Shown here: in pieces, positions 1 through 64,000 of the stretch
Layout: the number at the start of each line of letters is the position of its first letter
How positions within the stretch are numbered: the first letter of the stretch is position 1
Source of the DNA: Hyphomicrobiales bacterium
GTDB taxonomy: Bacteria > Pseudomonadota > Alphaproteobacteria > Rhizobiales > Rhizobiaceae
Assembly: GCA_900473685.1 (NCBI GenBank)
Contig: UCNE01000002.1
Coordinates: 62,001 to 126,000, forward strand
DNA length: 64,000 bases
Direction: 5' to 3'
The notes under the pieces: generated by a model
Told to the model about the DNA's origin: nothing
Databases searched by the model: none
Seen by the model: the letters and a program-made list of their open reading frames with translations, nothing else
Position numbers and translations under genes: made by a program

Positions 1-15
1 GCGAAGAAAGACTGA
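1..15 (+). CDS. topA: C-terminal end of probable DNA topoisomerase I (partial)
   Basis: The first 15 bases read in frame as Ala-Lys-Lys-Asp followed by TGA. A lysine-rich tail is typical of alphaproteobacterial topoisomerase I, and topA commonly lies directly upstream of rnr in rhizobia. Only four residues are visible, so the identity rests on context. The stop is two bases before the GTG proposed as the rnr start, which suggests translational coupling. Confidence 0.45.
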   Translation, partial: AKKD

Positions 16-17
16 AC

Positions 18-2393
18 GTGACCAGAAACCCGCGCGATCGAACCGAACGGCCCGGAAAACCCGCAGTCCGGATCGGACGCGCGGGCAAGAAGGTCATCAT
101 GCCCACAGACGACACCGTCATCATTCATGGCGCCGTACCGCCGCGCGACGTGCTGATGCGGTTCATTTCGGAAAACCCGGACAAGGCGTCGAAGCGCGAG
201 ATCTACAAGGCTTTCGGCCTGAAGGGCGAAACGCGCATCGAGTTGAAATCCCTTTTGCGCGAGATGGAGCAGGACGGGCTTCTGGAAAAGAAGCGCAATT
301 CGCTGGTGCGCCCTGGCGCCCTTCCCCCCGTCACCGTTCTCGACATCACCACCCGCGACAAGGATGGCGAACTGATCGGCCGTCCGGCAGAATGGCCGGA
401 TGATGCGGGCGTCGCACCCGCCGTTTCGATCCGTCAGTCGAGTGTTGGCCAATCCAAGGGCAAGATGCCCGTTGGTGGCATTGGTGACCGGGTTCTGGCG
501 AAGATTTTCCCCGCCAAGGATCGCGGTGGACCGGCCTATACGGCACGCATCATCAAGGTGCTCGACCGCAAGCGTAACAACAATGCAGCACTGGGCGTCT
601 TCCGGGAAATGCCCGGCGGCGGTGGCCGGATCATGCCGATCGAAAAGCGCGGCGAGGAAATGCAGGTCGATGCCGAGCATCAGGGACCGGCCAAGGACGG
701 CGATCTGGTCGAGGTGGAAATCGTCCGCTCCGGCCGTTTTGGTCTGCCGCGCGCCGCCGTGAAAAACGTCATCGGCTCCGTTGCTACCGAAAAAGCGATC
801 TCGATGATCGCCATCCATGCGCATGGCATTCCCTACATCTTCCCCGACAGCGTCATCAAGGAAGCGGATGCCGCTGGCCCCGCCACGATGTCGCACCGCG
901 AGGACTGGCGTTCGCTGCCGCTGATCACCATCGACCCGGCTGACGCCAAGGATCATGACGACGCTGTGCATGCGGAGCCTGACCCCTCGCCCGACAACGA
1001 AGGCGGCGTCATCGTCACCGTCGCGATCGCCGACGTCTCCTGGTATGTGCGGCCGAAATCGGCGCTCGACCAGGAAGCCGCCAAGCGCGGCAATTCCGTC
1101 TACTTCCCCGACCGCGTCGTACCGATGCTGCCGGAGCGGATTTCCAATGAACTCTGCTCGCTGAAACAGGGCGTCGACCGGCCGGCGCTTGCCGTGCGCA
1201 TGCGGTTTTCCAAGGAAGGCCGCAAGGCTGGCCACACCTTCCATCGCATCATGATGAAGAGTGCCGCCAAGCTCTCCTACAATCAGGCGCAGGCGGCGAT
1301 TGATGGCAACCCGGACGATCAGACCGGACCGCTGCTGGAGCCGATCCTGAAGCCGCTGTGGAACGCCTACGCGATCCTGACGCGCGGCCGTGACCGGCGC
1401 CAACCGCTCGAACTCAACATGCCCGAACGCAAGATCGTCCTCAAAGACGACGGCACTGTCGACCGCGTCTTCGTGCCGGACCGGCTCGATGCCCACAAGC
1501 TGATCGAAGAGATGATGATCCAGGCCAACGTGGCCGCAGCCGAGACGCTGGAGATCAAGCGCCAGCCACTGGTCTACCGTGTCCACGATGCGCCGTCGCT
1601 CGCCAAGCAGGAGACGCTGCGCGAATTTCTGGCGACGCTCGACCTCTCGCTGGTCAAGGGCGGCAACCTGCGCTCCAACCATTTCAACGGCATCCTCTCG
1701 CAGGCTGCAGACAAGCCGTTTGAGACCATGGTCAACGAGATGGTGCTGCGCTCGCAGAGCCAGGCGATCTACAGCCCGGAAAACATCGGCCATTTCGGCC
1801 TGAACCTGATGAAGTATGCCCATTTCACCTCGCCGATCCGCCGTTATGCCGACCTGATCGTGCATCGCGCACTGGTGGGCACGCTGGGGCTTGGCGAAGG
1901 CGGCATCACACCGGCCGAAGAAGCCGCGCTGAACGATATCGCCGCCGAGATTTCGACCTTCGAACGCCGGGCAATGGCCGCCGAGCGTGATACCGTCGAC
2001 CGGCTGATTGCCCATCACCTCAGCGGCCGGGTCAACGAGGAATTCGACGGACGCATATCAGGTGTGACCAAGGCGGGACTATTTGTCACTCTTCCGGCCT
2101 ATGGCGCAGACGGGTTCGTGCCTATATCTACGCTGGGACGCGATTATTTCATCTATGACGAGGTCCATCAGGCCCTTTCCGGCGAAAAAACCGGACTTGG
2201 TTATCGTCTTGGCGATCAGATCCGCGTCAAACTGGTGGAAGCCGTGCCGCTTGCCGGCGCGCTCCGCTTCGAGATGATCAGCGAAGGACGCAAGATGCCG
2301 ACGGCAACGCGCTCCTTCCACAAGTCCGGCCGCAGGGATCGCAGCGGCGCTCGCAAGATGCCGGGAACGCGACCACCGCGCGGCAAGCGATAG
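18..2393 (+). CDS. rnr: Ribonuclease R
   Basis: A 791-residue 3'-to-5' exoribonuclease that degrades structured RNA, rRNA fragments and mRNA in the cytoplasm. An N-terminal basic and winged-helix-like region (about residues 45-95) is followed by cold-shock-like folds, then the RNB catalytic domain with the acidic signature DPADAKDHDDA near residue 306, which binds Mg2+. An S1 RNA-binding domain (about 665-755) and a Lys/Arg-rich tail close the protein. The GTG start at 18 lies two bases after the preceding stop. An alternative ATG for MPTDDTV at 99 would give a shorter N terminus. The gene begins a + strand run continuing to rpmG. Confidence 0.95.
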   Translation: MTRNPRDRTERPGKPAVRIGRAGKKVIMPTDDTVIIHGAVPPRDVLMRFISENPDKASKREIYKAFGLKGETRIELKSLLREMEQDGLLEKKRNSLVRPGALPPVTVLDITTRDKDGELIGRPAEWPDDAGVAPAVSIRQSSVGQSKGKMPVGGIGDRVLAKIFPAKDRGGPAYTARIIKVLDRKRNNNAALGVFREMPGGGGRIMPIEKRGEEMQVDAEHQGPAKDGDLVEVEIVRSGRFGLPRAAVKNVIGSVATEKAISMIAIHAHGIPYIFPDSVIKEADAAGPATMSHREDWRSLPLITIDPADAKDHDDAVHAEPDPSPDNEGGVIVTVAIADVSWYVRPKSALDQEAAKRGNSVYFPDRVVPMLPERISNELCSLKQGVDRPALAVRMRFSKEGRKAGHTFHRIMMKSAAKLSYNQAQAAIDGNPDDQTGPLLEPILKPLWNAYAILTRGRDRRQPLELNMPERKIVLKDDGTVDRVFVPDRLDAHKLIEEMMIQANVAAAETLEIKRQPLVYRVHDAPSLAKQETLREFLATLDLSLVKGGNLRSNHFNGILSQAADKPFETMVNEMVLRSQSQAIYSPENIGHFGLNLMKYAHFTSPIRRYADLIVHRALVGTLGLGEGGITPAEEAALNDIAAEISTFERRAMAAERDTVDRLIAHHLSGRVNEEFDGRISGVTKAGLFVTLPAYGADGFVPISTLGRDYFIYDEVHQALSGEKTGLGYRLGDQIRVKLVEAVPLAGALRFEMISEGRKMPTATRSFHKSGRRDRSGARKMPGTRPPRGKR

Positions 2394-2412
2394 AGGATGT
2401 GAGGAATTTGCC

Positions 2413-2901
2413 TTGCGTCCGCAGAATGAGGATATGGACATGCAGGCAACTGGCAGCACTCCGGAAACAATCCGCTTCGAGCAGACACGCGAAGTCGATC
2501 GTCCCGTTGGACGATCGATCAAGCGCGGACTTCTGAACAAGTGCCCGGCCTGCGGCAGCGGCAAGCTGTTCGGCCGCTTCCTGAAGACCGTGCACGAATG
2601 CTCGGCCTGTGGCGAGCAGTTGGACCAGCATCGCGCCGATGACTTTCCGCCTTACATTGTCGTCACCATCATGGGCCACATCGTGCTCGGCGGCTTCATG
2701 GCCACCGAAATGCTCCTGCCGTTGTCGAACTGGGGTCATCTGGCCATCTGGGTACCGATCACCATCATCGGCTCGCTCGCAATGATGCAGCCGGTCAAGG
2801 GCGGTGTCGTCGGCCTGCAATGGGCCTTGAAGATGCACGGCTTCGGCGGTCACGACGATCAGCCGGCAGATGCCCTGCCGGCCCCGGACCGGACTGCGTG
2901 A
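2413..2901 (+). CDS. DUF983 family zinc-ribbon membrane protein
   Basis: A 162-residue protein of the DUF983 family, whose function is not established. Two CxxC pairs (CPACGSGKLF and CSACGEQL, about residues 44-70) form a zinc ribbon, followed by two hydrophobic segments (about 77-99 and 103-125) typical of inner-membrane helices. The TTG start at 2413 follows a GAGGA-type ribosome-binding site; an in-frame ATG at 2434 is an alternative. It lies 19 bp after rnr and its stop overlaps the GTG start of the NUDIX gene, so the three are probably co-transcribed. Confidence 0.85.
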   Translation: MRPQNEDMDMQATGSTPETIRFEQTREVDRPVGRSIKRGLLNKCPACGSGKLFGRFLKTVHECSACGEQLDQHRADDFPPYIVVTIMGHIVLGGFMATEMLLPLSNWGHLAIWVPITIIGSLAMMQPVKGGVVGLQWALKMHGFGGHDDQPADALPAPDRTA

Positions 2902-3608
2902 CAGCCAGCAGTGACGGGCCGGACAACGGCCCCTCCCTCGATAATGTCAAAATTCGGTCGCCGCGGCCGCGCGATGCCGCGTCGATCATGTTGCTCGACC
3001 GCTCGCACGGGCCGGTACGCGTGCTGGTCGGCAGACGGCACAAGGCGCATGTCTTCATGCCGAACCTGCATGTCTTTCCTGGCGGACGCCGAGACCGGGA
3101 CGACCACAGGCTCCCGTTTCATGGCGACATCCACCCAGACGTGCTGGAGCGCATGAAAACCTGCTGCAAGAACTCGACCTCCAATAGCCGCCTCCGCGCC
3201 ATCGCGCTTGCTGCCATCCGTGAATTGCACGAAGAGGCAAGCATCGCCATCGGCACCAAAGATGGCGGAAACACTCTGTTACCTTTCCTTCCCGATCTGA
3301 CAAACTTGCGCTATATGGCACGGGCGATTACGCCGCCGGGACATCCGCGCCGGTTCGATACCCATTTCTTCGCCCTGTTCACGGACGAGGCGGGCGTCGA
3401 TCCGGACGATATCCGCGACAGCCGGGAGCTCGAAGATTTGAGATGGATTGATGTGAACGATGTCTCGGCCGTGCAGTTGCCGGACATTACCGAAATCATC
3501 CTTGGCGACTTGAGGGCAAGCCTTCAATCGGACGCATCTCTGCCCTTTGGAAGACCGGTACCGTTCTATTACACGCGTCATGGGCGCTTTGTCCGCGACC
3601 TCCTCTAG
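2898..3608 (+). CDS. NUDIX hydrolase family protein
   Basis: A 236-residue protein related to NUDIX hydrolases, which cleave nucleoside diphosphates linked to another moiety. A partial Nudix box is visible (AIRELHEEASIAIG, about residues 105-118), keeping the RExxEE metal-binding core. The fold start resembles human NUDT19-like CoA diphosphatases: a VLVGRR strand, then HVFPGGR. The substrate is not evident. I chose the GTG at 2898 because it overlaps the DUF983 stop in a GTGA arrangement; the frame is open further upstream, but that part lies wholly inside the DUF983 gene. Confidence 0.8.
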   Translation: MTASSDGPDNGPSLDNVKIRSPRPRDAASIMLLDRSHGPVRVLVGRRHKAHVFMPNLHVFPGGRRDRDDHRLPFHGDIHPDVLERMKTCCKNSTSNSRLRAIALAAIRELHEEASIAIGTKDGGNTLLPFLPDLTNLRYMARAITPPGHPRRFDTHFFALFTDEAGVDPDDIRDSRELEDLRWIDVNDVSAVQLPDITEIILGDLRASLQSDASLPFGRPVPFYYTRHGRFVRDLL

Positions 3609-3621
3609 GGAATTTCACTGC

Positions 3622-4806
3622 ATGTCACAGCCGCCGTCCGGCACGCCTGCGCCGGTTGAGGAAATTCACTGGCCATCGCTGATTGCCGCCATCGCCGCCA
3701 TCACGGCCGTCGGAATCGCGATCGGCCTCGGCCTGCCCCTGCTCAGCATCATCATGGAAAAGCGCGGCATTTCCTCGACGTTGATTGGCCTGAACTCGGC
3801 GATGGCAGGCCTTGCCTCGATGGTGGCGGCAACCGTCACGGCCAAGATCGCTCACCGCTTCGGCGTCGCCAATACGATGCTGCTGGCCATCGTTTTTGCC
3901 GCGATCAGCGCCCTCGGGTTCTACTATATCGAAAATTTCTGGCTGTGGTTTCCGCTGCGTGTCGTCTTTCACGGCGCCATCACCGTGCTGTTCGTGCTTT
4001 CCGAATTCTGGATCAACGCCACGGCCCCGCCAAGCCGCCGCGGGCTCGTGCTCGGCATTTACGGTACGGTTCTGTCGCTTGGCTTCGCAACAGGCCCCCT
4101 GCTCTTCTCCATCCTCGGCAGCGACGGTATCCTGCCGTTTGGCTTTGGCGCCAGCGTCATCCTTTTGGCGGCGATACCGATCTTTCTTGCCCGCAACGAA
4201 AGTCCGGATCTCGACGAGAAGCCGGAGCTGCATTTCATGCGCTATGTGTTCCTGGTGCCGACCGCCACCGCCGCCGTGTTCATTTTCGGCGCGGTCGAAT
4301 CGGGTGGCCTGTCGCTGTTTCCGATCTACGGCACCCGCAGCGGCTTCTCCGAATCGCAGGCAGCCCTGCTTTTGACGGTCATGGGCATCGGCAATGTGAT
4401 TTTTCAGATTCCGCTGGGCTTGCTGTCGGATCGCATGAAGGACCGGCGAAATCTGCTTGCACTGATGACGGTTGTCGGCCTGATTGGTGCGCTCTGTCTG
4501 CCCCTCCTGCAGGGAAACTGGTGGCTGATGGCGATCGTACTGCTGTTCTGGGGCGGCTGCGTCTCTGGCCTTTATACCGTCGGCCTCAGTCATCTCGGCT
4601 CACGCCTCACCGGCGCCGACCTCGCAGCCGCCAATGCCGCGTTCATCTTCTCCTACGCAGTCGGAACCGTCGCTGGCCCCCAGGCCATCGGTGCTGCCAT
4701 GGATATTTCGGGGAATAACGGTTTTGCCTGGGCAATTGCCGGATTCTTCGGGCTTTATGTGGTACTTTCCGTGGTGAGAATCGTTTTCAATCCAAAACGG
4801 ACTTGA
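3622..4806 (+). CDS. Major facilitator superfamily transporter
   Basis: A 394-residue integral membrane protein with about twelve hydrophobic segments. The MFS loop motif after TM2 is recognisable in degenerate form ([20 protein letters not shown]), as is the equivalent [14 protein letters not shown] in the second half. It probably exports a small molecule; the substrate cannot be read from sequence. I took the ATG at 3622 (MSQPPSG) rather than an upstream start inside the NUDIX gene. It is 13 bp after that gene and collinear with it. No terminator separates it from rpmG, but rpmG has its own leader of about 95 bp. Confidence 0.85.
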
Positions 4807-4900
4807 CTTTTCGGGCGCGATTTGTAGTTTCGCGCCAAGTTTGCCGGGACCCTTCCCTTGGAAGTCCGCGGCTTTGTTTTTTTATAAAGGCAGGACGACC

Positions 4901-5068
4901 ATGGCGAAAGCTGCAAAAATCAAGATCAAGCTGCTGTCGACGGCCGACACAGGTACCTTCTACGTAACATCGAAGAACAGCCGCACGAAGACGGACAAGA
5001 TGTCCTTCACCAAGTACGACCCGGTCGTACGCAAGCACGTTGAATTCAAGGAAACCAAGATCAAGTAA
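4901..5068 (+). CDS. rpmG: 50S ribosomal protein L33
   Basis: A 55-residue large-subunit ribosomal protein, the full family length. It begins [20 protein letters not shown] and ends [11 protein letters not shown]. It is the zinc-free type, lacking the two CxxC pairs of zinc-binding L33. The ATG at 4901 follows an AAGGCAGGA ribosome-binding site. A strong intrinsic terminator follows at 5092-5126, ending the + strand run that began with rnr. Confidence 0.97.
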
Positions 5069-5091
5069 GATCTGGTTCCATTGAGGAATTG

Positions 5092-5126
5092 AAAGGCGCC
5101 GGCTGAAAAGCCTGGCGCCTTTTTTC
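5092..5126 (+). terminator. Intrinsic terminator of rpmG
   Basis: The 7-bp arm AGGCGCC (5094-5100) pairs with GGCGCCT (5114-5120). An inner GGCT/AGCC stem is closed by a GAAA tetraloop. A run of T follows directly. It lies 25 bp after the rpmG stop. Confidence 0.9.
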
Positions 5127-5792
5127 TTGGCCTTCTTTCCGGAGCGGCCGCCGCGTGAAAAGCGGCCGCGCCAGGACAAGCCTCAAAACAAAAAACGCCG
5201 CCCCCATGACAGGGACGGCGTTTTCAATGGGCGTCGGCTGACCGCGACCGCGGCACGAGGAACCGCATTGGCAACAGATCAGCCGACAAACCCCACGACC
5301 CAGGAGATGCGGCGGACCTGACATCATGGGGTAACTGATGGGAGTTTTTCTCCCTTGCCTTCAGAATTGACCGAAAATAAAAAAAAATCAATGAATTCTT
5401 AACTACGGCACAAGGCAACACGCGGGCATGGTTAATTTTACCATTACCTTATATATCATCCAACAGATATTCCGGAGCCACCGATCCCCGAACATGATCT
5501 CATTTAAAGTAATATTATTGTTTCATAATTTTACGGAATGGCAACGCGGCACGCGCCAATAAGCTGCCGCGCATATTTAAACATATGAATTTATTGATCT
5601 AATAAAAAATCCGAAATTTCTAATCGATAAATCTCAATCTAAAATAGCAAATATATACAATCTACCGCGCCACCTAAGCGCGAGAGAGGGTCATCAAGCA
5701 AGCTTTCCGCTTAACTTCCGGCGCCGAATCGCGAGCAGTTTCTTTTTCTGTGGAAAACTGCGCGAAGCTTCGAAATCATGGGCTGCTTCGGC
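5127..5792. other. AT-rich intergenic gap without a convincing gene
   Basis: About 670 bp between rpmG and the 3' end of pleD. From about 5340 to 5690 the sequence is strikingly AT-rich compared with its surroundings, with poly-A runs. Short frames exist but none has a good ribosome-binding site or a recognisable product. Two CtrA-like elements are visible: TCAA-N7-TTAAC at 5388-5403 and the half-site TTAACCAT, read on the - strand at about 5428-5435. The terminator-like hairpin at 5190-5226 lies at the left edge. The gap could hold a small RNA or a protein-binding region; I cannot tell which. Confidence 0.5.
5190..5226 (-). terminator. Hairpin with T-tracts on both strands
   Basis: AAAACGCCG (5192-5200) pairs with CGGCGTTTT (5216-5224), extended by CCC/GGG after one mismatch. 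The T-tract is stronger when read on the - strand, implying a - strand transcript arriving from the AT-rich gap or from pleD. It may act in both directions. Confidence 0.6.
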
Positions 5793-7160
5793 TCAGGCGG
5801 CAGCGGCAACCACCTGGTTGCGGCCGTTGTTCTTGGCCTGATAGAGCGCCATATCAGCGCGTTTCAGCAAAGCCTCGGCCGTGTCGCCTTCCGGGTTCAG
5901 AGTCGCAATACCGAGCGACGCGGTTATCGACAGGGGCGTATCGGAATTCGGCAGGGCGAAACTCCTGTCCTCGACAATGCTGCGCAGGCGTTCGGCGATT
6001 GCTGCGGCCGCATCTGCCGGTGTGTCCGGCATCACGACGACGAACTCCTCGCCGCCAAAGCGGCAGGCAAGATCGGCGCCACGCACCGTCGAGCGGACGC
6101 GATGGGCGAAATCACGCAGCACCTCGTCTCCGGCATCATGACCATAGGTATCGTTGACGCTCTTGAAGCGATCGATATCGGTGATGCAGATCGACAGCGG
6201 CCGGCCACGGGCAAGAGCACGGTCGATGAGAACCTTCAGATGATTGTCGAGATAGCGGCGATTGTGCAACCCCGTCAGCCCGTCCGTGACTGCGAGCTCG
6301 ATGGTCTGCTTGACGCTGGCGCGCAGCCGGTCGTTGCAGTGCTTGCGGCGGATCTGCGTCAGGCTACGGGCAACCAGCTCGTTCGGATCGACGGGCCGCA
6401 TCAGATAGTCGGTGACACCGAGATCCAGCGCGCGAACCACCATCTCGTCATGCCCCTGCTCGGCAATGATGAGAAGCGGGATATAGCGCGTGCGCTCCAG
6501 CGAGCGTAGCTGCGAACAGAGCCGCAAAGGATCGTAGTCGTCGAAATTCGAATTGACGATCACCAGATCGAAACTGTTTTCGGCGGCTTCGAACAAGGCA
6601 GCCTGCGGATCGGACATCGCCGTCACGTTCGCGACCGGCTTTAGCGCACGGATGATGCGTTCCTGCGAACTGCCCCTGCCGTCGACAAGCAGGACATTGC
6701 CGAACTCGTCGGGCCGGTCCGATGCGGTCATATCCTGCAGGCCGACATTGTGGGCAGTTTCGGCGCGAAGGCGCAGTTCGTCGCTGACATTCTTCAGCCG
6801 GACGAGACTTTTGACCCGCGACATCAGCTGCAGATCGTTGACCGGCTTGGTCAGGAAATCGTCGGCACCGGCTTTCAGCCCCCTCACCCGGTCGGACGGC
6901 TGATCAAGGGCTGTCACCATGACGACAGGAATATGCGCGGTGCGCGGGTTTGACTTCAACCGTTCGCAGACCTCAAACCCGTCAATACCCGGCATCATGA
7001 TGTCGAGCAGGATGAGATCAACCGGTTGTTTCTCGCAGATTGCCAGGGCCTCATAACCATCGGCCGCCGTCAGGACGTCAAAATACTCCGCCACGAGACG
7101 CGCCTCGAGCAACTTGACGTTGGCCGGTATGTCATCAACGACAAGAATCCGTGCAGTCAT
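5793..7160 (-). CDS. pleD: Response regulator PleD, diguanylate cyclase
   Basis: A 455-residue protein that makes cyclic di-GMP and drives polar and cell-cycle development in alphaproteobacteria. Order: a first receiver domain (about 1-120; VVDDIPANVK, DLILLDIMMPGIDG with the phospho-acceptor Asp near 53), a second, adaptor receiver domain (about 150-280), and a GGDEF domain (about 290-455). The active-site loop is GGEEF, preceded by RGAD, which fits the RxxD inhibitory site for c-di-GMP feedback. I chose MTARILVVDD at 7160 over an upstream start. It follows divK, as in other alphaproteobacteria, 115 bp away. Confidence 0.96.
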   Translation of the reverse strand: MTARILVVDDIPANVKLLEARLVAEYFDVLTAADGYEALAICEKQPVDLILLDIMMPGIDGFEVCERLKSNPRTAHIPVVMVTALDQPSDRVRGLKAGADDFLTKPVNDLQLMSRVKSLVRLKNVSDELRLRAETAHNVGLQDMTASDRPDEFGNVLLVDGRGSSQERIIRALKPVANVTAMSDPQAALFEAAENSFDLVIVNSNFDDYDPLRLCSQLRSLERTRYIPLLIIAEQGHDEMVVRALDLGVTDYLMRPVDPNELVARSLTQIRRKHCNDRLRASVKQTIELAVTDGLTGLHNRRYLDNHLKVLIDRALARGRPLSICITDIDRFKSVNDTYGHDAGDEVLRDFAHRVRSTVRGADLACRFGGEEFVVVMPDTPADAAAAIAERLRSIVEDRSFALPNSDTPLSITASLGIATLNPEGDTAEALLKRADMALYQAKNNGRNQVVAAAA

Positions 7161-7275
7161 GCAATCTTTCCTGCCAATAAGCGCCTGAAACAGAAAGCCC
7201 ATTCCGCTTCCAAATTCGTCTCACGCGCAACAATATCGTTGCGGGGCCTTGTTGTTGAAAGCCCCGGGCGCCGCA

Positions 7276-7647
7276 TCAGGCATCACCCAAATAAGTCTTG
7301 ATCGTCTCAATAAATTTCGGCACCGAGATCGGCTTGGACACATAGGCTTCGCAGCCGCCTTGCCGGATTCGCTCCTCGTCGCCCTTCATCGCAAATGCCG
7401 TGACCGCAATGACCGGGATGACATGCAATTCGTCGTCTTCCTTCAGCCATTTCGTCACTTCGAGCCCGGAAACCTCCGGCAACTGGATGTCCATCAGGAT
7501 CAGGTCCGGCCGGTGTTTGCGCGCAAGATCAAGGGCTTCCATACCATTGCGGGTCTGGATGGTCGTGTACCCGGATGCCTCGATCAGGTCACGAAAGAGC
7601 TTCATGTTCAGCTCATTGTCTTCAACAATCATAACCTGCTTGGGCAT
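7276..7647 (-). CDS. divK: Single-domain response regulator DivK
   Basis: A 123-residue receiver-only protein that relays phosphate in the PleC/DivJ-DivK-DivL pathway and so controls CtrA activity and asymmetric division. Conserved residues are visible: the acidic pair in [10 protein letters not shown], the phospho-acceptor in [14 protein letters not shown] (near residue 53), the Thr in VIAVTAFAM and the Lys in AYVSKPI. I took the start MPKQVMIV at 7647, matching DivK orthologues. A GGGGC...GCCCC hairpin without a T-tract lies just past the stop, so expression of pleD may be partly attenuated. Confidence 0.97.
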
Positions 7648-7813
7648 TTCGATCCCTTGATTTACGGTTCCGGCTTGCACGGCTGCCGCATCGCTATAAG
7701 TTGCGACGCGGTTGGGCTCACTGGTCCCGGAAGCTTGAAGCTAACGCCATTTGGTTGAAAAACAGGTAATATCCAGTGAAAAAATTACCCGAATGCAATA
7801 AGGACGAATACGC

Positions 7814-8086
7814 GTGACCCCTGCTGAAGAAACGGCGATCTCTATTCTCGCATGGTTGGCAAACGAGCCGGAACTGCTGGGGCGGTTCCTGGCATTGACG
7901 GGCACCGATCCTTCGTCGCTCCGCCATGCCGCCGCTGATCCGGGCTTCCTTGCCGGCGTCGTCGATTTCCTGATGGGCCATGAGCCGACGCTGCTGGCTT
8001 TTTGCGCGGCGACCGGCACCGAGCCTGAAGACGTGGTGCGCGCCCATGCCATGCTGTCCGGCCCGGACAATCCGGGAGATTTCTGA
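7814..8086 (+). CDS. DUF3572 family protein
   Basis: A 90-residue protein of the rhizobial DUF3572 family, function unknown. It is acidic and predicted helical, with the family pattern EEAxxILAWLAxEPELLGRFLALTG and a C-terminal EDVVRAHAML. There is no signal peptide or membrane segment. The GTG start at 7814 follows an AAGGA ribosome-binding site. The HAD-like gene starts four bases after its stop, so the two are probably co-transcribed. It is divergent from divK, sharing a 166-bp gap. Confidence 0.85.
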   Translation: MTPAEETAISILAWLANEPELLGRFLALTGTDPSSLRHAAADPGFLAGVVDFLMGHEPTLLAFCAATGTEPEDVVRAHAMLSGPDNPGDF

Positions 8087-8089
8087 TCC

Positions 8090-8731
8090 GTGGCGGATAG
8101 CCTCGACCTCAACCATATCCACTTGGCGGACCGGCCGCTGATCGTCTGCGATATCGATGAGGTCGTGCTCGAATTCCTGACGCCGTTCCGCAATTTCCTG
8201 CTTTCGTCCGGCCGCGATCTTTTGCCCCGCTCCTTTCGCCTGCATGGCAATATCGTCGATCTGGACAGCAGTCTGCCGGTCGAGGATACGGTCACCAGCG
8301 ACCTGCTGGAGACATTCTTCCGGCTGCAGGACCAATGGCAGACGCCTGCCGATCTCGCCGTCGATACCCTGGCCGGACTTTCCGCCGATGCGGATATCAT
8401 CTTTCTCACCGCCATGCCGCCACGCCACACCGCGGTTCGCCGGTCGCTGCTCGACCGCCACGGCTTGCGCTATCCCCTGCTTGCCAGCGAAGAGCCCAAG
8501 GGGCCGACCATCAAGCGCCTGCACGATGCCCGGGATGTGCCGCTGGTGTTCATCGACGATATCCTGCGCAATCTGCAATCCGTTCAGACCCATGCGCCGG
8601 ATTGCCTGCTGATCAACCTGATGGCGAACGCAGAGTTCCGGGCGCTGGCGCCGGATCCGGGCGACGGCATCGCAAAGGCCGGCAGCTGGACGGATGCAGC
8701 CGCGATCATCCGGACGCATTTCCGGCGCTGA
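8090..8731 (+). CDS. HAD-like hydrolase family protein
   Basis: A 213-residue protein with features of the haloacid dehalogenase superfamily. CDIDEVVLEF (about residues 19-28) resembles motif I (DxDxx, nucleophile and general acid), FLTAMPP (near 105) fits motif II (S/T), a Lys in EEPKGPTIKRL fits motif III, and PLVFIDDILRN (near 152) fits the acidic motif IV. It is probably a phosphatase; the substrate is unknown. The GTG start lies four bases after the DUF3572 stop, and the pairing is conserved in rhizobia as far as I recall. Confidence 0.7.
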   Translation: MADSLDLNHIHLADRPLIVCDIDEVVLEFLTPFRNFLLSSGRDLLPRSFRLHGNIVDLDSSLPVEDTVTSDLLETFFRLQDQWQTPADLAVDTLAGLSADADIIFLTAMPPRHTAVRRSLLDRHGLRYPLLASEEPKGPTIKRLHDARDVPLVFIDDILRNLQSVQTHAPDCLLINLMANAEFRALAPDPGDGIAKAGSWTDAAAIIRTHFRR

Positions 8732-8817
8732 GTGCCGGCCGGCAGACCGGTGCTGGGCAAAAAAATCGCTCAAGCTCACCTTTCCTGGAAAGGTCGGCAA
8801 GATTGCCTTTCCATGCC

Positions 8818-8846
8818 TTGAGACTCGTCAGTTTAGGGGGTATCGT
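8818..8846 (+). promoter_or_regulatory. Putative sigma70 promoter of dinB
   Basis: TTGAGA (8818-8823) and TATCGT (8841-8846) are separated by exactly 17 bp. The predicted transcription start falls near 8853, at the left edge of the LexA box, so bound LexA would block initiation. Confidence 0.5.
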
Positions 8847-8852
8847 GAAAAT

Positions 8853-8867
8853 GTTCAACTTTTGTTC
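8853..8867 (+). promoter_or_regulatory. LexA (SOS) box upstream of dinB
   Basis: A perfect alphaproteobacterial LexA operator, GTTC-N7-GTTC (GTTCAACTTTTGTTC), ending six bases before the dinB ATG. This gives direct sequence support for SOS control of the polymerase gene. Confidence 0.9.
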
Positions 8868-8873
8868 TGATCC

Positions 8874-10163
8874 ATGCAAACAGACGCGCAGCAATTTCCG
8901 GGCTTTTGCCGAGACTGCCTGACGGGCCAGCCGGCCGGCATTCGCCGTTGCCGGGCCTGCGGCAGCCCGCGCCTGCTCTATCATTCCGAACTCTACCAGC
9001 TGACGCTCGCCCATATCGACTGCGATGCCTTTTATGCGTCGGTGGAAAAACGCGACAATCCGGACCTTGCCGACAAGCCGGTGATCATCGGTGGCGGCAA
9101 GCGCGGCGTGGTCTCCACCGCTTGCTACATCGCCCGCATCCATGGCGTCCGTTCGGCCATGCCGATGTTCAAGGCGCTGGAGGCCTGTCCGCAGGCTGTC
9201 GTCATCAAGCCGGACATGGAAAAATATGTGCGGGTCGGCCGCCAGGTGCGCCTGCTGATGCAGGAACTGACACCGCTGGTACAGCCGCTGTCGATCGACG
9301 AGGCCTTTCTGGAGCTCAAGGGCACCGAGCGGCTGCATCACGATCCCCCTGCCCGGACGCTCGCAAAATTCGCCCGCCGGATCGAACAGGAAATCGGCAT
9401 CACTGTCTCGGTCGGCCTGTCCTATTGCAAGTTCCTCGCCAAGGTGGCGTCGGATTTGCAGAAGCCGCGCGGCTTTTCCGTGATCGGTGCGGCAGAAGCG
9501 CTGGATTTCCTCAAAGACAGGCCGGTGACGCTGATCTGGGGTGTCGGCAAGGCCTTTGCAGCCACCCTGGAGCGCGACGGCATCCGCACCATCGGCCAGT
9601 TGCAGACAATGGAGGAAACCGACCTGATGAAGCGCTATGGCACGATGGGCCAGCGCCTCTACCGGCTATCACGCGGACAGGACGAGCGTACCGTCGATAT
9701 CGACGGCGAAGCCAAGAGCGTTTCCTCGGAGACGACCTTCAACGACGATCTCTGCGACTACGACGATCTGGTCACGCATCTGCGCCGGTTGAGCGAACAG
9801 GTGGCACACCGGCTGCGCAAGGCCGACATTGCCGGCCAGACGGTCGTGCTGAAGCTGAAGACGGCCGACTTCAAAAGCCGGACGCGTAACCGCCGCCTCG
9901 ACAGCCCGACCCGGCTTGCCGACCGCATATTCCGCACCGGCATGCAACTGCTCGACAAGGAAGCCGACGGTACCAAGTTCCGGCTGATCGGCATCGGCGT
10001 CTCCGACCTTTCCAACCCCGACCTTGCCGATCCGCCCGATCTCGTCGATACGCAGGCGACCCGGCGCGCGGCGGCCGAAGCCGCGATCAATACCCTGCGC
10101 GACAAGTTCGGCAAAGCGACGGTCGAGACCGGCTATACCTTCGGAAAAGGGCGGCGAAAGTAG
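8874..10163 (+). CDS. dinB: DNA polymerase IV (Y-family) with N-terminal zinc-finger-like segment
   Basis: A 429-residue translesion polymerase induced by DNA damage. The catalytic palm residues are present: [12 protein letters not shown] with the first metal-binding Asp (about residue 50) and [10 protein letters not shown] (about 141-150). The steric-gate region follows in DAFYASVE. Fingers, thumb and little-finger domains continue to the C terminus. Unusually for E. coli DinB, about 40 residues precede the palm and carry CRDC (12-15) and CRAC (26-29), a likely zinc-binding knuckle. The LexA box six bases upstream fixes regulation and supports the ATG at 8874. Confidence 0.93.
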
Positions 10164-10251
10164 CCGGCTTCACATTCCCGTGTTCCGTACGGAACTGCAA
10201 AGTTTCCTTAAACCTCTCAGGCTAGGCTCATCTTCTGTTTCCTGCGCCCGG

Positions 10252-11490
10252 ATGTTCCTGATGGTTTTGCGTTTTACATTTGGTCTCGGCTTCGCCCTCG
10301 CTTTATCTGCCAGCGTTGCGTTTGCCAGCGAGAAGGCACCCCTGCAGATCGTTGTTTCCAGGGACCAGCAATCGCTGGTGGTCTATGACGGCAATACGGT
10401 GGTCGCCACCTCGAATGTTTCGACGGGAAAAGCCGGCCATTCGACGCCCACAGGCATTTTCTCGATCCTGGAAAAACGCCGCTTCCACAAATCGAACATT
10501 TATTCGAATGCGCCGATGCCGTTCATGCAGCGGCTGACCTGGTCGGGCATCGCACTGCACGCTTCCAACCACGTTCCGAGCTATCCGGCCTCGCATGGCT
10601 GCGTGCGGATGCCGGACGCCTTTGCCAAGCAGCTGTTCAAGATGACGGGGCGCGGGGCGCATGTCCTGATCTCGGACCGTCAATTGACGCCCGTGGCCAT
10701 CTCCGATCCGTTCCTGTTCCAGCCCAAGGGGAAAGAGCCGGAATTGCTCTCGGACGCCACGCTGCGGCCAAGCGTTTCGCAAGTTCAAACGCAATCCGTC
10801 GAAGTGGCCACGATCGAGCCGACACGGGAAAAACCGGCGGCCGTCGAAACGAAACGCGAACCGCCGATCCGGATGCTGATCACCCATCGCGGTCTGCGCG
10901 AAATCACCATGGATATGCAGAGCCTGCTCAACGAACTCGGTTATGCCGCCGGCCTTGCTGATGGCTATGCCGGCGTGCAGACGACAGACGCCATCAAGGC
11001 GTTCCAGGCTGCGGAAAAACTGACCGTCGATGGCAAGCCGACGTCCGTCTTTATCGATGCACTCTATGCCAAGGCGGGCAAAGGCAAGCCGCCGAACGGC
11101 CAGCTTCTCGTTCGCCGCGATTTCGAGCCGCTGTTCGAAACACCGGTGTTGATCGACAAGCCGGAAATCGCGCTCGGCACGCATTTTTTCCAGTTCCAGA
11201 ACGTCAGCGCCGCCACCGGCAAGGGTGAATGGTTCGCCATGACGCTCGACAACACTTTGCCTGGCCCCATGAAAAAGCGCCTTGGCATCACCGTCGAGGA
11301 AGACCCGATGGCCTTCAATGCTGCCGAGCGCACGCTTGACCGGATCACAATGCCGGACGAAACGCGCCAGCGGATCGAGGAACTGCTCGCCGAAGGTTCG
11401 TCGCTGACCGTCTCCGACATGGGGCTCGGCCAGGAAACAGGTGCCGGCACGGATTTCGTGACCGTCACCCGCACCCGCTCAAAACCCTGA
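10252..11490 (+). CDS. Exported L,D-transpeptidase with peptidoglycan-binding domain
   Basis: A 412-residue periplasmic protein that probably forms or remodels L,D cross-links in peptidoglycan. A signal peptide (about 1-23, ending VAFA) is followed by a YkuD catalytic domain with the signature HASNHVPSYPASHGCVRM, giving the catalytic His and Cys near residues 103-120. A variable linker leads to a peptidoglycan-binding-like repeat (about 215-265; LLNELGYAAGLADGYAGVQT). The last 140 residues are not assigned. ATG at 10252 and 10261 are both possible; longer frames start inside dinB and are rejected. It converges on dnaE, nine bases away. Confidence 0.88.
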   Translation: MFLMVLRFTFGLGFALALSASVAFASEKAPLQIVVSRDQQSLVVYDGNTVVATSNVSTGKAGHSTPTGIFSILEKRRFHKSNIYSNAPMPFMQRLTWSGIALHASNHVPSYPASHGCVRMPDAFAKQLFKMTGRGAHVLISDRQLTPVAISDPFLFQPKGKEPELLSDATLRPSVSQVQTQSVEVATIEPTREKPAAVETKREPPIRMLITHRGLREITMDMQSLLNELGYAAGLADGYAGVQTTDAIKAFQAAEKLTVDGKPTSVFIDALYAKAGKGKPPNGQLLVRRDFEPLFETPVLIDKPEIALGTHFFQFQNVSAATGKGEWFAMTLDNTLPGPMKKRLGITVEEDPMAFNAAERTLDRITMPDETRQRIEELLAEGSSLTVSDMGLGQETGAGTDFVTVTRTRSKP

Positions 11491-11499
11491 CGGCGTGAT

Positions 11500-15006
<3,507 letters not shown>

Positions 15007-15184
15007 GGCACACCCCGATTCCTATCAAGGCCTCAGGATATCCCGTTTCCACCCGCAGATGTCCAGTTTTCATCCACTATGCGGCAGCATTTTCAAACCG
15101 GACATGGCTTGTCCACAGTCCCAGCCCCTCCCCATTTCCGCGCGGCGGCGAATGCGCAGAAATGGCCGGTGGCTGCCGCCGTTT

Positions 15185-15271
15185 TTACATCCCGATGACA
15201 ATGATCGAAAAGCTGGCGATGAACATGGCGATGGAGGTCAAAGCGGCGAGATCACGAATGAAGTCAGTCAT
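15185..15271 (-). CDS. SOS-controlled 28-residue membrane peptide
   Basis: An ATG at 15271 opens a 28-codon frame ending in TAA at 15185. The peptide starts MTDFIRDLAALTSIAMFIAS and continues with a run of Phe, Ser, Ile and Val to a final Gly-Met. A short polar N terminus (residues 1-7) precedes one hydrophobic helix (about 8-28) that would span the inner membrane. A GGGAG ribosome-binding site lies at good spacing. A sigma70-like promoter (TTGACG, 17 bp, CATTAT) gives a leader of about 23 nt, and two overlapping perfect LexA boxes cover it. Caulobacter SidA is a 29-residue, LexA-controlled membrane protein that blocks division; I infer a possible analogue, not proven homology. Confidence 0.75.
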   Translation of the reverse strand: MTDFIRDLAALTSIAMFIASFSIIVIGM

Positions 15272-15294
15272 TGGTTGGCTCCCTTTTCCTTTAT

Positions 15295-15320
15295 GTTCTC
15301 ATAATGTTCTATTTATGTTC
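15295..15320. promoter_or_regulatory. Two overlapping LexA boxes (tandem SOS operator)
   Basis: Three GTTC tetramers at 15295-15298, 15306-15309 and 15317-15320 are each separated by exactly 7 bases, forming two perfect GTTC-N7-GTTC operators that share the middle half-site. They cover the promoter of the 28-codon gene on the - strand. They also lie about 150 bp upstream of the exported-protein gene on the + strand. Confidence 0.9.
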
Positions 15321-15329
15321 ACGCGTCAA
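15301..15329 (-). promoter_or_regulatory. Sigma70-like promoter of the SOS small-peptide gene
   Basis: On the - strand, TTGACG (15329-15324) and CATTAT (15306-15301) are separated by exactly 17 bp. The predicted start is near 15294, about 23 nt before the ATG at 15271. Both LexA boxes overlap the spacer and the -10 element. Confidence 0.7.
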
Positions 15330-15472
15330 GCAGCAACTGCAAATCTTCGGTACGCCAGAATGGGAGATGGTAAACACTTTCCATCCGCTGCTCTCGGCGA
15401 GACAGCCGGTATCTGGACGCCGGCCGGATGGCCGATTAGTCTGCGCTCCAAACGCAAATCGGGGAATGATTG

Positions 15473-16054
15473 ATGAAGATGTCACTGGCCGTAATGACGA
15501 CACTGCTCAGCCTATCCGCGATTGCGGCACAGGCGGCAGACGCCATCGATCCGGATCGCATAATCTATGCTGCAACGGGCGATTGGGACAAGGACGGCAG
15601 TTCGGACCTGGCCATGCTGGTGGCGCCAGCAGCGGGCAGCGATGAGGATAACGCTGTTTATATCTATCTCAATGACGGCCGCACTGACCGGCTGAAACTG
15701 AAGACCGTGGTGCCGAACAAGGTCTGGGGCGATCTGATCATGGCCGGGCGGGCGCCATCGATCAGCGCCCTTCAGAATGGCTCGATCCTGATTACCACCC
15801 ACAACGATTCCATCGGCCGCGACCGCTGGGAACAGAAGCTGACGATCGCCTATCGCAACTTCGACTTCGCCGTGGCTGGATATACCTACACGTCCTATGA
15901 CACGCTCAACCCGGACGATACCACGGACTGCGATTTCAACGTGCTGACCGGCAAGGGTATGCGTAACGGCAAGCCGATCGCGACCAATGGCGAGCTGATT
16001 TTCCTCAAGGACTGGACAGACGATCGCGGCCAGAAGGTCTGTGGTGTGGAGTAA
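15473..16054 (+). CDS. Exported protein with FG-GAP/VCBS-like calcium-binding motif, function unknown
   Basis: A 193-residue protein with a clear signal peptide (about residues 1-22, ending AAQA). A mature-part motif GDWDKDGSSDLAML (about 36-49) matches the DxDxDG calcium loop of FG-GAP/VCBS-type repeats. No further domain is recognised. The ATG at 15473 follows a GGGGAA ribosome-binding site. The gene is on the + strand, between genes transcribed in the opposite direction. The tandem LexA operator lies upstream but is spaced for the - strand peptide, so SOS control of this gene is only possible, not shown. Confidence 0.7.
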   Translation: MKMSLAVMTTLLSLSAIAAQAADAIDPDRIIYAATGDWDKDGSSDLAMLVAPAAGSDEDNAVYIYLNDGRTDRLKLKTVVPNKVWGDLIMAGRAPSISALQNGSILITTHNDSIGRDRWEQKLTIAYRNFDFAVAGYTYTSYDTLNPDDTTDCDFNVLTGKGMRNGKPIATNGELIFLKDWTDDRGQKVCGVE

Positions 16055-16090
16055 TTACCCACAGCCCGCGTCTCCGGTACGCGGCCAGAC

Positions 16091-16774
16091 CTAGAGCTCG
16101 ACGACCTTGCCATCCTCGATGGTGACGCGACGGTCCATGCGGGAGGCCAGTTCGTAATTGTGGGTGGCGATCATGGCTGCCAGGCCCGACTGGCGCACCA
16201 GCGCCTCCAGTGCCTCAAAAACGTAACCGGCGGTTTCCGGGTCGAGATTTCCGGTCGGCTCGTCGGCCAGGAGCACCAGCGGCGCATTGGCGACTGCGCG
16301 GGCAATGGCGACGCGCTGCTGCTCGCCGCCGGACAATTCCGACGGGCGATGTTCGGCACGGTGGCCGATGCGCATGTAATCCAGCAGTGCGGCCGCACGC
16401 TCACGCGCCTCGGCCTTGTTGAGACCGGCAATCAGCTGCGGCATCATGATGTTTTCGATGGCCGTGAATTCCGGCAGCAGATGATGGAACTGGTAGACGA
16501 AGCCGATGTCGTTGCGGCGGATGGCCGTGCGCTTCTCGTCGCCGAGCGTGCCACAGGACTGGCCGTTGATCAGCACTTCGCCGCCGTCAGGACGCTCGAG
16601 CAGGCCGGCCAGATGCAACAGCGTCGACTTGCCGGTGCCGGACGGCGCAACAAGCGCCACAGTCTGTCCGCCATAAAGCGAAAAGTCGGCGCCCTTCAGG
16701 ATCGACAGGGTTTCGTCACCCTGGCTGTAGTGGCGTTCGACGCCGGAAAGCTGCAATGCCACGCGCGCATTCAT
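16091..16774 (-). CDS. lolD: Lipoprotein-releasing ABC transporter ATP-binding protein
   Basis: A 227-residue ATPase of the Lol system, which extracts outer-membrane lipoproteins from the inner membrane. The Walker A is APSGTGKST (about residues 38-46), the ABC signature [14 protein letters not shown] and the Walker [13 protein letters not shown]. The length matches LolD from the ATG at 16774; an upstream TTG at 16792 would add six residues and abut the permease stop. It is co-transcribed with the permease gene directly upstream. Confidence 0.94.
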
Positions 16775-16792
16775 CGTGTCTGAAATCCCCAA

Positions 16793-18100
16793 TTATTCGT
16801 AGCGCAGAGCCTGAACCGGATCGAGGCGCGAAGCGCGCCAGGCCGGAAAGATCGTGGCAAGAAAGGACAGGCCGATGGCCATGAGCACGACTGATGTGGT
16901 CTCGCCCAGGTTCATGTCGGCCGGAAGCTGGCTCAGGAAATAGAGTTCGGGATTGAACAGGGTCGTGCCCGAAATCCAGGAAAAGAACTGGCGGATGGAC
17001 TCGATATTGACGCAGACGATCACGCCGAGCAGAACCCCCGCCATGGTGCCGACAATACCGATCGCCGCCCCTGTCATGAAGAATATCCGCATGATGGCGC
17101 CCGACGATGCGCCCATGGTGCGCAGAATGGCGATGTCGCTACCCTTATCCTTCACCAGCATGATCAGGCCGGAGACGATATTGAGCGCCGCCACCAGAAT
17201 GATCAGCGTCAGGATCATGAACATGACATTGCGCTCGACCTGAAGCGCAGAGAAAAAGGTCTTGTTGCGGTCGCGCCAGTCGCTGATCAGCACCTGGCGG
17301 CCCGCCGCATCCTCGATCGGCTGGCGCAGATCATCGACCAGATCTGGATTGGTGACGAACAGCTCGATCGACTGAGCGATGCCTTCGGCATTGAAATAGA
17401 GTTGCGCTTCTTCGAGCGGCATGAAGATGATCGAGGCGTCATATTCCGACATGCCGATCTCGAAGATCGCCGAGACGGTATAGGATTTGACGCGAGGATT
17501 GACGCCCATCGGGGTGATGTCGCCTTCCGGCGCCACCAGCGTGATCGTGCCGCCGGCGGTAATGCCGAGTTGCTGGGCCATGCGAGAGCCGATTGCAACG
17601 CCGGTGCCAGCGGCATAACCGACGAGATCGCCGGACTGGATATGATCGGAAATCGACTTCATCTTGGCCAAATCGTCGGCCCGCACGCCACGCACCAGCG
17701 CGCCCGTCCCGGCGCCGCCCGGACCGGAGGCCAGCGTCTGGCCTTCGATCATCGGGATCGCCATGGTGACGCCCTTGACGCCGGAGAACTTGGTCGCGAG
17801 ATCGGCGTAGTTATCGAGCGGCCCATCCAGTGGCTGAACGATCATATGGCCGTTGATGCCGAGGATGCGCGAGATCAGCTCGGTGCGAAAACCGTTCATC
17901 ACGGCCATGACGATGATCAACGTCGCCACACCGAGCATGATGCCGATGAACGAAAACCCGGCAATCACCGAAATAAACGCTTCCTTGCGGCGCGAGCGCA
18001 GATAGCGCCAGGCCACCATGCGCTCGAATGTGGAAAACGGACGGCTCGACGGCGCCTGAGCGGTCGCTGCCTTTTCCTGTTCTAGCGTCGCAGCGCTCAT
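16793..18100 (-). CDS. lolC: Lipoprotein-releasing ABC transporter permease (LolC/LolE family)
   Basis: A 435-residue inner-membrane permease of the LolC/E (FtsX-like, MacB-core) family, partner of LolD. One N-terminal transmembrane helix (about 45-70), a large periplasmic domain (about 75-290) and three C-terminal helices (FMILTLIILVAALNIVSGLIM and the two following) are evident. Only one permease gene is present here, consistent with a homodimeric LolC/E hybrid in alphaproteobacteria. The start at 18100 (MSAATLEQEK) avoids overlap with proS, which ends 11 bp upstream. A proS-lolC-lolD order is typical of rhizobia. Confidence 0.92.
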   Translation of the reverse strand: MSAATLEQEKAATAQAPSSRPFSTFERMVAWRYLRSRRKEAFISVIAGFSFIGIMLGVATLIIVMAVMNGFRTELISRILGINGHMIVQPLDGPLDNYADLATKFSGVKGVTMAIPMIEGQTLASGPGGAGTGALVRGVRADDLAKMKSISDHIQSGDLVGYAAGTGVAIGSRMAQQLGITAGGTITLVAPEGDITPMGVNPRVKSYTVSAIFEIGMSEYDASIIFMPLEEAQLYFNAEGIAQSIELFVTNPDLVDDLRQPIEDAAGRQVLISDWRDRNKTFFSALQVERNVMFMILTLIILVAALNIVSGLIMLVKDKGSDIAILRTMGASSGAIMRIFFMTGAAIGIVGTMAGVLLGVIVCVNIESIRQFFSWISGTTLFNPELYFLSQLPADMNLGETTSVVLMAIGLSFLATIFPAWRASRLDPVQALRYE

Positions 18101-18111
18101 TCCCTGGTCCC

Positions 18112-19440
18112 TTATTTCGAGGCGGTCAGCTTGTTGATGGCAGCCTCGATCGTCAATGTTTCGCGGGCGCCGGTCTTGCGGTCCTTGAGTTCGACCTCGC
18201 CACTCGCCACCGAGCGTGGACCGGCAATGATCTGCGTGGGAATACCGATCAGGTCGGCGGTCGCAAACTTGGTGCCGGCGCGGTCGTCCTTGTCGTCGTA
18301 GAGCGTATCGAATCCTGCGTTGCCCAGCGCAGCATAGATGGTTTCGCATGCCGCGTCGCAGGCTTCGTCGCCGGATTTCATGTTGATCACAACCGCATCG
18401 AACGGCGCGATCGAGGCCGGCCAGATGATGCCGTTCTCGTCATGCGAGGCTTCGATGATGGCAGGAACCAGCCGGGTCGGGCCGATGCCGTAGGAGCCCA
18501 TATGCACCGTGTGCTCCTTGCCGTCGGGGCCTTGAACCTTGGCGCCCATGGCTTCGGAATATTTGGTGCCGAAGTAGAAGATGTGACCAACTTCGATACC
18601 GCGAGCCGAGACCTTCTGGGCATCGTCGATGGCATTGAAGGCTGCTTCGTCGTGCATCTCGGAAGTGGCGGCATAGAGCGACGTCCACTTGTCGAAGATC
18701 GCCTTCATCGCAGCCGCATCCCAGAAATCGGTATCGTCGGCCGGAATGTCGAAATCGAGGAAGTGCTTGTGGCAAAACACTTCCGATTCACCGGTATCGG
18801 CAAGGATGATGAATTCGTGGCTGAGATCGCCGCCGATTGGGCCGGTATCGGCGCGCATCGGAATGGCGCGCAGACCGAGCCGCGCGAAGGTGCGCAGGTA
18901 GGCGGCGAACATGCGGTTGTAGCTGTCCACAGCGCCTTCGCGGTTGAGATCGAAGGAATAGGCGTCCTTCATCAGGAATTCGCGCGAGCGCATGGTGCCG
19001 AAGCGCGGGCGGCGCTCGTCGCGGAACTTCAGCTGAATATGATAGAGATTGAGCGGCAGATCCTTGTAGGACTTGACGTAGGAACGGAAGACGTCCGTGA
19101 TCATTTCCTCGTTGGTCGGGCCGTAGAGCATGTCACGCTTGTTGCGATCCTTGATCCGCAGCATTTCGTCGCCGTAAGCGTCGTAACGGCCGCTTTCCTG
19201 CCAGAGTTCGGCCGATTGCAGCGTCGGCATCAGGAGTTCGACGGCGCCGGCGCGGTTCTGCTCTTCCCGGATGATCCGGGTCACCTTGTCGAGAACCCGC
19301 TTGCCGAGCGGCAGCCATGTATAGATGCCGGCCGACTGCTGGCGCACCATGCCGGCACGCAGCATCAGCCGGTGCGAGACAATTTCCGCTTCCTTCGGGG
19401 TTTCCTTCAGAATGGGCATGAAAAAGCGGGACAGGCGCAT
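18112..19440 (-). CDS. proS: Prolyl-tRNA synthetase
   Basis: A 442-residue class II synthetase that charges tRNA-Pro. It is the short alphaproteobacterial form lacking the inserted editing domain. It begins [19 protein letters not shown]. Motif 2 is seen in [21 protein letters not shown] and motif 3 in [13 protein letters not shown]; a C-terminal anticodon-binding domain follows. I chose the ATG at 19440 to match the family; an in-frame ATG 33 bases upstream is less likely. About 690 bp separate it from the next - strand gene, so it probably has its own promoter in that gap. Confidence 0.97.
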
Positions 19441-19799
19441 GAACGGGTTCCAGAAGTTAAAAGCACTTCGCACTATCTTTGGAATCGGGCGAAATAACGT
19501 TGAGCCTGCAGGCCCTGCGCACGTGTAAAGCGCGCAAACCGGACACTGCCGTTTGACTGTTTGCCGCGATGATCCGGCCAGCTGATTCCAGAAGGGGACG
19601 CACCGCGCTCAAGCGTTCATAGACGCTTCGCGGCAGGAAGAAAACCCGTCATCTTCTTTGACAAGACATGGGACCGAGCCTGGAAATTCAAGGCAGGGAA
19701 AAACAAAAAACCTGCGTCAAAAAGGCACGGTAGTAACAGGATTTTGACAGAAGTTGTCAACGGAAAAATTTTACTAGAGTGTAGCAAAAATGCAAAAAA

Positions 19800-19990
19800 A
19801 TCGGATGACAACGCATAATGTTTGGGCTAGTTTTGGCCCACAAAAGAGGCAGGGAGATTAAATTCTTGTCGATTTCGCGGTCAAGTCTTGGGAGGATAAG
19901 ATCTTAGGCGCGGTTATACGCAGCCACCGGTAACGGATAAGGATCACGCGATACTTTAAAGAACAAGGCTTTTAGCCTTGTTTTTTTTTG
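19800..19990 (+). ncRNA. Probable trans-acting small RNA ending at an intrinsic terminator
   Basis: A + strand intrinsic terminator lies at 19962-19989 with no protein gene upstream to use it; proS and DUF1467 are both on the other strand. The preceding 150 bases contain a TGGGC/GCCCA hairpin (about 19821-19840) and single-stranded GGGAGG-type stretches (near 19890) able to pair with ribosome-binding sites. The 5' end is uncertain; about 19800-19845 is plausible. From memory, the Sinorhizobium alpha-r9 (Smr9C) sRNA family lies next to proS; I could not check this. Confidence 0.5.
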
Positions 19991-19991
19991 A
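19962..19991 (+). terminator. Strong + strand intrinsic terminator
   Basis: AACAAGGC (19962-19969) pairs with GCCTTGTT (19975-19982) around a TTTTA loop, followed by an uninterrupted run of T to about 19989. The long T-tract is on the + strand only. Confidence 0.9.
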
Positions 19992-20126
19992 CTTTTATAC
20001 TGCATGCCAGAGAACAATAGCGCGCTGACGCCTGAATCGCGGCAATTCTATGGTGCTTTTGTTGGCGCGTTGAGCGAGTGACCGGTAAGCTGCCGCTATC
20101 GTAGCGTCAGCTACAGCGATTATCCC

Positions 20127-20396
20127 TCAATAGAATTTCGGAGCAAACTGCGGGATTGAGTCCAGGCCATAGCCCATACGGACCGAAAGCACATACCAGA
20201 TCGCATGGATCACCGCAGCGAGTACCGAGGTCATCAGGAAGACACGAAGTGCACGAAAACGCGCGGGCGCACTTTCGACACTGCCCGGCACGACTTCATT
20301 TTCCTCTGCCTGCGTCCGCAAGCCGATCGGCAACACGATGAACAAAGCCAGCCACCAGATGATGAAGTAGATCGCGAAGGTGGAAAAGATCGGCAT
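20127..20396 (-). CDS. DUF1467 family small membrane protein
   Basis: An 89-residue protein of the DUF1467 family, function unknown. Two hydrophobic helices are evident (about residues 5-25 and 50-72), separated by an acidic loop rich in Glu. It contains the family-typical WWLALFIVLPIGLRTQAE. The ATG at 20396 is supported by a GGGAG-like sequence upstream. It follows mce and rnj on the same strand, 129 bp after mce, and may be the last gene of the birA-rnj-mce unit. Confidence 0.85.
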   Translation of the reverse strand: MPIFSTFAIYFIIWWLALFIVLPIGLRTQAEENEVVPGSVESAPARFRALRVFLMTSVLAAVIHAIWYVLSVRMGYGLDSIPQFAPKFY

Positions 20397-20525
20397 GGTG
20401 GTCTCTCGTTACGAAGGGAGATGAACGTCTCGCCTCTCGGCATTGCGCGCGTGAGCGGCGTTATAGCGCTTTCGCATCCGCCCGACAAATACTGCGCCCG
20501 ATAAATACCGGCACGCGGTCTTCTG

Positions 20526-20930
20526 TCACACCTGCTCGAGCTCGATCAGCGTGCCGAAGAAATCCTTCGGGTGAAGGAACAGCACCGGCTTGCCATGCGC
20601 GCCGGTCTTTGGATTGCCATCGCCAAGCACCCTGCCCCCCGCGGCCGCCAGACTGTCACGCGCCGCAAGAATGTCCGCCACCTCGTAGCAGATATGGTGC
20701 ATGCCGCCGGAAGGGTTTTTCGCAAGGAATGCCGCAATCGGTGATGCAGCGCCAAGCGGTTCCAGAAGCTCGACCTTGGTATTTTCAAGCGTGACGAAGA
20801 CGACGCTGACCCCGTGCTCCGGCAACGCTTCCGGCTCTGTCACCGAAGCGCCGAGCACCGACCGGTATCGCTCCACCGCTTCGGCAAGATCCGGAACGGC
20901 AAGAGCGATATGGTTGACACGTCCGAGCAT
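20526..20930 (-). CDS. mce: Methylmalonyl-CoA epimerase
   Basis: A 134-residue VOC-fold enzyme that interconverts the 2R and 2S forms of methylmalonyl-CoA in propionyl-CoA catabolism. The family start MLGRVNHIALAVPDLAEAVERY holds the first metal-binding His; HHICYEV supplies the second and LIELEQV at the C terminus the metal-binding Glu. Its length is normal for the family. It begins 19 bp after the rnj stop, so the two are probably co-transcribed. Confidence 0.93.
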   Translation of the reverse strand: MLGRVNHIALAVPDLAEAVERYRSVLGASVTEPEALPEHGVSVVFVTLENTKVELLEPLGAASPIAAFLAKNPSGGMHHICYEVADILAARDSLAAAGGRVLGDGNPKTGAHGKPVLFLHPKDFFGTLIELEQV

Positions 20931-20949
20931 TGGATCCGATCCCGGCCTA

Positions 20950-22617
20950 TCAGAGCTTGTTGATGAACACGGTGACAACTGGCTTTTTGCCCCAGACGTC
21001 GTTGGCCGTGCCGCGAATAGCCCGGCGTACCGCTTCCGTGACCATGGCAATATCCTTGCGCTTGCCGCGCGGGATGCTTTCGACGGCGCCCAGAACCGCA
21101 TCATAGAGCGTGTCGTTCATGTCCTCGCCCTCGTCGTCGAATTCGGGCAGGCCGATCGGAACAACGATCGGATCAGCGGCGAAATCGTAGCGGGCGTCAA
21201 GCTGTACGTTCACCGCGACATGGCCGGCGAAGGACAGTTTGCGCCGTTCGCCGATGCCCATCTCCTCGAAATCACCGATCAGGCTGCCGTCCTTGTAGAT
21301 GCGCCCGTGCGGCGCTTCGCCGATGACGGTCGCCGGTCCCGGAGCCAGACGCAGAATATCGCCGTTGCGCACCCGCGGAACGGTCTTGATGCCAGACTGC
21401 AGGCCAAGTTCGGCCTGGGCGGTCAAATGGGCTGCTTCGCCATGCACCGGCACCAGCATCTGCGGGCGCGTCCACTGGTACATCTGCTGCAGTTCGTTGC
21501 GGCGCGGATGGCCGGAGACATGCACCAAGGCTTCGTTATCGGTGACGATATGGATCCCCTGTTCGATGAGACCGTTCTTGATGTCGTTGATCGCCTTCTC
21601 GTTGCCGGGAATGGCACGCGAAGAAAACACCACCGTATCGCCAGCCGTCAGCGCCACGTTGCGCATCTCGTCGCGCGAGATCTTGGCGAGTGCCGCGCGA
21701 GACTCGCCCTGGCTGCCTGTCAGGATCACCACGACCTTGTCGCGCGGAATATAACCGAACTCGTCTTCGGCGATGAACGGGTTCAGCCCTTCCATCAGAC
21801 CGACATCGCGGGCGACGTCGCAGACGCGCTTCATCGAACTGCCGAGCAAAAGCACGTCGCGGCCGGCTTCAGCTGAAGCCTTGGCGATCGAGCGGATGCG
21901 GCCGACATTGGACGAAAAGGTGGTGATTGCCACCCGGCCCTTGGCGTTCTGGATGATCTTGGTGAGGCTGGCCGAAACCTCCTCTTCCTGGGGCGATACG
22001 CCATCGCGCATCGCATTGGTGCTGTCGCACATCAGCGCCAGCACGCCCTCGTCGCCGATGGCGCGGAACCGCGCCTCGTCCGTCAACGGACCGAGCGACG
22101 GCTTATGATCGATCTTCCAGTCGCCGGTATGGACGACATTGCCGAGCGGAGTGCGGATCACCAGCGACATCGGCTCGGGGATCGAGTGGTTGACGCCAAC
22201 GGCTTCGATCTCGAACGGACCGACATTGATACGGTCGCCTTCCTTGAAGATGGTGATCGGCACCTGGGCGCGGCTGCGCTCATAGGAGCGCTTGGCTTCC
22301 AGCATGCCCGCGGTAAACGGCGAGGCATAGACCGGCACGTTGAGGCCTGGCCACAGGTCGGCCAATGCACCGTAGTGGTCTTCGTGGGCGTGGGTGATGA
22401 TGATGCCCTTCAGGTTCTTGCGCTCTTCGGCAAGGAAGCGGATATCGGGCAGCACCAGATCGACGCCAGGCAGGTCTAGGCCCGGGAACGTCACGCCGCA
22501 ATCGACCATGATCCACTGGCGGTGGGCGGGCGAGCCATAGCCGTAAAGGGCCAGGTTCATGCCGATTTCCCCAACTCCGCCCAGCGGCAGGAAGACGAGT
22601 TCGTCTTGTTTGCTCAT
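20950..22617 (-). CDS. rnj: Ribonuclease J
   Basis: A 555-residue metallo-beta-lactamase-fold nuclease with endo- and 5'-exonuclease activity, acting in rRNA and mRNA maturation. The zinc-binding motif THAHEDHYGA (about residues 73-82), the beta-CASP domain, HTGDWKIDH (near 160) and the C-terminal HVSGHPRR are visible. The start MSKQDELVFLPLGG at 22617 matches alphaproteobacterial RNase J; an upstream in-frame start adding nine residues is less likely. It lies 35 bp after birA. Confidence 0.95.
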   Translation of the reverse strand: MSKQDELVFLPLGGVGEIGMNLALYGYGSPAHRQWIMVDCGVTFPGLDLPGVDLVLPDIRFLAEERKNLKGIIITHAHEDHYGALADLWPGLNVPVYASPFTAGMLEAKRSYERSRAQVPITIFKEGDRINVGPFEIEAVGVNHSIPEPMSLVIRTPLGNVVHTGDWKIDHKPSLGPLTDEARFRAIGDEGVLALMCDSTNAMRDGVSPQEEEVSASLTKIIQNAKGRVAITTFSSNVGRIRSIAKASAEAGRDVLLLGSSMKRVCDVARDVGLMEGLNPFIAEDEFGYIPRDKVVVILTGSQGESRAALAKISRDEMRNVALTAGDTVVFSSRAIPGNEKAINDIKNGLIEQGIHIVTDNEALVHVSGHPRRNELQQMYQWTRPQMLVPVHGEAAHLTAQAELGLQSGIKTVPRVRNGDILRLAPGPATVIGEAPHGRIYKDGSLIGDFEEMGIGERRKLSFAGHVAVNVQLDARYDFAADPIVVPIGLPEFDDEGEDMNDTLYDAVLGAVESIPRGKRKDIAMVTEAVRRAIRGTANDVWGKKPVVTVFINKL

Positions 22618-22652
22618 TGATTGATTGCGCCTTATGTCACCCAAAATGGGTT

Positions 22653-23420
22653 CTATCCAAAAAATACATCGCCCGCGGCGATGCGTTGAACCATGCCTGC
22701 TCCGAGATCGAGCATCAGCCGGCCGTCTTCATCTATGCCTTCGAACCGTCCGGAAAGCGAGCGATCCGGCAGGTTGACTGTAATCTTCTGGCCAATCCCG
22801 CCTGCTGCGGACCGCCATTGTGCAATAATCTCTGCAATGCCGTCGCCGCGGTTCCAGGTGTTCAACGCATCGGCAATGCTGCGGAACAGATGGGCAAACA
22901 ATTCATCCGGCGAAACTGCTGAACCTTCGGCCTGCAGACTGGTGACCGGATAGAGCCCCTGTTCCGGCACCAGCGCGACATTGATGCCGCAGCCGATGAC
23001 CAGCGCATGATGCCCGTCCGGTAGCCCCTCGCCTTCCAAGAGGATACCGCAGCACTTTTTACCTGCAATCAGAATATCGTTCGGCCATTTGATCGAGACC
23101 GGATTGGCACCTACCGGCATCACTGCCTGGATCGCGCGATGGACCGCCACGGCGACCGCAAGCGGCAGGGACTGCAGTTTCTCCATCGGCGCCGGGTCGA
23201 TCAGAAGCAGCGAGGCATAAAGATTGCCCGGTTCGGACGCCCAGTTGCGGCCTCGCCGGCCACGGCCGGAAATCTGCCGCGTCGCGGTGATCCAGTGAAA
23301 TCCCGGATCACCCGCACGCGCCCGGATCAGGCATTCCGTGTTCGTCGATCCCACGTCACCAAGTGCGGTGTGCCGGAATTGATCGATCGAAACCCTGCCG
23401 ATCCGGTCTTGTCCTGTCAA
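22653..23420 (-). CDS. birA: Biotin--[acetyl-CoA-carboxylase] ligase
   Basis: A 255-residue enzyme that attaches biotin to carboxyl-carrier proteins. The biotinyl-AMP loop is [19 protein letters not shown] (about residues 52-70), and [19 protein letters not shown] carries the catalytic Lys region. It lacks the N-terminal helix-turn-helix of E. coli BirA, so it should not act as a repressor. Its ATG overlaps the nuoN stop by four bases (ATGA), making it translationally coupled to the complex I operon. Confidence 0.94.
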
Positions 23421-24859
23421 AAGAATGTCCGCGCAGCAACTTCAGCCGCCGTGCCGATCGGTCCACCGATCAGAACATAGGCAAGAACGAACAGACCGGA
23501 GAGGCCGTAGACCAGGCGCAGCACGCCCGAAGGACGGGCAAACTCATCCTTGGCTTCATCGAACCACATCACCTTGATGACACGCAGGTAGTAGTAAGCG
23601 CCGACGACGGAGGCGAGAACACCGATGATCGCCAATGCGTAGAGATGCGCTTCGATCGCCGCCATGAACACGAAGTACTTGGCGAAGAAGCCGGCGAGCG
23701 GCGGAATGCCGGCGAGCGAGAACATCATCACGGTCAGCACAGACGCCATCAACGGGTTGGTCTGTGACAGGCCGGCGAGATCATCGACGCTTTCGACATG
23801 ATTACCGTCCTTGCGCTTCATCGCCATGATGCAGGCAAAGGTGCCGAGCGTCATGACCATATAGACCAGCATGTAGATCAAGACGCCGCGCACACCGGCC
23901 ATCGAGCCGCTGGACAGGCCAACGAGCGCATAGCCCATGTGACCGATCGAGGAATAGGCCATCAGTCGCTTGATATTTTTCTGGCCGATGGCGGCGAACG
24001 AGCCGAGCAACATCGAGGCAATCGAGATGAACACGACGATCTGCTGCCAGTCGGTGACGATCGGCTCAAACGGCATAATTACCAGGCGGATCAGCATCGC
24101 CATGGCCGCAACCTTCGGGGCGGCGGCGAAGAAGGCGGTCACCGGTGTCGGAGCACCTTCATAAACGTCCGGCGTCCACATGTGGAACGGAACAGCGGAA
24201 ATCTTGAAGGCAACGCCTGCGAGAATGAAGACCAGACCGAAGACCAGGCCGAGCGAACGGCCTTCTGCCGACAGGGCAGCGGCAATGCCTTCAAAACCGG
24301 TATGGCCGGTAAAGCCATAAACCAGCGACATGCCATAGAGCAGCATGCCGGAGGACAGCGCGCCGAGCACGAAATACTTGAGGCCCGCTTCGGTCGAACG
24401 CAGGTTGTCGCGGTTCATCGCGGCAACGACGTAGAGCGCCAACGACTGCAGTTCGAGCGCCAAGTAGACCGAGATCAGGTCGTTGGCCGAAATCATCAAA
24501 AGCATACCGAGCGTTGCCAGCACGATCAGAACGGGGAATTCGAACCGGTCGATACCGCTCGAACGCGCCTCGCCCGCCGACATGATCAACGCCACAATGG
24601 AGCCGAACAGCGTCAGCACCTTCATGAACTTGCCGAACGGATCGGAGAGGAAGGCGCCGTTGTAGGCCTGGCCATCGCCGGTCTGCCAGATCAGCCAGGC
24701 GCCGGAAACGGCGAGCAGGCCAACCGCAAGCCATGTCACCATGCCCGACGATTTCTCGCCGGAAAAGACGCCGATCATCAACAACACCATGGCACCGACC
24801 GCAAGGATCAGCTCGGGGGTCGACAGGTGCAGGCTCAGAAGGAATGTTTCAGTCGTCAT
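23417..24859 (-). CDS. nuoN: NADH-quinone oxidoreductase subunit N
   Basis: A 480-residue antiporter-like membrane subunit of complex I, with about fourteen transmembrane helices. It contributes one of the proton channels of the membrane arm. The proton-antiporter core is recognisable in [16 protein letters not shown] and [20 protein letters not shown]. It is the last nuo gene; its stop overlaps birA. It starts 18 bp after nuoM. Confidence 0.97.
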
Positions 24860-24877
24860 TTCAATCCCGTCCTGTCG

Positions 24878-26389
24878 TCAATTTGCCGAAAGCGCAACGT
24901 CATGCGCTGCCTGCACGGCCGCAGTGTAGTTGTTGATAAGCACGTCCACGGAGGCTGCCGTCGCATCGAACACCGGAGCCGGATAGACGCCGAAGAAGAT
25001 GGTCAGCACGATCAGCGGATAGAGAAGCGCCTTTTCACGGCCGGAAAGATCCAGCAGCGATTTCAGCTTTTCCTTGTCAAGTGTGCCGAAGATGACCCGG
25101 CGATAGAGCCACAGAGCATAGCACGCCGACAGGATAACGCCGGTGGTGGCGAAGAACGCAACCCAGGTGTTGGCCCGGAACGTGCCGAGCAGCACGGTGA
25201 TTTCACCGACGAACCCGGACGTGCCAGGCAGGCCGACATTGGCCATGGTGAAGATCATGAAGGCCACCGCGTATTTCGGCATGTTGTTGACGAGGCCGCC
25301 ATACGCGCTGATCTCGCGGGTATGGGTGCGGTCGTAAACCACGCCGACACAGAGGAAGAGCGCGCCGGACACTAGGCCGTGCGAGAGCATCTGGAAGATC
25401 GCACCCTGCACGCCTTGCGTATTGGCGGCAAAGATACCCATGGTCACATAGCCCATGTGGGCAACCGACGAATAGGCGATCAGCTTCTTGATGTCGGACT
25501 GCATCATCGCCACCAGCGAGGTGTAGATGATCGCGACGACCGACAGCGTGAAGACGAACGGTGTGAAATAGTCCGACGCCAGCGGGAACATCGGCAGCGA
25601 GAAGCGCAGGAAGCCGTAACCGCCAAGCTTCAGCAGAACGCCTGCCAGGATGACGGAACCGGCCGTCGGCGCCTGAACGTGCGCATCGGGAAGCCAGGTA
25701 TGGACAGGCCACATCGGCATCTTCACCGCGAACGAGGCGAAGAAGGCCAGCCATAGCCATGTCTGCATCTGTGCCGGGAACTGATAGGCAAGCAGCTCGG
25801 CGATATCGGTGGTGCCAGCCTGCCAATACATCGCCATGATGGCGAGCAGCATCAGCACCGAGCCGAGCAGCGTGTAGAGGAAGAACTTGTAGGCGGCGTA
25901 GACGCGTTCCTTGCCGCCCCAGACGCCGATGATGATGAACATCGGGATCAGGCCTGCTTCGAAGAACACGTAGAACAGCACGATATCGAGCGACACGAAG
26001 ACGCCGATCATGAACACTTCCAACAAGAGGAAGGCGATCATGTACTGCTTCAGGCGCTTTTCGACCGACAGCCAGCTGGCCACGACGCAGAACGGCATCA
26101 GGAAGGCCGACAGCACGACGAACAGCATCGAAATGCCGTCAATGCCGAGATGGTAGGAAATGCCAGTACCAAGCCAGGCATGCTTCTCGACCATCTGGAA
26201 GCCGGGGTTCGAATTATCGAAGCTCCACCAGATCCAGCAGGATAGCAGGAAGGTAACGATCGTCGTCAACAGCGAGATGTTCAGGATATTGCGGCGGCCG
26301 GAAGCGCTGTCTTCACGCGTCAGAAGCAGAAGAGCAACACCGACCAGCGGCAGGAAGGTGACCGCGGAGAGAATGGGCCAATCGGTCAT
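24878..26389 (-). CDS. nuoM: NADH-quinone oxidoreductase subunit M
   Basis: A 503-residue antiporter-like subunit of the complex I membrane arm. About fourteen helices are predicted. The conserved channel regions include [17 protein letters not shown] with the essential Glu, [20 protein letters not shown] and [20 protein letters not shown]. The start codon shares one base with the nuoL stop (TGATG), which indicates coupled translation. Confidence 0.97.
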
Positions 26390-28386
26390 CAGAAGGAGCT
26401 CCCGAGCATCATCCAGGTAACGAGCGCCGCAATGCCGATCAGCATCACGAATGCGTAGTGATAGAGGTAACCGGTCTGCAGGCGAACGACGCGGTCAGTC
26501 ACGTCCATGACGCGAGCGGCGATGCCGTTCGGGCCGTAGCCGTCGATGATCCGGCCATCGCCTTCCTTCCACAGGAAGGTGCCGATGCGCTTGGCAGGAC
26601 GAACGAACAGGAAGTCGTAGAGTTCGTCGAAATACCATTTGTTGAGCAGGAACTGGTAGAGCCCACGATGCTGCTCGGCCAGATACTTTGGTGTCTGCGG
26701 CGAGCGGATATACATGTACCAGGCGGTGACGAAGCCGAGGATCATGGCGATGAACGGGCTCAGTGCAACCAGGGCCGGAACGTGGTGGAAATGCTCCAGC
26801 AGTTCGTTCTCAGGCGACGTGAACAACGCCCCCTGCCAGAACTCGGCATAGTCGTGACCATAGAAATAGCCTCCGAACACCATGCCGGCGGCAATCGCGC
26901 CGATAGCCAGAAGGAACAGCGGCAGCAGCATGACCATCGGCGATTCGTGCACGTGATGCATGACTTCGTGCGAAGCGCGCGGCTTGCCATAGAAGGTCAT
27001 GAATATCAGGCGCCACGAGTAGAAGCTGGTGAAGCAGGCAGCGATAACCAGCATCGTGAATGCAAAACCGGAAACCGGGGAATGCGATGCGTAGGCAGCT
27101 TCGATGATGATGTCCTTGGAAATGAAGCCAGCGAAGCCGATCCCGGAGAACGGGATGCCGACACCGGTAATGGCCAGCGTGCCGATCATCATCATCCAGA
27201 ACGTCCACTTGATGTGCGGACGAAGCCCGCCCATGTGGCGCATGTCCTGCTCGCCGTCGACGGCATGGATGACCGAGCCGGCGCATAGGAACAGCAGCGC
27301 CTTGAAGAAGGCATGCGTGAACAGGTGGAAGATGGCAGCGCCATAGGCGCCCGTGCCGAGAGCCACGAACATGTAGCCGAGCTGCGAGCAGGTCGAATAG
27401 GCGATGACGCGCTTGATGTCGTTCTGGACGAGACCGACGGTCGCGGCAAAGAACGCGGTGATCGCGCCGACGACGGTGACGACCACCAGAGCTGTATGCG
27501 ACAGTTCGAACAGCGGCGACATGCGGGCGACGAGGAAGACACCGGCGGTGACCATGGTTGCGGCATGGATCAGCGCCGACACAGGGGTCGGGCCTTCCAT
27601 GGCGTCCGGCAGCCAGGTGTGCAGCAGGAACTGCGCCGACTTGCCCATCGCGCCCATGAAGAGCAGCAGGCAGACGGCGGTGATCGCATGGGCCTTGTCG
27701 AGATGCATGCCGAACAGGTTGATGACGGCTTCGCCACCTTCAGCAGCGCCTTCAGCCGGCAGATAGCTGGCAGCGGCGGCAAACACGGTTTCGAAGCTGA
27801 TCGAGCCGAACAGATAGAAGACGCCGAAGATGCCGAGCGCGAAACCGAAGTCACCGACGCGGTTGACGATGAAAGCCTTCATCGCGGCAGCCGAGGCCGA
27901 CGGCTTCTTGTACCAGAAGCCGATCAGCAGATAGGACGCCAGACCAACGCCTTCCCAGCCGAAGAACATCTGCAGCAGGTTGTCCGAGGTCACCAGCATC
28001 AGCATGGCGAAGGTGAACAGCGACAGATAGGCAAAGAAGCGCGGCCGATGCGGGTCGTGGTGCATGTAGCCGATCGAATAGAGGTGAACCAGGCAGGACA
28101 CTGTGTTGACGACGACGAACATGACCGCCGTCAGTGTATCAACGCGGAAGGCCCATTCTGCATCGAAGCTGCCGGACTGGATCCAGCGCATCACGGTGAC
28201 CTTGATCATTTCCGCCTCGCCGAGCGCGACGTGGAAGAACACGATCCAGGACAGGACCGCGACAATGATCATGAAGCCGGTGGTAACGTATTCCGAAGCC
28301 TTGGCGCCGATCGAGGTGCCGAACAGACCCGCGATCAGAAAGCCGATCAGCGGCAGGAAGACGATGGCTTGAATAATCGTATTCAT
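26389..28386 (-). CDS. nuoL: NADH-quinone oxidoreductase subunit L
   Basis: A 665-residue membrane subunit at the distal end of complex I, with the C-terminal amphipathic lateral helix typical of NuoL. The core contains [39 protein letters not shown] and [20 protein letters not shown], carrying the channel Glu, Lys and His residues. It overlaps nuoM by one base and starts seven bases after nuoK. Confidence 0.97.
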
Positions 28387-28393
28387 TGGCCGC

Positions 28394-28702
28394 TCAGCCC
28401 TTCATCATGTTGACGTCTTCCACGGCGATGGAGCCGCGGTTGCGGTAGAAGACGACGAGAATTGCAAGACCGATGGCGGCTTCCGCGGCCGCGACGGTCA
28501 GAATGAACAGGGCGAACACCTGGCCGGTAATGTCGTTCAGGAAATGCGAGAACGCGACCATGTTGATGTTAACAGCCAGCAGGATGAGTTCCACCGACAT
28601 CAGGATGACGATGACGTTCTTCCGGTTGAGGAAGATGCCGAAGACGCCCAGTATGAACAGGATGGCGCTGACGGTCAGATAGTGGGAAATACCGATTTCC
28701 AT
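28394..28702 (-). CDS. nuoK: NADH-quinone oxidoreductase subunit K
   Basis: A 102-residue, three-helix membrane subunit at the base of the quinone channel. The second helix carries the conserved Glu in [10 protein letters not shown] (near residue 36), and the third helix carries a second in [12 protein letters not shown] (near 72), both needed for proton transfer in known complexes. Length and start ([16 protein letters not shown]) match the family. It lies 27 bp after nuoJ. Confidence 0.97.
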
Positions 28703-28729
28703 GATGAGTTCCTTGACCTCGCGTCCGTC

Positions 28730-29344
28730 TTAAAGGCCCTGCCCCGACTTCACCTTGACCACTTCAACAGCGGTCTTAGGCGAACGGGCAACCTGTGTGG
28801 GGATATCCTGGCGCTTGATGTTGTCGCGATGGCGCAGCGTCAGGACGATGGCGCCGATCATGGCGACCAGAAGAACCAGGCCGGCAATCTGGAAGAAGTA
28901 GACGTAGTGCGTATAGAGCACGTCGCCGAGTGCAGCCGTGTTGGTTCGGTCCGTGATCGCCGGGATCGGCATCGATATCGACTTGGCAATTTCCGGCGAG
29001 AACGAGCTGCCGCCGACCACGATGATCAGCTCGGCTGCCAGCACCAGCCCGATCAGCGCGCCGACCGGCGCATATTCAAGCACGCCCGACCTCAGCTGCG
29101 TGAAGTCGATGTCGAGCATCATCACCACGAAGAGGAAGAGAACCGCGACGGCGCCGATGTACACAACCAGCAGAATCATCGCCAGAAACTCGGCGCCCGT
29201 CAGAAGGAACAGGCCGGCGGCGTTGAAGAACGTCAGGATCAGGAACAGCACGGAATAAACAGGGTTCCGTGCAGAAATCACCATGAACGCCGACGCAACC
29301 GCGACGAATGAAAAAAGATAGAAAAAAAGAGCCTGCAGACCCAT
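28730..29344 (-). CDS. nuoJ: NADH-quinone oxidoreductase subunit J
   Basis: A 204-residue subunit with five predicted helices. The family signature of the third helix is seen in EFLAMILLVVYIGAVAVLFLF, containing the pi-bulge region that moves during catalysis. I chose MGLQALFFY at 29344 over a longer in-frame start that lies in the 140-bp gap after nuoI. That gap is the longest inside nuoH-N and may hold a processing site; I see no hairpin of note in it. Confidence 0.96.
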   Translation of the reverse strand: MGLQALFFYLFSFVAVASAFMVISARNPVYSVLFLILTFFNAAGLFLLTGAEFLAMILLVVYIGAVAVLFLFVVMMLDIDFTQLRSGVLEYAPVGALIGLVLAAELIIVVGGSSFSPEIAKSISMPIPAITDRTNTAALGDVLYTHYVYFFQIAGLVLLVAMIGAIVLTLRHRDNIKRQDIPTQVARSPKTAVEVVKVKSGQGL

Positions 29345-29484
29345 GATCGGTGCCTTTTTCGTCTTCCCCGGGCAGGCATGGCACCAAGGCCATCCTTCCC
29401 ACTGGCGCACCGGTTCATGCCGGCCACGCCCAAGATCAGTGTAACGCCAGCCTTAAACGGCAGGCGCAGTCCCTATGCAAAGTC

Positions 29485-29976
29485 TCAGCGGTACGGCGAG
29501 TCGATTGCAATGTTGCGGGCGATTTCACGCTCCCAACGGTCGCCGTTGGAAAGCAGCCGGTCCTTGTCGTAGTAGAGCTCTTCGCGCGTCTCGGTGGCGA
29601 ACTCGAAGTTCGGGCCTTCGACGATCGCGTCGACTGGACAGGCTTCCTGGCAGAAACCGCAATAGATGCACTTCACCATGTCGATGTCGTAACGGACCGT
29701 GCGGCGCGTGCCATCGTTGCGGCGCGGGCCAGCTTCGATGGTGATCGCCTGGGCAGGACAGATCGCTTCACAGAGCTTGCAGGCGATGCAGCGTTCTTCG
29801 CCATTCGGATAACGGCGCAGCGCATGTTCACCACGGAAGCGCGGGCTGACCGGGCCTTTTTCAAACGGGTAGTTCAGCGTCGACTTCGGTGCGAAGAAAT
29901 AGCGCATCGACAGGAAAAACGCGTTGACGAATTCCTTGAGGAACAGCGAACTGACGGCTTGCGACAGACTTGCCAT
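29485..29976 (-). CDS. nuoI: NADH-quinone oxidoreductase subunit I
   Basis: A 163-residue ferredoxin-like subunit carrying the N6a and N6b [4Fe-4S] clusters, which pass electrons toward NuoB. Both cluster motifs are complete: [12 protein letters not shown] and [12 protein letters not shown]. Three start codons lie in a row (TTG-ATG-ATG); I chose the ATG at 29976, six bases from a GGAGG ribosome-binding site. It begins 64 bp after nuoH. Confidence 0.97.
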
Positions 29977-30040
29977 CATCAACCTCCAAACGTGCCGGCC
30001 TGGGAGGCGCCGGCTGATTTTGCGAAACGGTGCGTAAACA

Positions 30041-31084
30041 TCAGGCCCACACCACCAGTTTCAGCACAACTGCAACAATGAAGACCATGGCGAGCGACAG
30101 CGGAAGGAAGACCTTCCAGCCGAGGCGCATCAGCTGGTCATAGCGATAGCGCGGCACGAAGGCTTTCACCATGGCGAACATGAAGAACACCATCGAGGAC
30201 TTCAGGATGAACCAGATGATGCCCGGAACCCAGTTGAGGAACCATACATCGACCGGAGGCAGCCAGCCGCCAAGGAAGAGGATCGTCGTCAGCGCGCACA
30301 TCAGGCAGATGGCGGCATATTCGCCGAGCATGAACATCATGTACGGGGTCGAGCCGTACTCGACCATGAAGCCGGCAACCAGTTCCGATTCCGCTTCGAC
30401 CAGATCGAAGGGAGGACGGTTGGTTTCAGCCAGCGCCGAGATGAAGAAGATGATGAACATCGGGAACAGCGGCAGCCAGTACCAATCCAGGAAAGATCCT
30501 GGCAGACCCATCATCGTGCCGAGACCATCGCGCTGTGAATCAACGATATCCGTCAGGTTCAACGAACCGGCGCACAAAAGAACGGTAACGATGACGAAGC
30601 CGATCGAGACTTCATAGGACACCATCTGGGCAGCCGAGCGCAGCGCCGAGAGGAACGGATACTTGGAGTTCGATGCCCAGCCGCCGATGATGACGCCGTA
30701 AACCTCAAGCGAGGAAATGGCGAAAACATAGAGAATGCCGACATTGATATTGGCCATCACCCAGTTGTCATTGAGCGGGATGACCGCCCAGGCTGCCAAC
30801 GCCAACGTCACGGAAACCAGCGGCGCCAGCAGGAACAGGATCTTGTTCGAACCGGCCGGGATGACCGGCTCCTTGAAGACGAACTTCAAAAGATCGGCGA
30901 AGGACTGGAAAAGTCCCCACGGGCCTACCACATTCGGTCCACGGCGCATCTGCACAGCGGCCCAGATCTTGCGGTCAGCCAAAAGGATGTAGGCGATGAA
31001 GATCAGAAGCGCGACCAGAAGCAGCAGCGACTGGCCGATCATGATGGCCGTTGGCCAGACATAGGTCGAAATGAAAGCGTCCAT
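30041..31084 (-). CDS. nuoH: NADH-quinone oxidoreductase subunit H
   Basis: A 347-residue membrane subunit with eight or nine helices, which forms much of the quinone-binding site and links the peripheral and membrane arms. The conserved [11 protein letters not shown] loop and [23 protein letters not shown] with its Glu-rich cytoplasmic stretch are intact. It lies 21 bp after nuoG. Confidence 0.97.
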
Positions 31085-31105
31085 TTTCGTCTTATTCCTT
31101 CGCGC

Positions 31106-33187
31106 TCATTCCGCCGCAGCTTTGAAGTTGTTGCGTGCCAAAGCCGAGCATTCGGCCATGACGGCGGAAGCTCGTGCTATTGGGTTCGTCAAATAGAAGT
31201 CTTTGACCGGAGACGCAAACACCGATTTGCCCATCTCACCGGCTTTTTGTGCAAGTGCGGCAATTTCACCGCTTGCACTCGTCGCGATCATGTCGATCGC
31301 GGCGAAATGCGGGTGCGCTTCGTAGAGTTTTCCGCGCAATTCGCCAAGCGAATCAAACGGCAGCTTCTTGCCGAGCACATCGGACAGCGCACGGATGATC
31401 GCCCAGTCCTCGCGGGCGTCGCCCGGTGCGAAACCGGCGCGGTTACCCATCTGGACGCGGCCTTCGGTGTTGACCCAGAGGCCGGACTTTTCGGTATAGG
31501 TCGCACCCGGCAGAATGACGTCGGCGCCATGTGCACCTTCGTCGCCATGCGAACCGATATAGACGGTGAAGCCTGCGGTCTTGCCGGAGAAATCCATTTC
31601 GTCGGCGCCCAGCAGGAACAGCACGTCCGTGCCATCAAGCATCTCGGCAGCGCTCTTGCCCCCCTCACCCGGCACAAAGCCGAGATCGAGACCACCGACG
31701 CGCGAGGCGGCGGTGTGAAGAACGGCAAAACCATTCCAGTCTGCAGTGACAGCGCCAACGGCACCTGCGAGCTTCGCGGCTGCGGCCAGAACCGAAGCGC
31801 CATTCGCGCCGGAAATCGCACCCTGACCGATGAGGATCATCGGACGTTCGGCCTTCTTCAGCACGCTGAGGAACTTGCCCTTGCCGCCGACCAGTTCGGC
31901 CAGCGATTCCGTGCCCGCGCCGAGATACTCATAGGAGTAACGCAGTTCAGCCGGTTCGCCGATCACGCCGATCGGGAAATTAGCCATCCGGAACCGCTTG
32001 CGGATACGGGCGTTCAGAACCGAGGCTTCAAAGCGCGGGTTCGAACCGATGATCAACAGCGCGTCGGCATTTTCGATGCCCTGGATCGTCGGGTTGAACA
32101 GGTAGCTTGCGCGGCCGAACGAAGGATCAAGCGCTGCACCATCCTGGCGGCAGTCGATGTTCTTCGAGCCGAGCGAGGAAATAAGTGCCTTCAGCGCGTA
32201 CATTTCTTCAACAGACGCCAGATCGCCGGCAATTGCGCCGATCTTGTCGCCGCTGGTCTTGGCAACCGCGCCCTTGATGGCGGCGAAGGCCTCGTTCCAG
32301 CTGGCGGGCTGCAGACGGCCATCCTTCTTCACGTAAGGACGGTCGAGACGCTGCGTCTTCAGGCCGTCCCAGATGAAGCGGGTCTTGTCGGAAATCCACT
32401 CTTCGTTGATCTCTTCGTTGACCCGCGGCATGACGCGCATGACTTCGCGGCCACGGGTATCGACACGGATTGCCGAGCCGACAGCGTCCATGACGTCGAT
32501 CGATTCGGTCTTGCCGAGTTCCCAAGGACGGGCGTTGAAGGCGTAGGGCTTGGAGGTCAGAGCGCCGACCGGGCAGAGATCAACAACATTGCCCTGCAGC
32601 TCGGACGTCATCGCCTGCTCGAGATAGGTGGTGATCTCGGCATCTTCGCCGCGGCCGATCAGGCCCAGTTCAGCGATGCCTGCGACTTCGGTGGTGAAGC
32701 GGACACAACGCGTGCAGTGAATGCAGCGGTTCATCACGGTGCTGACCAGCGGGCCGATATACTTGTCTTCGACAGCGCGCTTGTTTTCCGTGTAGCGGGT
32801 CGAATCGACGCCGAAGGCCATTGCCTGGTCCTGCAGGTCGCATTCGCCGCCCTGATCGCAGATCGGGCAATCGAGCGGATGGTTGATCAGCAAGAATTCC
32901 ATCACGCCTTCGCGGGCCTTCTTGACCATCGGCGTGGTCGTGAAGACTTCCGGCGCTTCGCCGTTCGGGCCGGGGCGCAGGTCGCGCACGCCCATGGCGC
33001 AGGAAGCTGCCGGTTTCGGCGGCCCTCCCTTCACCTCGATCAGACACATGCGGCAGTTTCCGGCGACCGACAGCCGCTCGTGGAAACAGAAGCGCGGAAC
33101 TTCGGCGCCGGCCTCTTCGCACGCCTGCAGCAGCGTGAAATGATCCGGGACCTCGATCTCTTTTCCGTCGACTTTCAGCTTTGCCAT
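31106..33187 (-). CDS. nuoG: NADH-quinone oxidoreductase subunit G
   Basis: A 693-residue iron-sulfur subunit of the peripheral arm. N-terminal motifs are complete: a [2Fe-2S] site (CEEAGAEVPRFCFHERLSVAGNCRMC, here named by its four Cys, about residues 28-65), a His-ligated [4Fe-4S] site (HPLDCPICDQGGECDL) and a further [4Fe-4S] site (CIHCTRC) with a downstream Cys (DLCPVGALTSK). The C-terminal molybdopterin-type domain retains the fold but no cofactor role is expected. It follows the helix-hairpin-helix accessory gene, 107 bp away. Confidence 0.97.
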   Translation of the reverse strand: MAKLKVDGKEIEVPDHFTLLQACEEAGAEVPRFCFHERLSVAGNCRMCLIEVKGGPPKPAASCAMGVRDLRPGPNGEAPEVFTTTPMVKKAREGVMEFLLINHPLDCPICDQGGECDLQDQAMAFGVDSTRYTENKRAVEDKYIGPLVSTVMNRCIHCTRCVRFTTEVAGIAELGLIGRGEDAEITTYLEQAMTSELQGNVVDLCPVGALTSKPYAFNARPWELGKTESIDVMDAVGSAIRVDTRGREVMRVMPRVNEEINEEWISDKTRFIWDGLKTQRLDRPYVKKDGRLQPASWNEAFAAIKGAVAKTSGDKIGAIAGDLASVEEMYALKALISSLGSKNIDCRQDGAALDPSFGRASYLFNPTIQGIENADALLIIGSNPRFEASVLNARIRKRFRMANFPIGVIGEPAELRYSYEYLGAGTESLAELVGGKGKFLSVLKKAERPMILIGQGAISGANGASVLAAAAKLAGAVGAVTADWNGFAVLHTAASRVGGLDLGFVPGEGGKSAAEMLDGTDVLFLLGADEMDFSGKTAGFTVYIGSHGDEGAHGADVILPGATYTEKSGLWVNTEGRVQMGNRAGFAPGDAREDWAIIRALSDVLGKKLPFDSLGELRGKLYEAHPHFAAIDMIATSASGEIAALAQKAGEMGKSVFASPVKDFYLTNPIARASAVMAECSALARNNFKAAAE

Positions 33188-33294
33188 CTTAGTCTCAATC
33201 CTGTCTTTCGTTCACCAGCGTCAGCGGCGAACAGATATTATTAGGCACGCCAATCTTTGAGCTAAAACCACCGGTTTCCGCCCGAAACTCAATC

Positions 33295-33981
33295 TCAACC
33301 CTTTGTCAGGGCCTTTGCCTGCGCGACCCAGCCGTCCCGCGCGATCCGGCCAGCAAAACCCAGCTGGTCGTCGATGCGCTGCACGTCCTTATCACTCCAC
33401 AAAGCGACATCGGCATAACGCCGCACGCCCATTCCATTCAAAACCTGCTCCAGCTTCGGACCGATGCCGGAAATCCGCTTCAAGTCGTCCGCCTGCGTTT
33501 CGGCAACGCGGGCAACCTTCTGTCGCTTCGGCTTTTCAGCCTTGGCCGCAACAACCGCAACCGGCTCCGCAGCAACTGGCTTGGCCTTTACCGGCCGAGT
33601 CTTGCCCGGAGCCTTGGCAATCACCTTCGGCTTCACTACCGGCGAAGCCTTCACGGCAATCATCGGCGCTTCCGCTGGCTTTTCTACCTTTGCCACCGGC
33701 ACTTCATCCGCCGCGACGCCGGTCTTCTGCGCCGTTTCGGCCAGCCCCTGCATCGCACCGAGCATGAAGCCGGCGATCTGGCTGGTCATTCCGAAACCGA
33801 TCGCCGTTACCGCTGCCATTGCCGCCGCCGGGTGCTGCATCAGCGGATGCAGCTGTCCGTTCGGCATGTTCTTCAGCCACTCGGCCATGCCGAACGGGTC
33901 ATCGCCAGCCGGCGAGCCGGATGAGGTTGCGGCAGATCCTGTCTGCGTTCCCCTCCCCGTTTCGGTCCCCGGCCCGGCCAT
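33295..33981 (-). CDS. Complex I operon accessory protein with C-terminal helix-hairpin-helix-like domain
   Basis: A 228-residue protein encoded between nuoF and nuoG. The N-terminal third includes one hydrophobic stretch (about residues 50-80). A low-complexity Ala/Pro/Lys linker (about 95-165) leads to a C-terminal domain (about 168-228) with DLKRISGIGPKLEQVLNGMGV and a final GWVAQAKALTKG. The same domain ends NuoE in this operon (see 35304-36425). Such ISGIGPK-type folds usually bind DNA or protein, but no function is established here. I chose MAGPGTETGR at 33981, five bases after nuoF. Confidence 0.75.
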   Translation of the reverse strand: MAGPGTETGRGTQTGSAATSSGSPAGDDPFGMAEWLKNMPNGQLHPLMQHPAAAMAAVTAIGFGMTSQIAGFMLGAMQGLAETAQKTGVAADEVPVAKVEKPAEAPMIAVKASPVVKPKVIAKAPGKTRPVKAKPVAAEPVAVVAAKAEKPKRQKVARVAETQADDLKRISGIGPKLEQVLNGMGVRRYADVALWSDKDVQRIDDQLGFAGRIARDGWVAQAKALTKG

Positions 33982-33986
33982 ATCTT

Positions 33987-35291
33987 TTACTCCGCCGCTG
34001 CCAGCACCGCGCCATGCGACGAGGCGTTGCGGGTGTATTCGTCGATACGTGCTTCCATCTCCGGACGGAAGTTGCGGATCAGGCCCTGGATCGGCCATGC
34101 GGCCGCGTCGCCGAGCGCGCAGATGGTGTGACCTTCGACCTGCTTGGTAACGTCGAACAGCATGTCGATTTCACGCTTCTGGGCGCGGCCCTGAACCATG
34201 CGTTCCATGACGCGCATCATCCAGCCGGTACCTTCACGGCACGGCGTGCACTGGCCGCAGCTCTCGTGCTTGTAGAAGGCAGCGAGACGCCAGATAGCCT
34301 TGATGATGTCGGTGGAGCGGTCCATGACGATGATGGCGGCGGTACCGAACGACGACTTGACGTCGCGCATGCCGTCGAAATCCATCGGTGCGTCGATGAT
34401 GTCCTCGCCCTTGACCACCGGACAGGACGAGCCGCCCGGAATGACGCCGAGAAGATTGTCCCAGCCGCCGCGGATACCGCCGCAATGACGCTCGATCATT
34501 TCGCGGAACGGCGTACCCATCGCGTCTTCGAACGTGCACGGCTTGTTGACGTGACCGGATACCATGAACAGCTTGGTGCCGACATTGTTCGGACGGCCGA
34601 TGGCCGAGAACCACGAGGCACCACGGCGCAGGATTGTCGGGGCAACCGCGATCGATTCGACGTTGTTGACCGTCGTCGGGCAGCCATAGAGACCCATGTT
34701 GGCCGGGAACGGCGGCTTCAGGCGCGGCTGGCCCTTCTTGCCTTCGAGGCTTTCCAGCAACGCGGTTTCTTCGCCGCAAATATAGGCGCCGGCGCCGTGA
34801 TGGACATAGATCTCCATGTCCCAGCCGAGCTTGTTGTTGGCGCCGAGAAGACCGGCGTCATAGCATTCGTCGATCGCCGCCTGCAGCGCTTCGCGCTCGC
34901 GGATATATTCGCCGCGCACATAGATATAGGCGACATGCGCACCCATGGCGAAGCTCGCGATCACGCAGCCTTCGATCAGCGTATGCGGATCGTGGCGCAT
35001 GATATCGCGGTCCTTGCAGGTACCGGGCTCGGATTCGTCGGCGTTGACGACGAGATAGTGCGGGCGGCCGTCGCTTTCCTTCGGCATGAAGGACCACTTC
35101 AGACCGGTCGGGAAGCCAGCACCACCACGGCCACGAAGGCCGGAAGCCTTCATCTCGTTGATGATCCAGTCACGGCCCTTTTCCAGGATCTGCTTGGTGC
35201 CATCCCAGTGGCCACGGCTCATGGCGCCCTTGAGCGACTTGTCATGAAGGCCGTAGATATTGGTAAAAATGCGATCTTTATCGTCGAGCAT
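33987..35291 (-). CDS. nuoF: NADH-quinone oxidoreductase subunit F
   Basis: A 434-residue subunit that binds NADH and FMN and holds the N3 [4Fe-4S] cluster, the entry point for electrons. The glycine-rich nucleotide-binding [13 protein letters not shown] (near residue 54), the Glu-rich [11 protein letters not shown] and the cluster motif [15 protein letters not shown] (near 340) are intact. It begins 12 bp after nuoE and ends just before the accessory gene. Confidence 0.98.
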
Positions 35292-35303
35292 GGTTCACCT
35301 AAC

Positions 35304-36425
35304 TTATCGCGGCTTCTTGCCGAAAACTTTGATGTATTCGGCTTCGCCGCCCTTGGCCAGCGCCTTGGCTTGCTTGACCCAATCGTCGCGTTCAATGCGG
35401 CCCTTGAAATTCAGATAGCCGTCCACCCATTCGCGCTCGGCCTTCTTCCAGCCTGCAACCTGCGCAAACGTGAAGATACCAAGCTCATGGAGCGTGCCCT
35501 CAATCTTCGGGCCAACGCCGGAGATCAGCTTCAGATCATCCAGTGCATCCGGCTTGGCAATGCCTGCGGGACGGTTCTTGTCATCGAGCGACGGCTTTGC
35601 AGCAGCGGCGGCAGGCTTTGCAGCACCACCTTCAGCCTTGGTTTCGCCGGAAACCTTGTCGTTCGCAGCGGATTCGGATTTTGCCGTCACCGGCGTCTTC
35701 AATGTCGGATCAGTTTCCGGGGCATCCGTTTTCGGGCGGGCGGCGTTCGATGGCGGCACGCTGACGGCTGCGTCATCGCTGGCCTTCTTGGCGCGCGGTG
35801 CAGCCGGTTTCTTTTCTGGGGCGAGCAATGTGACCGGACCGCCGACAGGTGCGGAGAAGATACGGTCGATCTGCGGGCCTGGCTTGACGTCTGCGCCCTT
35901 GCCTGCGTCGAAACGGTCGATGATGTATTCCAGCTGCGGAACCGTCAGGTCTTCATAGGTATCCTTGAAGATCATCACCATCGGGGCGTTGACGCAGGTC
36001 CCCTGACACTCGACCTCTTCCCAGGACAGCGTACCGGATTCGTTCGGCGTCAGCGGATTGGGATGAATGCGCTTCTTGCACAGGCTGATCAGCTCTTCCG
36101 AACCGCGTAACATGCACGGCGTGGTGCCGCACACTTGGACGTGCGCGCGTGTGCCGACCGGCTTCAGCTGGAACTGGGTGTAGAAGGTCGCAACTTCGAG
36201 CACGCGGATATAGGGCATGGTCAGCATGTCGGCGATGCTTTCGATCGCCGCCTTGGTGACCCAGCCATCCTGCTCCTGCGCCCGCATCAATAGCGGAATG
36301 ACCGCAGATTGCTCGCGGCCCTTCGGGTATTTCTTGATCGTGGCCTTGGCCCAGACGGCGTTGTCCTTGCTGAACGCAAAGGCCGCTGGCTGGACGTTTT
36401 CTTCGGCTAGTCGACGAACGGACAT
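35304..36425 (-). CDS. nuoE: NADH-quinone oxidoreductase subunit E with extended C terminus
   Basis: A 373-residue protein whose N-terminal half (about 1-200) is the thioredoxin-like NuoE with the N1a [2Fe-2S] ligands in CGTTPCMLRG and ECQGTCVNAPM. Typical NuoE is about 160-180 residues. Here an Ala/Lys/Pro-rich linker (about 205-305) and a terminal domain (about 308-373, LKLISGVGPKIEGTLHELGI ... WVKQAKALAKGGE) are added. The extension resembles the C terminus of the accessory protein at 33295-33981. Extended NuoE is known in rhizobia; its purpose is not. Confidence 0.95.
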   Translation of the reverse strand: MSVRRLAEENVQPAAFAFSKDNAVWAKATIKKYPKGREQSAVIPLLMRAQEQDGWVTKAAIESIADMLTMPYIRVLEVATFYTQFQLKPVGTRAHVQVCGTTPCMLRGSEELISLCKKRIHPNPLTPNESGTLSWEEVECQGTCVNAPMVMIFKDTYEDLTVPQLEYIIDRFDAGKGADVKPGPQIDRIFSAPVGGPVTLLAPEKKPAAPRAKKASDDAAVSVPPSNAARPKTDAPETDPTLKTPVTAKSESAANDKVSGETKAEGGAAKPAAAAAKPSLDDKNRPAGIAKPDALDDLKLISGVGPKIEGTLHELGIFTFAQVAGWKKAEREWVDGYLNFKGRIERDDWVKQAKALAKGGEAEYIKVFGKKPR

Positions 36426-36440
36426 TCTTCCCGCACCTTA

Positions 36441-36704
36441 TCAGTTAATCGAACCGCACCGCGATGCCGTCAGGGTGACGAATTCGCAGGCATAGGCTGA
36501 CTGGTCTTTTTGCAAAAATACGATGTAGCGCGTGCCGTTCGGCACTGCGGCCCTGATCTCGTAACCCTGGCTCAGAAGCCTGCCCATGCCGCTGCCCGAC
36601 GAACCGCTTATCGCAGGATCGCCGGACGTCGGTGCGGTTTCCTGCGCAAAGGCGGGAGCCGCAGCAAGCATCGATGCCAAAATTGTCAGGACCATCCTGC
36701 GCAT
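36441..36704 (-). CDS. Small exported protein inside the nuo operon
   Basis: An 87-residue protein between nuoD and nuoE. A signal peptide is clear (about residues 1-21, [20 protein letters not shown]). The mature part has Gly/Ser-rich residues, then GYEIRAAVPNGTRYIVFLQK and a pair of Cys (CEFVTLTASRC) that could form a periplasmic disulfide. The ATG overlaps the nuoD stop (TGATG), so it is translated with the operon. No family is recognised; similar genes occur at this position in rhizobia as far as I recall. Confidence 0.75.
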   Translation of the reverse strand: MRRMVLTILASMLAAAPAFAQETAPTSGDPAISGSSGSGMGRLLSQGYEIRAAVPNGTRYIVFLQKDQSAYACEFVTLTASRCGSIN

Positions 36705-37894
36705 CAACGATCAACCTCGCCGAACACGATATCGAGCGAGCCGAGAATGGCGGATACGTCCGCCAGCTGGTGTCCGCGACAGATATAATCCATGGCCTGA
36801 AGATGAGCGTAGCCTGGGGCGCGGATCTTGCAGCGATACGGCTTGTTGGTACCGTCAGAGATCAGGTAGACGCCGAATTCGCCCTTCGGCGCTTCGACGG
36901 CCGCATAAACCTCGCCTTCGGGCACATGGTAGCCTTCGGTATAGAGCTTGAAATGGTGGATCAGCGCTTCCATCGACCGCTTCATCTCGCCACGCTTCGG
37001 CGGCACGATCTTGCCGTCAAGCGACGACACCGGTCCGACCTTGGCATCGCCCAAAAGACGGTTGACGCACTGGCGCATGATCTTGGCTGATTCGCGCATT
37101 TCGATCATGCGGATCAGGTAACGGTCGAAGCAGTCGCCGTTCTTGCCGATCGGAATGTCGAAATCCATGTCGGCGTAGCATTCATAGGGCTGCGACTTAC
37201 GCAGGTCCCAAGCGGCGCCGGACCCACGAACCATAACGCCGGAAAAGCCCCAGGCCCAGGCATCATCCAGCGTCACGACGCCGATATCGACGTTGCGCTG
37301 CTTGAAGATGCGATTGCCGGTCAGAAGTTCGTCGATATCGTCAACGGTCTTCAGGAACGGATCGATCCACTTGCCGATGTCTTCGACCAGCTCGTGCGGC
37401 AGGTCCTGGTGGACGCCGCCCGGACGGAAATAGGCCGAGTGCATGCGTGCGCCGCAGGCACGCTCGTAAAACACCATCAGCTTTTCGCGCTCTTCAAAGC
37501 CCCAGAGCGGCGGCGTCAGTGCGCCGACGTCCATGGCCTGTGTCGTCACGTTCAAGAGATGCGACAGGATACGGCCGATTTCCGAATAGAGAACACGGAT
37601 CAGCTGGCCGCGGATCGGCACCTCGGTCGCCGTCAGCTTCTCGACAGCCAGTGCATAGGCATGCTCCTGATTCATCGGCGCGACATAGTCGAGCCGGTCG
37701 AAATAGGGCACGGCCTGCAGATAAGTCTTGGTCTCGATCAGCTTTTCGGTACCGCGATGCAGAAGACCGATATGCGGATCGACGCGTTCGACGATTTCGC
37801 CGTCAAGCTCGAGAACAAGCCGCAAAACGCCGTGCGCCGCAGGGTGCTGTGGTCCGAAATTGATATTAAAATTGCGGACGTTATGTTCGTTCAT
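36704..37894 (-). CDS. nuoD: NADH-quinone oxidoreductase subunit D
   Basis: A 396-residue subunit homologous to the large subunit of NiFe hydrogenases, which forms the quinone site with NuoB. The start [20 protein letters not shown] carries the GPQHPAAHG motif with the quinone-site His. The C-terminal DIVFGEVDR is typical. I chose the ATG at 37894; an upstream in-frame codon would add eight residues. It lies 56 bp after nuoC. Confidence 0.97.
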
Positions 37895-37950
37895 TGCCGC
37901 TTGCTCCAAGCCTGACAAGCCCGCATGTTCGCGAGCCCCCGGCCTTCATT

Positions 37951-38556
37951 TCACTTCGCGTTTGCTTTTTCATCGCCAGGCAGAACGTAATCCGTTCCTT
38001 CCCAGGGCGACATGAAATCGAAATTGCGGAATTCCTGCTTCAGTTCGACGGGCTCATATACGACGCGCTTGACTTCATCATTATAACGAACCTCGACGAA
38101 ACCGGTGGTCGGGAAGTCCTTGCGCAGCGGATACCCCTCAAAACCGTAGTCGGTCAGGATGCGGCGCAGGTCCGGGTGGCCGGTAAAGAGAATGCCGTAC
38201 ATGTCGTAAGCTTCGCGCTCGAACCAGTCGGCGCCCGGATAGACGGCGCAGGCCGACGGCACCGGTTGATCTTCGCCGGTCGCAACCTTGACGCGGATGC
38301 GCAGGTTCTGCTTCGGCGACAGCATGTGATAGACGACATCGAACCGGTCCGGACGCTGCGGCCAGTCGACGCCGCAAATATCCGTGAAGTTGATGAAACC
38401 ACAGCGGGCATCATCGCGCAGGAACGTCAGAAGCGCGATCAAGTTGTCGGCCGTGGATGTCAGCGTCAGTTCGCCATAGCTGATGACAGCATCCGAAATC
38501 AACGCACCGCGTGTTTCGCGGATATAAGTAGCAAGTCCGTTCAGGGCTTCACTCAT
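37951..38556 (-). CDS. nuoC: NADH-quinone oxidoreductase subunit C
   Basis: A 201-residue peripheral-arm subunit (30-kDa family) with no cofactor. The family signature [22 protein letters not shown] appears as [20 protein letters not shown] (about residues 110-130). The protein is separate from NuoD, unlike the fused form of E. coli. The ATG at 38556 follows a GGGGA ribosome-binding site. It lies 17 bp after nuoB. Confidence 0.97.
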
Positions 38557-38573
38557 GTTCAAGTCCCCTGCCC

Positions 38574-39152
38574 TTACCGTTCGATCGTGCCTGTGCGGCG
38601 GATCTTCTTCTGCAGCAGGAGCACACCGTAAAGGAGCGCTTCTGCCGTGGGAGGACAGCCCGGCACATAGATATCGACCGGCACGACGCGGTCACAGCCG
38701 CGCACTACCGAATAGGAATAGTGATAGTACCCGCCACCGTTGGCACAGGAACCCATCGAGATGACGTAACGCGGCTCCGGCATCTGGTCATAGACCTTGC
38801 GCAGGGCCGGCGCCATCTTGTTGGTCAGCGTGCCAGCGACGATCATCACGTCAGACTGACGCGGTGAAGCGCGCGGTGCAAAACCGAAGCGTTCGGCGTC
38901 ATAACGCGGCATCGACATCTGCATCATTTCGACGGCGCAGCAGGCCAGACCGAACGTCATCCACATCAGCGAGCCGGTCCGGGCCCAATTGATCAGCTCG
39001 TCTGTCGAGGTAACCAGAAACCCCTTGTCGGCGAGTTCATTGTTGATCTCGCCGAAATACTTGTCATTGCTGCCGATCAACTGGCCGGTCGAGGGATCGA
39101 CGATCCCCTTCGGCTTTGGCGCAACGAGCGTCGTGCTGGATGTCAGTTCCAT
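38574..39152 (-). CDS. nuoB: NADH-quinone oxidoreductase subunit B
   Basis: A 192-residue subunit holding cluster N2, the [4Fe-4S] centre that reduces quinone. The four Cys ligands are in [10 protein letters not shown] (adjacent Cys pair), GSCANGGG and VPGCPP. The start [10 protein letters not shown] at 39152 overlaps the end of nuoA by ten bases and matches rhizobial NuoB. Confidence 0.97.
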
Positions 39153-39508
39153 TCCAGCGCTCCCTTCTTCCATTCATAGATAAAGCCGATGGTCAGGACC
39201 CCGAGGAACGACATCATCGAGAAAAAGCCGAACCAGCCCATGTCCTTGAACGATACCGCCCATGGAAACAGGAAAGCCACTTCAAGATCGAAAATGATGA
39301 AGAGAATCGACACGAGGTAGAATCGGATGTCGAATTTCATGCGGGCGTCGTCGAATGCGTTGAAGCCGCACTCATAGGCCGAAAGCTTTTCGTCGTCAGG
39401 CGCCTTGTAGGCGACGGCGAACGGCGCAATCAGCAGCGCCAGCCCGATAACCAGCGAAATACCGATGAAAATCGCGATCGGAATGTAGGAGCCGAGAAGG
39501 TCTGTCAT
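39143..39508 (-). CDS. nuoA: NADH-quinone oxidoreductase subunit A
   Basis: A 121-residue, three-helix membrane subunit at the junction of the arms. The loop after the first helix contains the conserved [20 protein letters not shown], with the redox-sensitive Cys of this family. The start [10 protein letters not shown] at 39508 gives the normal length; the frame is open much further upstream but that part looks non-coding. This is the first gene of the nuo operon. Confidence 0.96.
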
Positions 39509-40024
39509 TGTATCCGTCCCTGCCTGCGAGGCGCGCTGGAGAAGCGCAAAACAAAGGCTCACAGGCCGAAAAATATGTTGCAACGCCAAAGTGGTTAGCG
39601 CAGCCAGCGCCGCTGTGCAAGCCTTCAGAACGGTTTTCACCCCCTTGTATGGCGGGAATGAAGGCTGGCCAAAAGCTAGCATCTCCGGCAGACCGGCGCA
39701 AATGCTAGGGAATCCCGGCCGGGCCATACGGGACAGACCGCCAAGCCCTTGCACGGCAACACCGGGGACATATGGTCGCGCTCGCTAAAATCGATTGAAA
39801 TCGAGACCGGAAAACCCCGGATCTGGCACACAGTGACGTGCCCGCCGCGCAGGCAGGAGCTGCAACGAGAGCGCATGGCCCCTATCCATCTTTTGCATGG
39901 GTGGGGCCACTGCCCGGCTCGCCGTTATCCGAAAGTCCATCACCGAAATACCCGCGCCCCGAGCAATAAACACAATCTCCGCACAAGTCTGATTGAATAA
40001 AGTATTGCTAATGGAGGCGAGCTT
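39509..40024. other. Promoter-bearing gap between nuoA and the divergent DUF982 gene
   Basis: About 515 bp that must hold the nuo operon promoter (- strand) and the DUF982 promoter (+ strand). I could not pick a convincing -35/-10 pair for either. The part next to DUF982 (39960-40020) is AT-rich and gives a GGAGG ribosome-binding site at 40015-40019. Short frames here show no recognisable product. Confidence 0.4.
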
Positions 40025-40288
40025 ATGGACGGTATCCCCTGGCGCGAGAGTGTTCTACTGGAGCTGAACGGCCGCCAAGACGTCATCACCGTTTCCAGTT
40101 CGCTGGAAGCCGCTGATCTACTCCTCAACAAATGGCCGAAGAAGCGTGGCCCCAGTTACAAACTGGCGGTCATGACCTGCCTCGATTCCTTTCGAGGCAA
40201 GCAACCAGCCGAACTCGTCCGCCAAGACCTGATCGCAGCAGCAATCGAAGCCCATATTTACGTGAAGCCCAACACCACCAGCCGGTGA
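40025..40288 (+). CDS. DUF982 family protein
   Basis: An 87-residue soluble protein of the rhizobial DUF982 family, usually present in several copies per genome; function unknown. The family pattern is visible: a beta-rich start (SVLLELNGRQDVITVSSSLEAADLLL), KWPKKRGPSYKLAVMTCLD and an ending VRQDLIAAAIEAHIYV. The ATG at 40025 follows a GGAGG ribosome-binding site. It is divergent from nuoA and next to tandem tRNA genes. Confidence 0.85.
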   Translation: MDGIPWRESVLLELNGRQDVITVSSSLEAADLLLNKWPKKRGPSYKLAVMTCLDSFRGKQPAELVRQDLIAAAIEAHIYVKPNTTSR

Positions 40289-40335
40289 AACCCTGACCGG
40301 GCGCTGAAAACGCATATCGAAAGACGTGCAAGAAC

Positions 40336-40368
40336 CGACCGGGACCAGAGGTCCCGTCGGCTTTCAAA
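40336..40368 (+). terminator. Hairpin after the DUF982 gene
   Basis: CCGAC and GGGACC (40336-40347, with one bulged C) pair with GGTCCC and GTCGG (40351-40361) around an AGA loop. The T-tract is weak (CTTTCAAAT). It lies about 50 bp after the DUF982 stop. Confidence 0.45.
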
Positions 40369-40399
40369 TCACACTTGCATTTGAAATCTTAGCGGAAAA

Positions 40400-40476
40400 T
40401 GGCGCGAGTGACGGGGCTCGAACCCGCGACCTCCGGCGTGACAGGCCGGCACTCTAACCAACTGAGCTACACCCGC
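40400..40476 (-). tRNA. tRNA-Asp (GTC), copy 2 of the pair
   Basis: A 77-nt cloverleaf on the - strand with acceptor stem GCGGGTG/CACTCGC, anticodon loop CTGTCAC (anticodon GTC) and an encoded CCA end. It is identical in sequence to the copy at 40528-40604 and is transcribed after it. Confidence 0.97.
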
Positions 40477-40527
40477 GCATTATTGTACAAACCACCCGGA
40501 CATAAGCAGAAACTGCTATTCTTGAAA

Positions 40528-40604
40528 TGGCGCGAGTGACGGGGCTCGAACCCGCGACCTCCGGCGTGACAGGCCGGCACTCTAACCAACTGAGCTACAC
40601 CCGC
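40528..40604 (-). tRNA. tRNA-Asp (GTC), copy 1 of the pair
   Basis: A 77-nt tRNA with anticodon GTC and encoded CCA, identical to the gene at 40400-40476 and 51 bp from it. The identity extends a few bases beyond both mature ends, so this is a recent or concerted tandem duplication. A good promoter lies 70-100 bp upstream. Confidence 0.97.
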
Positions 40605-40674
40605 GCATTTCATTTCAAGTCGTCCAGATGCTTTTGCATCCGCTCGAAGCGGCTAGGCCGTTTCGATGAGCGGC

Positions 40675-40703
40675 TAACTACGAGGTTCGTCTTTGGGTGT
40701 CAA
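40675..40703 (-). promoter_or_regulatory. Promoter of the tandem tRNA-Asp genes
   Basis: On the - strand, a consensus -35 TTGACA (40703-40698), a 17-bp spacer and TAGTTA (40680-40675). The start would be near 40668, about 64 nt before the first tRNA. Confidence 0.6.
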
Positions 40704-40940
40704 GCAGGTTTGGAGACAAAACAGTGACAGCCATCGAATTGTTTCCACAGGCTCGAAAAAGCACCCTTCCAAATTTCTCGTGCGTCACCGAAGCGCTTCC
40801 GCTTCCATCATAATTTGCCGCGCCGCCCTTCCCTTTTGATCTCGATCATGGGAGCGCCGGTTTTCCACATCCGATTTATTGGGCAATACCAGCGATCCCG
40901 GGACTTTGAAAAAAAATCGAAAAAATCTTCCAATCCGCTC

Positions 40941-40969
40941 TTGCGGTTTTCCGCCGATACGCATAGATC
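40941..40969 (+). promoter_or_regulatory. Possible promoter of tRNA-Val
   Basis: TTGCGG (40941-40946), a 17-bp spacer and TAGATC (40964-40969), about 40 bp upstream of the tRNA 5' end. Both hexamers depart from consensus. The rest of 40605-40940 shows no gene. Confidence 0.35.
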
Positions 40970-41009
40970 ACGGCCACCGACGCGGCAGACACTGCTTCTG
41001 CTTCGCGAA

Positions 41010-41085
41010 GGGCGATTAGCTCAGTTGGTAGAGCGCCTCGTTTACACCGAGGATGTCGGGAGTTCGAGTCTCTCATCGCCCACCA
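41010..41085 (+). tRNA. tRNA-Val (TAC)
   Basis: A 76-nt cloverleaf with acceptor stem GGGCGAT/ATCGCCC, anticodon loop TTTACAC (anticodon TAC, reading GUA) and an encoded ACCA end. D-arm (GCTCAGTTGGTAGAGC) and T-arm (GTTCGAGTC) are canonical. Confidence 0.97.
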
Positions 41086-41282
41086 TTACTTCCTTTTCCT
41101 TCCAATTTTGAATTTCTAGAACCGCATTCTCTGTTTTGCGCGCTTTCTTAAACAGCCTTTTTGAAGGCTCTTGTCAGAAGGCAAAGGCGTTGCCATCTGT
41201 TGCGAGCGAAATACCGGAGCTTTCCAACTTTATGAATGGCAGGCCGGGACTGATTATCTCGATGGTGAGAGGGACGTATCAC

Positions 41283-41540
41283 ATGTGGAAAGCAATTCTG
41301 GCAGCAACGCTTGCCGCAGGTCTCACCGCCTGTAACGCGATGCCGGAGATAGCCCCCATTCCCGGCAGCATCACCTATGGTGGCCAGCCGGCAACCAAGC
41401 TGACCAAAGCCCCGGTCGGCAGCGTCGTTCATCACCAGCTGAATGATCAGTACGGCAAACGGGCCGAAGAAACCTATATCATCCAGCCCGACCGCTCATT
41501 GCGGCTGGTGCGCAGGCACCAGATCATCGATCCGAACTGA
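41283..41540 (+). CDS. Small lipoprotein, function unknown
   Basis: An 85-residue protein with a lipoprotein signal peptide: MWKAILAATLAAGLTACNAM, lipobox LTAC with the lipidated Cys at residue 17. The mature part contains GSITYGGQPATKLTKAPVGS and a basic C terminus (SLRLVRRHQIIDPN). The residues after the Cys (Asn-Ala) suggest outer-membrane sorting. The ATG at 41283 follows a GAGAGGGA ribosome-binding site. It is monocistronic, downstream of tRNA-Val and convergent with the next gene. Confidence 0.75.
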   Translation: MWKAILAATLAAGLTACNAMPEIAPIPGSITYGGQPATKLTKAPVGSVVHHQLNDQYGKRAEETYIIQPDRSLRLVRRHQIIDPN

Positions 41541-41578
41541 CGCCGCCCGCGTCAGCGGACGGGTTTGCCGCGTATCGG

Positions 41579-41953
41579 CTAGACCTCTTCCTTCTTGCGG
41601 ACCGGGGCCTTGCGCTTGGGCTCCTCCGGGGCTTCCGGCATGTAGGTTTTCTCGCCCTTCGGGGTCGGGGCCAGAAGGTTTTTCAGCGCCGAAAGACGGT
41701 CTTTCAGCAGTGGGCGAAAACGTGTCGCACGATAGGGCATGTCGGCCGCGCCATAGCCTTCCGGGCCGTCGTCATTGCCGCGATGGATTTCCGCCAGTTT
41801 CACACCGATGAATTCGCCGTCGATATAGTGCTTGTAGGGGCCAACCCAGCGGATGGTGTAGATCTGCCCCTTGCGGATGCCCTGATCGATCGAGACGTTC
41901 TTGAACTTGTCGTCGATGCAGACGACCTTTTGTCCAACATGGAAATTGTACAT
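41579..41953 (-). CDS. Conserved hypothetical protein with SH3-like N terminus
   Basis: A 124-residue soluble protein. The first 50 residues (FHVGQKVVCIDDKF ... GIRKGQIYTIRWVG) look like a small beta-barrel of the SH3/KOW type. The remainder is basic and ends in a Lys/Pro-rich tail (PEEPKRKAPVRKKEEV) that is probably disordered. The ATG at 41953 has an AAGGG ribosome-binding site; a TTG six bases upstream is less likely. I do not recognise a functional family. Confidence 0.65.
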   Translation of the reverse strand: MYNFHVGQKVVCIDDKFKNVSIDQGIRKGQIYTIRWVGPYKHYIDGEFIGVKLAEIHRGNDDGPEGYGAADMPYRATRFRPLLKDRLSALKNLLAPTPKGEKTYMPEAPEEPKRKAPVRKKEEV

Positions 41954-42068
41954 CGGCAAACCCTTCGCCGGTTCGCCCGGCGCAAGATCGCCGGGACCGT
42001 ATATGTTTGATCGTCAGATAGCCGTTTTCACCATCGGTTTGCAACGAGAAGGCTATCGGAAACGCCAG

Positions 42069-42506
42069 TCACGCGGAACGGTGCGGCCGATCCTGGCCAG
42101 ACGAACCGTCATTGCCCTGATATTGTGCGTCGGTGACATGCTCCATCCAGTCGACGGCCTTGCCGTCGAGCGCTTCCTGGATGGCGATATGGGTCATGGC
42201 TGTTGTCGCTGCGGCGCCATGCCAGTGCTTTTCGCCCGGCGGGAACCAGACGGTATCCCCTGCCCTGATTTCACGAATCGGTCCTCCCCATGTCTGGGCA
42301 AGGCCGCTGCCGGCGGTGACGATCAGGGTCTGACCGAGCGGATGGGTATGCCAGGCCGTGCGCGCGCCGGCTTCGAATGTGACACAGGCGCTGCGGACAC
42401 GGGCGGGTTCCGGCGCATCCAGGACCGGGTCGAGCCGCACGCTGCCGGTAAAATACTCCGCCGGCGGGCGAACCGACGGACGTGATCCACAGGGCTTGAT
42501 CTCCAT
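42069..42506 (-). CDS. Cupin-domain protein
   Basis: A 145-residue single-domain cupin. Motif 1 is [18 protein letters not shown] (metal-binding His pair) and motif 2 is [17 protein letters not shown] (His), close to the RmlC-type cupins annotated as quercetinase-like or (R)-mandelonitrile-lyase-like proteins. The substrate is unknown. The ATG at 42506 follows a GGAGAG ribosome-binding site. It stands apart from its neighbours by more than 100 bp on each side. Confidence 0.8.
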
Positions 42507-42631
42507 GATGCTCTCTCCTTTGGCAAAAGTCGCCGGCATATCCACAGCCAGCCGCGTTGAAGGCTACAGCATAGCGCGTTCCGGCCGGATGTCCCGCATG
42601 CCGTGACCGCATACAGCCTCGTCAGAAGCTC

Positions 42632-45600
42632 TTACAATGTATGGATCGTCGCGTCCGGGCAGGCCTTCAGCGCGATATCGCAGAGATGCTGGTGGTGGGT
42701 CAGATAAATCACCTGCCCGACGCCGGCCATATCGCCCATCAGCGAAAAGGCATGCTGCGCACGTCCATCATCGAAGGTCTCCATGATGTCGTCGGCGACG
42801 AACGGCAGCGATTCGCGGGTGGCGGCGATCTCGTGATAGCCGGCCATGCGCAAGGCCAGGTAGAGCTGGAATCGCGTCCCCTTGGAAAGGTCCCGCGCCA
42901 GTTTGGAAGCACCACCGGCCGCATTGGCGATCAGGAACTCCTCGCCCTTTTCGGCCTGGGTCGTCAGCCCGGCATAATCGCCACCGCTGATGGCGCTGAA
43001 GGCCGTGGACGCCCGCCGCATCATCGCGCTGCGATGGCGTTCGCGGTAGAGCCGCAGCGCTGTTTCACCTGCGAGGATGCCAGCACGCAGGCGCAGATAG
43101 GCGATGGCGCGCTCTTCGATCTCGGCCAGAACGGTGCGGCGGCGCTCGTCGATATGGGCGGCCGCATCGCTGCCACCGATGGCTGCGAGCACCTTTTCCG
43201 CATCACGCCGTTCGGCATGCAACTCGCTGGCATCGCGGTCGTGCTGTTCCCAGCGCGTTTGCAGTTCGGCCATGCCGAGCAACAGGCCGTCCTTGTCGAG
43301 CGAACTGAGAATCAGTTCGGCTTCATCGGCCCTGGAAACACCCAGGCGGGCGGCAAGATCGGCTTCGGCTTCCACGATCCGCCCGCGCAGGCGCGCCCGG
43401 CTGTTGGCCGATTCGAGATGCGTGGCGACCTCGGCCAGCGTGGTGCAGCCAAACAGATCCAGCATGCCACGTTTCTGAGCGTCATGGCGCTGCCGTGATT
43501 CGATCAGCAGATGTTGCTCGGCAAGACGCGCATCATTCTCCTCGGACAATTGCCGGAAAAGAACATCCCGTTTCTCGGCTTCGGCAAGCCGTTCCCGGAT
43601 CAGGCGGAGATCAATCAGAGGATCGGCTGCGGCTGTCAGGGAGAGCTTAGCGGCAAGCGCACCAACCATTGCCGTAAACGTTGCCTGATCCCGGCGCATC
43701 CCATCGATACGGTGATCCAGGTCCGCCTTGCGCTGGATAAGCTTGTCGAGGTCCTGAAGCACCGCAAGAACGGGAACCGCTTCCTGCACGGATGCGGTCC
43801 TGCCGTTTTTCGCCAGCCATGTTGCTCCGGCGGTTTCTTCCCATTGCGCGGCCCATCCCGCCATGCCGGCATCCGCGGAAGCCCATGCGGCTTCCCGCGC
43901 GTCGAGAGCCGCTTGCGTCCGCTCGATCATTTCGGCTGCAGCCGTCTGTGCGTGGCGAGCCGACTGCAGCGCCGTCAGGGCGCGCTCGGTGAAGGCCATC
44001 GCGTCTTCCAGCCCGTCAGGCGCGTTTCTATCGAGCCTGTGCTCGTGAAGCATCCGCGTCAGGCGCTGCAGCGCCTTTTCTTCGTCAGCCTTGGCAATCC
44101 GCAAATCCTGTTGCGCCGCCCGAAGTTGGCTGCGCGCATCCAGCGCCGCCACGCGGCGGGTAAGCCAAGTCACCAACTGGTTCAGCTTGGTTTCTTCCGG
44201 CAGGCCGCAGCCAAGAGCGGCGGCGGAAATTTCGGACCTGAGACCGGCAATGGCAGCAAGAGCTGCCCCGTGTTGCTGCCGCAGCGCCAAAAGCCTGCCA
44301 TTGCGCTCGGCGATGGAGAGGGAAAGTGCCCGCACCTGGGCAAGGTCCTGCGAACGTGCAAGCCGCAGTGCCGCCGCCTCGTCGTCTTTGCGCAATGCCG
44401 ATTCGAACATGCGCGCCGTCTCGCTGTCCAGCCGCCCGGCATGCGCCTGCCAGGCCTGGTCTCGCGCCTGCCGCAACGTCAACGCTTCGTCATCAGCGGC
44501 AAACCCGCCTGTCCGCGTCAATTCGGCAAACCGTGCCTCCTCGGCAGCGGCCAGCGCCATCTCTTCAGCGATCTTGTCATCCAGACGTTTCAGCTGCTCG
44601 GTCAATGCCGTTCGTCGGGCGGTCCACTCGGCAATCTCGCTCTCGCCGGGTATGGCAAGCGCCGCCAGACCGTCCGCATCAAGCGGTGACGGTGCAAGTG
44701 CCGCAAGCCTGTCGGTCAACTGGTCTTCGAGCACCAGCATCTGCCGCGCCGCCGTCTGTTGCCGCAGCAGGCAATCATTCTGCCGCAGGCTTTGCAGGAC
44801 ATTGGCAAGGGACGCCGGATCACCAACATCCTGCACAGCAGTGTCCGCCGTCCCGAGCGATGCGTGCGCCTTCATCGCGTCCGCATTTGCATCCATGGCC
44901 AACTGGCGTTCATGGGCTGCGGTAACCAGCCGTTCGTTCAAGGCCGGGTATTTCTGCGCCAGATCCTGGATGCGCCCAGTGACAGCGGCAGGAAGAATGA
45001 GTGCCGCCGCATCGTCGATATCGCTTCGGTCCAGCCGTGCGAGACAGACGGCAATGTCGGCCGCGATCTTGCCGCGCTCGTCGAGGCGATTCGGCATATC
45101 GGTCGCGGCCGTCCGATAGCGTGCTTCCAATCCGGATTGTTCGAGATCGCGAATGTCGGCGGCAAGCGCAAGCACGGCCGTATCCCGCTCGATTGCAGCG
45201 ATCGCCGCTGCCCGCCTGCCGATGTCGCTCTCCAGCTGCTCCAGCCGGGCGCCAATCTCGGTTTCCTCGCGCTGCAGCTGCGGCAGCATGCCATGCCAGG
45301 CGGACGGTGGTTCGGGCGTATCGCCGAAATCGGCCAGTTCGGAGCGGAGACCACGCAGCCGCGCCAGAAGCGGCAGGCTCTCGATTCGATCGCGGGCATG
45401 ATCGAGCGATACCTGCAGTTCCGCCCGCGCCTTGACGGCAGCCTCGTGCCGTTCGGCAGCGGCGTCGCGTGCCTTGCGCAGGCTGGCGAATTCGCGGGCA
45501 TTGACGTCTATGGCGTTCCTTTCGTCCTTCAGCACCTCCAACTCGGCCTTCAGCTCCGCCAACCGGTGCTTGCGGCCCTGTGGCTTGTAGAACGCATCGG

Positions 45601-46111
45601 CCTGCGCCTTCAGCCCGGACAGGATGGCGCTGCTGTCCGGCAGGCCCGAACTTGCCGAAAACAGCAGGGCGCCAAGCTCGCCCTCGCTTTTCAGAATGCT
45701 TTCGCCGCCCTTCTCGATGCTGTCGTCATCAAGGGAGAACATCATCTGATAGGTCGCCCGGTCGATCGAGCCGAGGGCTGCCGAAAACAGATTGTCCGGC
45801 AAGGGCTGGTCGTCCGGCCCCAGCAGCGAGTTCTGCTTGCGCTTGATTCGCGCGACAGCATGGGTCCGGCCGCCGGTCTCGAGGACGCCGCCGATCCGCA
45901 TGGTCTCATAAGGATGCAGAAAGCCATAGGTGCTGCGGTTGTCGATCCCGAACAGCAGATCGAGAAAGGCGGAAAACAGTGTCGACTTTCCCGCTTCGTT
46001 CGGACCGTAGACGATATGAAAATCCGGGTTCCCGGGACGCGCGGCCCCAAAATCCAGGCTGCGCCCGGTAAACTTGCCGTAGCGGATGAGGTCGAGACGA
46101 TTGAGGCGCAT
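42632..46111 (-). CDS. YhaN-type AAA ATPase (SbcC/Rad50-like)
   Basis: An 1159-residue SMC-like ATPase, probable partner of the nuclease encoded directly upstream. The N terminus (MRLNRLDLIRYGKF) leads to the Walker A GPNEAGKSTLFSAF (about residues 36-49). Long Ala/Arg/Glu-rich coiled coils (about 180-400 and 520-950) follow. The C-terminal ATPase lobe contains a signature-like LSKGTRFQLYLALRMA and a Walker B-like PFVADDIMETFDD. The start shares one base with the stop of the metallophosphoesterase (TGATG). Family members are linked to DNA-end processing; the exact role here is unknown. Confidence 0.88.
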   Translation of the reverse strand: MRLNRLDLIRYGKFTGRSLDFGAARPGNPDFHIVYGPNEAGKSTLFSAFLDLLFGIDNRSTYGFLHPYETMRIGGVLETGGRTHAVARIKRKQNSLLGPDDQPLPDNLFSAALGSIDRATYQMMFSLDDDSIEKGGESILKSEGELGALLFSASSGLPDSSAILSGLKAQADAFYKPQGRKHRLAELKAELEVLKDERNAIDVNAREFASLRKARDAAAERHEAAVKARAELQVSLDHARDRIESLPLLARLRGLRSELADFGDTPEPPSAWHGMLPQLQREETEIGARLEQLESDIGRRAAAIAAIERDTAVLALAADIRDLEQSGLEARYRTAATDMPNRLDERGKIAADIAVCLARLDRSDIDDAAALILPAAVTGRIQDLAQKYPALNERLVTAAHERQLAMDANADAMKAHASLGTADTAVQDVGDPASLANVLQSLRQNDCLLRQQTAARQMLVLEDQLTDRLAALAPSPLDADGLAALAIPGESEIAEWTARRTALTEQLKRLDDKIAEEMALAAAEEARFAELTRTGGFAADDEALTLRQARDQAWQAHAGRLDSETARMFESALRKDDEAAALRLARSQDLAQVRALSLSIAERNGRLLALRQQHGAALAAIAGLRSEISAAALGCGLPEETKLNQLVTWLTRRVAALDARSQLRAAQQDLRIAKADEEKALQRLTRMLHEHRLDRNAPDGLEDAMAFTERALTALQSARHAQTAAAEMIERTQAALDAREAAWASADAGMAGWAAQWEETAGATWLAKNGRTASVQEAVPVLAVLQDLDKLIQRKADLDHRIDGMRRDQATFTAMVGALAAKLSLTAAADPLIDLRLIRERLAEAEKRDVLFRQLSEENDARLAEQHLLIESRQRHDAQKRGMLDLFGCTTLAEVATHLESANSRARLRGRIVEAEADLAARLGVSRADEAELILSSLDKDGLLLGMAELQTRWEQHDRDASELHAERRDAEKVLAAIGGSDAAAHIDERRRTVLAEIEERAIAYLRLRAGILAGETALRLYRERHRSAMMRRASTAFSAISGGDYAGLTTQAEKGEEFLIANAAGGASKLARDLSKGTRFQLYLALRMAGYHEIAATRESLPFVADDIMETFDDGRAQHAFSLMGDMAGVGQVIYLTHHQHLCDIALKACPDATIHTL

Positions 46112-47382
46112 CAGCGGTCAGCCTCCCCGCCGTGCAGATGGGCAAGCACATCATCGCTGCCGGCCTGGGCAATGGCATCGGCGAGCCGCGCCGCACTTTC
46201 CTCATCGCCAGCCAGACTGTCGCGCAGCTCACGCGGCAGCTGCTGCAGCAGCTCCTCCAGCATCAAGCCCGCCTCGCGGCGAAACGCATGCGAGGGCAGC
46301 ACGTCTGACCGGATGAGACCCGCCAGCTCTTCGACCGGATCGGGACCGGACAGGGAAACACTGGCATCGACGCCACGGCATTCAATATCGATCTTCTCGA
46401 TCCAACAGCCGGAGAGACCGGCAGCAAGATTAGCGATTTCGGCAGACAGCAAGTCGGGATCCCGCCGCAGCTTCCAGGCAAGCGGTGTCGAACCGGTCAG
46501 GGAAAGGCGCACAATGAGATGATCAGCCTGCGTGCGATGCCTGAGCGCCGAGAGTGCGTCGCCGGCCGTGTCCAGCATCTGCCGCCAGTCCTCAACGGCG
46601 CTGAGATCAACCGCCAGCCGTTCGAATACGGCGTGCCCGACATCATGCTCGCGATGCGCAAGGCGGCCGTCGTCCCCAACCGTTACCAGCGTCACCGTCT
46701 TTGGCCCCGCCTCGTTGATGTCGCGCCCTTGCGGCATGCCGGGCATGACGATTAACGGGGCCTCGGAATGCACCTGGCGCATATGGACATGGCCGAGCGC
46801 CCAATAATCAAACCCATGCCGCGCAAGCTCGGCGACGCTGGTCGGCGCATAGGGATCATGGCCTGGCGTACCGGCGAGGCTGGTATGCAGCATGCCGATA
46901 TTGATGGCATCGGCGACCGGCGGCTGGAACGATGGCAACAGGCTGTCGGGCGCATGCGGATTGGCAAAGCTGATGCCATGGATATGAACGCCACGGCCAT
47001 CGCCGAGGGACTTGGCCAGGACCGGCTTTGCCCGGCCAGCAAACACATGCACATTGGACGGAAAGGTCAGCTCGCGCGTCATCGCCGATTGCGAATCGTG
47101 ATTGCCGCGAATGAGGAAGACCCTGATTCCGGCCGCTTCCAGCCGGCGCAATTCGCTCGCCAGATAAAGCGCTGTGTTCATCGATGTCTGCGAGCCGTCG
47201 TAGAGATCGCCCGCGATCAGCAGGGCATCGACCGCCTCCTCCAGGCACAGATCGACGATCCTTGCCAGTGCGGTCCGCGTCGCGCCGCGCACCAGCTCGG
47301 CGAGTTCCGGATTTTTCAGCGCAAGACTACGCAAGGGTGAATCGAGATGAAGGTCGGCGGTATGGACGAAACGAAAGGGCAT
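46111..47382 (-). CDS. YhaO-type metallophosphoesterase (SbcD/Mre11-like nuclease)
   Basis: A 423-residue calcineurin-like phosphoesterase. All metal-binding motifs are present: FVHTADLHLDSPL (D-x-H), IAGDLYDG (GD-x-x-D), RGNHDSQS (GNHD), and the later LGHVHMRQ (GH-x-H). A C-terminal capping region follows. The pairing with the adjacent SMC-like ATPase matches SbcCD and Mre11-Rad50 and argues for a role in DNA-end processing. It is divergent from the MarR gene across a 197-bp gap. Confidence 0.88.
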   Translation of the reverse strand: MPFRFVHTADLHLDSPLRSLALKNPELAELVRGATRTALARIVDLCLEEAVDALLIAGDLYDGSQTSMNTALYLASELRRLEAAGIRVFLIRGNHDSQSAMTRELTFPSNVHVFAGRAKPVLAKSLGDGRGVHIHGISFANPHAPDSLLPSFQPPVADAINIGMLHTSLAGTPGHDPYAPTSVAELARHGFDYWALGHVHMRQVHSEAPLIVMPGMPQGRDINEAGPKTVTLVTVGDDGRLAHREHDVGHAVFERLAVDLSAVEDWRQMLDTAGDALSALRHRTQADHLIVRLSLTGSTPLAWKLRRDPDLLSAEIANLAAGLSGCWIEKIDIECRGVDASVSLSGPDPVEELAGLIRSDVLPSHAFRREAGLMLEELLQQLPRELRDSLAGDEESAARLADAIAQAGSDDVLAHLHGGEADR

Positions 47383-47556
47383 AACCGACCATGACCCGGC
47401 GTCCGGCCTCGCGTCAATGCCGACGGTGGCCCGCTCCCATGTCTATTCAGCGCTTTCGTCGCAGCAACATTCTTGGGGAGATACGGGACCTTGGCACAAG
47501 GGTGGCGATTTAGACTTGACTATAACGCTAACAATACCGTCATTTGACATGGCCCC

Positions 47557-47573
47557 TCATAATATCCATATGA
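47557..47573. promoter_or_regulatory. Palindromic operator upstream of the MarR gene
   Basis: TCATA (47557-47561) and TATGA (47569-47573) form a perfect 5-bp inverted repeat with a 7-bp spacer, ending six bases before the ATG. Size and position fit a self-regulating MarR-type operator; binding by this regulator is inferred. Confidence 0.45.
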
Positions 47574-47579
47574 AACATC

Positions 47580-48050
47580 ATGAAATCCACATTTGAAGTC
47601 TCCGACAAGCTCTTTGAGCTCTACCATCGCGTTCACCGCCTCATCAACGAATCGATGACGGAGGAAGGCGTGTCGTTGGCCCGCAGCAAGTTCCTGTTTT
47701 TCCTCAGCAAGCTTGGCCCCTGCCGGTCGACTGATATCGCCGGCGCGCTGAATTTTGCGCCGCGGACGGTGACAGAAGCCATCGATGGGCTGGAGCGCGA
47801 CAAGCTGGTGGTGCGCAAGCCGGATCCGGAAGACCGCCGGGCAAAGATCGTCTCGATCACCGACGTCGGCCGCATCGTTCTGGAAGCCGCCGAACATCCG
47901 CGCAAGCAGCTGATCGAGGAGATCTTCTCGGCGCTTGACGACCAACAGCTCGACCAGATGCATGACATTGTCAGCCGGCTGGTCGTCAAGGCCGAGGAAA
48001 TCCGCAAGCGCAAGGAAACCGAAGAGGCTGGCGGCAAGGCGGCCGAATAA
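47580..48050 (+). CDS. MarR family transcriptional regulator
   Basis: A 156-residue winged-helix repressor of the MarR type. The DNA-recognition region runs RSTDIAGALNFAPRTVTEAIDGLE (about residues 52-75), and the wing contains the conserved PDPEDRRAKIVSITDVGR. The last 20 residues are Lys/Glu-rich. The ligand is unknown. Its own gene is preceded by a palindrome; divergent transcription of the nuclease/ATPase pair upstream suggests those genes may be its targets as well. Confidence 0.9.
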   Translation: MKSTFEVSDKLFELYHRVHRLINESMTEEGVSLARSKFLFFLSKLGPCRSTDIAGALNFAPRTVTEAIDGLERDKLVVRKPDPEDRRAKIVSITDVGRIVLEAAEHPRKQLIEEIFSALDDQQLDQMHDIVSRLVVKAEEIRKRKETEEAGGKAAE

Positions 48051-48095
48051 CCGGCTCGCTCGCCACGGCCTTTTGCTTGAAAAAAGACCAAATAG

Positions 48096-48126
48096 AAAAG
48101 GCCGGAGCATCATGCTCCGGCCTTTT
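48096..48126. terminator. Bidirectional terminator between marR and the phytase-like gene
   Basis: AAAAGGCCGGAG (48096-48107) pairs with CTCCGGCCTTTT (48115-48126) around CATCATG. T-tracts lie on both strands, serving the convergent genes on each side. Confidence 0.9.
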
Positions 48127-48147
48127 CCGTTTCCAGGACTAAAGCGA

Positions 48148-50340
48148 TTACATCGCGTTCATCGTACCGATCGAGAAGAACAGGGTTTCGCCCGAGGAAT
48201 CATCGACACCGTCATTGTCGGTGACCACGAAACCGTTGCCGGCCGCATCGACGGTGAAGCCTTCGACCTTGTCGACGACATAGCCATTGGGGGCCTTCAG
48301 ATCGGGGATGAAGTCACGAACCTCTTCCTTCTTGACGACCGGCAGGTCGCCGCCGAGCTTGGCCGGCTTCAAGTCGGCCAATGCCACGCGGTAGAGCTTC
48401 TTCAACTTGGCGGCCTGGCCGATCAGGTTATCGCGCTCGATGATATAGGCATAGTCGCCGTGAGCCGTGATTTCCGAAAGGCCGACCCAACCGCTCTCCG
48501 TCTTTTCGAGCGGGTAGCGCACAGCGCCCCATTCCTTCGACGAAGGCTTGTAGGAAACGAGCTTGACGAAGCCCTTTTCATCGTCACCCCATTCGCGCTG
48601 AACGGCCATCCACAGCACCATGTCGTCGCCTTCGCCGACGCTGGTAATGCCTTCGAAGCCGAAGCGCTTTTCGTGGGCGCGCAGCTCGGCCGGAATAGCG
48701 ATCTCCTTGTCGATCTCGCCCTTCTTGTTGACGTGAATGATCGCGTGGCTGACGAGCTTGTCGGCATCGCCTTCGTTGGCCAGCCAGTAGCCGCCTTCGC
48801 CATCCGGCGTCACACCTTCGCTGTCAAGCTTCTGCGCAGCGGCACCATTGCGGGTGATGCGCAGCGCATCGACGATCTTTGCCGGCTTGGCGGTCGCGTC
48901 GATCGTGAAGATCGTCGGCTGCGAGGCGTAGAAGGAATCGTTGACCGCGACGAGCATGCCCGGCTTGTCCTTGACCGGAGCGAGACCCGAAAGCGCGCCA
49001 AAACCGATCAGTTCGCCGTCCTTCTCGGTGGAGACGATCTGCGGATAGGCGGATTCACCTTCAGCACGCTCATAAAGCATCACATGCGAACGGGCGCCGC
49101 CATCTTCGACGAGATCGACTTCATTGGCGGTCGCCAGAAGATTGCGGCCCGGGATGGCCACGGCGCCTTCCGGGCTTACGCCGGACGGCAGAAGCTGAAG
49201 CAGCTCAGGCTCTGCGCCGGTGTCCTTGTAGACGCCGACGATGGAAGCGCGCTCGGCCAGCACGAAGAACAGGTTGTCGTCGCCGAACTTGGCGGCTTCC
49301 AGGCCTTCAGGCTCCACACCCTTCTTGTTGCGCTTGTCCGGGTAGTGGCCGATCTTGGCGATCTCGCGTTCAAAGCCCGCGCCGTTTTCATAAAGAACCT
49401 TGCCGTCCTTGCTGAAGATCGTGAAGCCGCGGGCGCCGCCCTTCCAGTCGCCTTCATTGGCAATGACGAGGCGGTTGTCGTCCAGCCACTTCACGGCGTC
49501 GGGCTCGCGCGCGACGTCCTTCATCTCGCCGGTGAACTTCAGCGCGCCGTCCTTCTTGGTATCGACGCCTTCAAGGCTGGCCGTGCCGGCCGAAAAGTGC
49601 GATTTCACCGTACCGGTCTTGCCGTCGATGATGACGATATAGTTGTTTTCCTGCAGCGTGAGAGCAATCTCGTCGAGGCTGTTGAAGGAAACGAATTCCG
49701 GCTCCGGATCGTCGCCGGCCACGTCGGCAAGACCGGTCAGCGTGACATGCTTGATCGAGCCGCAGTCAACCGCGCCATCCTTGAGCGACAGGAGGACGAG
49801 ATCACCGGCAGGCATCTGCGGCAGGTCGCCGTCATTGACCTCTTCATCGCGCTCGTTCTCGATGGCGATGGCAGCGATCGTCTTGTCCTTGTTCAGCGCG
49901 ATCGAGTCCGGCTGGCCGCCGAGATCGCAGGTCGTGTCGATCGCCTTGGAGGCGAGGTCGACCTGTGCGACGAGGCCCGACGGCTTGACGAAGCTTTCGC
50001 GCGTGTTGACGGCGACGAGCGCCTTGCCCGAGGCGACGGCAACGGATGTCGGTTCGCCTTCGAAGGTAACGGACCCGGCCGCCTTAGGGGCCTTGGCGTC
50101 GGTGATGTCGATGATGCCGATCGCCTTGTTCGGGCTGTCGGAATAAACAAGCGTATTGCCATCTTCGGAAGCGGCGATGATTTCGGCCGAAGTCGGCGTC
50201 GCCTTGTCCTTGCCCTCAGGCAGGTTGTCGGCAACTGCGAACGACGCGATGCGATTGAAAACCGGCTCGGCGAGAGCCACGGATGCCGTCGAGGCGGCAA
50301 GCGCTGCGGCAAGGGCCGCAGTCAACGAAAATCTCTTCAT
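48148..50340 (-). CDS. Exported phytase-like esterase family protein
   Basis: A 730-residue periplasmic or secreted protein with a signal peptide (about residues 1-24, ending VALA). The N-terminal half is a beta-propeller with repeats such as NTLVYSDSPNKAIGIIDITD and ATPTSAEIIAASEDG. The C-terminal half matches the 'esterase-like activity of phytase' domain (EGVTPDGEGGYWLANEGD, FGFEGITSVGEGDD, KVEGFTVDAAGNGFVVTDNDG). The many DNDG/EGD loops suggest Ca2+ binding. It probably cleaves organic phosphate esters. A Pho box lies 50 bp upstream, so PhoB control under phosphate limitation is likely. Confidence 0.85.
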   Translation of the reverse strand: MKRFSLTAALAAALAASTASVALAEPVFNRIASFAVADNLPEGKDKATPTSAEIIAASEDGNTLVYSDSPNKAIGIIDITDAKAPKAAGSVTFEGEPTSVAVASGKALVAVNTRESFVKPSGLVAQVDLASKAIDTTCDLGGQPDSIALNKDKTIAAIAIENERDEEVNDGDLPQMPAGDLVLLSLKDGAVDCGSIKHVTLTGLADVAGDDPEPEFVSFNSLDEIALTLQENNYIVIIDGKTGTVKSHFSAGTASLEGVDTKKDGALKFTGEMKDVAREPDAVKWLDDNRLVIANEGDWKGGARGFTIFSKDGKVLYENGAGFEREIAKIGHYPDKRNKKGVEPEGLEAAKFGDDNLFFVLAERASIVGVYKDTGAEPELLQLLPSGVSPEGAVAIPGRNLLATANEVDLVEDGGARSHVMLYERAEGESAYPQIVSTEKDGELIGFGALSGLAPVKDKPGMLVAVNDSFYASQPTIFTIDATAKPAKIVDALRITRNGAAAQKLDSEGVTPDGEGGYWLANEGDADKLVSHAIIHVNKKGEIDKEIAIPAELRAHEKRFGFEGITSVGEGDDMVLWMAVQREWGDDEKGFVKLVSYKPSSKEWGAVRYPLEKTESGWVGLSEITAHGDYAYIIERDNLIGQAAKLKKLYRVALADLKPAKLGGDLPVVKKEEVRDFIPDLKAPNGYVVDKVEGFTVDAAGNGFVVTDNDGVDDSSGETLFFSIGTMNAM

Positions 50341-50389
50341 GATAAACCCCCTTGGTAAATCGGATACCGGGGCGTTTTGATCGTGCTCT

Positions 50390-50407
50390 GTAACAGGCGC
50401 ATGACAG
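50390..50407 (-). promoter_or_regulatory. Pho box upstream of the phytase-like gene
   Basis: On the - strand the sequence CTGTCAT-GCGC-CTGTTAC matches the PhoB-binding repeat CTGTCAT-N4-CTGTCAT, with seven of seven and five of seven bases in the two halves. It lies 50 bp before the start codon, the expected place for an activator that replaces the -35 element. Confidence 0.75.
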
Positions 50408-50457
50408 GGGGAATAGATTAGTCATTGGGCACGAACGGGTGGCGAAATGCCATCCGC

Positions 50458-50491
50458 AAACGAAAAGAGGCCCGGGGAAAACCCGGGCCTC
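50458..50491 (-). terminator. Intrinsic terminator of hupB
   Basis: GAGGCCCGGG (50467-50476) pairs with CCCGGGCCTC (50482-50491) around GAAAA. On the - strand it is followed by TTTTCGTTTG. It lies about 60 bp after the hupB stop. Confidence 0.75.
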
Positions 50492-50553
50492 AAATCAACC
50501 TGCTATCGAACCGTTGGCGTTTTCGCCACGGTGCTGCAGACGAAACATGAAAC

Positions 50554-50826
50554 TTAGTTCACGGCGTCCTTGAGACCCTTGCCGGCCGAGAACTTCGGCA
50601 CGTTGCGGGCAGGGATATCGACTTCTGCGCCAGTGGACGGGTTACGACCCTTGGATGCTTCGCGGCGGCTAACCGAGAAATTGCCGAAGCCGACGAGGCG
50701 AACGTCGCCGCCGTTCTTCAGTTCTGCCTGGATAACGTCGAAGATTGCATCAACTGCAGAAGATGCGTCGGTCTTCGAGAGTCCGGCCTTCTCGGCAACT
50801 GCGGACACGAGCTCATTCTTGTTCAT
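50554..50826 (-). CDS. hupB: DNA-binding protein HU-beta
   Basis: A 90-residue nucleoid protein, full HU length, that bends and compacts DNA as a dimer. The signature GFGNFSVSRREASKGRNPSTG and the DNA-intercalating Pro in GRNPSTGAEVDIPA are present. I chose MNKNELVSAV at 50826, the canonical HU start, over an in-frame codon 45 bases upstream. It follows lon on the same strand with a terminator between, so it has its own promoter. Confidence 0.97.
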   Translation of the reverse strand: MNKNELVSAVAEKAGLSKTDASSAVDAIFDVIQAELKNGGDVRLVGFGNFSVSRREASKGRNPSTGAEVDIPARNVPKFSAGKGLKDAVN

Positions 50827-50960
50827 GTTTCCACCCCTTTCAATACTGGTTCGAAACGACTCAATTTTCAAGCCGAGGGCAGCATACGCGCGACCCCCGC
50901 CTTGGCAAACCCAATCGCTCCGAATCCCATGGAATGCAAGGCTTTGCGCGGGGTTTTACA

Positions 50961-50989
50961 TAAAAAAGACCGGCAAAAATGCCGGTCTT
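50961..50989 (-). terminator. Intrinsic terminator of lon
   Basis: AAGACCGGC (50966-50974) pairs with GCCGGTCTT (50981-50989) around AAAAAT. On the - strand the hairpin is followed by TTTTTTA. It lies about 70 bp after the lon stop. Confidence 0.85.
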
Positions 50990-51056
50990 CCACTGTTTCC
51001 GCTCCAAATCAGTACGCAACCTGCGGCACGCACCAGTTCGAGCTCAAGTCAAGTAC

Positions 51057-53477
51057 CTAGTGGGCAATCGACGCGCCGGCGTCATCTGCCGGATCGGCTA
51101 CCGCAATCGGCACGGCCTGCTTGGACGCATCCCACTCGATCGCCACCGGAACCCGGACCAGCGCGTGGCTCAACACCTCGCCGATATGGGAGACCGGAAT
51201 GATCTCCATGAGGTTCTTCACGTTGTCCGGAATATCCGCCAGATCCTTGGCGTTTTCTTCCGGGATCAGCACCTTCTTGATGCCGCCGCGAAGCGCTGCA
51301 AGCAGCTTTTCCTTGAGACCGCCGATCGGCAGGACACGGCCGCGCAGGGTGATTTCACCCGTCATCGCCACGTCCTTGTTGACGGCAATACCCGTCATGA
51401 TCGACACGATCGCCGTTGCCATGGCCACACCGGCGGACGGACCGTCCTTCGGTGTCGCACCTTCCGGCACGTGCACATGGATGTCGCTCTTGTCGAACAA
51501 TGGCGGCTCGATGCCGAAGTCGATCGCACGCGAGCGGACATAGGATGCCGCAGCAGAAATCGATTCCTTCATCACGTCGCGCAGGTTGCCCGTCACCGTC
51601 ATGCGGCCCTTGCCGGGCATCATGACGCCTTCGATCGTCAGAAGCTCGCCGCCGACTTCCGTCCAGGCGAGACCCGTGACGACACCGACCTGGTCGGTGC
51701 GCTCGGCTTCGCCGTGGCGATAGCGCGGAACACCGAGATAGTCGTTGATGTTCCCGGCCGTGACTTCGACCTTGGTGGTCTTGCCCTTGAGGATCTCGGT
51801 CACGGCCTTGCGGGCAAGCTTCATCAGCTCACGCTCGAGGCTACGTACACCGGCTTCGCGGGTATAGGTCTGGATCACCGCAGACAACGCACCGTCCGTC
51901 ACCGAAAATTCCTTCGGCTGCAGGGCGTGGTCGGCGATCGCCTTCGGCAACAGATGCCGCTTGGCGATTTCCAGCTTTTCCTCTTCCGTGTAACCGGCAA
52001 TCCGGATCACTTCCATGCGGTCCATCAACGGCGCAGGGATATTGAGCGTATTCGCCGTGGTGATGAACATCACGTTCGAGAGGTCATATTCGACCTCCAG
52101 ATAGTGGTCCATGAACGTCGAGTTCTGTTCCGGATCCAGCACCTCCAGGAGAGCCGACGACGGATCGCCGCGGAAGTCCTGGCCCATCTTGTCGATTTCA
52201 TCGAGCAGGAAGAGCGGGTTGGACTTCTTGGCCTTCTTCATCGACTGGATGACCTTGCCGGGCATCGAGCCGATATAGGTGCGGCGGTGACCGCGGATTT
52301 CGGCTTCATCACGAACGCCGCCGAGTGCCATGCGGATATATTCGCGGCCGGTCGCCTTGGCGATCGACTTGGCAAGCGAGGTCTTGCCGACGCCCGGAGG
52401 ACCGACGAGGCACAGGATCGGCCCCTTGATCTTCTGCGAACGCGCCTGCACCGCCAGATACTCGATGATCCGTTCCTTGACCTTGTCGAGGCCGAAGTGA
52501 TCGAGATCGAGAACCTGTTCCGCGTGGTTGAGGTCTGTCTTGACCTTCGACTTCTTCGACCACGGGATGCCCAGCAGCCAATCCAGATAGTTGCGCACGA
52601 CAGTGGCTTCCGCCGACATCGGGCTCATCTGGCGCAGCTTCTTGACTTCCGCGTCGGCCTTTTCACGGGCCTCCTTCGACAGCTTGGTCTTGCTGATGCG
52701 GTCTTCCAGCTCGGCCATCTCGTCGCGGCCTTCCTCGCCATCGCCAAGTTCCTTCTGGATCGCCTTCATCTGTTCGTTCAGGTAATATTCGCGCTGGGTC
52801 TTTTCCATCTGGCGCTTGACGCGCGAGCGGATGCGCTTTTCGACCTGCAGAACCGAGATCTCGCCTTCCATGAAGCCGAGCGCCTTTTCAAGGCGCAGCT
52901 TGACGCTGGTCGTCTCGAGCATTTCCTGCTTTTCGACGATCTTGATGGAGAGATGCGATGCAACGGTATCGGCCAGCTTCGAATAGTCTTCGATCTGGCT
53001 GGCAGCGCCGACGACTTCCGGAGAAATCTTCTTGTTGAGCTTCACATAGCTCTCGAATTCAGACACCACCGAACGGCTCAGCGCTTCGACCTCGACCGGA
53101 TCTTCTTCCGGCTCGGACAGCGGGTGCGCCGTTGCTTCATAGAATTCCTCGCGGCCGGTATAGCCGTCGATCTCGGCGCGCGCACGGCCTTCGACGAGAA
53201 CCTTGACGGTCCCGTCAGGCAGCTTCAACAGTTGCAGCACGTTGGCAATGGTGCCGATCTGATAGATCGCACCTGGTTCCGGATCGTCGTCGCTGGCATT
53301 GATCTGGGTGGCAAGCATGATCTGCTTGTCGGTGCCCATGACTTCTTCCAGTGCACGGATCGACTTTTCACGGCCAACAAACAGCGGCACGATCATATGC
53401 GGGAATACCACGATATCGCGCAGCGGCAGCACCGGGTAGGTCGCGCTCTCGATTGCCGGGGACGTTTTGCTCGTCAT
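51057..53477 (-). CDS. lon: ATP-dependent protease Lon
   Basis: An 806-residue homo-hexameric cytoplasmic protease that removes damaged and regulatory proteins (in Caulobacter, DnaA and CcrM among others). Order: N-terminal substrate-binding domain (about 1-200), coiled coil, AAA+ module with Walker [14 protein letters not shown] (near residue 355), and a C-terminal Ser-Lys protease domain with PKDGPSAG (Ser near 679) and a catalytic Lys about 40 residues later. A possible heat-shock promoter lies 80-110 bp upstream. Confidence 0.97.
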
Positions 53478-53558
53478 GTCATTTCCTTTCCGTCCCGTTT
53501 CCGGGCCCGTTACCCGAAGCGTTCAAAGGCGCTTCCGGTCTTCATTCTTTCCACTGTC

Positions 53559-53587
53559 AGGTGGAGTGTGTGACGTCTGTTTTCAAC
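53559..53587 (-). promoter_or_regulatory. Possible heat-shock (RpoH-type) promoter of lon
   Basis: On the - strand, GTTGAA (53587-53582), a 17-bp spacer and CCACCT (53564-53559), loosely matching the rhizobial RpoH consensus CTTGAA-N17-CCATAT. It lies about 80 bp before the lon ATG. The rest of the gap up to the clpX terminator (53590-53900) shows no gene. Confidence 0.35.
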
Positions 53588-53900
53588 CCTTTGCCGACTA
53601 CCGATCCGGGAGGCGGCGTAGTCGGATAGTAAACGGCATCTGACTGTTGCGGGCCTTGCCGCGGGAGTTAACGCACACGCTTCGTGCCGGGACACATCGA
53701 CACAGAATCGTTACATAATCGCGTTGTTGACCGCGTTTAGCAATCACTGATTCTCTCGAATTTTCATCTGACCGCTACGCCCAGCAATCAGGCTTTCAGC
53801 AGATGGATATCCGCAAAATATGCAGGGCTGGCCTGCACTTATTGCTTATGGATTACCTTGCCCGGCCGGAGAGTTCGAGCCGTACAGCACCTTCCCGCAT

Positions 53901-53931
53901 AAAAAAGGCCCGCACATGGCGGGCCTTTTTG
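53901..53931 (-). terminator. Intrinsic terminator of clpX
   Basis: AAAAAGGCCCGC (53902-53913) pairs with GCGGGCCTTTTT (53919-53930). T-tracts are on both strands, but only clpX, ending at 53948 on the - strand, is near enough to use it. Confidence 0.88.
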
Positions 53932-53947
53932 AAAGCTGCTGAACCGG

Positions 53948-55225
53948 TCAGGCCGAAACGTTGGCCTTCTCGTCGGCACGCTCCGAGTAGATGTAGAGTG
54001 GCCGGGCGGAACCCTTTACTACCTCGTCGGAGATGACGACTTCGCGAACGCCTTCCAAGGTCGGCAGTTCGAACATCGTATCGAGCAGAATCTTTTCCAT
54101 GATCGAGCGCAGGCCGCGCGCACCGGTCTTGCGGACGATCGCCTTGCGGGCGATTTCGCGCAGGGCGTCCTCGTGGAAGGTCAGCTCGACGTCTTCCATT
54201 TCGAACAGGCGCTGGTACTGCTTGATCAGAGCGTTCTTCGGCTCCGACAGGATCTGGATCAGCGCAGGCTCGTCGAGATCCTCGAGCGTTGCCAAAACCG
54301 GCAGACGGCCGATGAATTCCGGGATGAGGCCGAACTTGACCAGATCTTCCGGCTCCAGCTCGCGCAGCACTTCGCCGACGCGACGGTCTTCCGGCGACTT
54401 CACCGAAGCGCCAAAACCGATCGAGGTCTTTTCGCCACGCGCCGAAATGATCTTGTCGAGGCCGGCAAAGGCGCCGCCGCAGATGAACAGGATGTTGGTC
54501 GTGTCAACCTGCAGGAATTCCTGCTGCGGATGCTTGCGGCCACCCTGCGGAGGAACGGATGCGACCGTGCCTTCCATGATCTTCAACAGTGCCTGCTGCA
54601 CGCCCTCGCCCGAGACATCGCGGGTGATCGACGGATTGTCGGACTTGCGCGAGATCTTGTCGACTTCGTCGATATAGACGATGCCGCGCTGCGCCCGCTC
54701 GACATTGTAGTCGGCAGCCTGGAGCAGCTTCAGGATGATGTTCTCGACGTCTTCGCCGACATAACCGGCTTCGGTCAGTGTCGTGGCATCGGCCATCGTG
54801 AACGGCACATCGATGATGCGCGCCAGCGTCTGGGCAAGGTAGGTCTTGCCGCAACCGGTCGGGCCGACGAGCATGATGTTCGATTTTGCAAGCTCGATGT
54901 CGCTTCCCTTCGCGGAATGCGCCAGACGCTTGTAGTGATTGTGGACGGCAACCGACAGGATGCGCTTGGCCTGCTGCTGGCCAATGACGTATTCGTCGAG
55001 AACCTTGATGATCTCCTGCGGCGTCGGAACGCCATCGCGGGACTTGACCATCGACGTCTTGTTCTCTTCGCGGATGATGTCCATGCAGAGTTCGACGCAT
55101 TCATCACAGATGAACACCGTCGGTCCGGCAATCAGCTTGCGGACCTCATGCTGGCTCTTTCCACAGAAGGAGCAGTATAGGGTATTCTTGGAGTCACCGC
55201 CGTTGCTACCGCTGACCTTGCTCAT
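53948..55225 (-). CDS. clpX: ATP-dependent Clp protease ATP-binding subunit ClpX
   Basis: A 425-residue AAA+ unfoldase that feeds substrates to ClpP; in alphaproteobacteria ClpXP degrades CtrA. The N-terminal zinc-binding domain has [11 protein letters not shown] and CDECVELC (about residues 14-47). Walker A is [13 protein letters not shown] (near 120), Walker [10 protein letters not shown], and an IGF loop for ClpP docking is seen in KTSIGFGAS. It follows clpP on the same strand after 308 bp. Confidence 0.98.
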
Positions 55226-55533
55226 ATCACTTTCCTTCCAGCACGCCGGACACCTCGAACAAGGTGAAACGGACTACTCAACCCGCCCCGCACATTTTCC
55301 GCGTTGATCGCGAAAAATCATGGCGCTCTCGGGAGTACGAACCGGACTCAAACAACCATGTTTGTTGTCCGGCAGCAACGAATCTCCCACCGAATATCAA
55401 ATACCGAATGCTAGGACTTCAAACTTCAACATAGCATTAACGGTCGATATTAACGGCTTTGGCCTGCGGATAAAGCCCTATGAGAGTTACAATTGTGTCA
55501 CAAATGCATCTATCCGCACACAAAAGCTTGAAT
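55226..55533. other. Gap between clpP and clpX
   Basis: About 310 bp with no gene. The half next to clpP (55380-55530) is AT-rich and may carry a clpX promoter. TTGAAG-N17-TGATAT around 55390-55425 on the - strand is a weak candidate. I see no hairpin with a T-tract, so clpP transcripts may run into clpX. Confidence 0.35.
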
Positions 55534-56166
55534 TTACGCCTCCGGCGCCGATTCCATGGCCTCACGTGACGTGATGACCTTGTCGACGACACCCCAGCTC
55601 AGCGCTTCGTCCGCAGTCATGAAGTGGTCACGATCAAGCGTCTGTTCAACCTCTTCATACGTCCGGCCGGTGTGCTTGACGTAGACTTCGTTGAGGCGGC
55701 GCTTCATCTTCAGGATATCGCGGGCATGCCGTTCGATGTCGGATGCCTGGCCCTGGAAGCCGCCGGACGGCTGGTGAACCATGATGCGGGCGTTCGGCGT
55801 GGCAAAGCGCATGTCCTTGTGGCCGGCGGCCAGAAGCAGCGAGCCCATGGATGCGGCCTGGCCGATGCACAGCGTCGACACGGCGGGCTTGATGAACTGC
55901 ATCGTATCGTAGATCGCCATGCCGGCGGTGACGACACCACCCGGCGAATTGATGTAGAGGGCGATTTCCTTCTTCGGGTTTTCAGCTTCGAGGAACAGCA
56001 GCTGGGCGCAGATCAGCGTCGCCATCTGATCTTCAACCGGACCCGTCAAAAAGATGATGCGTTCTTTCAGGAGACGCGAAAAGATATCGTAGGAGCGCTC
56101 ACCGCGATTGGTCTGTTCAACGACCATCGGCACCAGAGCCATAGCGGTATCAACGGGATTTCTCAT
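55534..56166 (-). CDS. clpP: ATP-dependent Clp protease proteolytic subunit
   Basis: A 210-residue serine protease that forms a two-ring, fourteen-subunit chamber and works with ClpX or ClpA. The catalytic Ser lies in [14 protein letters not shown] (near residue 105), His in [11 protein letters not shown] (near 130) and Asp in LDRDHFM (near 179). Length and start ([19 protein letters not shown]) match alphaproteobacterial ClpP. It is preceded by a heat-shock-type promoter. Confidence 0.98.
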
Positions 56167-56238
56167 GTCAAACCTTTGTCAATCTGGCGCGCAAACCCTT
56201 TTGCGCACCGGGAATCATCGGGAATATCTCTTGTCCAT

Positions 56239-56268
56239 ACATAGAGTGTCCAAGTACCCGACTTCAAG
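56239..56268 (-). promoter_or_regulatory. Heat-shock (RpoH-type) promoter of clpP
   Basis: On the - strand, a consensus CTTGAA (56268-56263) and CTATGT (56244-56239) are separated by 18 bp, fitting the RpoH1/RpoH2 promoter form. It lies 73 bp before the clpP ATG. Confidence 0.55.
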
Positions 56269-56436
56269 TCGCGAAGTCTTCATAACGTTAATACACGTCC
56301 CCAACCGCAATGTTGCACGCCAAGCGTCCGCAGGATCGTTTAGCGGGTTCTAACGGTCAGGATAGGGGCAAACCGCCATTTCTGCTTTTCCACACAGGCT
56401 TTGGCGCATTCTGAGTGAAAAATCGGTAAATGCCGG

Positions 56437-57996
56437 TCAGAGTTGCGATTCAATCGGCAAAATGCCGATAATCCCCGCTGTCAGACGGCGCCAGAAACCG
56501 GCCTCCGGCTCGCGGCGAAGCACACGCGCCGTATCGCCTTCGCGATCGTGCCAGCGCAGACGTCCGTTGTCGAGCGACAGCCGGAAGCTGTTTTCGGGGC
56601 TGCTTTCCGCATCGAAAATCGCCTCGACTTCTTTCACCAGTGCCGGATGGGTGAAGAGAACGCCCATTTCCGTATTCAAGGAGGCCGAGCGTGGATCGAA
56701 GTTCATCGACCCGACGAACCCGGTTTTTCCATCGACCGTGAACGCTTTGGTATGAAGGCTGGCGCCGCGCGAGCCGAACAGCGACATCCGCTGTGGATCG
56801 CCGGTTTCATGCGTGGCCTTCAGTTCGAACAGCACTGCGCCGCCCCTCAGCAGAGCCTTGCGATAGTTGGCGTAGGCACCGTGGACCGCTGCGACGTCGG
56901 TGGCAGCCAGAGAATTGGTCAGCACTTCGACCTTGACCTGCCGCTGCACCAGCCTGGCGATTTCGGCGATGCCCTGCGTACCCGGGATGAAATAGGGCGA
57001 AATCACCCGGACGCCCTGCTCAGCCGACGTCAGCGCCGGCATCAGTTCCCGCATGACCCAGTTGCTGCGCTTCTGCAGAAACGCCTTTTCCGGCGGGTCC
57101 GATACCAGCATGGCAGCACTGGTCCAGTGCAGCGCCGTGCCGACCGGCAGAAGGGCGTTTTCCGGTATTACCTTTTCGACATGGGCGAGATAATGTCGGC
57201 CACCCGGCCTCGCCGCGACGGTTTCAAGCTTGGCCCTGAACGCCGGCAAATAATGGGGGCGCGGCGTGCGCAGCAAACCGATCGGCACCACGACGGGACT
57301 GTTCCAGTAGCGGTCGAAAACGGTCGAGGCATCCTCGGCGACAGGCCCCAGCATCCAGACATCGAGATCGCGGAAATTCGACTGCTCATCCGCGTCGAAA
57401 TAAGCGTCGCCGATGTTGCGGCCACCGGCGATCACCAGGCGCCCGTCGGCAATCCACTGCTTGTTGTGCATCCGCCGCGTGGCGCGGAAAGGCCGCATCA
57501 TCATTTCCAAGCCGCGCTTGAAGCGATCGGTGCGCGCACGGCTTGGATTGAAAAGGCGGACTTCGATATTATCGTGACCATCCAGCGCCAGGCACATGCG
57601 GTCGTGCAGACCGGCATTGATATCATCAAGCAGGAGCCGCACCCGGACGCCGCGATCGGCTGCCGCCAAGACTTCGCGGATCAGCATCCGCCCGGTCAGA
57701 TCGTTCTTCCAGTAATAATATTGCAGATCGAGGCTGCGCCCGGCCAGGCGCGCCGAGACGGCCCTCAATGCAAAGGCAGCGACATTGTCGGAGATCAGCG
57801 AAATTCCGTTGAGGCCGGCATGCTCTTCCAGGAGAGGTTCTGCCAGCCGGTCGAGTTCCGTCTCAACGCCTTGCGGCTGCAGCGCGGACGAAGCCTGTCC
57901 CTGGAGCCGCCGCCCGAAACGGCCATAGGTATAAACGGCAACCAGCGCCAAAAAACCGAACACAGAAGCGGACAGAGCGACGATATGGGCGCGCAT
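56437..57996 (-). CDS. Phospholipase D / cardiolipin-synthase-like protein
   Basis: A 519-residue protein with an N-terminal membrane anchor (about residues 5-24) and two PLD catalytic motifs: HNKQWIADGRLVIAGGRNIGD (first HxK-x4-D, near 190) and HTKAFTVDGKTGFVGSMNFD (second, near 420). The domain architecture matches the phospholipase D/cardiolipin synthase family, so it may transfer phosphatidyl groups between membrane lipids; the active site would face the periplasm. It begins 18 bp after the EEP-family gene, which makes a two-gene operon likely. Confidence 0.87.
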   Translation of the reverse strand: MRAHIVALSASVFGFLALVAVYTYGRFGRRLQGQASSALQPQGVETELDRLAEPLLEEHAGLNGISLISDNVAAFALRAVSARLAGRSLDLQYYYWKNDLTGRMLIREVLAAADRGVRVRLLLDDINAGLHDRMCLALDGHDNIEVRLFNPSRARTDRFKRGLEMMMRPFRATRRMHNKQWIADGRLVIAGGRNIGDAYFDADEQSNFRDLDVWMLGPVAEDASTVFDRYWNSPVVVPIGLLRTPRPHYLPAFRAKLETVAARPGGRHYLAHVEKVIPENALLPVGTALHWTSAAMLVSDPPEKAFLQKRSNWVMRELMPALTSAEQGVRVISPYFIPGTQGIAEIARLVQRQVKVEVLTNSLAATDVAAVHGAYANYRKALLRGGAVLFELKATHETGDPQRMSLFGSRGASLHTKAFTVDGKTGFVGSMNFDPRSASLNTEMGVLFTHPALVKEVEAIFDAESSPENSFRLSLDNGRLRWHDREGDTARVLRREPEAGFWRRLTAGIIGILPIESQL

Positions 57997-58014
57997 GCGA
58001 CTACGGCCTGTTGA

Positions 58015-58863
58015 TCATGGTTGAGCGGCGGAAACCGCTTCGGCCCGATTTCCCTCACCCAGCGCCGCCTTGAGATCGATATAGGCCTTGATCGGCAGAT
58101 GATCGGAGGCGACGCGCGACAGCGGCGTGTTGTGGACCTCGACGGCCGTGACCAGATTGTGCGGGCTGCCCATCACCCGGTCCAACGCCAGAAGTGGAAA
58201 ACGCGAGGGGAAACTCGGCACCGCCGTTGCGGCATGATCGAAAACGGGGCTGAGCGAGCTCAACGCCGAGCGGCGGCCCATCCGCCACTCGTTGAGATCG
58301 CCGATCAATAGCGTCGGCCGCTCTTCCGCCTCGCTGATGGCGGCAATGATCGCTTCCGCCTGGCGGGCACGGGAATGCCGCAGCAGACCGAAATGCGCGG
58401 CAACGATGCGCAGTGGACCGGCCTTCAGATCGAGATCGACGACCAGCGCGCCACGCGGCTCGACGCCGGGCAGCTTCAATTGATGAACCTTGGCAACAGC
58501 CCCTTCTCGCAACAGAAGCACATTGCCATGCCAGCCGTGCCCCTTGGCGGAAAAGGCCGCAATCGGCACCGCGATCAGGTGGCAGTCGCGATGCAGCCGC
58601 TCCAGATCGAGCAGCCCTGCCCGCTCGCCGAACCGCTGGTCGGCTTCCTGAAGCGCAATGATGTCGGCGCCAATTTCGCCGATCACGTCGGTGGTGCGGC
58701 CGGGATCGAAGCGATTGTCGGTGCCAACGCATTTATGGATGTTGTAGGAGGCGATCACCGTATCGCCACGCTCGCCTGCCGGATCCCTGCCCGCCAGCGA
58801 CACGCGCTTTCCGCGGATGGCGGCCAGAATGCCCCCTGAAAGGCTGGTATGCGACGAAGCCAT
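58015..58863 (-). CDS. Endonuclease/exonuclease/phosphatase (EEP) family protein
   Basis: A 282-residue soluble EEP-fold enzyme. Motifs: IASYNIHKCVG (Asn), IIALQEADQR (metal-binding Glu, near residue 82), IVAAHFGLL (His), LIGDLNEW (Asp and Asn, near 196) and VASDHLPIKAYI (catalytic Asp-His, near 260). Members cleave DNA, inositol phosphates or sphingomyelin-type lipids. Pairing with a PLD protein favours a lipid or phosphodiester role, but this is inference. I chose MASSHTSLSGG at 58863; longer in-frame starts exist upstream. Confidence 0.83.
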   Translation of the reverse strand: MASSHTSLSGGILAAIRGKRVSLAGRDPAGERGDTVIASYNIHKCVGTDNRFDPGRTTDVIGEIGADIIALQEADQRFGERAGLLDLERLHRDCHLIAVPIAAFSAKGHGWHGNVLLLREGAVAKVHQLKLPGVEPRGALVVDLDLKAGPLRIVAAHFGLLRHSRARQAEAIIAAISEAEERPTLLIGDLNEWRMGRRSALSSLSPVFDHAATAVPSFPSRFPLLALDRVMGSPHNLVTAVEVHNTPLSRVASDHLPIKAYIDLKAALGEGNRAEAVSAAQP

Positions 58864-59077
58864 AGTCTCTCTCTGGTCGTTGCCGTTCATCATCCAAGAC
58901 ATAGACATGTCGCTCAGCAAGGCAAGACGATATCCGGCGCAAGCGCGTTTTTCGCCATCCGGCCGGTGATTTTCCGGGTGGGGAAATCTGGTAGTGGCGT
59001 GACAATCTCCTTGTCGGCCCCACCATCCTGGCCATAGATCAGAGCGTAGCACGCCATGACATCCAGTGAGAATGCAA

Positions 59078-60325
59078 ATGCCCGCACCTTCAGCCATTTC
59101 CATCACGCCCTCGGCCCGCTCCGCCAGCATCGACGTCCGCGATCCGCAATTTTACAAGAACCCGCTCGCAGCATATGCGCAGTTGCATGCGCAATGTCCG
59201 TCGTTCTTCTGGGAAGAGCAGAAGCAATGGTATTTTGCGGGCTACGACCAGGTGAACAGCCTGTTGCGCGATCGCCGCTTTGGCCGGCAGATCCTGCATG
59301 TGGCAACGCGCGAGGAGCTGGGCCTGCCGGAGCCGAAGCCGCATCTGGCCGATTTCGACCGGCTGGAGGCCAGTTCCCTGCTTGAGCTTGAGCCGCCGGC
59401 CCATACGCGGCTGCGCACGCTGATCAACCGCGCCTTCGTCTCGCGCCAGATCGAACAGCTGAAGCCCGAGATTGCTGTCCTCTCCCACTCCCTCATCGAC
59501 GGGTTCGAGAAGGACGGTCAGGTCGAGCTTTTGAAAGCCTATGCCGAGATCGTGCCGGTCACGGTGATTGCCCGCATGCTCGGCGTGCCGGTCGAGATGG
59601 CGCCAAAACTGCTCGACTGGTCGCACCGGATGGTGAAGATGTATGTGTTCAATCCATCGTTGGAGACCGAACACGATGCCAACGCCGCTTCGGCCGAGTT
59701 CGCCGATTACCTGAAGGGTATCATCGACTGGAAGCGCCAGAACCCGGCCGACGATCTCCTGACCCATATGATCACCACCGAAAAGGACGGCGAACGGCTG
59801 TCAGACGACGAACTGATCTCGACGGCGGTGCTTTTGCTCAATGCCGGACACGAAGCCACCGTGCATCAGCTGGGCAATGCGGTGCGAACGCTGCTTGAGA
59901 CAGGAACATCGGCAAAGGGCGTGTTTTCCAGCGATACGGCCACCGAACGCACCATCGAAGAAACAATGCGCTATGCCGCCCCCTTGCACATCTTCCAACG
60001 CTACGCCCTCTCCGACATCGAACTTGAGGATGGTATCAGCCTGAAGAAGGGCGACAAGATCGGCCTTCTGCTAGGGGCTGCAAACGTCGACCCGCAGAAA
60101 TTTACCGATCCCCTCGCCTTCCGCCCCGACCGGAACGAAGGCGCCCATGTATCATTCGGCGCCGGCCTGCATTTCTGCATCGGTGCGCCCTTGGCACGGC
60201 TGGAACTGAAACTGTCGCTGCCGATCCTGTTCGAACGGCTGCCGGGCCTTCGGATGACAGCTGAGCCTCAGATCAAGGACAGCTATCATTTCCACGGCCT
60301 GGAACGGCTCGAACTGGAGTGGTGA
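59078..60325 (+). CDS. Cytochrome P450
   Basis: A 415-residue soluble bacterial P450 monooxygenase. The I-helix oxygen-activation motif is LLLNAGHEATVH (near residue 255), the ExxR motif is EETMRYAAP, and the heme loop FGAGLHFCIGAPLARLE carries the axial Cys near residue 365. It requires an electron-transfer partner, and no ferredoxin or reductase gene lies nearby. ATG at 59078 (MPAPSAIS) is best spaced from a GTGAGA element; starts at 59066 and 59072 would add two to four residues. The next gene overlaps its stop. Confidence 0.94.
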   Translation: MPAPSAISITPSARSASIDVRDPQFYKNPLAAYAQLHAQCPSFFWEEQKQWYFAGYDQVNSLLRDRRFGRQILHVATREELGLPEPKPHLADFDRLEASSLLELEPPAHTRLRTLINRAFVSRQIEQLKPEIAVLSHSLIDGFEKDGQVELLKAYAEIVPVTVIARMLGVPVEMAPKLLDWSHRMVKMYVFNPSLETEHDANAASAEFADYLKGIIDWKRQNPADDLLTHMITTEKDGERLSDDELISTAVLLLNAGHEATVHQLGNAVRTLLETGTSAKGVFSSDTATERTIEETMRYAAPLHIFQRYALSDIELEDGISLKKGDKIGLLLGAANVDPQKFTDPLAFRPDRNEGAHVSFGAGLHFCIGAPLARLELKLSLPILFERLPGLRMTAEPQIKDSYHFHGLERLELEW

Positions 60326-61206
60326 CGCTGCTGACGGATGTTGTCCGCAAAATCGTACAACTCGGGAACGAGATGATGTTCCTCATCGTCTTCGTGGTGT
60401 ATCCGCTGGCGCTGTTGTCAATGATCGTTTTATCGCTCAGGCCGCACCTCGGTCGCCTTCCCTTTTGGGGACTAATCTTCTCAAATGCGGTTTTTTGCTA
60501 CTGGCTCTCCACAGAAGGAGCCGGGAGCGATGATCGCTTCGGACTTGGAGTGGTGATCTCCTTTTCCGTCATCCTGTTGTTCTTGATTTGCTTTGCCATC
60601 GGTGTCTCGATCCATACTTTTGGGAAAAAGGAAAAGACAGCGGAAAACCGTTCGATGGACGTGCTGTCGGCGCTGATAACATCAGCCCCGATACCGCTAA
60701 TACTGCTGTTTCCACTGGGTATTTTCGCGCGCTGGAATGGCGTTCTTGTTTTCGTTCTGCTGGTCGGCGTTGTTCTCGCCTTGGCCCTTCTTGCTTTTCG
60801 GAAAGTGCCCGATCGCCCGCAAACGATGCCGTTTGATCGCTTTGATTTATCCTGCTTGGTGCTCGCGGCCACGCTGACGCTGTCTCTTGCCGCCGCGCTT
60901 GCATCGGCTACCGCCGTCTGGGCAGAAGCGGAAAGAACTGCGGGAGGAAATCCCTACTGCCTGCAATCCGGAAATCAGCCGATTACAACCCTGCTGGATG
61001 CCTCGATTCTAACGTTTCGAGAGCCACGGTACAACAGCAATGGCCCCCGCTACCTGCGAAATCACGGCTTGCTCGTTGTGGATGCGCCGGAAGGACGGCA
61101 CGTTTTCAACTGGTCTTATCGTAAGACCGCCTTCATGCCAGAATCACAATACGATTTCTCCACTCCCTCGGCACGGCCGGAGGTTGTGTGCATTCCCGGC
61201 GCGTAG
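60319..61206 (+). CDS. Multi-pass membrane protein, function unknown
   Basis: A protein of up to 295 residues with about six hydrophobic segments (near residues 17-40, 47-65, 75-98, 120-137, 140-160 and 175-200), then a hydrophilic C-terminal domain of about 90 residues with two Cys (CLQSGNQPIT and VVCIPGA) that is probably periplasmic. The GTG start at 60319-60322 overlaps the P450 stop; an ATG at 60373 with a better ribosome-binding site would give 277 residues. It is AT-richer than its neighbours, which may point to later acquisition. No family is recognised. Confidence 0.65.
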   Translation: MVTLLTDVVRKIVQLGNEMMFLIVFVVYPLALLSMIVLSLRPHLGRLPFWGLIFSNAVFCYWLSTEGAGSDDRFGLGVVISFSVILLFLICFAIGVSIHTFGKKEKTAENRSMDVLSALITSAPIPLILLFPLGIFARWNGVLVFVLLVGVVLALALLAFRKVPDRPQTMPFDRFDLSCLVLAATLTLSLAAALASATAVWAEAERTAGGNPYCLQSGNQPITTLLDASILTFREPRYNSNGPRYLRNHGLLVVDAPEGRHVFNWSYRKTAFMPESQYDFSTPSARPEVVCIPGA

Positions 61207-61207
61207 C

Positions 61208-61552
61208 TCAAACCCGAATGACATAGTCCTTGCGAGTCGTTTCAATCACTTCCCAGGTTCCCTTGAAGCCGGGTCTGAGAATCATGCTGTCGCCGGCCTT
61301 CAGATGCGTTGCGGCACCGCCCTCTTCGGTCACGATCGAAACCCCGGACAGGATGTGGAAATATTCCCATTCGTCGTAGACGATCCGCCACTTGCCGGGC
61401 GTGGCTTCCCAAATGCCAGCATAGATGCCGCCTTCGGCTTCCTCGAAATTCCAGGTGCGGAATTTTGGCGCGCCGGAGATCAGCCTCTCCGGCGCCGGGG
61501 CCCCTGCTTCAGGCTCGAGAGATGCCGGATCGAATGTCAGTGCGTGGGTCAT
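61208..61552 (-). CDS. Cupin-domain protein (Cupin_3 / DUF861 type)
   Basis: A 114-residue cupin of the EutQ-like class. Conserved parts are GIYAGIWEATPGKWRIVYDEWEYFHILSG and LKAGDSMILRPGFKGTWEV, giving the typical W-E-x-F and P-G-F-x-G-x-W-x-V pattern of the family. Function is unknown. The ATG at 61552 is chosen over upstream in-frame codons that fall within the metY terminator region. A hairpin separates it from metY. Confidence 0.82.
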   Translation of the reverse strand: MTHALTFDPASLEPEAGAPAPERLISGAPKFRTWNFEEAEGGIYAGIWEATPGKWRIVYDEWEYFHILSGVSIVTEEGGAATHLKAGDSMILRPGFKGTWEVIETTRKDYVIRV

Positions 61553-61570
61553 GAATGCTCCGCAATGGAC

Positions 61571-61602
61571 AAAGAGGTGGCCGGCGAACCGGCCACCTCT
61601 GG
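61571..61602 (-). terminator. Intrinsic terminator of metY
   Basis: AGAGGTGGCCGG (61573-61584) pairs perfectly with CCGGCCACCTCT (61589-61600) around a CGAA loop. On the - strand TTTG follows. It lies eight bases after the metY stop and 21 bp before the cupin start, so read-through would feed the cupin gene. Confidence 0.65.
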
Positions 61603-61607
61603 GTGGA

Positions 61608-62888
61608 TCAGGCTTTCGCCAGCGACTGTTCGAGATCGGCGATGATGTCGGCGACATCCTCGATCCCGACCGACAGGCGAACGACTTCCGGACCAGCGCC
61701 GGCTGCCGTCTGCTGTTCCGGCGTCAACTGCCGGTGCGTCGTCGAAGCCGGGTGGATGACCAGCGAGCGGGTGTCGCCGATATTGGCGAGATGCGAAACC
61801 ATTTCCAAGCCTTCGACAAAACGCTTTCCAGCCTCGTAACCGTCCTTCAGGCCGAAGGTGAAGACGGCACCGGCACCGCGCTTGGAATATTTCTGCTGCA
61901 GCGCGTAATTGCCATCGCTCTCAAGGCCCGCATATTTCACCCACGCGACCTTGTCATGGCTGCTCAGCCATTTGGCGACGGCCAGCGCATTGTCGCAATG
62001 GCGCTGCATTCTGAGCGGCAGCGTCTCGATGCCGGTCAAAAGCAGGAAGGCGTTGAACGGCGAAATCGCCGGTCCGAAATCGCGCAGGCCAAGCACCCGG
62101 CAGGCGATCGCAAAGGCGAAATTGCCGAAGGTCGCATGCAGCACCATGCCGGCATATTCCGGACGCGGTTCCGACAGGATCGGATATTTGCCGGATTTCG
62201 ACCAGTCGAACGTGCCGCCATCAACGATGACGCCGCCCATCGAATTGCCATGGCCGCCCATGAACTTGGTCAGCGAATGCACGACGATATCGGCACCGTG
62301 CTCGATCGGCTGGATCAGGTAAGGCGTGGCCATCGTGTTGTCGACGATCAGCGGCAGGCCGTGCTTCTTGGCAACGGCGGAGATGGCAGCGACATCGACG
62401 AAGGTGCCGCCCGGATTGGCAAGGCTCTCGATGAAGATTGCCTTGGTGCGGTCGTCGATCTGGCTTTCGAACGAGGCGATATCACCCGTATCCACCCAGC
62501 GCACCTGCCAATCGAAGGACTTGAAGGCATTGCCGAACTGGTTGACCGAACCGCCGTAAAGCTGACGCGCTGCCAGGAAATTGTCGCCCGGGCTCATGAT
62601 CGCGTGGAACACCAGAAGCTGGGCCGCGTGGCCGGAGGCAACGGCAAGCGCTGCCGTGCCGCCTTCAAGCGCCGCCACACGCTCTTCAAGCACGGCCTGG
62701 GTCGGGTTCATGATTCGCGTATAGATATTGCCGAAAGCCTGCAGGCCAAACAGCGAGGCCGCGTGATCGGTATCGTTGAAGACGAAGCTGGTCGTCTGGT
62801 AGATCGGCGTTGCCCGCGCGCCCGTGGTCGGGTCCGGTGCAGCGCCCGCGTGAACAGCGAGCGTGTTAAAACCGGGTTTGTTCGTCAT
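61608..62888 (-). CDS. metY: O-acetylhomoserine sulfhydrylase (aminocarboxypropyltransferase)
   Basis: A 426-residue PLP enzyme of the Cys/Met metabolism family, which makes homocysteine from O-acetylhomoserine and sulfide. PLP-binding Lys is in HSLTKFMGGHGNSMGG (near residue 207). The N terminus (FNTLAVHAGAAPDPTTGARATPIYQTTSF) and SGHAAQLLVFHAIMSPGDNF are typical. It is preceded by a CoA-binding gene on the same strand; no SAM riboswitch is seen in the 130-bp gap. Confidence 0.95.
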   Translation of the reverse strand: MTNKPGFNTLAVHAGAAPDPTTGARATPIYQTTSFVFNDTDHAASLFGLQAFGNIYTRIMNPTQAVLEERVAALEGGTAALAVASGHAAQLLVFHAIMSPGDNFLAARQLYGGSVNQFGNAFKSFDWQVRWVDTGDIASFESQIDDRTKAIFIESLANPGGTFVDVAAISAVAKKHGLPLIVDNTMATPYLIQPIEHGADIVVHSLTKFMGGHGNSMGGVIVDGGTFDWSKSGKYPILSEPRPEYAGMVLHATFGNFAFAIACRVLGLRDFGPAISPFNAFLLLTGIETLPLRMQRHCDNALAVAKWLSSHDKVAWVKYAGLESDGNYALQQKYSKRGAGAVFTFGLKDGYEAGKRFVEGLEMVSHLANIGDTRSLVIHPASTTHRQLTPEQQTAAGAGPEVVRLSVGIEDVADIIADLEQSLAKA

Positions 62889-62970
62889 GGATGTGTCCTC
62901 CCTTGAATCAAGTTCGGCGCACTATTTCAGAGGCGATACCATGCGGTCAAAGACTGTTTTGCCTGATTTA

Positions 62971-62983
62971 CTCGCCGGGCGAG
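62971..62983. repeat. Perfect 13-bp inverted repeat upstream of metY
   Basis: CTCGCC-G-GGCGAG, about 83-95 bp before the metY start and about 40 bp after the stop of the CoA-binding gene. There is no T-tract, so it looks more like an operator or mRNA hairpin than a terminator. Confidence 0.4.
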
Positions 62984-63019
62984 CAAGGAATTCCAAAACG
63001 CGCTTTCGTGATCCGGAAA

Positions 63020-63448
63020 TCAGCCGACCAGCCGCGGATACTCGATCGCCGGACAGCGGTCCATCACCACCTGAATGCCATTTTCCTCAGCCTTTGCCGC
63101 AGCTTGGTCGTCACGGACGGCCAGTTGCGCCCAGATGAATTTGGGCCGGATTTTCAGAGCAAGGATTTCATCAACCAAGGCCGGAAGCGCATCGGCGGCG
63201 CGGAACACGTCGACCATGTCGATCGGCTCGGGAATATCGGCAAGCGTCGCATAGACCGTCCGGCCTTGAATTTCCTTGCCGGCCTGGCCCGGGTTGACCG
63301 GGAAAACCGTATATCCCTTGCGTAGCAGGAACGCCATGACACGGTGGCTCGGCCGTTCGGCATTCGGCGATGCGCCAACCAGGGCGATGGTTTTCGTCGA
63401 ACGCAGAATGTCGGTCAGATAATAGTCCGGATACACATCATGATTCAT
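63020..63448 (-). CDS. CoA-binding domain protein
   Basis: A 142-residue single Rossmann-fold domain of the CoA_binding_2 (YccU-like) family. The glycine-rich loop is IALVGASPNAERPSHRV (about residues 20-36), followed by GYTVFPVNPGQAGKEIQG and IDMVDVFRAADALPALVDE. The function is not established; members often sit next to metY, as here. I chose MNHDVYPDYY at 63448 over an in-frame codon 48 bases upstream. Confidence 0.87.
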   Translation of the reverse strand: MNHDVYPDYYLTDILRSTKTIALVGASPNAERPSHRVMAFLLRKGYTVFPVNPGQAGKEIQGRTVYATLADIPEPIDMVDVFRAADALPALVDEILALKIRPKFIWAQLAVRDDQAAAKAEENGIQVVMDRCPAIEYPRLVG

Positions 63449-63680
63449 CGTCGAATTCCGCGCCTGCAATCTTTGGGCCGATAATTGGGACAGCATTCCC
63501 CCCTGTCAACCGATCACATTCGCGTTTGCACGTAAATGCGCGGGAGGCAACGGCTGCCGGGTGGCCAAATCTGGCCCTGCGTCAAAAGCGCATTGCTTTT
63601 CAAGGCTCGCCGCCGCAAAACTCAACTGCTGCGCCTTTTTCTCGCCTGCCTCCGTCTTCTCGCATTTCTGAAGGTTTCCC

Positions 63681-64000
63681 GTGCCTCTCGACGTCATCGC
63701 TCTCGTTCTGTTCGGAGCGCTCCTGCATGCGACCTGGAATGCACTGGTCAAGGCCGGAACGGAAAAATCGCTCGATGCCGCGATGATCGCGCTCGGTGCG
63801 GCCGTCGTCGCCCTGCCTTTCCTGCCCTTCATGCCCTTGCCGCATCCGGATGCCTGGCCGTTCATTCTGGTCTCGGCGCTGTTCCAGTTTGCGTATTTCC
63901 AACTTGTCGCCGCAGCGTATCGCGCCGGGGATATCGGTCTCGTTTATCCGCTGATGCGCGGCGTTGCCCCCCTTTTGGTGGCGGCAACCAGCGGCGCGAT
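63681..64000 (+). CDS. EamA family (DMT) transporter, N-terminal part
   Basis: The first 106 codons of a drug/metabolite transporter, cut by the window end. A GTG start at 63681 gives MPLDVIALVLFGALLHATWN, matching the first helix of the EamA fold (LLHATWNALVK), followed by two more hydrophobic segments and AYRAGDIGLVYPLMRGVAP. The substrate is unknown. An AAGG ribosome-binding site lies close upstream. The gap 63449-63680 between it and the divergent CoA-binding gene shows nothing else. Confidence 0.85.
   Translation, partial: MPLDVIALVLFGALLHATWNALVKAGTEKSLDAAMIALGAAVVALPFLPFMPLPHPDAWPFILVSALFQFAYFQLVAAAYRAGDIGLVYPLMRGVAPLLVAATSGA

Follow-up and report, generated by a model that had tools for sequence, protein, structure and literature searches.

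What does the 28-codon frame encode that lies under two overlapping LexA boxes before dnaE in this Rhizobiaceae genome, and what role can be assigned to its product? A preliminary description, made from the letters of the window (the whole 64,000-nucleotide stretch of DNA that was analysed), read it as an SOS peptide of SidA-like role in Rhizobiales, SidA being the peptide that stops division in Caulobacter. Here, we follow this reading from the frame itself to its relatives, its Caulobacter counterpart and its distribution over the Alphaproteobacteria.

The frame, its promoter and its conservation

The minus-strand frame, whose coordinates in Table 1 include the stop codon, encodes MTDFIRDLAALTSIAMFIASFSIIVIGM according to the ORF reading of the window. 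Residues 8-28 are uncharged and mostly hydrophobic, which predicts one membrane helix. The frame with its ribosome-binding site, the single (predicted) hydrophobic helix, the promoter with 17-bp spacing (TTGACG-N17-CATTAT), the two perfect overlapping GTTC-N7-GTTC boxes covering it and the place upstream of dnaE were all contained in the preliminary description and have held up.

Table 1. Coordinates of the peptide locus, with the state of each feature in the 67 distinct homologous regions where applicable
Feature	Position in window	Strand	Observation
dnaE, DNA polymerase III alpha, 1168 aa	11500..15006	-	same strand as the peptide gene, after 178 nt
Gap between peptide gene and dnaE, 178 nt, no terminator-like site on the minus strand	15007..15184	-	terminator-like sites in 3/67 regions versus 7 antisense
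Gene of the predicted SOS membrane peptide (distant SidA homologue), 28 codons	15185..15271	-	28 aa in 67/67 distinct regions, pN/pS 0.30
Ribosome-binding site AAGGGAG, 7 nt 5' of ATG	15279..15285	-	Shine-Dalgarno-like motif in 66/67 distinct regions
Second, overlapping predicted LexA box GAACATTATGAGAAC, over the -10 element	15295..15309	-	perfect in 30/67 distinct regions
Predicted -10 element CATTAT, 17 nt from the -35 element	15301..15306	-	A2 and T6 at that distance in 44/67 relatives
Upstream predicted LexA box GAACATAAATAGAAC, inside the promoter spacer	15306..15320	-	perfect in 57/67 distinct regions
Predicted -35 element TTGACG	15324..15329	-	TTGA[ACT] at -64 to -50 in 67/67 distinct regions

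Could a chance ORF simply have come to lie under a chance box? A single GTTC-N7-GTTC box is indeed near expectation (3 in the 64-kb window versus 1.88 expected) and thus not significant alone, so that conservation has to decide. A tblastn search with the peptide in 61 genomes (E up to 1) gave matches in 31 of them, namely in all 26 genomes of the genus, the own one included, in four others of the family, one of these only at E=0.015, and in a doubtful one from another family. A profile search of the family returned 287 of 394 genomes with E up to 1; the weak end of this range is noise, and matches near E=1, many of them noise, were left uncounted. A scan of named genomes yielded 52 loci, from Rhizobium/Pararhizobium, Rhizobiales isolates, Shinella, Sinorhizobium medicae, Agrobacterium cavarae, Ciceribacter, Xaviernesmea, Ferranicluibacter and three MAGs (one labelled Arenimonas), together with three Aureimonas frames. 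The tblastn search, the family profile (among the matches listed) and the named-genome scan, minus the Aureimonas frames, combine to 98 loci, which include some genomes twice and were collapsed to 67 distinct regions of 200 nt.

Across these regions the frame is constant and invariant in length, ending in TGA (42), TAA (20) or TAG (5). Mean pS is 0.571 and mean pN 0.170, with pN the smaller value in 2011 of 2016 pairs; the peptide is under purifying selection. R6, A10, S13 and F17 are invariant in the 50 distinct Rhizobiaceae-type peptides. At -56 to -20, 67/67 regions have a LexA box that deviates in no more than one position and is perfect in 59, accompanied by the -35 element throughout. 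Conservation of frame and boxes in relatives and a synonymous/nonsynonymous ratio away from 1, on which the preliminary description had let its reading depend, are thereby observed. As frame, length, box and -35 are conserved in every distinct region, and the dnaE regions gave 0 matches in the controls (antisense strand, and shuffles screened with the perfect box), the 28-codon frame is a real gene; coincidence is refuted by conservation, its probability being negligible.

The three Aureimonas matches (L108-L110) were rejected as relatives, being 47-aa frames with neither box nor dnaE, and the match L148 was rejected as well. In Aureimonas psammosilenae, three copies of a frame with MIRDLAALASIGLFLASF or similar are seen at about position 4001 of L108, L109 and L110. 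Searches of Pfam, PHROGs, PDB sequences and plasmids with the peptide or its Caulobacter counterpart returned nothing useful.

On the plus strand, the boxes read GTTCTCATAATGTTC (15295-15309) and GTTCTATTTATGTTC (15306-15320), with the half-site GTTC at 15306-15309 common to both. Of the two, the upstream box forms the core, as it is perfect in far more regions than the second (Table 1), while both are perfect in 28/67; the double perfect box is a common variant. The promoter pattern occurs once in the 701-nt region, versus a mean of 0.3 in shuffles, and would give an mRNA leader of about 23 nt. Genome-wide, GTTC-N7-GTTC is modestly enriched (160 occurrences versus 120 for the reversed pattern), TTG followed by a box is found in 20 places versus 6 for the reversed pattern (the present site and the one before dinB in the window were inspected), and the triplet GTTC-N7-GTTC-N7-GTTC has a single occurrence in 5.5 Mb, at the peptide promoter. 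The genome's own lexA (model match C4:20396-21097, minus strand) has GTTC-N7-GTTC at C4:21149-21163, about 40-50 bp before its start, and therefore this type of box is used here; GTTCN7GTTC is described as the Caulobacter motif too (PMC12700426).

Two further genes of the window may be mentioned. The gene of a DinB-like Y-family polymerase (8874-10163, plus strand; Pfam IMS, E 4.9e-46), the second SOS-type gene of the window, is preceded by a perfect GTTC-N7-GTTC box at 8853-8867, whose end is 6 nt from the ATG. The peptide gene is adjoined by a divergent gene for a 194-aa protein (15470-16054, plus strand) that is without a match in Pfam and whose N-terminus resembles a signal sequence; it is present beside the peptide in many, not all, relatives.

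Relationship to SidA of Caulobacter

SidA is described as a 29-aa SOS-induced inner-membrane protein (PMC4211646). Its gene is listed as CCNA_02004 (PMC11034885), CCNA_02005 as a nucleoside hydrolase (PMC3667746) and Caulobacter dnaE as CC1926 (PMC1839093). In our genome set, the genus g535 presumably corresponds to Caulobacter and the family f115 to Caulobacteraceae, judging from HfaA, the nucleoside hydrolase neighbour and the SidA model. The HfaA model (NF037934), which among 14 control genomes is positive in Caulobacter vibrioides alone, scores above its cut-off in 12 of 385 genomes of the class, spread over five families, with the best score in f115; the NCBIfam model NF033228 (cell division inhibitor SidA) passes in one of the 385, likewise from f115. 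In g535, a peptide of 29 aa stands before dnaE in 15 loci, among the matches listed, and NF033228 matches it over 29/29 positions (E=2e-20). A nucleoside hydrolase motif lies beside it, facing away, in seven of the nine g535 loci inspected, and the neighbour in L230 was confirmed as a nucleoside hydrolase (Pfam IU_nuc_hydro, E 7.5e-78). Since the SidA-model match, the nucleoside hydrolase neighbour and the published locus numbers agree, these lines jointly establish that SidA itself is the peptide directly before dnaE in Caulobacter.

Of the 119 genomes of f115, 112 are dnaE-bearing; 50 regions were fetched and 49 tested, L245 not being oriented. A boxed peptide with at most one mismatch in the box is carried by 44 of the 49, 24 of them with a perfect box, and antisense and shuffle controls gave 0. 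The remaining five regions fail this test; in two of these genomes (G1064, G851), SidA-model matches below the cut-off lie just upstream of dnaE.

How close, then, is the window peptide to SidA? Compared by hhalign, the alignments of Rhizobiaceae and Caulobacteraceae peptides correspond gap-free from the Met through residue 19 (Prob 90.5, E 1.4e-6), and with the order-wide alignment the values become Prob 92.1 and E 6.3e-7. The hhalign score was reached by 0 of 300 column shuffles, and by 1 of 300 when the N-terminus and the rest were shuffled apart. The first Caulobacteraceae alignment (A4) consisted of 29 hand-picked rows and left out L266, L267 and L272, which have no R6 and no W19; repeated with all 39 distinct Caulobacteraceae peptides, the comparison gave E 3.8e-6 and 1.5e-6, with 0 of 200 shuffles as good. 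The excess in a full-length ungapped matrix is weaker (48/3000 and 99/3000 column shuffles as good) because the C-terminal halves differ. Along the aligned part, R6, [DE]7, A10, [LF]11, S13 and F17 recur for the most part with unchanged spacing to the Met.

The window peptide is thus related to Caulobacter SidA in sequence, by hhalign and shuffles, and also resembles it in size (28 versus 29 aa) with one hydrophobic, here predicted, helix, in a predicted SOS box GAAC-N7-GAAC over the promoter, and in a gene that immediately precedes dnaE and has its orientation. These are the marks of the wider SidA family. It differs in residing in Rhizobiaceae, in its C-terminus, which is without FVWMM, and in going unrecognized by NF033228, which finds no match to it at E up to 10 nor any in its own genome, and whose 35-bit cut-off for SidA in the strict sense it therefore does not reach. 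This test is a narrow one, as two of eight dnaE-linked Caulobacteraceae peptides fail it too, at 18.0 and 28.5 of 35 bits, while six pass. The C-terminal difference is systematic: W19 stands in 29/29 rows of A4 and in 36 of the 39 distinct Caulobacteraceae peptides, whereas 47 of the 50 Rhizobiaceae-type peptides, the window peptide among them, have A19, so that the Caulobacteraceae signature F17-V-W19-M20 is absent from it. Because NF033228 does not recognize it and the C-terminal signature is missing, we classify the peptide, by its sequence, as a distant homologue and positional counterpart of SidA, not as SidA in the strict sense.

A proposed division brake and its alternatives

With this homology, the conserved frame, box and promoter support the reading of the preliminary description as an SOS peptide, and suggest, by descent, a SidA-like role. 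We consider it about three-quarters probable that the gene encodes a LexA-controlled, single-helix inner-membrane peptide that halts division through docking of its helix on FtsW/FtsI/FtsN. That it acts as a division brake is strongly inferred by analogy with SidA, which is reported to block division via FtsW, and to interact also with FtsN in the two-hybrid system, with mutations in FtsW or FtsI bringing relief (PMC4211646).

The mechanism might proceed as follows. In undamaged cells, LexA would sit on the conserved GAAC-N7-GAAC sites over the promoter. Upon DNA damage, RecA would trigger LexA cleavage, allowing a short-leader mRNA to be made and the peptide to be translated. From the sequence and the positive-inside rule, the N-terminus with D3-R6-D7 should stay inside, with residues 8-28 crossing the membrane. 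The conserved face of the helix (positions 6/7, 10, 14, 17, 21, 24 and 28) could then dock on the septal synthase FtsW/FtsI/FtsN, holding it inactive until repair is done, as suggested by SidA. The transcript may further run into dnaE, joining the division brake to the supply of replicative polymerase.

The positions of this face derive from the class-wide alignment, where the conservation signal is strongest close to the periodicity of a helix (p 0.0016-0.030 in eight settings of range and measure; 104 peptides, with an effective number of about 18); within Rhizobiaceae alone the periodicity is not significant (p 0.11-0.15). In the periodicity set, as in the ungapped matrix, the L164 peptide was entered with M at a GTC codon, which is no start; the helix columns are unaffected. 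With one face conserved and the length almost constant, docking to a partner helix is a better explanation than unspecific damage to the membrane. A precedent for the site is provided by YneA, described as binding TM7 of FtsW; in AlphaFold 3 models of low confidence, SidA is likewise placed at TM7, on the opposite side (PMC13396833). YneA (Bacillus subtilis), SosA (Staphylococcus aureus) and ChiZ (Mycobacterium tuberculosis) are presented in the same source as damage-induced small membrane division inhibitors, FtsW being the shown target for YneA and a modelled one in other cases (PMC13396833). Likened by description, YneA differs in its outer LysM domain and SosA in its extended helix (PMC13396833).

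A peptide of the same family could, for instance, have turned to a membrane target outside the divisome, such as another synthase or a protease. The alignment to SidA is limited to the N-terminal 19-22 residues, and the C-terminal half, with FVWMM in most Caulobacteraceae, is replaced in the window peptide, as such a change of partner would have it; length, place, regulation and conserved positions, however, are those of a proven division inhibitor, and we regard another target as unlikely. A SOS-controlled toxin would be a different solution in the same size class. TisB-type SOS toxins have a long leader with antisense RNA control. TisB is described as a SOS-induced peptide of 29 aa and DinQ as a toxic single-helix peptide with antisense RNAs, so that these Escherichia coli peptides match ours in size, SOS control and one hydrophobic helix, and a peptide of this kind would depolarize the membrane and slow the cell while being checked by antisense RNA. 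They share with it neither leader nor place. The predicted leader of about 23 nt with a good Shine-Dalgarno sequence leaves little room for antisense control, an Rfam search of 14700-15700 at E up to 1 returned no match, and positions 8-28 are chargeless, whereas charged and polar residues are reported to matter for TisB; these points disfavour a TisB-like type I toxin. Together with the homology to SidA, and with a conserved helix face and a fixed place before dnaE that suit a specific partner, they make it very unlikely.

The link to dnaE raises the question of whether the frame acts in cis. Downstream on the same strand, dnaE was found in 98/98 kept loci among the matches listed, at a distance varying from 100 to 648 nt, and in 44 of 49 Caulobacteraceae regions the boxed peptide stands in this place as well. 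As the loci were retrieved via the peptide, the linkage is independent evidence. The peptide gene and dnaE are probably co-transcribed, at least in part: a gap without a terminator-like site, the rarity of such sites in relatives (Table 1) and a small ORF in the dnaE1 5'-UTR of S. meliloti make run-on of the transcript into dnaE likely. This ORF, sORF25, is reported as translated by Ribo-seq (PMC10117765). In S. medicae, four ORFs of at least 10 aa precede dnaE, of which the 28-aa homologue is the sole one with a Shine-Dalgarno sequence; sORF25 is therefore probably the counterpart of the window peptide. The main text of that paper is without occurrence of LexA. The claim of the preliminary description that genes of this kind are missed because they are too short is only partly right, as Ribo-seq has detected a small ORF at the corresponding place in S. 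meliloti (PMC10117765).

Given dnaE on the same strand in every kept locus, the few terminator-like sites in between and the placing of sORF25 among possible uORFs (PMC10117765), the frame could be a leader whose translation regulates dnaE, the peptide itself being inactive. This would leave unexplained why the amino-acid sequence is conserved (pN/pS 0.30), it sits poorly with a gap of varying length, and the Caulobacter counterpart is reported to work in trans when expressed from a plasmid under a xylose promoter (PMC4211646). We therefore hold a pure leader function to be quite improbable, and retain the LexA-controlled division brake as the preferred reading.

In the portions of the literature covered, recent SOS literature included, we found no rhizobial SidA, no named effector for the division stop after DNA damage in rhizobia and relatives, and, outside Caulobacter and beyond the Ribo-seq of sORF25, no induction, localization or phenotype for the peptide. 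If the reading is true, rhizobia and their relatives gain such an effector, dozens of natural variants become available for mapping the FtsW/FtsI/FtsN contact, and a SOS transcript shared with dnaE is predicted.

Distribution and origin in the Alphaproteobacteria

In the order, a wider profile found 21 of 397 genomes at E up to 0.01, of which 12 lie outside the family; among these 12 loci, dnaE is downstream in 11 and a perfect box within 150 nt upstream in 10, with peptides such as MTAYIRDVAALGALMLFIAMVSLWSDLLVHVV. The class search started from dnaE instead: 128 of 142 genomes are dnaE-bearing, and 67 regions were tested, with L183 (not oriented) and L191 (too short) left out, for a single-helix ORF of 26-45 aa with a perfect box 20-90 nt upstream. 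Such an ORF is present in 12 of the 67, 11 of them in other orders, against 0 in antisense and 0 in 20 rounds of dinucleotide shuffling; no perfect-box peptide was found in the other 55. With one box mismatch allowed the count rises to 14, against 0 in antisense and a mean of 0.05 in shuffles; one of the 14, L198, appears to be coincidental.

The Rhizobiaceae and Caulobacteraceae peptides are bridged by some Rhizobiaceae without a convincing profile match, with peptides such as MLEITKDLLSLAALSGFVFSLTLLVHAV, boxed and before dnaE in 6 of 29 loci. Boxed peptides at dnaE in other families and orders provide bridging sequences as well. Two of the 29 could not be oriented and were unreadable; in this sample, picked for lack of a convincing match, 20 of the 27 readable regions have no such peptide in front of dnaE. 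In genus g98, the region in front of dnaE lacks both a perfect LexA box and a small hydrophobic ORF in 8/8 genomes (L284, L286, L289, L295, L300, L301, L303 and L305), and therefore the gene can be lost or moved. The genomes of g98 measure 6-7 Mb.

This distribution allows an evolutionary scenario whose chances we consider to be even. SidA would be no peculiarity of Caulobacter: a LexA-controlled sidA-dnaE unit, in which a division brake is tied to the supply of replicative polymerase, would have been present early in Alphaproteobacteria and survived in many families as a fast-evolving, largely overlooked micropeptide before dnaE, serving as a general SOS checkpoint effector of the class, with DnaE1 raised in the same response. 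If so, SidA would go from a peptide of one family to a checkpoint peptide across much of the class. Some of the very diverged boxed ORFs of other families may be separate in origin.

Boxed single-helix ORFs before dnaE are seen in several other alphaproteobacterial families, in L159, L161, L165, L167, L174, L178, L185, L190, L192, L202, L206 and L219. Locus L164 also has a boxed ORF before dnaE, which is 47 aa long and starts from GTG.
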